Position numbers and translations under genes: made by a program. A stretch of DNA of 34,038 bases from Candidatus Melainabacteria bacterium. Its GTDB lineage: Bacteria; Cyanobacteriota; Vampirovibrionia; 2-02-FULL-35-15. The stretch covers positions 1 to 34,038 of the forward strand of contig JAHFBE010000026.1 in NCBI GenBank assembly GCA_023250205.1, in the 5' to 3' direction. This document shows, piece after piece, positions 1 to 34,038 of this stretch. The number at the start of each line of letters is the position of its first letter. Within the stretch, counting starts at the first letter, position 1. Below the pieces are notes generated by a model. It made no database searches. It was given only the letters and a program-made list of their open reading frames with translations, and was not told the origin of the DNA.

Positions 1-29
1 AACCAGATATTTGATTATCGATAAACATG

Positions 30-59
30 TTGACCTAGATGTGGTCTGGCAGGTAAACT
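30..59 (+). promoter_or_regulatory. Putative panB promoter, leaderless
   Basis: TTGACC (30-35) and TAAACT (54-59) are separated by 18 bp. Only 6 bases lie between the hexamer and the panB ATG at 66, so a start point 7 bases after the hexamer would be the A of the ATG. An AGG at 51-53 is 12 bases from the ATG, too far for a normal ribosome binding site. Inferred from spacing only. Confidence 0.5.
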
Positions 60-65
60 TGACTT

Positions 66-893
66 ATGCGAAAAACTACTCATACTATAAAAGAATACAA
101 AAAACAAAAAAGAAAAATAATTGCACTAACTGCTTATGATTACAGTACTGCAAAGGTTTTAGACAATGCTGGAGTAGATATGATCTTGGTTGGTGACAGC
201 TTAGCTCAGGTTGCTCTTGGTTATGAAAATACATTGTCTTTAACTATGGATGAAATGCTACATCATGCCAAAGCTGTTATAAGAGGTGCTAGAAATTCAT
301 TTATTGTAGTTGATCTCCCATTTTTGACATATCAAGTAAGTATTGAGGATGCTGTTTATAATGCTGGCAGATGTCTCCAAATTGGTGCTAGTGCCGTTAA
401 GCTTGAAGGTGCTTCTGAAGATATTTTAAAAACCATAAAAAAAATGGTTTCAGTAGGAATACCGGTTTTTGGTCATATTGGTTTTACACCACAGTCTGTA
501 AATGCTTTAGGTGGGAATAGAGTACAAGGTAAAACAGCTGAGCAGGCAAAAGAGCTTTTAAAACAAGCAAAGGATTTACAGGATGCTGGATGTTTCGCAA
601 TTGTATTGGAACTTGTTCCATCAGAAACAGCAGTGTTAATTACTGAAAACTTAGATGTTCCTATTATAGGAATTGGAGCAGGCTCTGGATGTGATGGACA
701 GATTTTGGTTACTGATGATTTATTGGGCAAGTATGTTGATTTTAAACCAAGCTTTGTAAAAAGATATGCTGAATTAGGAAAAGAATCTGAAGATGCTGTA
801 AGGAATTTTATTTATGATGTTCAAAATGGCAATTATCCAGGAATTAATGAAAGTTTCTTTATGGCAGAACCTGAAGCTGAAAAACTTACATAA
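66..893 (+). CDS. panB: 3-methyl-2-oxobutanoate hydroxymethyltransferase (PanB)
   Basis: Cytosolic enzyme that moves a hydroxymethyl group from methylenetetrahydrofolate to 2-oxoisovalerate, giving ketopantoate, the first committed step of pantothenate and CoA synthesis. The 275-residue length is normal for the family. The TIM-barrel motifs are clear: VGDSL (42-46), VDLPF (82-86), KLEGA (112-116) and GHIGFTPQ (136-143). D44, D83 and E114 match the magnesium ligands of the family, and E182 in LELVPSE matches the catalytic glutamate. The stop shares one base (TAATG) with the next start, so the two genes are translationally coupled. A later CoA-pathway gene, coaX, lies near the other end of the window. 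Confidence 0.96.
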   Translation: MRKTTHTIKEYKKQKRKIIALTAYDYSTAKVLDNAGVDMILVGDSLAQVALGYENTLSLTMDEMLHHAKAVIRGARNSFIVVDLPFLTYQVSIEDAVYNAGRCLQIGASAVKLEGASEDILKTIKKMVSVGIPVFGHIGFTPQSVNALGGNRVQGKTAEQAKELLKQAKDLQDAGCFAIVLELVPSETAVLITENLDVPIIGIGAGSGCDGQILVTDDLLGKYVDFKPSFVKRYAELGKESEDAVRNFIYDVQNGNYPGINESFFMAEPEAEKLT

Positions 894-1621
894 TGTCAGA
901 TAGACAAAAAATAAAAAATGCAGTTAAGAAAAAAGACGGTTGGTGGGCTTCCTTATTTTCAGGACCTATTGCAAATATTTTCTTATGTTTTATTTGTGAT
1001 GTTAAGTGGTTAACTCCAAACTGGGTAACTACTTCTTCACTTTTTACTTGTATTATTGCTAGTGCATTTATTTCTACCGGGTTATCTATTTTCTTGGTTT
1101 TTGGGGCAATGCTGATTCAATTAGTTTTTATATTAGATTGCTTGGATGGTCAGCTTGCCAGGTATAGAGAACAATCAAGTAACTTTGGAGCTTGGTACGA
1201 TAGGGTGACGGATCGCATAAAAGATTTTCTAATACATTTTTCAATAGCAGTTGGGCATTATAGAATTTATGAAGATTGGAAAATATGGCCTTTAGCAATG
1301 ACAAGCTTATTTTTTGTTTATTTATTTGATTACTATGTAAACCAGGATATAAAGTTAGAGCCTGCTGATAGAAAAGAAAAGACTGAAGGCAAGAAGAGCT
1401 TACTTATCAAAGCTTTAAGTTTGATATTTACAATTGGGGAGAAAGTCTACAAATCATTTCCAATTCTACAATTCCATATTGGTGAGCAATATTTGTTAAT
1501 TTCAATATTTTTACTTTTTAATCAAACTCGATTGTTGTTTTATCTGATAATTACTTTAGGAATCTTCTACTCTATTTATTGGCCTGTTTCAAAATACTAT
1601 GGAAGAAAGCCAATTTCTTAA
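893..1621 (+). CDS. CDP-alcohol phosphatidyltransferase family membrane enzyme
   Basis: Integral membrane enzyme of the family that transfers a phospho-alcohol group from a CDP-linked donor to an acceptor alcohol, as in phospholipid synthesis. The signature D-x2-D-G-x2-A-R-x8-G-x3-D-x3-D is complete: D82, D85, G86, A89, R90, G99, D103 and D107. Several hydrophobic helices surround it, at about 48-80, 110-125, 150-170 and 195-235. The start overlaps the panB stop by one base, so it is probably read in the same transcript. The acceptor (glycerol phosphate, inositol phosphate or another) cannot be told from the motif. Residues 140-165 form a charged loop. Confidence 0.88.
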   Translation: MSDRQKIKNAVKKKDGWWASLFSGPIANIFLCFICDVKWLTPNWVTTSSLFTCIIASAFISTGLSIFLVFGAMLIQLVFILDCLDGQLARYREQSSNFGAWYDRVTDRIKDFLIHFSIAVGHYRIYEDWKIWPLAMTSLFFVYLFDYYVNQDIKLEPADRKEKTEGKKSLLIKALSLIFTIGEKVYKSFPILQFHIGEQYLLISIFLLFNQTRLLFYLIITLGIFYSIYWPVSKYYGRKPIS

Positions 1622-1631
1622 GATAAGAACT

Positions 1632-2003
1632 TTATAAGGCTTTTCCAAGCAATCCCCCGACTTTAAAAAAAACATATCCTAAAACAATGCTTAAAAGTAC
1701 ATTTAATATTGCTTTTAGTGCCTCACCATTTCTTATTAAATGATCAGTTTCAAAAATAAATGTAGAAAAAGTGGTAAAGGCCCCACAGAATCCTGTTACT
1801 AATAGAAGTCTTTGGTTATATGTAAGAAATAAGGTTTCAGAAGAAAGACTTGCTAATATTCCAAGAATAAAACATCCGGTCAAATTAACAGTTAATGTCC
1901 CATAAGGAAAACTAGTTCTAAAAAAATGATAAATGATATGGTTTAAAAAATACCTTGCTAAGGTTCCCGCAGTTCCACCAATTATTAAGCTTAAGATATT
2001 CAT
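1632..2003 (-). CDS. fluC: Fluoride channel FluC/CrcB
   Basis: Small dual-topology membrane protein that exports fluoride. The chosen start gives 123 residues beginning MNILSLIIGGTAGT; a start ten codons upstream (2033) would add a tail not typical of the family. Family marks are present: GGTAGTLARY near the N terminus, NLTGCFILG (conserved Asn in the pore) and GFCGAFTTFSTF in helix 3. Four hydrophobic helices are visible. The choice is also supported by TAATAT seven bases before this ATG. It converges on the phosphatidyltransferase gene with 10 bases between the stops. I looked for a fluoride riboswitch in the upstream bases and saw none. Confidence 0.93.
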   Translation of the reverse strand: MNILSLIIGGTAGTLARYFLNHIIYHFFRTSFPYGTLTVNLTGCFILGILASLSSETLFLTYNQRLLLVTGFCGAFTTFSTFIFETDHLIRNGEALKAILNVLLSIVLGYVFFKVGGLLGKAL

Positions 2004-2010
2004 CAATGAA

Positions 2011-2016
2011 ATATTA
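2011..2016 (-). promoter_or_regulatory. Putative -10 of fluC, leaderless
   Basis: Reading the minus strand, TAATAT is followed by 7 bases and then the ATG at 2003. No Shine-Dalgarno sequence precedes the ATG. The spacing would place the transcript start at or one base before the start codon. Confidence 0.45.
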
Positions 2017-2092
2017 AAGCATAAATAAACCATAAATTTGAGAAAACTATTTAATTAAGTATAAGTTAAACAATTATAAATAATTAAACTGA

Positions 2093-2208
2093 TATGTGCC
2101 CCATGAAAGCCTTATGGATACAGGAATCTAAGATTTTTGTATGAAAATTATTAAAAGTGGCTTCCTGACACGCTTTTTAGTTACAATTCAGGAACTGTAG
2201 GGCATATA
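2093..2208 (+). promoter_or_regulatory. Candidate structured 5' leader of the 2254 gene
   Basis: This stretch can fold as a closed multi-branch RNA. A closing stem pairs 2093-2101 with 2200-2208 (9 pairs, one G-U). Inside, 2118-2128 pairs with 2132-2142 (11 pairs, two G-U, loop TAA), 2107-2111 with 2159-2163 (AAGCC/GGCTT), and 2162-2168 with 2188-2194 (TTCCTGA/TCAGGAA); the last two compete for two bases. A TATAAA at 2075-2080 would start a transcript at about 2087, just before the closing stem. It matches no riboswitch class I know. The fold was made by eye, without energies or homologs. Confidence 0.4.
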
Positions 2209-2253
2209 CTGGGTGTCTTAATGGCCAGGTCATTAGAGACAAAGGAGTCAATC

Positions 2254-2937
2254 ATGAATGCTTTAAATGGAATCTTAGCTAGTGTATGGAGCAATCTACA
2301 GGCTAGTTTTACGATGTTATGGTCAATGGTGTCCCCAATATTTTTGCCACTTGTAACAGTAATTGTTTTGCTTGTTGCAGGTCTTTGGGTAGCAAATTTC
2401 CTTGGTGATAAAATTGCTATAGTAATTAAAAAAGCGAAAATTGATGAGGGTTTAGATAAAGTACTCTTCTCACATTTTGCTAAGCTTGCAGGAGTAAAAG
2501 TTAGTGCTTCGGGATTAATTGGTTCAGCTATACATTGGTTCTTAGCTGCCATAATATTAATTACAGCATTAAATTTTGCACATTTGACTAGTGTCGTAGA
2601 TTTCTTTAAACAGGTTATTGGTTATTTGCCAAATTTAGTAGTTGCAGCATTGATTGTAGCGGTTGGTGCTCTTCTTGCTGATTTTGCAGTATTTGTAGTT
2701 AAATTCGTTATAAAGAGCAAAAATTGGCTTACTACTACAAGATTGGCAGTTAATCTTCTTGCTTTAATTGCAGCTTTAAGTCAAATTATTTCACCTTTGG
2801 CAGGGTCAGTAAATAGCTTATTAGGTCAACTTGGTTTATCAGCAAGCCAAGGAAATGCATTCTTTATTGGTGTATTAGTTCTAATTCTTTTAGCCAGTAA
2901 AAATGTGGTGACAAAAGTTGTTGAAGATCTATATTAG
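2254..2937 (+). CDS. Membrane protein with MscS-like TM-helix repeats
   Basis: Predicted inner-membrane protein of 227 residues, resembling the conserved TM-helix repeat family found in the N-terminal part of some mechanosensitive channels; transport activity is not shown. Hydrophobic helices lie at about 25-50, 85-105, 115-150, 160-180 and 200-215. Amphipathic stretches such as FLGDKIAIVIKKAKIDEGLD are typical of these repeats. The start is set by AAAGGAG at 2241-2247, six bases before this ATG; an in-frame ATG at 2221 has no such site and would put the Shine-Dalgarno inside the gene. There is no C-terminal MscS domain, so this is a stand-alone short form. A structured leader lies upstream and a terminator follows. 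Confidence 0.75.
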   Translation: MNALNGILASVWSNLQASFTMLWSMVSPIFLPLVTVIVLLVAGLWVANFLGDKIAIVIKKAKIDEGLDKVLFSHFAKLAGVKVSASGLIGSAIHWFLAAIILITALNFAHLTSVVDFFKQVIGYLPNLVVAALIVAVGALLADFAVFVVKFVIKSKNWLTTTRLAVNLLALIAALSQIISPLAGSVNSLLGQLGLSASQGNAFFIGVLVLILLASKNVVTKVVEDLY

Positions 2938-3020
2938 GTGAGGTTGGGCAAAGCAAGCATTTCAGTAAGCGTGGGCTTATTACTGGGTTTTGTTTCTCAT
3001 TAATTAAATTAGAACAATTT

Positions 3021-3059
3021 TAAGAGGAAAATTAAATAAGGTTTTCCTCTTAGTTTTTT
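3021..3059 (+). terminator. Rho-independent terminator after the 2254 gene
   Basis: An 11-bp perfect stem (3021-3031 with 3042-3052, TAAGAGGAAAA/TTTTCCTCTTA) with a 10-base loop is followed by six T (3054-3059). The T run is on the plus strand, so it ends transcripts from the 2254 gene. It touches the stop codon of the converging dppC gene. Confidence 0.85.
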
Positions 3060-4110
3060 ATCCTCTTGGATCTAAAATATCTCTTAACTTATCCCCAACT
3101 AAATTAAAGCAAAGGACAGAGATAAAAATACATGCTGCAGGTAGAAGTAGTATCCAAGGTCTAAGCAGCATATTAGAAAGTTCTTTTCCTTCAGCTAAAA
3201 TATTCCCCCAGCTTGGATCTGGTTGAGTTATCCCCATCCCTAAAAAGCTTAGTGCACTTTCACCTATAATAAATCCAGGAATTGAAAGAGTTGCTGCAAT
3301 AATTAGGTAACTGGTAGTTTGTGGAAGGATATGTTTAGTAATGATTTTTAAGTCATTTAATCCAACTGCTTTTGCAGCCTGAACATACTCATCTTCTTTT
3401 ATAGATAAAACTTGCCCACGTATAACCCTGCTGAGTCCAGCCCAGCTTACAAAAGAAAGAATGATTGTAATTAATAAAAATCTTTGTGAGTTTGAAATAT
3501 TTGCAGGGAGAATACTTGCTAAAACAACAATTAAATAAAAATAAGGGAGACTCATAAGTGCTTCCGCAATGCGCATCATAAAATTATCAAGAGCACCACC
3601 AAAGTATCCTGAAACACCTCCGTATAATAAACCAAGTGGAAAAACTATTAATAATCCTACAAAACCAATGGTAAGACTTGGTTTGCCACCGTGAATAATT
3701 CTGGAAAATATATCTCTTCCATTTCTATCCGTGCCAAATAAATACAATCTTTCATTTGAATCAGTGCCAAACAAGTGTAGATTACAGGGAATTAATCCTA
3801 AAGGTTTATATTCATCTCCTTGTACTAGCAATCGAATAAAGTATTTTTTTGTTTTATCTTCAATTACTTTTTTTGAAAAAGTTGTTTCATCAAATTTGTA
3901 TATTCTTTTATAAATAAAAGGAGGAAAAAATCTCCCGTTTTCAAAACAGTGAATTTGGGAGGTGGGCAAGTAACTTGCTTTTGGATCTCTTGAATTTGGA
4001 TTATAAGGTGATATAAAATCACAAAAAATTATCAGAGTATATAAGATAGTTAAAATTATCAGACTTATCTTTGATATTTTATCTTTCCATATTTTATTTA
4101 ATATATTCAT
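3058..4110 (-). CDS. Oligopeptide ABC transporter permease, DppC/OppC type
   Basis: Inner-membrane half-channel of a peptide (or nickel-type) ABC importer. One helix at 17-34 is followed by a periplasmic part of about 75 residues and then the family block FGTDRNGRDIFSR, five helices and the coupling-loop motif QAAKAVGLNDLKIITKHILPQ read around residue 245. The loop with HCFENGRFFPPFIY is characteristic of a subset of these permeases. Its start overlaps the dppB stop by one base (TAATG), so the two are coupled. No ATPase or substrate-binding protein gene is beside it; those partners must be encoded elsewhere. Peptide specificity is only inferred from family. Confidence 0.9.
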   Translation of the reverse strand: MNILNKIWKDKISKISLIILTILYTLIIFCDFISPYNPNSRDPKASYLPTSQIHCFENGRFFPPFIYKRIYKFDETTFSKKVIEDKTKKYFIRLLVQGDEYKPLGLIPCNLHLFGTDSNERLYLFGTDRNGRDIFSRIIHGGKPSLTIGFVGLLIVFPLGLLYGGVSGYFGGALDNFMMRIAEALMSLPYFYLIVVLASILPANISNSQRFLLITIILSFVSWAGLSRVIRGQVLSIKEDEYVQAAKAVGLNDLKIITKHILPQTTSYLIIAATLSIPGFIIGESALSFLGMGITQPDPSWGNILAEGKELSNMLLRPWILLLPAACIFISVLCFNLVGDKLRDILDPRG

Positions 4111-5456
4111 TAGTTCTCAAACTGAATCCTTGGATCTGCAAATTTTAAAAGCAAGTCCGCAACCAAATTTCCAGCTATTAGCATTACTGCACCCATCATA
4201 AGTGTAACCATAGTAAGATTCACATCCATTTTTCTTGCTGCTTCAAGTGTTAAAGCCCCTAATCCTGGATAAGATAGAATTGTTTCAGTAAGTGCTGCAC
4301 CACTTAGTAGTGATCCAAATTCAAACCCAAAGATTGTTATTAATGGGTTTATTGCATTTCTAAGAGCATGTTTGTAGACTACTTTTGAAGTTGGTAGTCC
4401 TTTTGCAATAGCAGTTTTTATATAGTCCTGCCTTAAAACATCAAGAAGGTTTGCTCTCATTTGCCTTTGTAAACCTGCAATTGAAATTAGAGTAAGTATT
4501 GTTGTTGGGAGAATTAAATGTTTTGTAATGTCTAATAACCTTTGAAACAAATTCATACTATAAAAATTAACACTTGTAAGACTTCCGATGGGTAAGATCT
4601 GACTATTCAGTGCAAATAACAAACCTAAAACTGCAAGAACAAATGTTGGTGTTGACATTCCACATGAAGTTAGAATTGCTAATATCTTGTCAATAAATCT
4701 ATTTCTGTTTAATGCAGCCCATATCCCAAGTGGTATGGCAATAAACCAGGTGAAGAATAAGGTGCAGAGACTAAGTAGCAGAGTGTTTAATATTGGTCTT
4801 CTTATTACTACTCCTACTGATTGGTTCTGTTGAGTGATTCCCAGATCTCCATGAAACAGTCCTTTTAGCCATAAAAGATATTGAATGTGCCAAGGTCTAT
4901 CGAGCCCCAATCGAATTTCTTCAGCTTTTAAAATCTCTTTGCTAATAGAAGGATTAAATCTTAGATCAGCGAGTGGATCACCTGATTTTAAAGTAATTTG
5001 TTTAGTAGCTATGCTTATCGGAAATGTCTGGCTTAAAGAAAAAGAAATTATCAAGAGAGAAATCCCAACAATGATTTTTGGTATATAAGTAGACTTGTTT
5101 AAAAATGATTGTATCCAGTATAAAAGTGTGAAAATAAACAGAAATAAAAAATTGAGAGAGAAAATCAAAATTTTATTTTCAGTAATCAAATCAAAAGGAA
5201 GTAGATTGAATGAAGATAAATACCAGGAAACACAAATAAGAAATAATAAGCTTATTGATCCAAGAACGTACCAAGTCTTTATCTTAGTTGAATAGTAGAA
5301 AAAGAAGAGGGCAATTAAAGGGAAAAAGAGCAGATTTAAATTTATACTTTTAATGGTAATGTTAAGTCTGATAATTGAGAAGCTTATAATAGACACTATT
5401 AGTAAAAGAGGAATTGCCGAGAGTATTCTTTTAAAAATATAGCTGGAAGTACTCAT
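4110..5456 (-). CDS. Oligopeptide ABC transporter permease, DppB/OppB type, with inserted helices
   Basis: First permease gene of the pair. The chosen start (MSTSSYIFKRILSAI) gives 448 residues, against about 310-340 for usual DppB. Canonical parts are TM1 (about 11-30), SGDPLADL (158-165), LGLDRPWHIQYLLWLKGL (183-200), HGDLG, and the coupling loop region with KTAIAKGLPTSKVVYKHALR. In usual family members the GDP motif directly follows TM1; here about 125 residues (32-157) holding four likely helices (42-56, 62-80, 95-115, 128-146) come between. An upstream ATG at 5495 would overlap the rluB start and is less likely. TATAAT lies 7 bases before the chosen ATG. Confidence 0.88.
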   Translation of the reverse strand: MSTSSYIFKRILSAIPLLLIVSIISFSIIRLNITIKSINLNLLFFPLIALFFFYYSTKIKTWYVLGSISLLFLICVSWYLSSFNLLPFDLITENKILIFSLNFLFLFIFTLLYWIQSFLNKSTYIPKIIVGISLLIISFSLSQTFPISIATKQITLKSGDPLADLRFNPSISKEILKAEEIRLGLDRPWHIQYLLWLKGLFHGDLGITQQNQSVGVVIRRPILNTLLLSLCTLFFTWFIAIPLGIWAALNRNRFIDKILAILTSCGMSTPTFVLAVLGLLFALNSQILPIGSLTSVNFYSMNLFQRLLDITKHLILPTTILTLISIAGLQRQMRANLLDVLRQDYIKTAIAKGLPTSKVVYKHALRNAINPLITIFGFEFGSLLSGAALTETILSYPGLGALTLEAARKMDVNLTMVTLMMGAVMLIAGNLVADLLLKFADPRIQFEN

Positions 5457-5463
5457 AAGTTTT

Positions 5464-5471
5464 ATTATAAT
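5464..5471. promoter_or_regulatory. Shared palindromic -10 for dppB and rluB
   Basis: ATTATAAT equals its own reverse complement. Read on the plus strand, TATAAT (5466-5471) is 6 bases before the rluB ATG at 5478. Read on the minus strand, TATAAT (5469-5464) is 7 bases before the dppB ATG at 5456. Only 21 bases separate the two start codons. No good -35 box is seen on either side; such boxes would lie inside the opposite coding regions. Confidence 0.6.
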
Positions 5472-5477
5472 TGAAGA

Positions 5478-6260
5478 ATGAAGCACAAACCACAAAATAT
5501 AAAAGAAGCCAGATTGAATAAAGCTATTGCTATGAGTGGGCTTGTTTCTAGGCGTAAAGCTGATGAATTAATAAGAACTGGAAGGGTTAAAGTAAATAAT
5601 AAAGTTATAGTTGACTTTAATACCAAGGTTTCATCTCTTGATAGGTTGGAGATTGATGGAAAACCATTAATAGCAAAACGTCACAATTATCTTTTGTTTT
5701 ATAAACCCCGTGATTGTATAACAACTATGAAAGATGAACTTGGAAGAAAAACAATTTACCAGTATTTGCCTAAAGAATTTTCACACCTGAAGCCAGTTGG
5801 AAGACTTGATAGAGATAGTGAAGGATTACTTTTATTAACGAATGATGGAGATTTTATAAATCGAGTCTTACATCCTAAGAATGATATAAAAAAAACATAT
5901 TCAGTGACTCTAGATATTTGGGTGGTTAGTAGTGAGGTTAATTTAATAATAAACAGATTGATTTCCGGGGTTTCTCTTGATGGGAGAAATGCAAGAGTTG
6001 ATTCTATAAAGCAAGTGATTCCAAACTATGCACAAAATGTGAAACAAACAATATTTGAAGTCGTCATTCATGAAGGTATTAATAGGCAAATTCGAAGAAT
6101 GTTTCAGGTTCTTGGATATTCTGTAAAAGGATTAAAAAGAACAAAGATTGGTTCATTTAGTATAAAAGATTTGTCCAGAGGGAAATTTAAGGAAATAGAT
6201 AAAAAAACTGCATATGCAATCTTCCAATCGGAAAACAAAAATAGATCTTCCACAAATTAA
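5478..6260 (+). CDS. 23S rRNA pseudouridine synthase, RluB/RsuA family
   Basis: Enzyme that converts a uridine in ribosomal RNA to pseudouridine. An S4 RNA-binding domain occupies about 11-60 (LNKAIAMSGLVSRRKADELI), followed by the catalytic domain. Catalytic D111 sits in GRLDRDSEGLLLL, and the family motif FYKPRD is at 74-79. The C-terminal block INRQIRRMFQVLGYSVKGLKR is also typical. The length (260) is close to RluB of many bacteria. RluB and RsuA cannot be separated with certainty from sequence alone, so I give no symbol. The last 47 bases overlap the next gene in another frame, suggesting cotranscription. Confidence 0.92.
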   Translation: MKHKPQNIKEARLNKAIAMSGLVSRRKADELIRTGRVKVNNKVIVDFNTKVSSLDRLEIDGKPLIAKRHNYLLFYKPRDCITTMKDELGRKTIYQYLPKEFSHLKPVGRLDRDSEGLLLLTNDGDFINRVLHPKNDIKKTYSVTLDIWVVSSEVNLIINRLISGVSLDGRNARVDSIKQVIPNYAQNVKQTIFEVVIHEGINRQIRRMFQVLGYSVKGLKRTKIGSFSIKDLSRGKFKEIDKKTAYAIFQSENKNRSSTN

Positions 6261-7056
6261 AAAAAAGCAAATACTAAAAAATGATGACAGAGAATCGGAT
6301 ACTTTTGATTTACTGTTTAAAGGTAATAAAAGAGAAGTTGATTTAATTGATTTGAGGAAAGGTAAAAGACATAAAGGCTATCGAAGGTACTTTGGAATAT
6401 TAGTTGTATTGCTTATACCAGCTTGTTTTTTTGTCGTTCAGATTGTTACTGGTGGTAATGAAATAGATCAATACAAAGCAATCACAGAAACCGTTACTAA
6501 TGAAGAGTCTAAGAATATTAAGACTGCTAATAATAGTGTGGTTGAAGATGATATACCAGATGTTCAATTTGCTTCCCCTTCTCCACCAAAAGCACAATTA
6601 CCAAGAAATGAAAACAAACAAGCCGTAGTTGTTAATAAAAAGCCTGAAACTCATAGAGCGATTGCTGTTGTGAAGGCTGCTCCAAAGCCTATTGTTATAC
6701 CAAACGTGAAAAATAAACTAACATATCATGTCATTCCGAGGAGCGAAGCGACGTGGGAATCTCCAAAACGTCAGGAGATTGCCACGCCTCACTTTGTTCG
6801 GCTCGCAATGACAGGAAGTGGTAGATTAATTTCCACAAATGGTATTAAACCAGTAAAAAAATCTGTTCCTGCAGTGGTTAATATTAGAAAAAACATTCCT
6901 GCAAAGAAAATTCAGGTAGCTAAAATAAATACTCAGGTTGTTAACTCTACAGCTAAAGTTAATCAGGCAATATCAGACATTATGTTAAGACCTCTATCGG
7001 TTGTATCAAATTCAGAGCAAAAGCATGGAGAATTAACTCTTAGGGGAGTGCATTAG
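6214..7056 (+). CDS. Single-pass membrane protein of unknown function with an inserted repeat
   Basis: I do not recognise this protein. It has a basic cytosolic N terminus (1-58), one membrane helix (about 60-79), and a Pro/Lys/Val-rich extracytoplasmic tail to residue 280, a layout like TonB- or SPOR-type anchored proteins but without a recognisable end domain. Residues 172-200 (with HVIPRSEATWESPKRQEI) are encoded by a GC-rich palindromic repeat and differ in composition from the rest. The start lies 47 bases inside rluB; no other good start is seen before the helix. It ends 8 bases before the converging polyprenyl synthase gene. Confidence 0.7.
   Translation: MQSSNRKTKIDLPQIKKKQILKNDDRESDTFDLLFKGNKREVDLIDLRKGKRHKGYRRYFGILVVLLIPACFFVVQIVTGGNEIDQYKAITETVTNEESKNIKTANNSVVEDDIPDVQFASPSPPKAQLPRNENKQAVVVNKKPETHRAIAVVKAAPKPIVIPNVKNKLTYHVIPRSEATWESPKRQEIATPHFVRLAMTGSGRLISTNGIKPVKKSVPAVVNIRKNIPAKKIQVAKINTQVVNSTAKVNQAISDIMLRPLSVVSNSEQKHGELTLRGVH
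6729..6813. repeat. Dispersed palindromic repeat inserted in frame in a gene
   Basis: An imperfect palindrome of about 85 bp. It starts TGTCATTCCGAG and ends CTCGCAATGACA, with inner arms GTGGGAATCTCC and GGAGATTGCCAC around a 9-base loop. It is clearly richer in G and C than its surroundings. The sequence type (GTCATTGCGAGGAGCGAAG and its mirror) is, as I recall, a dispersed repeat seen in many unrelated bacterial genomes. It stays open in the reading frame and adds about 28 residues to the 6214 protein. No transposase is nearby. Confidence 0.8.
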
Positions 7057-7057
7057 T

Positions 7058-7079
7058 AAAGATATTACTTGATCTTTTT
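7058..7079 (+). terminator. Weak candidate terminator after the 6214 gene
   Basis: AAAGAT (7058-7063) can pair with ATCTTT (7072-7077), with T to 7079. The stem is only 6 bp and AT-rich, so termination is uncertain. It overlaps the end of the converging gene. Confidence 0.3.
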
Positions 7080-8078
7080 AGTTATGGTTTCAGGAATTGC
7101 TAGTAAATAATCTTTTAATTCTGGATTTTTAATAAAGCTCAAACTTTCTTTTGCATTTTCTATGTAATTTAATGCCAGTTGTTTTGCTTGTTCACATCCA
7201 CCAAGCTCAAATACTAATCTTAGAGCTTTATCAAAATCGTTTTCATTATTGTTGAATCTACTTTCAATTAAGATTCTTATTTGTTTTGCTCTTTCATTTG
7301 AACTATTTAATGCAAATAAGGTTGGAGCAGTAATTAACCCATTTTTCAGGTCTGAAAAGACATCTTTCCCACTTTCTTTTGAATCGCTTGTAAAATCAAG
7401 AATGTCATCTACTATTTGAAATGCGATTCCAAGTGATAATCCATATTGATTACAACTATTAACAATTTCAATTGGTTGATTGTTTATTAGTGCGGAAGCT
7501 TTACAGCAGGCAGCGAATAAACTGGCAGTTTTTGAGGTTGATTTTCCTATATATTTTTCAAGAGTAATGTCTGGGTTAAAAAGTAAAGAGAATTGTTCTA
7601 TTTCCCCATCACATAAATCACTTAAAACATTTGCATAAATTTTTACAATTTCAGTGTTTTCTAATTCTCCAAGTTTTACTGATGCCTGACCAAACAAGAA
7701 ATCTCCTGCGATTACAGATATTTTGTTATTCCATAAGCTATTTATTGTTTCATTACCTCGACGAAGTTTTGCAGAGTCTATTATGTCATCATGAATAAGG
7801 CTCGCAGTATGAATTAGTTCAGTTATTTCGGAGAGAATAATATGCTTGTCTTTAACTCCTCCAGTTGCTTTTGCTATTAAGAGAGAGATTGCTGGTCTAA
7901 GCCTTTTACCACCAGATAAAAATATGTAACTAATAATTTCTTTTAAAAGCTTACTCTTTGCTGGTAGTTTAACTACCAGATTTTCTTCTAGAATCTCAAG
8001 ATCCTGACTTATTATCTTGAAAAAATCAGGCCATTGAGCAGATTTTTCTTTGCTTAGTTTTTCTATTACTTGTTTCAT
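7065..8078 (-). CDS. Polyprenyl diphosphate synthase (trans type)
   Basis: Soluble enzyme that extends allylic diphosphates with isopentenyl diphosphate to a long all-trans chain, for quinone side chains or carriers. The first aspartate-rich motif DDIID is at 97-101 and the second, DDILD, at 224-228. GGKRLRP (57-63) binds the substrate. Residue 92, five before the first motif, is Ala and its neighbour Ser, which leaves room for a long product; so solanesyl or octaprenyl synthase is more likely than a farnesyl one. The start overlaps the gshA stop in an ATGA, so the genes are coupled. Given nuoL/nuoM in the window, a quinone tail role is plausible. Confidence 0.92.
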   Translation of the reverse strand: MKQVIEKLSKEKSAQWPDFFKIISQDLEILEENLVVKLPAKSKLLKEIISYIFLSGGKRLRPAISLLIAKATGGVKDKHIILSEITELIHTASLIHDDIIDSAKLRRGNETINSLWNNKISVIAGDFLFGQASVKLGELENTEIVKIYANVLSDLCDGEIEQFSLLFNPDITLEKYIGKSTSKTASLFAACCKASALINNQPIEIVNSCNQYGLSLGIAFQIVDDILDFTSDSKESGKDVFSDLKNGLITAPTLFALNSSNERAKQIRILIESRFNNNENDFDKALRLVFELGGCEQAKQLALNYIENAKESLSFIKNPELKDYLLAIPETITKKIK

Positions 8079-9211
8079 TTATTGATTTTTAACATATCCG
8101 CGGATTTTAAATCCATAATCGTAAATTGATTTATGAAATGTTGCATTGTCTTTTCAATAGAACCAGTTCTATTGTACATTTCCATAAATTGTGTCGCTTC
8201 ATTTCCATCCTTTAATATTTCAAGTACTGGGTTCAAATATTCTAATATGTTTATATCTCTTGCAGTATTACAAAATTCTTTATATAAAGACTCTATTATG
8301 TTGTAGGCTTTATCTTCACTATCAGTTTTCCAGTTCCATAAATTTGCATTTAATCCATCTTTTGCTGCGATTTCTTCTTGTTTATCCATAATATCAACAA
8401 GTTTATTTAAATCTGTTCCTAATACTTTAGGCTGTTTTTTATTTAATAAGTATTCCTGAAGGATACATTCTATTAATGCAACAATTGAAAGTAGCTTTTT
8501 TATATCAGCTACAAAATCACAAATTCTTAATTCAATTCTATTTAAAGTATCCGGTCTATTCGGACCGTTTGGTCTAACACTTGTCCACAAATGTCGCTCA
8601 TTAAACATCGTTTTAGTTTCAATTTGTTTGTGACTCCATTGAATAAAGTCATTATGGTCAGTAAAAAACGGTACAAATTTAGGTGTTTTTGGAAAGCTAT
8701 GCCATCTAAAAGATTTATACCCTGTTACTTTTCCATCATGAAAACATGAGGAAGCACTAAGTGCAAGAAATAGTGGAGAATACAATCTTAAAATACTTAA
8801 ACCTTTGAAAAGATCATTATAATTATCGATTCCTATATTTATATGAACACTTGTAGTAATTACCTTTGTTTGATACGTATTTAAAATTAGTTCACTATAG
8901 GGATCTCCAGGTTTTGAAAAATAAAACTCTTTACTAAATGGCAAAGCAATTGTACTTCCTGGAATTAGTGTCAGGCTATTAAGACTTTTTAGATAATTTC
9001 TAACTTTTATTCTTGGTTCTATAATTTCTTTGTAGAGTTCGTAGTAACTTCTATTGGGATTTGTAATATATTCAAAACTTCTTTGATCTGGTTCTTGGGA
9101 AAAGTTTGAGAATGTTTCTTTTAAATTTGTTGATAATGGGAGAACTTCTCCGCTTTCAGTACCTGCGTACAATTCAATTTCTACGCCTTTTTGTAAGAGT
9201 TTATTTTCCAT
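8075..9211 (-). CDS. gshA: Glutamate-cysteine ligase, cyanobacterial type
   Basis: First enzyme of glutathione synthesis, joining glutamate and cysteine with ATP. The 378 residues follow the cyanobacterial gshA family along their length: KGVEIELYAGT at the start, LIPGSTIAL (81-89), TSVHINIGI (120-128), LALSASS, VTGYKSFRW, HLWTSVRPNG and LNRIELRICD. The family identification rests on remembered motif similarity. No gshB is visible here. A TAGAAT hexamer lies nine bases before the ATG and no Shine-Dalgarno is present. Its presence is one of the main hints that the genome belongs near Cyanobacteria. Confidence 0.88.
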   Translation of the reverse strand: MENKLLQKGVEIELYAGTESGEVLPLSTNLKETFSNFSQEPDQRSFEYITNPNRSYYELYKEIIEPRIKVRNYLKSLNSLTLIPGSTIALPFSKEFYFSKPGDPYSELILNTYQTKVITTSVHINIGIDNYNDLFKGLSILRLYSPLFLALSASSCFHDGKVTGYKSFRWHSFPKTPKFVPFFTDHNDFIQWSHKQIETKTMFNERHLWTSVRPNGPNRPDTLNRIELRICDFVADIKKLLSIVALIECILQEYLLNKKQPKVLGTDLNKLVDIMDKQEEIAAKDGLNANLWNWKTDSEDKAYNIIESLYKEFCNTARDINILEYLNPVLEILKDGNEATQFMEMYNRTGSIEKTMQHFINQFTIMDLKSADMLKINK

Positions 9212-9220
9212 TTAAATGTA

Positions 9221-9226
9221 ATTCTA
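9221..9226 (-). promoter_or_regulatory. Putative -10 of gshA, near-leaderless
   Basis: On the minus strand TAGAAT is followed by nine bases and the ATG at 9211. A start seven bases after the hexamer would leave a leader of about two bases. No ribosome binding site is present. Confidence 0.4.
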
Positions 9227-9300
9227 TCGTATCGTTTTTATGAGTATTTGTCTGGTCTATATAGCACCTTGATCTGTAAAAATGAATTTTCAGATAAAAT

Positions 9301-9321
9301 GCAAGCTAGTTTTGCGCTTGC
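9301..9321. promoter_or_regulatory. Inverted repeat, candidate operator before the thioredoxin gene
   Basis: GCAAGC (9301-9306) and GCTTGC (9316-9321) form a perfect 6-bp inverted repeat with a 9-base spacer. It overlaps the likely -35 box TTGCGC at 9312-9317. The regulator, if any, is unknown. Confidence 0.35.
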
Positions 9322-9340
9322 TATAAATAAATGTTACTAT
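9312..9340 (+). promoter_or_regulatory. Putative promoter of the thioredoxin lipoprotein gene
   Basis: TTGCGC (9312-9317) and TACTAT (9335-9340) are 17 bases apart. TATAAA at 9322-9327 is an alternative -10. The transcript would include the AAAGGAG at 9343-9349 and the short upstream ORF. Confidence 0.4.
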
Positions 9341-9357
9341 CTAAAGGAGTAAATTGA

Positions 9358-9402
9358 ATGTATAAGTTGGAGGATCTCTTAGAAATCAATGAAAATATTT
9401 AA
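9358..9402 (+). CDS. 14-residue upstream ORF overlapping the thioredoxin start
   Basis: ATG at 9358 follows AAAGGAG (9343-9349) by 8 bases and encodes MYKLEDLLEINENI before a TAA. It runs past the thioredoxin ATG (9389) in a different frame, overlapping it by 14 bases. The thioredoxin ATG itself has only a distant GGAGG (9369-9373, 15 bases away), so ribosomes leaving this short ORF may restart at the main gene. The peptide has no run of one amino acid that would suggest classic attenuation. Whether the peptide matters or only its translation is unknown. Confidence 0.4.
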   Translation: MYKLEDLLEINENI

Positions 9403-10213
9403 AAATTTCCAAACAGTTCTTTATTTTTTGACTTGTGTATTAGTTGTATCTTTTTTATATGGATGTAAAGAAAAAGAGTTAAATGTTTCTGCATTTGATG
9501 GATTGCCAGAATCAACATTTGTAACTCAAGTAAAATCTTCTTTAGAGAGCCATACTCCACTTGTCATAGCATTTACTGCCGAATGGTGCCCACATTGCAG
9601 AAAATACAAGCCAACTCTTAGTGAAGTAAAAGATTTATATAATGATAAAGTTACGTTTATAAATATAGATGTAGATGATAAAAATGGTTCACCTATTTCT
9701 GAGAGATTCCAGGTTAGAGGAATTCCAACAACAGCATTTGTTAGGGCAGATGGCTCTGTATACAAAGTTCAAGTTGGTGAAATAGCTAAGGATGAACTTT
9801 CTAAGATAGCAGAAGAGCTTATTGCAAATAAAAAGAGGAAAAAAGGAGAACCAGTTGCTCCATTTCCAATTGATCTAAACAAAAAAGAAGAACCTACTTC
9901 CGCAGATCAACAAGTTAAAGAGAAGGAACTCCCAGCAGTAGAAGTAGAGCCAGCTCCTGCAGAACAAGCAGTTCCTGGTGAACAACCTGCAGTACCAGAA
10001 GAAGGAGAATTCCAAGAGGATATACCAATGCCTTCTCCAGCCGATCTGGAAAATATAATGATTGAGGAACCTCCACTTCCACCAGCAATTGATAATTCAG
10101 GAGATGCAATGCCTGCGCTTCCTTCAGGACCATCGGGAGGCAATGAACAAGGAATAACTCCTGGACAAAGTGATAGTGATGCTATTCAAGAAGAACCTTC
10201 TTCTGAAGAATAG
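9389..10213 (+). CDS. Thioredoxin-like lipoprotein
   Basis: Predicted membrane-anchored thiol-disulfide protein facing the periplasm. A lipoprotein signal peptide ends in the lipobox LYGC with Cys 26. The thioredoxin fold spans about 40-145, with the active site CPHC at 67-70 and the cis-proline at 113 in GIPTTAF. The rest, from about 150 to 275, is a low-complexity tail rich in Pro, Glu and Ala (many PAEQ/PGEQ-like pieces) with no domain I know. In-frame TAG just upstream (9380-9382) makes ATG 9389 the first possible start. It converges on topA with 7 bases between the stops. Confidence 0.85.
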   Translation: MKIFKNFQTVLYFLTCVLVVSFLYGCKEKELNVSAFDGLPESTFVTQVKSSLESHTPLVIAFTAEWCPHCRKYKPTLSEVKDLYNDKVTFINIDVDDKNGSPISERFQVRGIPTTAFVRADGSVYKVQVGEIAKDELSKIAEELIANKKRKKGEPVAPFPIDLNKKEEPTSADQQVKEKELPAVEVEPAPAEQAVPGEQPAVPEEGEFQEDIPMPSPADLENIMIEEPPLPPAIDNSGDAMPALPSGPSGGNEQGITPGQSDSDAIQEEPSSEE

Positions 10214-10220
10214 TAAAATA

Positions 10221-12722
10221 TTATGTTGTAGTTTGAGCTGTGCTTAAAACAGGTTCTGGTGGTTTGTCACCGGTAAACTTTGTGACTTCATCTTCTGTAG
10301 CTTCTCTTTTGAATTTACACTCTTTGTTGGAGCATGCTATTTGTGTAGCTTTTGATGTGATTTTAATAGTAAGTAGAGAGTTACACTCTGAACAATGTAC
10401 AGGAATAGGTTTTGCCCAAAAGACTGAATCACATTTAGTTTTAGACCACATGGAGCAGCCATAAAATGTCTTCCCACGTCTTGATCTCTTTTCTATAACT
10501 TCTCCCTCACAACCTTCTCTAGGACACTTAACACCGATAGTTTTTACTAAAGTCATTCTATTCTTACAAACTTCATCTTTGCATTGTAAATATTCTCCAT
10601 AAGGTCCATGTTTGATTGTCATTGGACCTTCGCACTTGGGACATTTTTCATCGGTTTCTCGATCTTTTGGGAAAGGTACCCCATCCTTAGATATGTTCAT
10701 TACTGACTTGCACTCAGGGTAATCAGAGCAACCTAAGAAAGGACCAAATCTTCCACCTCTAAGTAGCATTGGTTTTCCACACTTTGGACAGTTGTGCTCT
10801 GTTTTAATTTCTACTTTTTGAATATCTACCTGAGCCTTTTTTAAGGTCTCAGTAAAGTCTCCGTAGAAATTAGAGAGCATTTTTTTCCATTTTTGTTTTG
10901 CTTCTTCAACTTCATCTAAATTTAATTCCATTTGAGCAGTAAAATCATAATCAACATATTTAGGGAAATGATTAACAAGTAATTCTGTAACAATTTCGCC
11001 CAGTTTTGTAGGAGCTAAAGCTTTCTTATCTATTTTATGAGCATATTTTCTGTCAATAATAGTACTAATTGTACTGGCATAAGTACTTGGTCTTCCAATA
11101 CCCAGCTCTTCAAGTTTTTTTACAAGACTTGCTTCATTATATCTGCTTGGTGGTTCAGTGAAATGTTGTTTTGGATTTAACTCTATTAGTTTAATTAAAT
11201 CTTTTACTTTTAAATCTGGGAGTGAGCTTATTACTTCATCCAGGATTTGATCTTTATCAATCTCTTTTTCTTCTTCTTCAACAACTTCATCACCAGCGTC
11301 AAATGCTTTTAAGAATCCATCAAATAAAATCTTAGTAGCAGATGTGTGGAATAAACCTTTTCCGGCTTCAATTTCAACTGTGGTTGTTTGTAACTTTGAA
11401 GCTGACATTTGACTGGCTAAAAATCTTTCCCAAATTAGTTTATATACTTTAAGTTGCTCAGCATTTAAGTACTGTTTCATTTGGCTGGGTGTTCTAAAAA
11501 CGCTTGTAGGTCTAATAGCTTCGTGTGCATCTTGTACATTTTTCTTCTTTGATTTAAAAACTCTTGGTTCAGAAGGGTAATATTCTTCGCCAAAAGTTTT
11601 AAAGATAAAATCTTTTGATTCTTCCTGAGCTTCGTTAGATATACGGGTGCTGTCTGTTCTCATGTAAGTAATAAGACCTACAGGACCTTCTTCTCCAATT
11701 TCAATACCTTCATATAGTTCTTGTGCTATCTTCATTACTTTCTTGACAGTATAACCAAGTACATTTGCACATCCTCTTTGAAGTGTACTGGTTATAAATG
11801 GTGGTAAGGGATTCTTTTGGTTTTGTCGCTCTTCTATATTAGTGATTACAAATTTTGATTCTTTCAATTCTAAAAATATTTTATCTGCAGATTCTTGATC
11901 TTTAATAACAAGTGTGGTCTTACTTTCTTTACCCTTTGGGGTAATAATTGTTCTCCCATCCCATTTATGTAAATTTGCAGAGAATTGAATCTCATCTTTT
12001 TGTAAGTCTGCGTGGATAGACCAGTATTCTTCTTTAATAAAAGAATTTATGTCTTTTTCTCGCTCCATTACGAGTCTTAAAGCTACACTCTGAACTCTTC
12101 CGGCAGACTTACCGCCCACTTTTCTCCAGAGTAGGGGACTTATTTTATACCCGACTAACCTATCCAAGATTCTTCTTGCTTGTTGTGCAGCAACCAGATC
12201 CATGTTTATCTTTCTTGGATGTTTAATAGCGTTTATTACTGCATCTTTTGTAATCTCATTGCATTCTATTCTTACCGTTTTATCTGGTTTTCCTAATATT
12301 TCAGAAAGATGCCAGGCAATAGCTTCCCCTTCTCGGTCAGGGTCAGGTGCCAAATAAATCTTGCTTGCTTTTTTTGCTAAGTCTTTAAGTTCTTTTACAA
12401 CCTTTTCTTTTTCTTCCAGGATTTCATAGACAGGCTCAAAGTCATTTTTAACATCTACTCCCAGCCCTTTTGTTGGAAGATCTCTAACGTGCCCAATACT
12501 TGCTCTAACTAAAAAACCTTTTCCTAAAAACTTACTAATAGTTTTTACTTTTCCTGGAGACTCAACTATTACTAGTGACTTACCCGAACTTTCTTTGTCA
12601 TCTGGTTCGTCAACTACTTTAGCTTTTGTTTGAGCTTTTGTTTGAACTTTTGCTTTAGCTTTTATTTGAACTTTTGCTTTAGCTTTTATTTGAACTTTTT
12701 TTGATTTTGGTTTTGATTTCAT
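10221..12722 (-). CDS. topA: DNA topoisomerase I
   Basis: Type IA topoisomerase that relaxes negative supercoils. The Toprim domain begins with LVIVESPGKVKTISKFLG and includes DPDREGEAIAWHL. The active-site tyrosine is Y353 in GLITYMRTDSTR. The C terminus holds four Cys4-type zinc ribbons: CPKCGKPM with CSDYPEC, CPKCEGPM with CKDEVC, CPREGC with a following Cys pair, and CSECNS with CSNKEC. The first 45 residues are an added Lys/Ala/Gln-rich tail made from a tandem DNA repeat. At 833 residues the length is normal for a bacterial TopA with this tail. No clear ribosome binding site is visible. Confidence 0.97.
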   Translation of the reverse strand: MKSKPKSKKVQIKAKAKVQIKAKAKVQTKAQTKAKVVDEPDDKESSGKSLVIVESPGKVKTISKFLGKGFLVRASIGHVRDLPTKGLGVDVKNDFEPVYEILEEKEKVVKELKDLAKKASKIYLAPDPDREGEAIAWHLSEILGKPDKTVRIECNEITKDAVINAIKHPRKINMDLVAAQQARRILDRLVGYKISPLLWRKVGGKSAGRVQSVALRLVMEREKDINSFIKEEYWSIHADLQKDEIQFSANLHKWDGRTIITPKGKESKTTLVIKDQESADKIFLELKESKFVITNIEERQNQKNPLPPFITSTLQRGCANVLGYTVKKVMKIAQELYEGIEIGEEGPVGLITYMRTDSTRISNEAQEESKDFIFKTFGEEYYPSEPRVFKSKKKNVQDAHEAIRPTSVFRTPSQMKQYLNAEQLKVYKLIWERFLASQMSASKLQTTTVEIEAGKGLFHTSATKILFDGFLKAFDAGDEVVEEEEKEIDKDQILDEVISSLPDLKVKDLIKLIELNPKQHFTEPPSRYNEASLVKKLEELGIGRPSTYASTISTIIDRKYAHKIDKKALAPTKLGEIVTELLVNHFPKYVDYDFTAQMELNLDEVEEAKQKWKKMLSNFYGDFTETLKKAQVDIQKVEIKTEHNCPKCGKPMLLRGGRFGPFLGCSDYPECKSVMNISKDGVPFPKDRETDEKCPKCEGPMTIKHGPYGEYLQCKDEVCKNRMTLVKTIGVKCPREGCEGEVIEKRSRRGKTFYGCSMWSKTKCDSVFWAKPIPVHCSECNSLLTIKITSKATQIACSNKECKFKREATEDEVTKFTGDKPPEPVLSTAQTTT
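12647..12694. repeat. Tandem repeat in the 5' end of topA
   Basis: Two perfect 24-bp copies (12647-12670, 12671-12694), within a looser 12-bp-based array from about 12618 to 12710. They encode the repeated VQIKAKAK and VQTKAQTK pieces of the TopA N terminus. The copy number can change without breaking the frame. Confidence 0.8.
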
Positions 12723-12797
12723 TTCAATAGTTATCTTTTAGGACTTATACCTTATAACCTCAATAAAATAACACAAAAGTATATAGGTGTAAATTTT

Positions 12798-12831
12798 CTA
12801 ATCATTTCGAGAAGACTTTAAGAAAGATTAG
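12798..12831. repeat. Inverted repeat between murB and topA
   Basis: CTAATC-A-TTTC (12798-12808) faces GAAA-GATTAG (12822-12831), a 10-bp stem with one bulge and a 13-base loop. No T run follows on either strand, so it is not a standard terminator. The 172-base gap holding it shows nothing else besides AT-rich sequence upstream of topA. Confidence 0.4.
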
Positions 12832-12894
12832 CAAAGGATCTTAAATGATAGAAGTTTGTACTAACTCTTCGTTCCAGGCAATAACATTTTGATA

Positions 12895-13839
12895 CTATTT
12901 AGTAATTATAAATGAACTATTAAGAGTTTGATCTGCGTTGGTCCATATAATTGCTTCTGACTCTTTAAATACTCCTAAAGGTTTAATTTCAGGTTTTAGT
13001 AAAACATTGTATTTTTCAAACGCGGTTTCCTGTAATTTGTTAATTAGTTCACACACATCTTGAGAGTTTGCTCCTCCAAGATTAATTATGAAATTAGCAT
13101 GTACTGATGAAACTTGAGCATCTCCAACTTTCCAATTCTTTACACCGATAAGATCTAAAATTTTTCCGGCTGGCATATTTAACTCAATAGGATTTTTAAA
13201 AGTACATCCTGCACTGCGATCTTTTATTGGTTGTGTGTTTTGTCTGGCAAGGTTGTTAGCTTTCATTCTTGTTCTGATTGCAGCTTCAGTATCAGACACC
13301 ATTCTAAATTTTGCGCTTAAAACAATTTGTTCTTGAGGGTTCATTGTAGAGATTCTATAGCCAAAGACAATGTCTTTTGGAGTCAATACTTCTATTTTCC
13401 ATTTCTTTATATTTAAAACAGTAACAGTTTCTAATATTTGGCTTGTACAGCTTCCATGTGCTCCTGCATTCATTACGATTGCTCCGCCAACTGTACCTGG
13501 AATACCTTCGTAGAACTCCATTCCAGATAAACTTAGTTTTGATGCATATGCGGAGAGCCTGGGCAATCTTACTCCTGCCCCTGCAGTAAGAAGATCTGGT
13601 CCTATTTTTTCAATCCAGTTTAAACCAGTTGTGCAAATTACTGTGCCGGGAATATCATGAGAAGATACCAGAATATTTGAACCCCCTCCAATTAAAGACC
13701 AAGGTTCATTCGTTGATATTAACTTATTCATTAATTCTACAAGTTCTTCTGTTGTTGATGGAAAGCAGATTTCATCTGCAATACCACCGATTTTCATTGT
13801 TGTAAATTGTCCTACTTCTGTTTTTTCTAATGTTTTCAT
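12895..13839 (-). CDS. murB: UDP-N-acetylenolpyruvoylglucosamine reductase (MurB)
   Basis: FAD enzyme that reduces UDP-GlcNAc-enolpyruvate to UDP-MurNAc with NADPH in peptidoglycan synthesis. FAD-binding parts are clear: LIGGGSNILVS (49-59), EGIPGTVGGAIVMNAGAHG (111-129) and YR (161-162). The general acid position, Ser in E. coli, is Cys 212 here (RSAGCTFKNP), a change I recall in other MurB proteins. The protein is 314 residues and lacks a long C-terminal extension. It begins 22 bases after the murC stop, with no Shine-Dalgarno, so it is probably cotranscribed with murC. Confidence 0.95.
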   Translation of the reverse strand: MKTLEKTEVGQFTTMKIGGIADEICFPSTTEELVELMNKLISTNEPWSLIGGGSNILVSSHDIPGTVICTTGLNWIEKIGPDLLTAGAGVRLPRLSAYASKLSLSGMEFYEGIPGTVGGAIVMNAGAHGSCTSQILETVTVLNIKKWKIEVLTPKDIVFGYRISTMNPQEQIVLSAKFRMVSDTEAAIRTRMKANNLARQNTQPIKDRSAGCTFKNPIELNMPAGKILDLIGVKNWKVGDAQVSSVHANFIINLGGANSQDVCELINKLQETAFEKYNVLLKPEIKPLGVFKESEAIIWTNADQTLNSSFIITK

Positions 13840-13861
13840 TGTGTCTATAGAGTCTTTTATC

Positions 13862-15295
13862 TTATATTAGTTGTTCCCTGAATTTCATACAAGTATCTTT
13901 TATTAACTGAGGTCCTAAGTTTGTTATATCTCCTGCTCCCATTATAAGTATAAAATCCTCTTCCTTTATAAAACCAGATAAAAATTTAGATATTTCTTCT
14001 ATATTACCTGGTAGATGGTTAACATTTGGTTTAGCTATTTCCTGAACTAGTTTTTTACTTGAGATTTCTTTGATCCCCCCCCCTCTGGCAACATATATTT
14101 CAGTTATAAATACAGGAGAATCCTCTTCCTTGAAGGAGTTTATAAAGTCACCCCAGAAATCCTGTAATCTTCTAGGTTGGTGTGGTTGAAAAACAATAAC
14201 TAATCTTTTTGGAGACAATTCTTTAGCAGCTTTAATTGTAGCTATGATTTCTGTTGGGTGATGAGCGTAATCATCTACAACAGTGAGCTCATTTGTTTTT
14301 TTAAGTATTTGAAACCTACGTTTTACGCCATTATAATTTTCTAAAGAAGTCTTTATACTTTCTGGACTTAGCCCAATTAAATGTCCAATTGCGATTGCTG
14401 CCAAGGCATTGAGAATGTTATGATTCCCAGGTTTTTTCAGTTTAAGTGAAAATAAGTAGTTTCCTCTTAAACTAATTTCCCAGCGATTTGATTTGTTATT
14501 TAAGTTTGCTTTTAAAGTGATTTCGTTTGAATCAGTATTAATTCCATATGAAATTAATTTTGGGTTACTTAAATCAAAATTCTCAGTAATCAAACTGTTT
14601 GTAATTTCATCCTGAAGGCAGACAACCAGCCCCATTTTGTTTATTGATTTTTTTGCAAATTCTAAAAACGATAATTTTATTTCTTCTAAACCGCCAGGAT
14701 AATTTTCTAGATGATCGGGTTCAATGTTGGTTATTACAGAGATTTCTGGATCTCCTTTTAAAAAACTTTTGTCACTTTCATCAGCTTCGATCACAAAATA
14801 ATCTCCGCTTCCAAAAACGGAGTTTGTATTTTTACTCTCAAGAATCCCCCCTAATATTATAGAGGGATTGAGATTGTTACTTAAAAGCATTTCTGCAATC
14901 ATACCTGTCGTTGTTGTTTTTCCATGTGCTCCTGATATAGAAATTAGTTTTTTTTGACTTGTGATTAATTGTAAGAGCTCAGATCTATGTATTATTTCTT
15001 TGCTACTTTCTTTAGCCCAAGTTAATTCTTTATTACTATTGTCGATGGCAGTTGAATAGATTATTAGATCAGGAGAAGCATTTTTTATATTTTGTTCATC
15101 GTGAGGTGTCCAAATGTTTGTTATGCCTTCAGCTTTTAATTCTTTTATTAAACTAGAGTCTTCTTTGTCTGAACCGGAAATAATATAACCAGCATTAAAA
15201 AGATATCTAGCAAGAGCACTCATGCCTATTCCACCAATTCCAATAAAGTGGATTCTTTTATGTTTTAAATTTAAGTTAGGATTTGCTTGAATCAA
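13862..15295 (-). CDS. murC: UDP-N-acetylmuramate--L-alanine ligase (MurC)
   Basis: Cytosolic ATP-dependent ligase that adds L-alanine to UDP-MurNAc. The N-terminal Rossmann motif HFIGIGGIGMSALARYL (16-32), the P-loop SGAHGKTTTTG (121-131), the ENYPGG/DHLE region and VDDYAHHPTEI are all present, and the length (477) is normal. A run of nine C on the plus strand (nine G in the gene, 14075-14083) encodes ARGGGIKE near residue 405 and could cause slippage. Its first 20 bases overlap the end of rpsT, so it is probably translated in the same message. Confidence 0.96.
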   Translation of the reverse strand: MIQANPNLNLKHKRIHFIGIGGIGMSALARYLFNAGYIISGSDKEDSSLIKELKAEGITNIWTPHDEQNIKNASPDLIIYSTAIDNSNKELTWAKESSKEIIHRSELLQLITSQKKLISISGAHGKTTTTGMIAEMLLSNNLNPSIILGGILESKNTNSVFGSGDYFVIEADESDKSFLKGDPEISVITNIEPDHLENYPGGLEEIKLSFLEFAKKSINKMGLVVCLQDEITNSLITENFDLSNPKLISYGINTDSNEITLKANLNNKSNRWEISLRGNYLFSLKLKKPGNHNILNALAAIAIGHLIGLSPESIKTSLENYNGVKRRFQILKKTNELTVVDDYAHHPTEIIATIKAAKELSPKRLVIVFQPHQPRRLQDFWGDFINSFKEEDSPVFITEIYVARGGGIKEISSKKLVQEIAKPNVNHLPGNIEEISKFLSGFIKEEDFILIMGAGDITNLGPQLIKDTCMKFREQLI

Positions 15296-15551
15296 GTTTT
15301 TTCAACCATCTTGAAATCCTTGATTTTTTTCTAGCTGCATTATTCAAATGAATTATTTTTTTTGTTGCAGCTCTGTCAATTAGTGCAAAAGCTTCACTTA
15401 CTGCTTTTGCTGCTAATGTTGCGTCTTTCTTTTCAACATAATCAAGAACTTTTTTTGTAAGTGTTTTGATTTGTGTTTTGTAAACAAGGTTATTCAACCT
15501 ATTTCTTTCAGATGTTTTAACTCTTTTAATTGCTGATTTTAATCTAGGCAT
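15276..15551 (-). CDS. rpsT: 30S ribosomal protein S20
   Basis: Binds 16S rRNA early in assembly of the small subunit. The 91 residues are basic and helical, with the family features MPRLKSAIKRVKTSERN at the start, KTLTKKVLDYVEKKD, and the C-terminal block IDRAATKKIIHLNNAARKKS. The start is six bases after the pilin-like gene's stop, and its end overlaps the murC start by 20 bases. S20 set inside a pilin-murC-murB cluster is not an arrangement I know. A GGAGGAG sequence lies in the end of the pilin gene but about 15 bases from the ATG. Confidence 0.96.
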   Translation of the reverse strand: MPRLKSAIKRVKTSERNRLNNLVYKTQIKTLTKKVLDYVEKKDATLAAKAVSEAFALIDRAATKKIIHLNNAARKKSRISRWLKKLDSSKS

Positions 15552-15557
15552 AGCGTT

Positions 15558-16043
15558 TTATTGTGCTCCTCCACCGTCAAGAGAAATGATAACATCTGGC
15601 ATGCTCATTACAATACCGTATCCTGTAAGTACAAACCCACCAATTGTTTCTTGAATTTGTACCTCCATACTCTTACCTAAGAGAAAAGGTTCTGATAATG
15701 TAGCATCTGGTTGATAGCAAATATCTCCAGCATTTTCTGCCTGTATTCCATCCACGAGTAGGATAGGTTCATTTTTAAAAGGATTTGTCAAACTTTTAGT
15801 TAACCCAAGTTCAACAATCTCATTTGCATCTTTTGGAACAACTCCACCCATGTCTACTGTAGCAATTAAAATATTTGCTCTAAGTGCCTGTACACTTGCA
15901 TTTACACTTGCATTTTTAGCTCTGTCTTGAGCACCAATTAAATTAGGTACAGCAAGAGTAATCAGTATTCCAATAATTACAACTACAACAAGTAATTCAA
16001 TTAGGGTAAATCCAAATTGAGTTCTAGCAGTTTTAAATTTCAT
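15558..16043 (-). CDS. Type IV pilin-like protein (prepilin)
   Basis: Secreted major- or minor-pilin-like subunit. A short basic leader MKFKTARTQFG precedes the prepilin peptidase site G/FTLIEL, followed by the hydrophobic helix LLVVVVIIGILITLAVPNL. The remaining ~130 residues form a globular part, ending GGGAQ, with one visible Cys. The chosen ATG has GGAG nine bases upstream and gives 161 residues; an ATG at 16058 (MEKRK) or TTG at 16070 would only lengthen the leader. No other pilus genes lie nearby. The role (pilus, secretion or uptake) cannot be set from this gene. Confidence 0.85.
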   Translation of the reverse strand: MKFKTARTQFGFTLIELLVVVVIIGILITLAVPNLIGAQDRAKNASVNASVQALRANILIATVDMGGVVPKDANEIVELGLTKSLTNPFKNEPILLVDGIQAENAGDICYQPDATLSEPFLLGKSMEVQIQETIGGFVLTGYGIVMSMPDVIISLDGGGAQ

Positions 16044-16110
16044 TTTTCTTTTCTCCATTGGGGTTTTCAAATATAATATATGACGCAGTTAACATTTTAA
16101 CTCAAAATAC

Positions 16111-16116
16111 AAAGGA
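16111..16116 (+). promoter_or_regulatory. Ribosome binding site that decides the ndk start
   Basis: AAAGGA lies five bases before the ATG at 16122, the usual spacing in this window. An in-frame ATG at 16116 shares its A with this site and is less likely. Confidence 0.6.
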
Positions 16117-16121
16117 TGGTT

Positions 16122-16571
16122 ATGCAAAGAACTTTTTTAGCAATTAAACCCGATGGTGTTCAAAGAGGATTAATAGGTAAGATTATTTCTAATCTTGAAG
16201 AAAAAGGCTTTAAGCTCGTTGGAATGAAATTTATGAAAGTTAGTAACGAACTTGCTCAGAAGCATTATGGTGAACATAAAGATAAGCCCTTTTTTAATGG
16301 GTTAGTAAGTTTTATTACTTCAGGCCCAATAGTGGCAATGGTTTGGGAAGGAAAAAATATAATAAGTGCAATGAGAAAAATTATGGGTAAAACCAATCCA
16401 TTGGATGCTGATGTCGGTACTATAAGGGGTAATTTTGCTGTTGATATTGGTAGAAATATAGTTCATGGGTCTGATGGTGAAGAAAGTGCAAAGAGGGAAA
16501 TATCCTTATTTTTTAAGGAAGAAGAATTAGTATCTTGGAATCAAGATATACAGAAGTGGATCTATGAGTAA
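16122..16571 (+). CDS. ndk: Nucleoside diphosphate kinase
   Basis: Cytosolic enzyme that equalises nucleoside triphosphate pools by phosphate transfer through a histidine. From this start the protein begins [16 protein letters not shown], the standard family N terminus, with 149 residues. The catalytic histidine is in [17 protein letters not shown]. The two extra residues of the ATG at 16116 are not needed. It is divergent from the pilin gene, with AT-rich intergenic bases, and is followed by rpsP. Confidence 0.96.
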
Positions 16572-16603
16572 GCACGCTATGTATTGTGTTCTATTTTTAG
16601 TGT

Positions 16604-16609
16604 TATAAT
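16604..16609 (+). promoter_or_regulatory. Putative -10 of rpsP
   Basis: TATAAT, 27 bases before the rpsP ATG, with a poor -35 (TATTGT at 16582-16587). The leader would hold GAGG at 16625-16628, eight bases before the ATG. Unlike several genes here, rpsP has a normal leader. Confidence 0.5.
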
Positions 16610-16636
16610 CATTTATTCTGAATAGAGGTATTTAAA

Positions 16637-16858
16637 ATGGTAAGAATTAGACTGTCGAGAAGAGGAAAAAAGAAAAGACCATTCTATAGAATTGTCATTA
16701 CTGACATTAGAACAAAAAGAGATGGTTCTCCTATAGAAGAAATTGGGACGTATGATCCTCTTTCAAAAAATCTTAAAATTGATAAAGAAAAAGCAGAATC
16801 ATGGATAAAAAAAGGTGCAAAGCCTACTGCGACTGTAATTTCTCTTTTGAAAAAATAA
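16637..16858 (+). CDS. rpsP: 30S ribosomal protein S16
   Basis: Small-subunit ribosomal protein. It starts with [20 protein letters not shown], as the family does, and includes [13 protein letters not shown] and KGAKPTATV. At 73 residues it is slightly short because the C-terminal tail is absent. The stop is four bases from the converging stop of the next gene. In many bacteria rpsP sits with rimM, trmD and rplS; here none of these follows. Confidence 0.96.
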
Positions 16859-16862
16859 TTTT

Positions 16863-17396
16863 TTAATTTATATTGTGGTGAACAGTATTTTTATGGGACT
16901 CTCCATCAATTTCACCTTTTGGTGCAAGTGCAGATGATGTTGTGAGTGTCCATCCTAAAACAGAAAAGAAATCAAAACCATATTGTGCAAAATCTTTTTT
17001 ATCTTCTCCAAACACATCTGTAAAATGGGCTAAGGCAGAGCCTATGGTAGATAATCCACTTATAGCAGCAAGTACTTGTGTTGTTTGATTCTTATTTGTT
17101 GGCTTTTGAGAAACCTTTAATTGAATGTCATTTTCACTCTTTACGTCCTGGGTTGGAGTATCATTACCACCGTCTCCAGGTGGGCTAGTATTATCTGACT
17201 TCTTAGACAAATCTAGGTCATCTGTGGACTTTTTTCTATCAGTGCTGTGTGTTGAATCTATATTGGGATTGTATGCACTTTCACACATTATTGGGTTTGT
17301 TCCTCTTCTGAAACGTTGGAGCAATTTTTGGCCTAAAAGATAATCTTCTCTCCCAAGTTTCCTCGCGCCGTCAGTCACTAAAAATAAAGGGATCAT
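16863..17396 (-). CDS. Hypothetical protein with hydrophobic C-terminal part
   Basis: I do not recognise this 177-residue protein. The start is set by GGAGG at 17406-17402, five bases before the ATG; a start seven codons upstream would contain the Shine-Dalgarno. After a folded-looking first 35 residues there is a polar linker rich in Ser, Asp, Lys and Pro (about 40-100). The last 75 residues include two weakly hydrophobic stretches (LAAISGLSTIGSALAHF and FFSVLGWTLTTSSALA). No signal peptide is evident. It is divergent from tldD, with 204 AT-rich bases between that show no clear repeat. Confidence 0.6.
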   Translation of the reverse strand: MIPLFLVTDGARKLGREDYLLGQKLLQRFRRGTNPIMCESAYNPNIDSTHSTDRKKSTDDLDLSKKSDNTSPPGDGGNDTPTQDVKSENDIQLKVSQKPTNKNQTTQVLAAISGLSTIGSALAHFTDVFGEDKKDFAQYGFDFFSVLGWTLTTSSALAPKGEIDGESHKNTVHHNIN

Positions 17397-17589
17397 TTCT
17401 TCCTCCAGTATTAGCAAATACTTGATTTGTTAGACTTAAATTTTTACCCGTGCTACATATACTAAAGCCATATTTTAGATATGTGAAGAATATAAGATAA
17501 ATTTAATCTTTTAAGATGATATTTAGTACACATTTATTAGAAAAAATTCGTAAACTAAATTTAAATCAAAAATAAATTTAATGGGTAAA

Positions 17590-17595
17590 TATAGA
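17590..17595 (+). promoter_or_regulatory. Possible -10 of tldD
   Basis: TATAGA ends five bases before the tldD ATG at 17601, and no Shine-Dalgarno is present. The spacing is the shortest of the leaderless candidates, so this one is weak. Confidence 0.25.
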
Positions 17596-17600
17596 AATAC

Positions 17601-18965
17601 ATGAAGCAAATACTTATAGATGCAATAAATAAATTTTCAAAACAAGCTGACTATCTTGAAATTAGAGTTGAAAAAAATGAAATTTTTGTAATAAGTTTTA
17701 TTGGGCCTGCGCTTGATAATATTTCCCGTTCTACAAATTTAGGTGGAAGTGTTCGAGCTATGAATAAGGGTGGTTGGGGATTTGTAAGCTTTAATAATTT
17801 GGAAAACTTAAATGAAAAGATTTCATTAGCTATTCGTCAGTCAAAGCTTGTTGGGAAACAAGTTCTATCATTCCCTGATTTAAACATAAAAGATATTACT
17901 TTAAAGACTGAAATTAAAAGTGATCCAAGGAAAATTTTGGCAAAAGATAAAAAATCATTGTTTGAACATTACAATTCTTTACTCCTAGAAAAGTCAGATA
18001 AGATTCAATCAACGCAGGTTTCTTATAGAGATGAAATTAAAACTACTTATTTTGCAAATTCATTTGGTTCATATATAGAGCAGGAGAGATTAGACATAGT
18101 AGGTCGTTTCAATGTTATTGCAAGGGATGGTGGTGCTGTTAAACAAGCTTTTGAAAGTGTAACAAGCAGAGATTCATATGAAGCAGTCTTGAATTTGGAT
18201 GCAAAGGTTCTGGATACAGCAGAGCGTGCTTTAAGACAATTAAATGCAAAGCCAGTTAAAGCTGCTACCTATACTGTAGTTTTAGATCCAAGACTAACTG
18301 GTGTTTTTATACATGAGGCATTTGGTCATTTGTCAGAAGGTGATAATGTCTATGAAAATGAAAAAATGAGAGAGGTTCTTGTAGTAGGAAAAGAAATAGC
18401 TGTTCCAAAATTAACAGTGGTTGATAGTGCTCTTATTCCTAATTTGCCTGGAAGTTATGTCTATGATGATGAGGGGGTAAAAGCTAACAAGACTGTTTTA
18501 ATTGAAAATGGTATTTTGACAAACAGGTTACATTCCCGTGAAACGGCTGCAAAGATGTCTGAGTTAACTACGGGAAATGGAAGAGCATTAACTACAGGAT
18601 ATTCGCCTATTCCCAGAATGACAAATACTTATATTGATAAAGGTGATGTAAAGTTTGATGAAATGATTTCAGATGTAAAAGAAGGCATATATGCTATCAG
18701 AATGTTAGGTGGCCAAACAAATGGAGAACTTTTTACATTTAGTAGTGGTGAAGCATATATGATTCGAGATGGAAAAATTGCTGAACCAGTGTCTGATGTG
18801 ACATTAAGTGGAAATGTATTTAAGACATTAAAAGATATAGATGCAATAGGGGATGACCTTATATTTACTAGTGGAAGTTGTGGAAAATGTGGACAAAATG
18901 GTTTACCTGTTGGAGTAGGTGGACCACATATAAGAATTAAAGATGTTTTAGTCGGCGGAAGATAG
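17601..18965 (+). CDS. tldD: Metalloprotease TldD
   Basis: Zinc metalloprotease that, with TldE/PmbA in other bacteria, processes peptides such as microcin precursors and degrades unfolded peptides. The zinc motif is HEAFGH (H238, E239, H242). A Cys at SGSCGKCGQNG near residue 432 and the GVGGPHIRIKDVLVGG tail are typical. The length (454) fits TldD. No tldE/pmbA partner is next to it. It is read alone upstream of nuoL, from which it is 59 bases away. Confidence 0.92.
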   Translation: MKQILIDAINKFSKQADYLEIRVEKNEIFVISFIGPALDNISRSTNLGGSVRAMNKGGWGFVSFNNLENLNEKISLAIRQSKLVGKQVLSFPDLNIKDITLKTEIKSDPRKILAKDKKSLFEHYNSLLLEKSDKIQSTQVSYRDEIKTTYFANSFGSYIEQERLDIVGRFNVIARDGGAVKQAFESVTSRDSYEAVLNLDAKVLDTAERALRQLNAKPVKAATYTVVLDPRLTGVFIHEAFGHLSEGDNVYENEKMREVLVVGKEIAVPKLTVVDSALIPNLPGSYVYDDEGVKANKTVLIENGILTNRLHSRETAAKMSELTTGNGRALTTGYSPIPRMTNTYIDKGDVKFDEMISDVKEGIYAIRMLGGQTNGELFTFSSGEAYMIRDGKIAEPVSDVTLSGNVFKTLKDIDAIGDDLIFTSGSCGKCGQNGLPVGVGGPHIRIKDVLVGGR

Positions 18966-19010
18966 ACGTATTAAATTGTTATTCTTTTAAAAAAATATTT
19001 TCACAAAAGC

Positions 19011-19016
19011 TATAAT
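19011..19016 (+). promoter_or_regulatory. Putative -10 of nuoL, near-leaderless
   Basis: A perfect TATAAT ends eight bases before the GTG start at 19025; a start point seven bases after it would leave two bases of leader. No Shine-Dalgarno precedes the GTG and no clear -35 is seen. Confidence 0.55.
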
Positions 19017-19024
19017 CAATTTTT

Positions 19025-20971
19025 GTGATTGATCAGATTTTGAAATACTCATGGCTTATAGCACTTGTTCCATTATTAAGTGCTCTTTTAATTATTTTAT
19101 TTTTTAATTTTTCAAGAAAAATATCAGCTTTTCTTTCAATTGGAGCTGTAGCTTATGGATTAATTCATTCTCTTTATGTATTATTTGCTATTTATACAAA
19201 TCCTGAAAAACACATTGAATTAAATCTTCCCTGGATTAATGCAGGTACTTTTAAACTTTTTGTTGGATATCTAGTGGATCCACTTTGTGCAATGATGCTT
19301 GTCGTTGTTTGTTCGGTAAGTTTTTTTGTTCAGGTTTATACACATGGCTATATGAAAGATGATCCAGGTTACAGCAGATTTTATGCTTACCTTTCATTGT
19401 TTACTTTTTCAATGCTTGGACTTGTGTTCTCTACAAATTTATTTCAAAGCTATATTTTTTGGGAGCTAGTTGGAGTTTGTAGTTATCTTCTTATTGGGTT
19501 TTGGTGGTATAAACCAACTGCTGCATATGCTTGTACTAAAGCATTCTTAGTAAATCGTATTGGTGATGCTGGTCTATTAATAGGGTTATTGATGCTTTAT
19601 TTCTCTACTCAGGGATTTTGGCAGGATAAAACAACACTTGCATTTGGTGAATTAAAGAATGCAATTGATTTTGCAACTAACTCACATATCTTACCAATAG
19701 TTGGAATTGTTAGTGTTACTACAATTGCACTTTTTGTTTTAATGGGTCCAATGGCAAAATCGGCTCAGTTTCCACTGCATGTTTGGCTACCGGATGCAAT
19801 GGAAGGTCCTACTCCTATATCTGCGTTAATTCATGCAGCCACAATGGTGGCCGCAGGAGTTTATTTGATTGCACGTTGCTATCCTTTGTATATTGCAGCG
19901 CCTGTTGCAATGAATATAGTTGCATGGATTGGTGGAATTACTGCTATATTCAGCGCTACTATTGCTCTTAGTCAATATGACATAAAAAGAACACTTGCAT
20001 ATTCTACATGTTCACAGCTTGGCTATATGGTAATGGCTCTTGGGCTTGGTGCTTATTCTGCAGGGCTGTTTCATTTAATGACACATGCATTTTTTAAAGC
20101 AATGCTCTTCCTTTGTTCAGGTTCAGTAATAATTGGATGTCACCATGAACAGGATATGAGACATATGGGTGGTTTAAGAAAATATATGCCAATTACAGCA
20201 ACCACTTGTTTAATTGGTGTACTTGCGATTTCTGGTTTTCCATTTATGAGTGGTTTTTGGTCCAAAGATATGATTCTTGCAAGTGCATGGGAGCATAACA
20301 AGCCACTTTTTATAGTAGGTTCAGTTACAGCATTGTTAACTGCATTTTATATGTTCAGGCTTTATTTTATGACGTTTCATGGTTCTTATCGCGGACATGC
20401 TCATCCACATGAAACCACACCAGCTATTACTATTCCATTAATTTTACTTGCTATTCTATCAATATTTATTGGTTTAATTGGTTCACCTTTAATTAAAGGT
20501 GGAGATAAGTTTTCAGCATTTATTTCATATGGAGAACATCATGCTCACCATGAATGGGGCTTTAATGTTTTCTTGAAAGAGCTTATGACTATTCAGGGAT
20601 TAATTCCACTTTGTGCATTTGTAGTAGGTACTCTAGTTGCCTGGTTGGTTTATCAAAAAGGATTGCCAATTAATAAGTTTATTCAGAACAATTTAAAACC
20701 AATTTACAATCTTTCATTTAATAAATGGTATGTAGATGAAGTTTACTTCTGGATTTTAAATAAAATTATTCTTCCTGCTTATAGTGTGGGTTGGAAATTT
20801 ATTGATAAGGTTGTTGTAGATGGGATCTTTGTAAACGGTTCTGCTCTTGTTGTTTCATTTGTCGGTGGAAAGTTAAGGTATATTGAAACGGGACGTGGGC
20901 AACTTTATGTTGTTGTAATTTTTGGTTCTGTTTTGTTTGCACTTCTATTTTTATTAACGAGGTTGAAGTAA
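19025..20971 (+). CDS. nuoL: NADH-quinone oxidoreductase subunit L
   Basis: Proton-pumping membrane-arm subunit of complex I, made of about 16 helices. Key regions are FWELVGVCSYLLIGFWW, with the conserved Glu, and GPMAKSAQFPLHVWLPDAME, with the conserved Lys. HAFFKAMLFL and the C-terminal helices also fit NuoL rather than NuoM. The 648 residues are slightly longer than E. coli NuoL. GTG is the start because ATG alternatives would remove the first helix. The stop is immediately followed by the nuoM ATG. The rest of the nuo set is not in this window, so these pump subunits sit apart from it. Confidence 0.96.
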   Translation: MIDQILKYSWLIALVPLLSALLIILFFNFSRKISAFLSIGAVAYGLIHSLYVLFAIYTNPEKHIELNLPWINAGTFKLFVGYLVDPLCAMMLVVVCSVSFFVQVYTHGYMKDDPGYSRFYAYLSLFTFSMLGLVFSTNLFQSYIFWELVGVCSYLLIGFWWYKPTAAYACTKAFLVNRIGDAGLLIGLLMLYFSTQGFWQDKTTLAFGELKNAIDFATNSHILPIVGIVSVTTIALFVLMGPMAKSAQFPLHVWLPDAMEGPTPISALIHAATMVAAGVYLIARCYPLYIAAPVAMNIVAWIGGITAIFSATIALSQYDIKRTLAYSTCSQLGYMVMALGLGAYSAGLFHLMTHAFFKAMLFLCSGSVIIGCHHEQDMRHMGGLRKYMPITATTCLIGVLAISGFPFMSGFWSKDMILASAWEHNKPLFIVGSVTALLTAFYMFRLYFMTFHGSYRGHAHPHETTPAITIPLILLAILSIFIGLIGSPLIKGGDKFSAFISYGEHHAHHEWGFNVFLKELMTIQGLIPLCAFVVGTLVAWLVYQKGLPINKFIQNNLKPIYNLSFNKWYVDEVYFWILNKIILPAYSVGWKFIDKVVVDGIFVNGSALVVSFVGGKLRYIETGRGQLYVVVIFGSVLFALLFLLTRLK

Positions 20972-22519
20972 ATGGAACACTTAACACAGCTTTTTTTAAA
21001 TCATGCACTATCAACAATACTTATTTTGCCTGTTGTAGCTGCTATTGTTATAGCCTTTTTACCAAGCAAAGAACCAATCTGCAGGGTTCTTGCTTTAATA
21101 TTTTCTTTAGATATTTTACTGAATGTCCTGGTAATAATATTTTCAAAATTTGATCCAAATCTAACTGCTTTCCAATATGTAGAAAGCTATCAGTGGTTTG
21201 GAGATGTTATTAGATTTAAGTTAGCAACTGACGGTCTGAGTATTTCAGTGGTTTTGCTAATGGCAATATTACTTCCAGTGGTTATCATTGCTAGTGAGCC
21301 AATAGCAAAAGAAAAACCAAAACTTTATTACTCTATGCTTATGGTTGTAACTACAAGTGTTTTAGGAGTATTTTTAGCTCAGGATTTGTTTTTGTTTTTT
21401 CTGTTTTGGGAGTTAGAATTGGTTCCAATGTATTTTTTAATAGCTATATGGGGTGGTCCAAACCGAAACTATGCAGCAATGAAATTTTTGATTTATACAT
21501 TTATTGCAGGTGCTTGTATGTTTGCTGCAGTATTGCTTTTGTTCTTTAGTTCAGGAGCAAATACTTTTGATATGGAAGTCTTAGCACGTTATGCTAAGTC
21601 TTTGCCTCATGTATTTCAACTTGCATGTTTTATTTTGTTCTTTCTTTGCTTTATTATTAAACTACCTTCTTTTCCATTTCACACATGGTTGCCAGATGCG
21701 CACGTTGAAGCTCCAACACCAGTTTCTATGCTGCTTGCAGGAATACTTCTAAAAATGGGTGGTTATGGTATCTATCGTATTTGCGTAGGTTTCTTCCCAA
21801 ATATTTTAGTTGAGCTTGGTTTATGGATTACAATTCTTGCTGTAGTTAATATTGTTGGTGCTGCAATTGCTTCTTTGGTTCAGGATGATATGAAGAGAGT
21901 TATTGCTTATTCTTCAGTCTCACACATGGGATTTGTTTTGCTTGGAGTAGTATCAATGACTGCAGCTGGGTTTAGCGGTGGAATCTTTCAAATGTTCAGT
22001 CATGGATTAATCAGCGCAGCACTCTTTATGCTTGTTGGTACTTTATATGAAAGAACACATACCAGACAAATTACTGATTATGGTGGAATGGCAAAATACA
22101 TGCCTAAGTGCTTCTATATGTTTATTCTTGGTGCAATGGCAAATCTTGCTTTGCCAGCGCTTTCTGGATTTGTAGGTGAGAGCTTGGTTTTTTACGGGGC
22201 ATTTACTTCAAAGTACTTTGCAAATTTCCCTACAGCATTGCATTTTAATTTTGGACAAATTTGTGTTTTACTTTCTTCATTAAGCGTGGTTTTAACTGCA
22301 GGCTATATGCTCTGGCTTCTCCAAAGAGTTTTTATGGGACCAGAAAATACAAAGTGGTCTAAGCTTACAGATTTAAGACTTTCAGAAATGGTAGTTCTTT
22401 CTTCGCTTTTTATTCTGGTAATAGTCTGGGGAGTTTATCCAGCTTCACTTTCATGCCTTTATGAGCCAAGTTCAACAGCCTTGCTTACTCAAATAGTTTC
22501 TTTAGTTAAGATTTTGTAA
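20972..22519 (+). CDS. nuoM: NADH-quinone oxidoreductase subunit M
   Basis: Second antiporter-like pump subunit of complex I, directly abutting nuoL. The functional segments FWELELVPMYFLIAIWGG, KLPSFPFHTWLPDAHVEAPT, LAGILLKMGGYGIYR and QDDMKRVIAYSSVSHMG are all present, including the conserved Glu and Lys. The length (515) is normal. No nuoN follows; the next gene is an unknown 149-residue protein 68 bases downstream. Confidence 0.96.
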   Translation: MEHLTQLFLNHALSTILILPVVAAIVIAFLPSKEPICRVLALIFSLDILLNVLVIIFSKFDPNLTAFQYVESYQWFGDVIRFKLATDGLSISVVLLMAILLPVVIIASEPIAKEKPKLYYSMLMVVTTSVLGVFLAQDLFLFFLFWELELVPMYFLIAIWGGPNRNYAAMKFLIYTFIAGACMFAAVLLLFFSSGANTFDMEVLARYAKSLPHVFQLACFILFFLCFIIKLPSFPFHTWLPDAHVEAPTPVSMLLAGILLKMGGYGIYRICVGFFPNILVELGLWITILAVVNIVGAAIASLVQDDMKRVIAYSSVSHMGFVLLGVVSMTAAGFSGGIFQMFSHGLISAALFMLVGTLYERTHTRQITDYGGMAKYMPKCFYMFILGAMANLALPALSGFVGESLVFYGAFTSKYFANFPTALHFNFGQICVLLSSLSVVLTAGYMLWLLQRVFMGPENTKWSKLTDLRLSEMVVLSSLFILVIVWGVYPASLSCLYEPSSTALLTQIVSLVKIL

Positions 22520-22587
22520 AAAACACATTAAATCTAAATGTTATAGGTAAATTAATTTTTACTAAAGACTTTATATTAGATAAATAT

Positions 22588-23037
22588 ATGCCAAATTTGC
22601 CTAATCCTATAGTTTATGCCGGAAAAATTGCTGAAATTTTTATTGCTAAATTAAAAAAGCCTCAAATTCCCCATCAGATTGAACGTGCTGAATTTTATGC
22701 TGAACAATTATCAATGCCAGCTCCTGTATATCTTAATGTTATTCCAAAATTAAACTATAGCCCGGATGATTCTAATAGAGATATTAATGTAAACGATCTA
22801 TGTGGTTCTTTGGCATATTTATGTCTTGAGTACCCACAAATTTTTGACAATGTTTTAGGTGAGTTGCGTGGACATGATCAGTTGTTAAAAAATCTTACCT
22901 ACAATTTAACAGTTGTCGGTCAATATTCAATTGGTCCCTTGCAGAGAAAAGAGTTTATTGGAAAAATAATAGAATCCACTACTAATGAGGATCTGAAAAA
23001 GTTTGCAACGGCAATGCTTTCCAGAGTGCCAGAATAA
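22588..23037 (+). CDS. Hypothetical protein, 149 residues
   Basis: I do not recognise this protein. It has no membrane segment or signal peptide. The sequence has an IERAEFYAEQLSMPAPVYLNVIPKL stretch and looks like a small helical soluble protein. It follows nuoM on the same strand with TATATT (22572-22577) and possibly TAGATA upstream, so it may have its own promoter. It converges on gcvH with 25 bases between the stops. A link to complex I is only suggested by position. Confidence 0.65.
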   Translation: MPNLPNPIVYAGKIAEIFIAKLKKPQIPHQIERAEFYAEQLSMPAPVYLNVIPKLNYSPDDSNRDINVNDLCGSLAYLCLEYPQIFDNVLGELRGHDQLLKNLTYNLTVVGQYSIGPLQRKEFIGKIIESTTNEDLKKFATAMLSRVPE

Positions 23038-23062
23038 AATGTTTGTTAAAATACTTAAATTA

Positions 23063-23455
23063 TTAATGTGCTCCAGCTAGTACAAACTTTGAATATTCAT
23101 CCGCAGGAATTAAATCTTTATTTGAATCCAGACTTCCGGCAAGTTCTACTTTAATCATCCAGCCTTTTCCGTAAGGATCTTGATTTACATACTCTGGATG
23201 GTCACTTAAATCCTTATTAATCTCAATAATTTTTCCTGAAATAGGGATAAACAAATCGGATACGGATTTAACAGATTCTATAACTCCAAATTTATCCCCT
23301 TCTTTAAAGCTTTTTCCTGTTTCTGGCATGTCTACAAATACAACATCTCCTAACTCACCACTGGCATAGGAAGTAATCCCTATATATGCATGATTACCCT
23401 GAATTTTTACGTATTCATGGGATTTTGAATATTTTAACTCTTTAGGGAAATCCAT
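23063..23455 (-). CDS. gcvH: Glycine cleavage system H protein
   Basis: Small carrier that swings an aminomethyl group between the P, T and L proteins in glycine cleavage. The lipoylated lysine is K63 in GVIESVKSVSDLF. Upstream features are DFPKELKYSKSHEYV and GDVVFVDMPETGK, and NQDPYGKGWMIKVEL follows. AGAGGA (23466-23461) lies five bases before the ATG. The P, T and L genes are not here, so GcvH may also serve as a lipoyl donor. A structured RNA candidate begins about 68 bases upstream on the other strand. Confidence 0.97.
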   Translation of the reverse strand: MDFPKELKYSKSHEYVKIQGNHAYIGITSYASGELGDVVFVDMPETGKSFKEGDKFGVIESVKSVSDLFIPISGKIIEINKDLSDHPEYVNQDPYGKGWMIKVELAGSLDSNKDLIPADEYSKFVLAGAH

Positions 23456-23510
23456 GTAAATCCTCTTTCTTTTAAATAATTTTAATCTAAAAAAGGCTTT
23501 TTAACCAGCC

Positions 23511-23516
23511 TATAAT
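23511..23516 (+). promoter_or_regulatory. Putative -10 of the 23.5 kb RNA
   Basis: TATAAT at 23511-23516 would start a transcript at about 23523, three bases before the first stem of the folded RNA. No strong -35 is seen. Confidence 0.5.
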
Positions 23517-23522
23517 TAAGTT

Positions 23523-23723
23523 TTGCCATGCTTACATTAAGCATGGAATGTAATTACCCTGAAATTATATTTCAAGCTTTGGGTAAATATAATCTGTCAA
23601 CTGGATTCAAGGTATGAATCGGTTAAGACAGTGTAGAAATTTAAAAGTGCATAATTGTCAAATTTTCATGTTAAACAAGTTTTTTCTTGAACAATAAGTT
23701 GTTCAGAGAAAGCTTGTTTTTTT
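23523..23723 (+). ncRNA. Candidate structured RNA (sRNA or leader) of unknown class
   Basis: About 200 bases with four local folds. Stem 1 pairs 23526-23534 with 23538-23546 (9 perfect pairs). Stem 2 closes with TTACCC (23554-23559) and GGGTAA (23581-23586) around an inner hairpin (23560-23565 with 23569-23574). Stem 3 pairs 23594-23608 with 23616-23631, with one bulged G and an AA bulge. Stem 4 is the terminator. It begins at a TATAAT, ends in a T run and lies before a 52-residue gene. It matches no RNA family I know; a 6S rod-like fold is not seen. It could be a riboswitch-like attenuator or an independent sRNA. Confidence 0.5.
23673..23723 (+). terminator. Long rho-independent terminator or attenuator
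   Basis: AAACAAG (23673-23679) pairs with CTTGTTT (23713-23719), and inner TGAACAA (23688-23694) pairs with TTGTTCA (23699-23705) around TAAG; partly paired bases join them. T run at 23717-23723. The end lies 18 bases before the AGGAG of the next gene, so read-through would be needed to transcribe it. Confidence 0.8.
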
Positions 23724-23751
23724 ATTTGGCAGATCTATGCAGGAGAAAAAA

Positions 23752-23910
23752 ATGTCTAAGAATAATGAAATTAAACATGGAAAAAAAGAAGAAAACTGGG
23801 TGGATGATTTAATAGTAAGACAACAGCATGATATAGAAGAAGAGGAAGAGATATTATCAAGCGTTCCTACTAGAATTAAACATAAATATTTAGAAGAGGA
23901 TGAAGAGTAA
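23752..23910 (+). CDS. Small acidic protein, 52 residues
   Basis: ATG at 23752 follows AGGAG (23741-23745) by six bases. It encodes MSKNNEIKHGKKEEN and a later EEEEE cluster and ends LEEDEE. The protein is highly charged, has no membrane helix, and resembles nothing I know. An in-frame ATG at 23737 lies before the AGGAG and is less likely. It lies directly after the RNA terminator and 100 bases before fliO, so it may be governed by either. The strong ribosome binding site is the main evidence that it is real. Confidence 0.55.
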   Translation: MSKNNEIKHGKKEENWVDDLIVRQQHDIEEEEEILSSVPTRIKHKYLEEDEE

Positions 23911-24010
23911 GATTTAATCAAATCTCTAAAATTTGACGATATTTTGTAAAATTACAAGTTTTAAGCATGTTTAAGGAACTTCTTTTGTTTGTAAACTTCT
24001 TTTTTTACGT

Positions 24011-24907
24011 ATGTATTATGTTGAATTTAAGAGAACAAAGCTTCTCATTGTTTCTGTAATTTTACTTTTTTCAATTTCAGCTTTTAGTTTTAGTGTAAAT
24101 GCTGAAGAAGAACTTGTTTTGCTACCTGATGAAGAACAAACGGTTAGTGATTATAGTGATGAAGAGCGCGTAGATGTTTTTAGTCCTAAAGTTAAAAAAA
24201 GAAGCAATATTGTCCGAAGGACAATAAGGACTAGAAGAAATCCTGCTATTCAGGATAAGGTATTTATCTCAGGTAATAATAGTCCGACTTTTAATGGATT
24301 ACTAACAACAGTTTTATTAGTGATATTTGCACTGTTTAGCTTTTTGGTTTTAACAAAGCTATTTTTGTCAAGAGATCAGTTTAATAAGCCGGGTAGTTTA
24401 CTTGATGAGTTGGCTCAAAAATTCACAGGTGGTTTTTCAAATTCTAATGGATTGAAACTTATACAAACATTGATTCTGACGCCAGGTCAAAGTCTCTATT
24501 TGATTGAAATTGATGGTAGAAGGATCTTAGTAGGAGGTACTCAACAAGGTGGCGTACAATTTGTCTCAGATTTGTCCCAGGGTCCACTGAATGCTGCCAA
24601 ATTGGATTTCAAACAAATTGAAGATTATAAAATTTCAACAAATAATTCAAAAGATATCGCTTCTATGAATGGAGTACATATTGGTGCTAGAGAGAATAGG
24701 TTATTTAAACAGGTAGAGGCAAATGCTAATCCATTTAATTCCGAAGAAGCTAACTTAGAAGAGAATCTACCTGATGAAATAAAACAAAATGTGGTTAATA
24801 ACAATTCAATTAGCAGGCAGACATTTAAGAGAAGAACAAACTTTAGAAAATCCTTGCTTAGTGAGCATGTAAATGGTGCTGAAGAACTATTGCGTAATAG
24901 GCAATAA
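24011..24907 (+). CDS. fliO: Flagellar export protein FliO-like
   Basis: Probable part of the flagellar type III export gate. A signal-like first helix (about 11-31, ending FSVNA) and a second helix (98-118) flank a charged segment, followed by a cytosolic domain with the FliO-type pattern LLTPGQSLYLIEIDGRRILVGG. The C-terminal 90 residues are extra and hydrophilic. FliO is poorly conserved, so the symbol is likely but not certain. No other flagellar gene is in the window. It converges on holB with no bases between the stops. TAAACT at 23992-23997 is a possible -10. Confidence 0.7.
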   Translation: MYYVEFKRTKLLIVSVILLFSISAFSFSVNAEEELVLLPDEEQTVSDYSDEERVDVFSPKVKKRSNIVRRTIRTRRNPAIQDKVFISGNNSPTFNGLLTTVLLVIFALFSFLVLTKLFLSRDQFNKPGSLLDELAQKFTGGFSNSNGLKLIQTLILTPGQSLYLIEIDGRRILVGGTQQGGVQFVSDLSQGPLNAAKLDFKQIEDYKISTNNSKDIASMNGVHIGARENRLFKQVEANANPFNSEEANLEENLPDEIKQNVVNNNSISRQTFKRRTNFRKSLLSEHVNGAEELLRNRQ

Positions 24908-25762
24908 TCATTTCTTTAAGAAATTTAAAAATAAATCTTCAACAACTATCTTAGGTTGCATAAATGATTTAAGTTTTGCATATGCATTTGTTATGCCGTA
25001 ATGTAGGTGGCAGAATTGTTTTTGATCTTCATATTTTAGGCGATCATAATTTTTTACAGCTAAATTAATAAGAAAATCGTTTAAATCAACTTCGTCTTTT
25101 TGAATACATTCATAGGCATTTCTTGATTTTTCCAAAGACTCGGTAACATTCTTTGGGAAGTATTCTGTAAAGTTATAGCTGGTTAACTCTGAAGCATTGA
25201 CATTTAGAGCATCAAAAATTGACTCAGATTTTTTGTTTATGTAAATGGTTTGCGATCTGCTTAGTATTGTACCTAGAATGTCATTTCTAGATTGATTTCC
25301 AAAAATGAAAATGGTTCTTTCTGGAGTTTCTTCAACTGTTTTTAAAAGCAAGTTACAGCTGTCAGAGGGTAAAAATTGCAAGCTTGATGCTTGGAAGAAT
25401 ACTATTCGAAAATAATCTGAGGTTATGTTTAATGTATTTAAAAGTTCTCTAATGTTATCTATTTTTATTTGCTCTTTTTTGCTCTCAGGATCAGCTTTTA
25501 CGTTGATAAATGCTTGTGGATGTTCATCTCTTTCTATCCATTTACAGTTTAAGCATTCTTCACATGGTTTACTAAGAGTGTGCACTGATAAGCCCTTATC
25601 AGTGCAGTTTAATATTTTAGCTAGTGTTTTGCTGATTCTTAGTATGTCATTAGGATTTTTGCCAATCAATACATAAGAATTGGCCAACCTATTCTTCAAA
25701 ATGGCATTTGTTAAGAACTTTGCGACTTCTGGATAGTCGGTTTGTAAATCATTAGGAAACAT
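24908..25762 (-). CDS. holB: DNA polymerase III delta' subunit (HolB-like)
   Basis: Clamp-loader subunit. It shows the delta' pattern: TDYPEVAKFLTNAILKNRLANSYVLIG at the start, a Cys zinc site CEECLNCKW near residue 68, LPSDSCNLLLKTVEETPERTIFI, and the sensor region TILSRSQTI where the usual SRC motif is SRS. The nucleotide P-loop is lost (GKNPNDI), which is normal for delta'. At 284 residues it is short. It has TATAAT six bases before the ATG. A divergent 100-bp intergenic region separates it from the SpoIIE-like gene. Confidence 0.85.
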   Translation of the reverse strand: MFPNDLQTDYPEVAKFLTNAILKNRLANSYVLIGKNPNDILRISKTLAKILNCTDKGLSVHTLSKPCEECLNCKWIERDEHPQAFINVKADPESKKEQIKIDNIRELLNTLNITSDYFRIVFFQASSLQFLPSDSCNLLLKTVEETPERTIFIFGNQSRNDILGTILSRSQTIYINKKSESIFDALNVNASELTSYNFTEYFPKNVTESLEKSRNAYECIQKDEVDLNDFLINLAVKNYDRLKYEDQKQFCHLHYGITNAYAKLKSFMQPKIVVEDLFLNFLKK

Positions 25763-25768
25763 AGAAGA

Positions 25769-25774
25769 ATTATA
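25769..25774 (-). promoter_or_regulatory. Putative -10 of holB, leaderless
   Basis: Perfect TATAAT on the minus strand, followed by six bases and the holB ATG at 25762. No ribosome binding site is visible. It overlaps the inverted repeat at 25770-25792. Confidence 0.6.
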
Positions 25775-25818
25775 AGCTATAAGAGCTTATAACTTAAAAC
25801 TTATGGCTTACAACTTAA
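25770..25818. promoter_or_regulatory. Inverted and direct repeats between holB and the SpoIIE-like gene
   Basis: A perfect 8-bp inverted repeat TTATAAGC (25770-25777) and GCTTATAA (25785-25792) surrounds a 7-base spacer and overlaps the holB -10. In addition GCTTATAACTTAA (25785-25797) recurs as GCTTACAACTTAA (25806-25818), 12 of 13 bases the same and 21 bases apart, two turns of the helix. These look like a regulator's binding sites, but AT-rich sequence makes chance matches possible. Confidence 0.4.
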
Positions 25819-25850
25819 GTGGTAACATTTCACATTGAGTATAAGTCTTT

Positions 25851-25856
25851 TACAAT
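25851..25856 (+). promoter_or_regulatory. Putative -10 of the SpoIIE-like gene, leaderless
   Basis: TACAAT is followed by six bases and the ATG at 25863. No Shine-Dalgarno sequence is present and no convincing -35 is seen. Confidence 0.5.
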
Positions 25857-25862
25857 ATCTGT

Positions 25863-27113
25863 ATGTCGTTAGAAATAAACAACAAACTTGCTGTAAACCT
25901 TCTCTCAGAGTTGACTTTACTTGGTTCGGAAATAGAACAATTAAATTCAAAAAAAGATATTGCTCTTCTATTTCTAAAGTGTTTACAAAGAACTTTCCCA
26001 CTAAAATTTCTATCTTTTGTTGAAAAAAGAAATGATTCATTGGAAATTGTTGAACAATTGGGTGATAGTGATTCTGTGTTAAGTGTATTTAATAAAGAAA
26101 TAAGTGACCGAATATTTAATTGGGTGATTGAACAAAAGCAGGTTGCATCTTTAAATCTTTCCGGTGATAAACACTTTATTTTTATTCCTTTTATAGACCA
26201 AAGTATTGATAAGTCTATCGTTCATGGAATGGTTGTTTTACACCCTGATACACCGCTTGTTCTAAGCAAAGATGTAAGTGCTTTTATAAATTTACTGAGT
26301 AAGATTGTAAGCCTGTCAATGTCAAAGTTTGCTAGGAATAATGATTCTGTAAAATATCTAAAATTGAAAGAACAAATTAAATCAGAGCTCGAGTTGACTG
26401 CAAAACTTCATAAATCAATATCTGGTGCAGAATCGAGTAAAAAGCTTTTATTTAATGTTATTGAAGATGAGTATTCTGCATTTAATGGGAATATTTGGTG
26501 GGTTAATGATTTAGGATTAGATATTAGTCTTGTTTTTTTTGCACAGGTATTATGTAAAGGAGCTCCATCAGCGATGCTTGGAGGTTTTTTGCTTGGTGAA
26601 ATGAATAGTCTAAGAACAAAAGCAGAAATATCACTTCATCCAAAAGAAGTCTTGAAACATTTGAATTTACAGTTCAACTCTGTTTTTAAAAGTACAGGAA
26701 TTACATTTAATGCTTGGTATGGTGTTTTTAACATTGGAGCCAGAAAAGTAAGATTTGCAAATGCTAATCATCCAGATCCATTCTTAATTGGCCCTGAACA
26801 ACAGGTTTCAAATCTTATTGCAATGGAAAAAAGTAAACCTCTCGGAATAAATTTAAATGCAGTATTTATTGAAACAGAGTCACATATTTCGGCGGGTTCC
26901 AGGCTTGTTATCTGCACAAATGATCTCTTAGAGCAAGCTGCAAAAATAGGTGATAGATATGACCCAAGTTGGTTACCTCAAGTGCTTGAAACACTAGGTT
27001 CTTTGCCACTTCCTGAAATGCGTAACAGCTTAAGTAATATATTATCAGAAAATACTCCAGGAACGGCTTCTAAGAGCTCACGTCTTGCATTGTTACTTGA
27101 GATTCCATCTTAA
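25863..27113 (+). CDS. SpoIIE/PP2C-like protein, probably not catalytic
   Basis: Soluble protein of 416 residues. The first 160 resemble a GAF-like sensory module and the rest (about 190-416) fits the SpoIIE-type serine phosphatase fold, clearest at AWYGVFNIGARKVRFANANHPDPFLIG (285-310). The metal-binding residues are not kept: the GDFYD-like motif reads EDEY (201-204), the Asp of the DVSGHG motif reads Gln 228, YTDG reads CTND (351-354), and the final DD motif is absent. So metal-dependent phosphatase activity is unlikely. A histidine kinase gene follows 188 bases later on the same strand. A protein-binding or regulatory role is an inference. Confidence 0.7.
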   Translation: MSLEINNKLAVNLLSELTLLGSEIEQLNSKKDIALLFLKCLQRTFPLKFLSFVEKRNDSLEIVEQLGDSDSVLSVFNKEISDRIFNWVIEQKQVASLNLSGDKHFIFIPFIDQSIDKSIVHGMVVLHPDTPLVLSKDVSAFINLLSKIVSLSMSKFARNNDSVKYLKLKEQIKSELELTAKLHKSISGAESSKKLLFNVIEDEYSAFNGNIWWVNDLGLDISLVFFAQVLCKGAPSAMLGGFLLGEMNSLRTKAEISLHPKEVLKHLNLQFNSVFKSTGITFNAWYGVFNIGARKVRFANANHPDPFLIGPEQQVSNLIAMEKSKPLGINLNAVFIETESHISAGSRLVICTNDLLEQAAKIGDRYDPSWLPQVLETLGSLPLPEMRNSLSNILSENTPGTASKSSRLALLLEIPS

Positions 27114-27285
27114 TTAAATCTTAGTTAAGTAGTTAAAACTCAAGAATAAGAACTAGTACAAATAGTTGATTAGATAATTTATCTGCATTATTAGTTTAAA
27201 GATAAATTAATTCAAAGAGTTTTTTAGGGATCTTTGAGGTACATAGAAGATAACCAGATATTTAAATCATTTGGTTCTATTAGGC

Positions 27286-27293
27286 TATAAAAT
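27286..27293 (+). promoter_or_regulatory. Putative -10 of the histidine kinase gene
   Basis: TATAAAAT offers TAAAAT (27288-27293), eight bases before the ATG at 27302, or TATAAA, ten before. No Shine-Dalgarno is present. The 185-base gap upstream holds nothing else I can name. Confidence 0.4.
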
Positions 27294-27301
27294 AAAAATT
27301 A

Positions 27302-29041
27302 ATGAAGAATCAGCAACCAAAAAAATCAATTTTTAAGTTCTTTGAAGATAGGTTTGGCTTTAAATTTGAAATATTAAATTTTCGCTTTCCTATTGAAACT
27401 TTGGATGGGTTATTGAAGAATTTCTTTAAAGACTATGAACAACCTGCATTCTTAGTTCAAGGGAATAAAGCTATTTCGAATTTGATGTTAAAGAAAATAT
27501 CAAAGTCATATTTGCTTAAGCTACCTATCCAAAACAACAGTAATGAACATATTTATATTGGATTATCAGACTTACTTTGTTTCTTAATACTATTTGATGA
27601 ACCGAATCCTGAAGAACAAAGTATAACCAATCAGCAATCTAGATTTTTCCTTACATTTGATCCGGTTGTAATTAATACTATATTTGAGTATTTCTACAGA
27701 AACTATTGTGGATCACTTTCTATAAAAGAGAAAAAACTTTTAATCAAACTGAAAAATGTAAAACCCAATCAGCTTGAACCATATTATGTAAGTAAGTTTC
27801 AGGAAGCGCTTCTCATAAATGCTTTAAATGATAATAACAGAGTTAAACAGGCAAAAATTATTGAAGCTATTTCATTTACAGATGAATCAATTGTTATAAC
27901 TGATCTTGCTGGAAACATAAAGGAAACGAATAAAAACTTTGAAAAGTTCTTCTGTAAGTACTCTAGAAAACATTCTATTTCTGAAATACTGACAAAAGAA
28001 TTACTCCAGGATGCCTTAAGAGAGACAAGCAGAGATAGAAAATGGCAGTCAGAAGTAAGCTTAACTTCTCCTGAAAGTAAGACAGAGCTTATGCTTGTAA
28101 GCAGTAGTTTGTTTAAAGATGAATTGGATAGACCAAATGGATACGTCTTTATTTTTAAGAACATTACGGAGCTGAAGAAGCTCGATCAATTAAACAAGCA
28201 ATTAATTACTAAACTTCGTGAAAGAAATGTACAGTTAACAGAGGTAAATAAACGCCTGGTAGATGCAGATAGAATTAAGAGTGATCTTTTGTCTGTTGTA
28301 AGTCATGAGTTAAAGACGCCGGTATCATCAATAATAGGATTTAGTGAATTGATTGCAAATAGAGAATATGATGAAAAGACTATTAAAAACTTTGCTGAAC
28401 AGATAACGGAAGCTGCTAAAAAATTAAATAGTTTAATTACAGATTACTTAGAAGTTGCTTCAAATCAATTTGGCATTGCAACAAATAAGCTTCCTACAAT
28501 GCCTGTTAATCTTATAGATCTTATAAGGTTGTGCTATTCAGAAGAGAAGGCTAAGTTTGTAGATAAGAGATTCTTTTTAGATGTAAATTGTATAGGATAT
28601 GAACCAATAATTATTACTGAAGCACAAAATATGCAAAAACTTTTTGGAAATCTTATAAATAATGCTTTGAAATACAGTCCTGAAGGTGGAAAGATTTCAG
28701 TTAAATTTTTAAATGACGGAGAAAATGTCACAATTTCAGTTGCAGATCAAGGAGTTGGTTTAACGCTTGATCAAGCAAGACTTGTTTTTGATCCATTCTA
28801 TAGAGCTGACAATTCAACAACCAGAGAGTTTCCTGGAATTGGTCTTGGTTTAGCTGTTTGTAAGAAAATTGTGGAAATATATAAAGGTTCTATCTGGTGT
28901 GAACCAGGAGTAGATCTTGGAACTGTATTTTACGTCACATTACCGGTTAATCCTAATAAGCTTCTTACAGAACAGAAAGCTAAAACTGAGCATAAAGGTG
29001 CGTTTGAGTCTGAATTAGAAATAAAAGACAAAATTAAGTAA
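27302..29041 (+). CDS. Cytosolic PAS-domain sensor histidine kinase
   Basis: Two-component sensor kinase of 579 residues without membrane helices. The first 180 residues are not recognised. A PAS domain occupies about 187-298 (FTDESIVITDLAGNIKETN), followed by a coiled coil (about 300-330). The phospho-acceptor is H335 in VSHELKTPVSSIIGFSEL. The ATPase part has the N box (about 450, NLINNALKYSPEGG), G1 (about 481, DQGVGL) and G2 (about 512, GIGLGLAV). No response regulator gene is next to it, so its partner is elsewhere. The upstream degenerate SpoIIE-like protein may be in the same pathway. Confidence 0.92.
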   Translation: MKNQQPKKSIFKFFEDRFGFKFEILNFRFPIETLDGLLKNFFKDYEQPAFLVQGNKAISNLMLKKISKSYLLKLPIQNNSNEHIYIGLSDLLCFLILFDEPNPEEQSITNQQSRFFLTFDPVVINTIFEYFYRNYCGSLSIKEKKLLIKLKNVKPNQLEPYYVSKFQEALLINALNDNNRVKQAKIIEAISFTDESIVITDLAGNIKETNKNFEKFFCKYSRKHSISEILTKELLQDALRETSRDRKWQSEVSLTSPESKTELMLVSSSLFKDELDRPNGYVFIFKNITELKKLDQLNKQLITKLRERNVQLTEVNKRLVDADRIKSDLLSVVSHELKTPVSSIIGFSELIANREYDEKTIKNFAEQITEAAKKLNSLITDYLEVASNQFGIATNKLPTMPVNLIDLIRLCYSEEKAKFVDKRFFLDVNCIGYEPIIITEAQNMQKLFGNLINNALKYSPEGGKISVKFLNDGENVTISVADQGVGLTLDQARLVFDPFYRADNSTTREFPGIGLGLAVCKKIVEIYKGSIWCEPGVDLGTVFYVTLPVNPNKLLTEQKAKTEHKGAFESELEIKDKIK

Positions 29042-29131
29042 AAATCTATATTATTAAATAAATTTAACGATAAAATTCTGTTTATATTAGAGTTCTTTAA
29101 CCTTCTTTTAACTTAAATATGAGTTGCTATG

Positions 29132-29137
29132 TATAAC
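29132..29137 (+). promoter_or_regulatory. Putative -10 of the EF-hand gene, leaderless
   Basis: TATAAC is followed by seven bases and the ATG at 29145. This is one reason to start the gene at 29145 rather than at the TTG at 29124. Confidence 0.45.
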
Positions 29138-29144
29138 TAAGAAT

Positions 29145-29705
29145 ATGTCATTTATATCAGACAAAATAAGTAATCAAGGCAATGCTTCCCTTCAAGGTTT
29201 TGCTAGTAGTACTAATGCACAAAATGATGCAGATGGATTTTTGCAAGCTCTTATGAGAACTGCAACTAAAACCAGTAGTCCTGCTGACAGTGGATTTCAG
29301 ACTGGTGACTTTAAGTGGAATGAAAAAGATCTAGTTTCATATTATGATTTAAATAAAAATGGAATAGTTGAAGAGGAAGATATAAATGAAGGGTTAATTA
29401 AACCAAAAGATATAAACCATGATGGAGTGTTTGATTTGGAAGACTGTGTTAAAGCTTTTACCATGGCAATTTCAATGGATGAAGAACCTAAAAAATATCA
29501 AGCATATGTTCAAGTAGCTAAAAAGGCATTTAAATTAAAAGATCAGAATAATGATGGAGTGGTAGATGTAAAAGATTGGGATACAGATAATGATAATGTG
29601 GTAACTGGAAAAGAATTAATGAAAAAAATGGATTTGAATAATGATGGGGTATTTACTGCAGAAGATACAAAAGTTCGTCAACAAGCTATCTTTGGGGAAA
29701 CATAG
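29145..29705 (+). CDS. Protein with five EF-hand-type calcium loops
   Basis: Predicted calcium-binding protein of 186 residues with no signal peptide or membrane helix. Five 12-residue loops fit the DxNxDG pattern: 68-79, 89-100, 133-144, 146-157 and 163-174, each ending in Asp or Glu. The 146-157 loop has Asn where Gly is usual. Loops at 133 and 146 are separated by one residue, so these are closer than in helix-loop-helix EF-hands, and resemble dockerin-type repeats. The first 60 residues are low-complexity, rich in Ser, Ala, Asn and Thr. Start chosen by the -10 spacing; a TTG seven codons upstream is the alternative. Partner and location are unknown. Confidence 0.75.
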   Translation: MSFISDKISNQGNASLQGFASSTNAQNDADGFLQALMRTATKTSSPADSGFQTGDFKWNEKDLVSYYDLNKNGIVEEEDINEGLIKPKDINHDGVFDLEDCVKAFTMAISMDEEPKKYQAYVQVAKKAFKLKDQNNDGVVDVKDWDTDNDNVVTGKELMKKMDLNNDGVFTAEDTKVRQQAIFGET

Positions 29706-29781
29706 AACAATTCTTGCCGACAAATAAAGTTTTAAACAAATTCTAATTAGATACGTCACTTTGCTAGAATTGTCGGTATCT

Positions 29782-30534
29782 ATGAAAAATTCGAATATAA
29801 CTAAACCTCTTATTTCTGTTGCAATGATTGCCTTTAATGAAGAGAGAATTATAGAAAAAACTCTTTCTGCTATTCATAATTGGGTGGATGAAATTGTTTT
29901 AGTGGATTCATTTAGCACTGATAAGACAACTGATATTGCAGAATGTTTTAATGTAAGTCTTTATAAAGAGAAATGGCAGGGTTACTCAAAGCAAAAAAAC
30001 TTTGCCATTTCAAAATGTAAAGGAAGCTGGATTTTAGTACTTGATGCAGATGAAGTGGTTACTGAGGCACTAAGGAAAGAAATCCTTGAAATTATAAAAA
30101 CCCCTGGAGATAAAACAGGATTTAAAATTAAAAGAAAGTTGTTTATAGGAAAGGAATGGGTTCGGTTTGGAGGATATTACCCGGATTATCAGCTAAGGTT
30201 ATTTAAAAATGATGCAGGCGCACATTTTAAAAAGCGTGAAGTACATGAAAGTATAAGCTTAGAAGGAAATATTAATTGCCTTCTAAACCCATTAGAACAT
30301 TATGCATATCAAAATTTAAAAGCTTATATAAAAGCTTTGGATAAATATGCTGAGCTTGCAAGTATAGAGATTAAAAACAAAAAATATAAATTGCCTTTTT
30401 TTAGAGCCTTATGGGCATTTGTTTTTAGATATGTTTTTAGATTGGGTTTCTTAGAAGGTAAATTAGGATTTGATATGGTAAAAGCTTATAGCGGATATGT
30501 CTATAAGAAGTATAGCTTAGCTAATAAGAGATAA
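29782..30534 (+). CDS. Glycosyltransferase, GT2 family (WaaE-like)
   Basis: Transfers a sugar to a lipid or polysaccharide core. The 250 residues begin MKNSNITKPLISVAMIAFNEE and keep the GT2 fold features VDEIVLVDSFSTDKTTDIA, FAISKCKGSWILVLDADE (DxD-type) and the later region around REVHES. WaaE/KdtX, a lipopolysaccharide core glucosyltransferase, is the closest relative I recall. A start seven codons earlier (TTG at 29761) is possible. TAGAAT (29765-29770) lies 11 bases before the ATG. The stop touches coaX, read from the other strand. Confidence 0.82.
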   Translation: MKNSNITKPLISVAMIAFNEERIIEKTLSAIHNWVDEIVLVDSFSTDKTTDIAECFNVSLYKEKWQGYSKQKNFAISKCKGSWILVLDADEVVTEALRKEILEIIKTPGDKTGFKIKRKLFIGKEWVRFGGYYPDYQLRLFKNDAGAHFKKREVHESISLEGNINCLLNPLEHYAYQNLKAYIKALDKYAELASIEIKNKKYKLPFFRALWAFVFRYVFRLGFLEGKLGFDMVKAYSGYVYKKYSLANKR

Positions 30535-31308
30535 TTATTTGAGGATACATCTGGCTAAGTAGTCAGCTTTATAGCAATAATAAATCCCTTTGATGGTTAA
30601 GTGTGGATCATATAAATCAGGTGTTTTATAAAACCTTGAAACAATGCTTGCATTGCCGCCAGTAAAAACAGTTTTTGGTTCAGACTTCGTCATTTCTTTA
30701 AATAGTTTAAGATAAGATTCTACAAGAGCTACTTGACCTACGATTACTCCATGTAAAATAGCGTTTTCAGTATCCTTTGATAAAGGATCTAACTTTGTGA
30801 TCTTTTGTTCTTTAGCAAGTTGTACGTGTGGTAATGAAAGAGTTTTACTTGCCAGAGCTTGTAGTTCTATTTCGCAACCTGTGTGGATCACTCCACCTAG
30901 AAAATTGTGATCCTTATCGCAGGCAGTTATAGTGGATGCTGTTCCAAAATCAAAAACAATAATTGGTGAATTAAGAATCTTTATGGAATTTATAGCTCCA
31001 ACTAAGTTACAAACCCTATCAATACCCAGGGATTGGTAAACATTTTTTATTATTCGTTGCTTAGTAGTATCAAGCTGAATGAACTTAATATTATGCTCTT
31101 TTGTTATTCTTTCTATTTCTTCGTTTATATGAAGTAATGCTCCTGCAATTACGACAGGACAATCTTTCTGCTTAACTTCTTCCCAGGGTAATAAACTAAG
31201 CTCGGTATGCTTGTTTCTATTGTAAGAGCCTATTAAATCCCCATCTTTCATATAAGCCCAATGAATAGAAGTGTTTCCGACATCAATAGCTAAAATTGTT
31301 TCTTTCAT
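30535..31308 (-). CDS. coaX: Type III pantothenate kinase
   Basis: Phosphorylates pantothenate in CoA synthesis, complementing PanB at the other end of the window. The protein is 257 residues with ATP-site motifs LAIDVGNTSIHWAY (5-18) and FDFGTASTITACD, and GGVIHTGCEIELQALASKT where many type III enzymes have GGxIxPG. AGGAGA (31319-31314) lies five bases before the ATG. It starts 21 bases after corC ends and may share its transcript. The converging glycosyltransferase ends on the adjacent base. Confidence 0.9.
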   Translation of the reverse strand: MKETILAIDVGNTSIHWAYMKDGDLIGSYNRNKHTELSLLPWEEVKQKDCPVVIAGALLHINEEIERITKEHNIKFIQLDTTKQRIIKNVYQSLGIDRVCNLVGAINSIKILNSPIIVFDFGTASTITACDKDHNFLGGVIHTGCEIELQALASKTLSLPHVQLAKEQKITKLDPLSKDTENAILHGVIVGQVALVESYLKLFKEMTKSEPKTVFTGGNASIVSRFYKTPDLYDPHLTIKGIYYCYKADYLARCILK

Positions 31309-31329
31309 TTGTTTCTCCTAACAAGTAGA

Positions 31330-32712
31330 TTAATTTTTTGGAATAGTAGCATCTGCTTTTTTATTTTTCGAACCATTTTTTGCTTTTAATTTGCTTGAAT
31401 TATCTTCTGGCTTTTCAGGAGCCTTTTTTAATCTAATAAGCTTTATTCTTTGCTTGTTTTTTACTTCTACCTTAAGTATATAACCGTTACTTTCTACTTC
31501 ATCACCTTCTTTTGGCTCTTCCCCAATTAATCCAAATGCTAACCCTCCAATTGTATCGTAGTGTTCATTTGAAAACTTTGTACCTAGTTTCTCATTTATT
31601 TCCTCAATATTTAATCCACCAGCAATTAAAAAATCGTTATTTGGCAAAATCTGGATGGGGTCAATTTCATGATCAAATTCATCAGGGATTTCACCTACAA
31701 TTTCTTCTATAATATCTTCAATGGTTACTAATCCAGAGGTTCCACCGAATTCGCCAATTATAATTGCAAGCTGGAGGGACTTTCTTTTTAATTCGGTCAA
31801 TAAATCATCTATTGGTTTGCTTTCAGGAACTTTAACAACCGGTTTTGCAATTCCTTTTACTGGTTTCTCATTATTACCTAATTGTATTTGTTCAAGTAGA
31901 TCTCTTGTGGTAATAACTCCAACAACATTGTCTATTGACTCCTCATAAATAGGGATTCTTGAATGTTTTGAATCAATAATTGTTTTAATAGCATCTTTAA
32001 TCATTTTATTTGCCTCTATACAAACCATATCTGTTCTGGGAGTCATTATTTCTCTTGCTACAGTATCAGGGAAATCAAATATATTTGAAATCATTTCTTT
32101 TTCTGATTCTTCAAGGACACCCTCTTCTTGGCTTATATTTAAAAGCATTTTTAATTCATCTTCAGTATAAACAAAGGTTGTTCTAAGATCAGTAATTCCA
32201 AAGACTCGCAATATACTTGATGCACTAAGATTTAAAATTGAAACTAGAGGATTTGTAATTAGTTTAAATATTTCAAGGGGCCAAATTAAAACAAAAGCTG
32301 TTCTTTCAGGGTTTATAAAAGCGACTGTTTTTGGAATTATTTCACCAATTACAACATGAAAGTATGTAACTATTAAAAGTGCTAGTGGTAGTGCAATACT
32401 GTGAGCTGTAAAATCTGTGATACTTGGAGTGGCAAAGCGTTCAACATATGGCATAAGCAATTTTGCAATTGTCATTTCACCAATAGCACCAAGAGCTAAG
32501 CTGCTGATTGTTATTCCAACTTGTGAAGCTGAAATATAGCTATCTATTTTTTCCAGTGCTTTGAGTATTAAAGCAGCTGTTTTATTACCCTCTTTAGTTC
32601 TTTGCTCTATTCGAGTTTTATTTACTCTTGCAAGAGCAAATTCAATGGCAACAAACAAACCGTTTATCAAAACAAAAATAGCACCTATACAGATTCCAGT
32701 TATCGAATCCAT
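31330..32712 (-). CDS. CNNM/CorC (HlyC) family membrane protein
   Basis: Membrane protein of the family linked to magnesium and other cation efflux. The N-terminal DUF21 domain (about 1-190) has four helices including FVLINGLFVAIEFALARVNK. A pair of CBS domains follows (about 210-330), then the CorC/HlyC domain to about 425, and a charged Lys-rich tail (430-460). GAGAGG lies 11 bases before the ATG, a wider gap than elsewhere. Exact transport substrate is not shown by sequence. Confidence 0.9.
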   Translation of the reverse strand: MDSITGICIGAIFVLINGLFVAIEFALARVNKTRIEQRTKEGNKTAALILKALEKIDSYISASQVGITISSLALGAIGEMTIAKLLMPYVERFATPSITDFTAHSIALPLALLIVTYFHVVIGEIIPKTVAFINPERTAFVLIWPLEIFKLITNPLVSILNLSASSILRVFGITDLRTTFVYTEDELKMLLNISQEEGVLEESEKEMISNIFDFPDTVAREIMTPRTDMVCIEANKMIKDAIKTIIDSKHSRIPIYEESIDNVVGVITTRDLLEQIQLGNNEKPVKGIAKPVVKVPESKPIDDLLTELKRKSLQLAIIIGEFGGTSGLVTIEDIIEEIVGEIPDEFDHEIDPIQILPNNDFLIAGGLNIEEINEKLGTKFSNEHYDTIGGLAFGLIGEEPKEGDEVESNGYILKVEVKNKQRIKLIRLKKAPEKPEDNSSKLKAKNGSKNKKADATIPKN

Positions 32713-32904
32713 TATGTGATAAACCTCTCTATTAAAGAAAATCCAGTGTTTCTAATGGTTATAAAACTAATTGTAGGAGTTGTATTCAAATCAATTTTTT
32801 GTAAGTAAGAATCTTAGCATAAAGAATATACCCTGTTAAATGAAAGATAGGGGTAGCATGTACAATATCTACAATTTATAGTAAAAAATAGCAAAAAGTA
32901 CATA

Positions 32905-32928
32905 AATTATATAGCCAATTTATATAGC
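32905..32928. repeat. Short direct repeats upstream of cstA
   Basis: AATTATATAGC (32905-32915) and AATTTATATAGC (32917-32928) are near-identical and one helical turn apart. TACAAT occurs twice just upstream (32861-32866, 32870-32875). The 271-base gap between corC and cstA holds these and otherwise only AT-rich sequence. They could bind a regulator or be chance. Confidence 0.3.
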
Positions 32929-32983
32929 GTCTTAAATACTGATAATAATGTTAAGAATAAATAACCGTGGAGTGTAAGCAAGG

Positions 32984-34038
32984 ATGAAAAAGTTATTACT
33001 GAATGTTTTGTGGGTTTTGTTGACTATTATTTGCGTGATTTCATTTGCTGTTGTAACTCAAATATATAATCCATCTGAAAAAATAAATGCTCTTTGGCTT
33101 ACGGTGTGTTCACTATGCTTCTTAGTTCTTGGATATAAATTCTACGGAAAGTTTTTAGCAAAGAAAATTGTAAACCTTGATGATACCAGGGTTACTCCAA
33201 GTAATCGTTTAGAAAATGGACAAGACTATATTCCTACAAACAAATTTGTAGTATTTGGGCACCACTTTGCTGCGATAGCAGGGGCAGGACCACTTATGGG
33301 ACCTGTACTTGCAGCGCAATTTGGATATCTTCCGGGATTTCTGTGGATTTTGCTTGGCTGTGTACTTGCCGGTGGAGTCCATGATTTTATAATCCTTGTT
33401 ATGTCTATTAGAAGAGATGGGAAATCCATTTCTCAATTTGCAAAAGAAGAAATAGGACCAATATGTGGAATAGCAGCTGGAATGGCAATATTGATCATTA
33501 TGGTTGTTGCAATAGCAGGACTTGGACTTGCTGTAATTAATGCGTTAAAAGATAGTGCCTGGGGTTTGTTTACAATCTCTTCTACGGTCCCAATTGCGAT
33601 TTTTATAGGCTTATATATGAGGCATTTAAGACCTGGAAAAACTTTTGAAGCTTCTGTAATTGGATTTTCGCTTTTAATATTTGCAGTTTTTGCAGGGCAG
33701 TGGGTCCAGGAGAGTGAAGCAATTGCAAAATATTTCATATATGATGGAAAGACTTTAACAAAGATTTTGGTGATTTATGGTTTTTTTGCAGCATCACTTC
33801 CTATGTGGCTTTTACTTACACCACGGGGTTATATAAGTTCGTTTTTAAAAATTGGGGTTGTGTTTCTCCTTGCAGCAGGAGTGATTTTTGTCGCTCCAAA
33901 TTTAGAAATGCCAAAGTTTACACAATTTATTTATGGTGGTGGACCTGTTTTACCAGGGGCTTTATTCCCCTTTTTATTTATTACGATTGCGTGTGGAGCT
34001 ATTAGTGGTTTCCATTCTGTAATAGGTTCTGGAACTAC
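32984..34038 (+). CDS. cstA: CstA family transporter, 5' part (cut by window end)
   Basis: Membrane transporter of the carbon-starvation family, linked in E. coli to peptide and pyruvate uptake. From ATG 32984 the frame stays open to the window end (351 codons). It keeps the family blocks FGHHFAAIAGAGPLMGPVLA, FGYLPGFLWILLGCVLAGGVHDF and SIRRDGKSISQFAKEE, and shows at least eight helices. GGAG (32969-32972) is ten bases upstream; the AAGG right before the ATG is too close to act. The 3' end is missing, so length and C-terminal type are unknown. Confidence 0.92.
   Translation, partial: MKKLLLNVLWVLLTIICVISFAVVTQIYNPSEKINALWLTVCSLCFLVLGYKFYGKFLAKKIVNLDDTRVTPSNRLENGQDYIPTNKFVVFGHHFAAIAGAGPLMGPVLAAQFGYLPGFLWILLGCVLAGGVHDFIILVMSIRRDGKSISQFAKEEIGPICGIAAGMAILIIMVVAIAGLGLAVINALKDSAWGLFTISSTVPIAIFIGLYMRHLRPGKTFEASVIGFSLLIFAVFAGQWVQESEAIAKYFIYDGKTLTKILVIYGFFAASLPMWLLLTPRGYISSFLKIGVVFLLAAGVIFVAPNLEMPKFTQFIYGGGPVLPGALFPFLFITIACGAISGFHSVIGSGT

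Follow-up and report, generated by a model that had tools for sequence, protein, structure and literature searches.

A probable structured leader RNA with a nested terminator upstream of a 52-residue ORF and fliO in one order of Melainabacteria

The analyzed window, i.e., the whole stretch of 34,038 nucleotides, is contig C56 of a 2.08-Mb genome of a Candidatus Melainabacteria bacterium. The RNA locus was placed between the divergent gcvH gene and an ORF of 52 amino acids, followed by fliO (Table 1). The FliO assignment scored 29.3 bits in Pfam against a cut-off of 22. The 52-residue ORF had no match in Pfam or NCBIfam. Homologs occur in 10 of the order's 11 genomes, and in G010 the start of the ORF is legible at the contig end. 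A search of 292 genomes from the rest of the phylum gave chance-like matches only, and a spread of this protein beyond the order was rejected. In the loci that were read, gcvH lay upstream on the opposite strand, and fliO was the next gene wherever the contig continued. FliP was found in 9/11 genomes. A terminator-like hairpin on the minus strand (23494-23511) was also seen directly upstream of gcvH.

Table 1. Positions of genes and RNA features around the leader locus, in window coordinates.
Feature	Position	Strand	Basis or remark
gcvH	23063..23455	-	divergent neighbour; Pfam GCV_H and NCBIfam gcvH
Promoter-like element: TTTTAACC, 4 nt, TATAAT (-10-like)	23499..23516	+	alignment pattern
Stem 1 (P1), 9 bp hairpin	23526..23546	+	minimum free energy (MFE) fold; window genome only
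Stem 2 (P2), bulged hairpin, base ACCC with GGGU	23549..23591 (about)	+	MFE fold
Near-invariant motif UUUGGGUAAAUAUA	23578..23591	+	alignments
Stem 3 (P3), CUGUCAACUG...CGGUUAAGACAG	23594..23631	+	MFE fold; covariation; own-versus-cross pairing
P4 5' strand, UGCAUAAUUGUCAAAU	23648..23663	+	pairs with 23724-23741
P5, terminator hairpin	23673..23719	+	-21.2 kcal/mol; 0/60 shuffles
Terminator U-tract, UUUUAUUU	23720..23727	+	sequence
P4 3' strand, AUUUGGCAG-AUC-UAUGCA, up to the Shine-Dalgarno	23724..23741	+	extended fold; own-versus-cross pairing
Shine-Dalgarno AGGAG of the 52-residue ORF	23741-23745	+	
52-residue acidic ORF (smORF)	23752..23910	+	homologs across the order
fliO-like gene	24011..24907	+	next gene, same direction as the 52-residue ORF; Pfam FliO

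The region 23523-23727 had a fold of -57.2 kcal/mol, whereas its shuffles averaged -35.4 (z -5.3), and none of 200 shuffles was as good. The four stems described in an earlier sequence-only reading were all present in this minimum-free-energy fold, and its proposed energy check was thus borne out. When the RNA was lengthened to 23745, i.e., through the Shine-Dalgarno, z rose to -6.4 because the two strands of P4 pair around the terminator. P4 is a long helix, overlooked in the earlier reading, that encloses the terminator hairpin P5. The stems of that reading were confirmed, but the structure extends past 23727, as the 3' strand of P4 runs to 23741. Only about 14 nt separate the U-tract from the Shine-Dalgarno in the window.

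The strand was judged from P4, which had a mean of -12.3 kcal/mol on the plus strand (p 0.0008) versus -7.4 on the minus strand (p 0.011), and several pairs of P3 and P4 are G-U on the plus strand. Judged from sequence, the RNA is read towards the 52-residue ORF. On the opposite strand the same region would be the 5' untranslated region of gcvH, and the fold of that strand likewise beats its shuffles (z -5.0), with the terminator-like site at 23511-23494 before gcvH. Such a gcvH leader is nevertheless extremely unlikely, since P4 pairs better on the plus strand, the G-U pairs of P3 and P4 would become A-C mismatches, and a glycine riboswitch was not matched in the Rfam searches.

Known families were searched in Rfam 15 (4227 families). 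The whole window gave 0 matches at the curated gathering cut-offs, and when the leader region was searched by E-value, all matches were sub-threshold and none was credible. A known Rfam family was thus rejected, in agreement with the earlier remark that the RNA matches no known class. Among titles and abstracts, together with one paper on FliO, no paper on the leader RNA was found. 6S RNA (RF00013) is likewise a structured bacterial RNA of about 200 nt, but it was rejected because the 6S candidates of the order are found at another locus. One such candidate, in genome G000 at contig C70:1278-1478 (L105), scored 44.6 bits against the Rfam cut-off of 46.4, and four other genomes of the order had a 6S candidate too. 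The C70 candidate is likely a divergent 6S RNA missed by the standard model.

Conservation was examined in the only 11 genomes available for one Melainabacteria order, i.e., non-photosynthetic relatives of cyanobacteria. The RNA locus was found in all 11, in the same place between gcvH and the 52-residue ORF, with one copy each. Two marks of a cis-regulatory leader RNA were seen, namely a constant place ahead of the same gene across the genomes and compensatory changes in helices. Eight sequences, G010 not among them, were used for a covariance model of 69 positions, and this model recovered the syntenic G010 copy with an E-value of 0.0018. In 240 genomes of the class, the model gave no other convincing locus. 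The best match beyond the order's own loci had an E-value of 6e-4, the others being weaker, and it was rejected as a copy, sitting in an unrelated gene.

The helices were compared by own-versus-cross pairing, i.e., by asking whether one half pairs better with its partner from the same genome than with a partner from another. P3 gave p 0.0002 (11 genomes), with both-sided changes in 7 of its 12 pairs, a number matched by 1 of 500 shuffles. P4 was also well supported, with an own mean of -12.3 kcal/mol against -9.2 for permuted partners in the 11 genomes. Its core, GYCARAAA/UUUURGRC, was paired in 86% of cells, with both-sided changes in 7/10 pairs; the register of this count was chosen by hand, and the permutation test is the fairer measure. 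P4 was weak in G002, G005, and G008. P2 had moderate support (p 0.011 in 11 genomes, 0.0024 in seven), and P1 was ruled out as a conserved element (p 0.58). The covariation check suggested earlier therefore speaks for P3 and P4. As for conservation of the stems in relatives, the expectation held strongly for P3, moderately for P2, and in 8/11 genomes for the terminator, but stem 1 proved specific to the window.

Upstream of the stems, TATAAT is found at 23511-23516. A pattern around it, YTWAAYM-N4-NATAAN with ungapped spacing, was present 66-111 nt before GGGTA in 10/11 genomes, against 0.17 expected by mononucleotide shuffling, an optimistic expectation because the pattern was loosened after the alignment had been seen. 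The RNA had been credited with its own -10. The TATAAT and an element common to 10 of the 11 genomes agree with this, but a simple sigma-70 scan gave no two-hexamer promoter there. The form TTTTAAC(C/T)-N4-(N)ATAAT is kept before the leader RNA. Genome-wide, the strict pattern outnumbers its reversed control only slightly. This order may have here an unusual promoter spacer element.

Beside P3, the near-invariant motif reads UUUGGGUAARUAUA in most genomes and is degraded to GGGUAAAAAG in G005, G006, and G007. It often ends in a TATAAT-like sequence, about 6 nt before P3. This would suit a reading in which the 14-mer and the promoter-like box act as DNA control sites and the hairpins are of secondary importance; 23588-23593, for example, would be the TATAxT box of a second promoter. 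However, G005, G006, and G007 keep GGGTAA and lose TATA, and the compensatory changes of P3 and P4 show that RNA pairing is under selection, so DNA sites are very unlikely to be the explanation. A repeated regulon site was also rejected. With one mismatch allowed, TTTGGGTARRTATA was about as frequent elsewhere in the order as the reversed-pattern control, and three of the exact matches that were read fell within long ORFs belonging to other genes. A possible short reading frame across the motif (...L-G-K-Y..., by eye) was rejected as well, having no usable start codon in G001 and G004 and being broken by upstream in-frame stops in G003, G004, and G007. In contrast to attenuators, the leader lacks a leader peptide whose start codon would be usable throughout the genomes. 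An alternative pairing of UUUGGG with the 5' strand of P4 was rejected, its own pairs being worse than cross pairs (p 0.97).

The terminator with its U-tract beat 60/60 shuffles of its region. A strong terminator was found in 8/11 genomes in the same place, 33-62 nt before the ATG, and this constant place suggests a limit to read-through and so an attenuating leader. No clear terminator was found in G005, G006, and G007, therefore attenuation is not universal. In G006 and G007, P4 was kept though the terminator was weak or absent.

The best-paired and most constant G-C columns of P4 (GYC with GRC/GGU) lie past the U-tract. The 3' strand of P4 takes in the U-tract and continues past it, so these pairs would be missing from a transcript that stopped at the terminator. 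Selection on P4 is therefore selection on the read-through RNA, i.e., the leader of the message of the 52-residue ORF. The short distance between the U-tract and the Shine-Dalgarno also leaves little room for another promoter. The suggested link to the small gene and perhaps fliO was accordingly strengthened, by synteny in 11/11 genomes and by the helix running past the U-tract.

The same evidence bears on a free trans-acting small RNA, about 200 nt long and bounded by a promoter and a terminator of its own, for which the small gene is a neighbour reached only by read-through. The conserved promoter-like element and the terminator, strong in most genomes, agree with it, and the near-invariant single-stranded motif could base-pair with targets. 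However, P4 and P3 are the two helices with the best support, and P4 is completed only by bases past the U-tract, so a cis-acting mRNA leader is favoured over a free RNA ending at 23723. The persistence of P4 in G006 and G007 argues against a purely free RNA, and the RNA always adjoins the same 52-residue ORF. The earlier proposal of a free transcript ending at about 23723 is consequently less likely, although its promoter-like and terminator sequences are conserved. We regard it as possible but unlikely.

The leader shares with terminator-type attenuators and riboswitches an intrinsic terminator shortly before the ribosome-binding site, but it differs from them in having no conserved antiterminator. 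Own-versus-cross comparison gave no conserved competing pairing with the 5' terminator arm (p 0.95-0.97) or the 3' arm (p 0.44-0.49), and a mutually exclusive antiterminator was thus not found. A classical terminator/antiterminator riboswitch is therefore unsupported. Of the terminator-type switch proposed earlier, the terminator stood in 8/11 genomes and the switching partner did not. A strict riboswitch, in which P2, the motif, and P3 bind a small molecule that switches the terminator, would fit the position before the ORF, the nested terminator, and the invariant junction nucleotides beside conserved helices. Besides the lacking antiterminator, it is opposed by the restriction to one locus per genome and one order, and by downstream genes that include no metabolic gene. 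Such a riboswitch is improbable. As neither an antiterminator nor a pairing of the motif with P4 is conserved, either a factor acting without a competing hairpin or a terminator setting a fixed ratio would be expected.

Taken together, the locus probably encodes a real, previously uncatalogued, order-specific structured leader RNA of roughly 220 bases, with a control role predicted from sequence comparison. The best explanation, to which we give a probability of roughly one half, is a structured 5' leader of the message of the 52-residue ORF and fliO, whose nested intrinsic terminator sets read-through. Transcription would start just after TATAAT. From genome comparison, the leader is predicted to fold into P2, the single-stranded motif, P3, and the long helix P4, with the terminator hairpin (P5 plus U-tract) at its tip. 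Part of the transcripts would halt at the terminator, and the remainder would read through, complete P4, and be translated. The leader would in this way set the amount of the small protein, and perhaps of FliO too. The motif next to P3 would be the most probable site at which a protein or ligand docks to tune read-through or message stability.

RNA-encoded antitermination elements, i.e., HK022 put and EAR, are structured RNAs beside a terminator to be read through. The leader resembles them by analogy of layout, and no sequence match is claimed. A bolder proposal is a new leader class, in which a conserved long-range helix carries the terminator at its tip and is complete only after read-through, and P3 with UUUGGGUAARUAUA is a sensor or antitermination element coupling the smORF-fliO unit to some signal. 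This is speculative and unlikely.

The read-through leader can also be compared with orphan cis-regulatory RNA motifs from comparative genomics (PMC2864571, PMC8040213). Those motifs are likewise intergenic, structured, covarying, and located upstream of the same gene, with no assigned ligand. Set against them, the present leader has an unusually narrow spread, i.e., one order and one locus, and a terminator hairpin nested in a conserved helix, with no Rfam match. It adds a comparatively supported structured RNA, absent from Rfam, to an uncultured lineage beside cyanobacteria. The leader goes with a 52-residue protein specific to the order and with FliO, which belongs to the flagellar export apparatus. 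It offers a concrete case in which a flagellar gene may be under RNA control, and it gives screens for a ligand or a protein partner a defined target.

Two further observations were made in the window. Between the 52-residue ORF and fliO, at 23973-24005, AGGAACTTCTT...ACTTCT lies just before the fliO start and is common to several relatives, the likeness being spotted by eye in L010, L011, L012, and L013. It is perhaps a second RNA or a ribosome-binding element. At 6690-6850, a repeat (HVIPRSEATWESPKRQEIATPHFVRLAMTG read in frame) was found inside the ORF at 6214-7056. The repeat had 48 matches across the source genome on both strands, so it seems that this coding gene has taken up a mobile palindromic-type repeat in frame.
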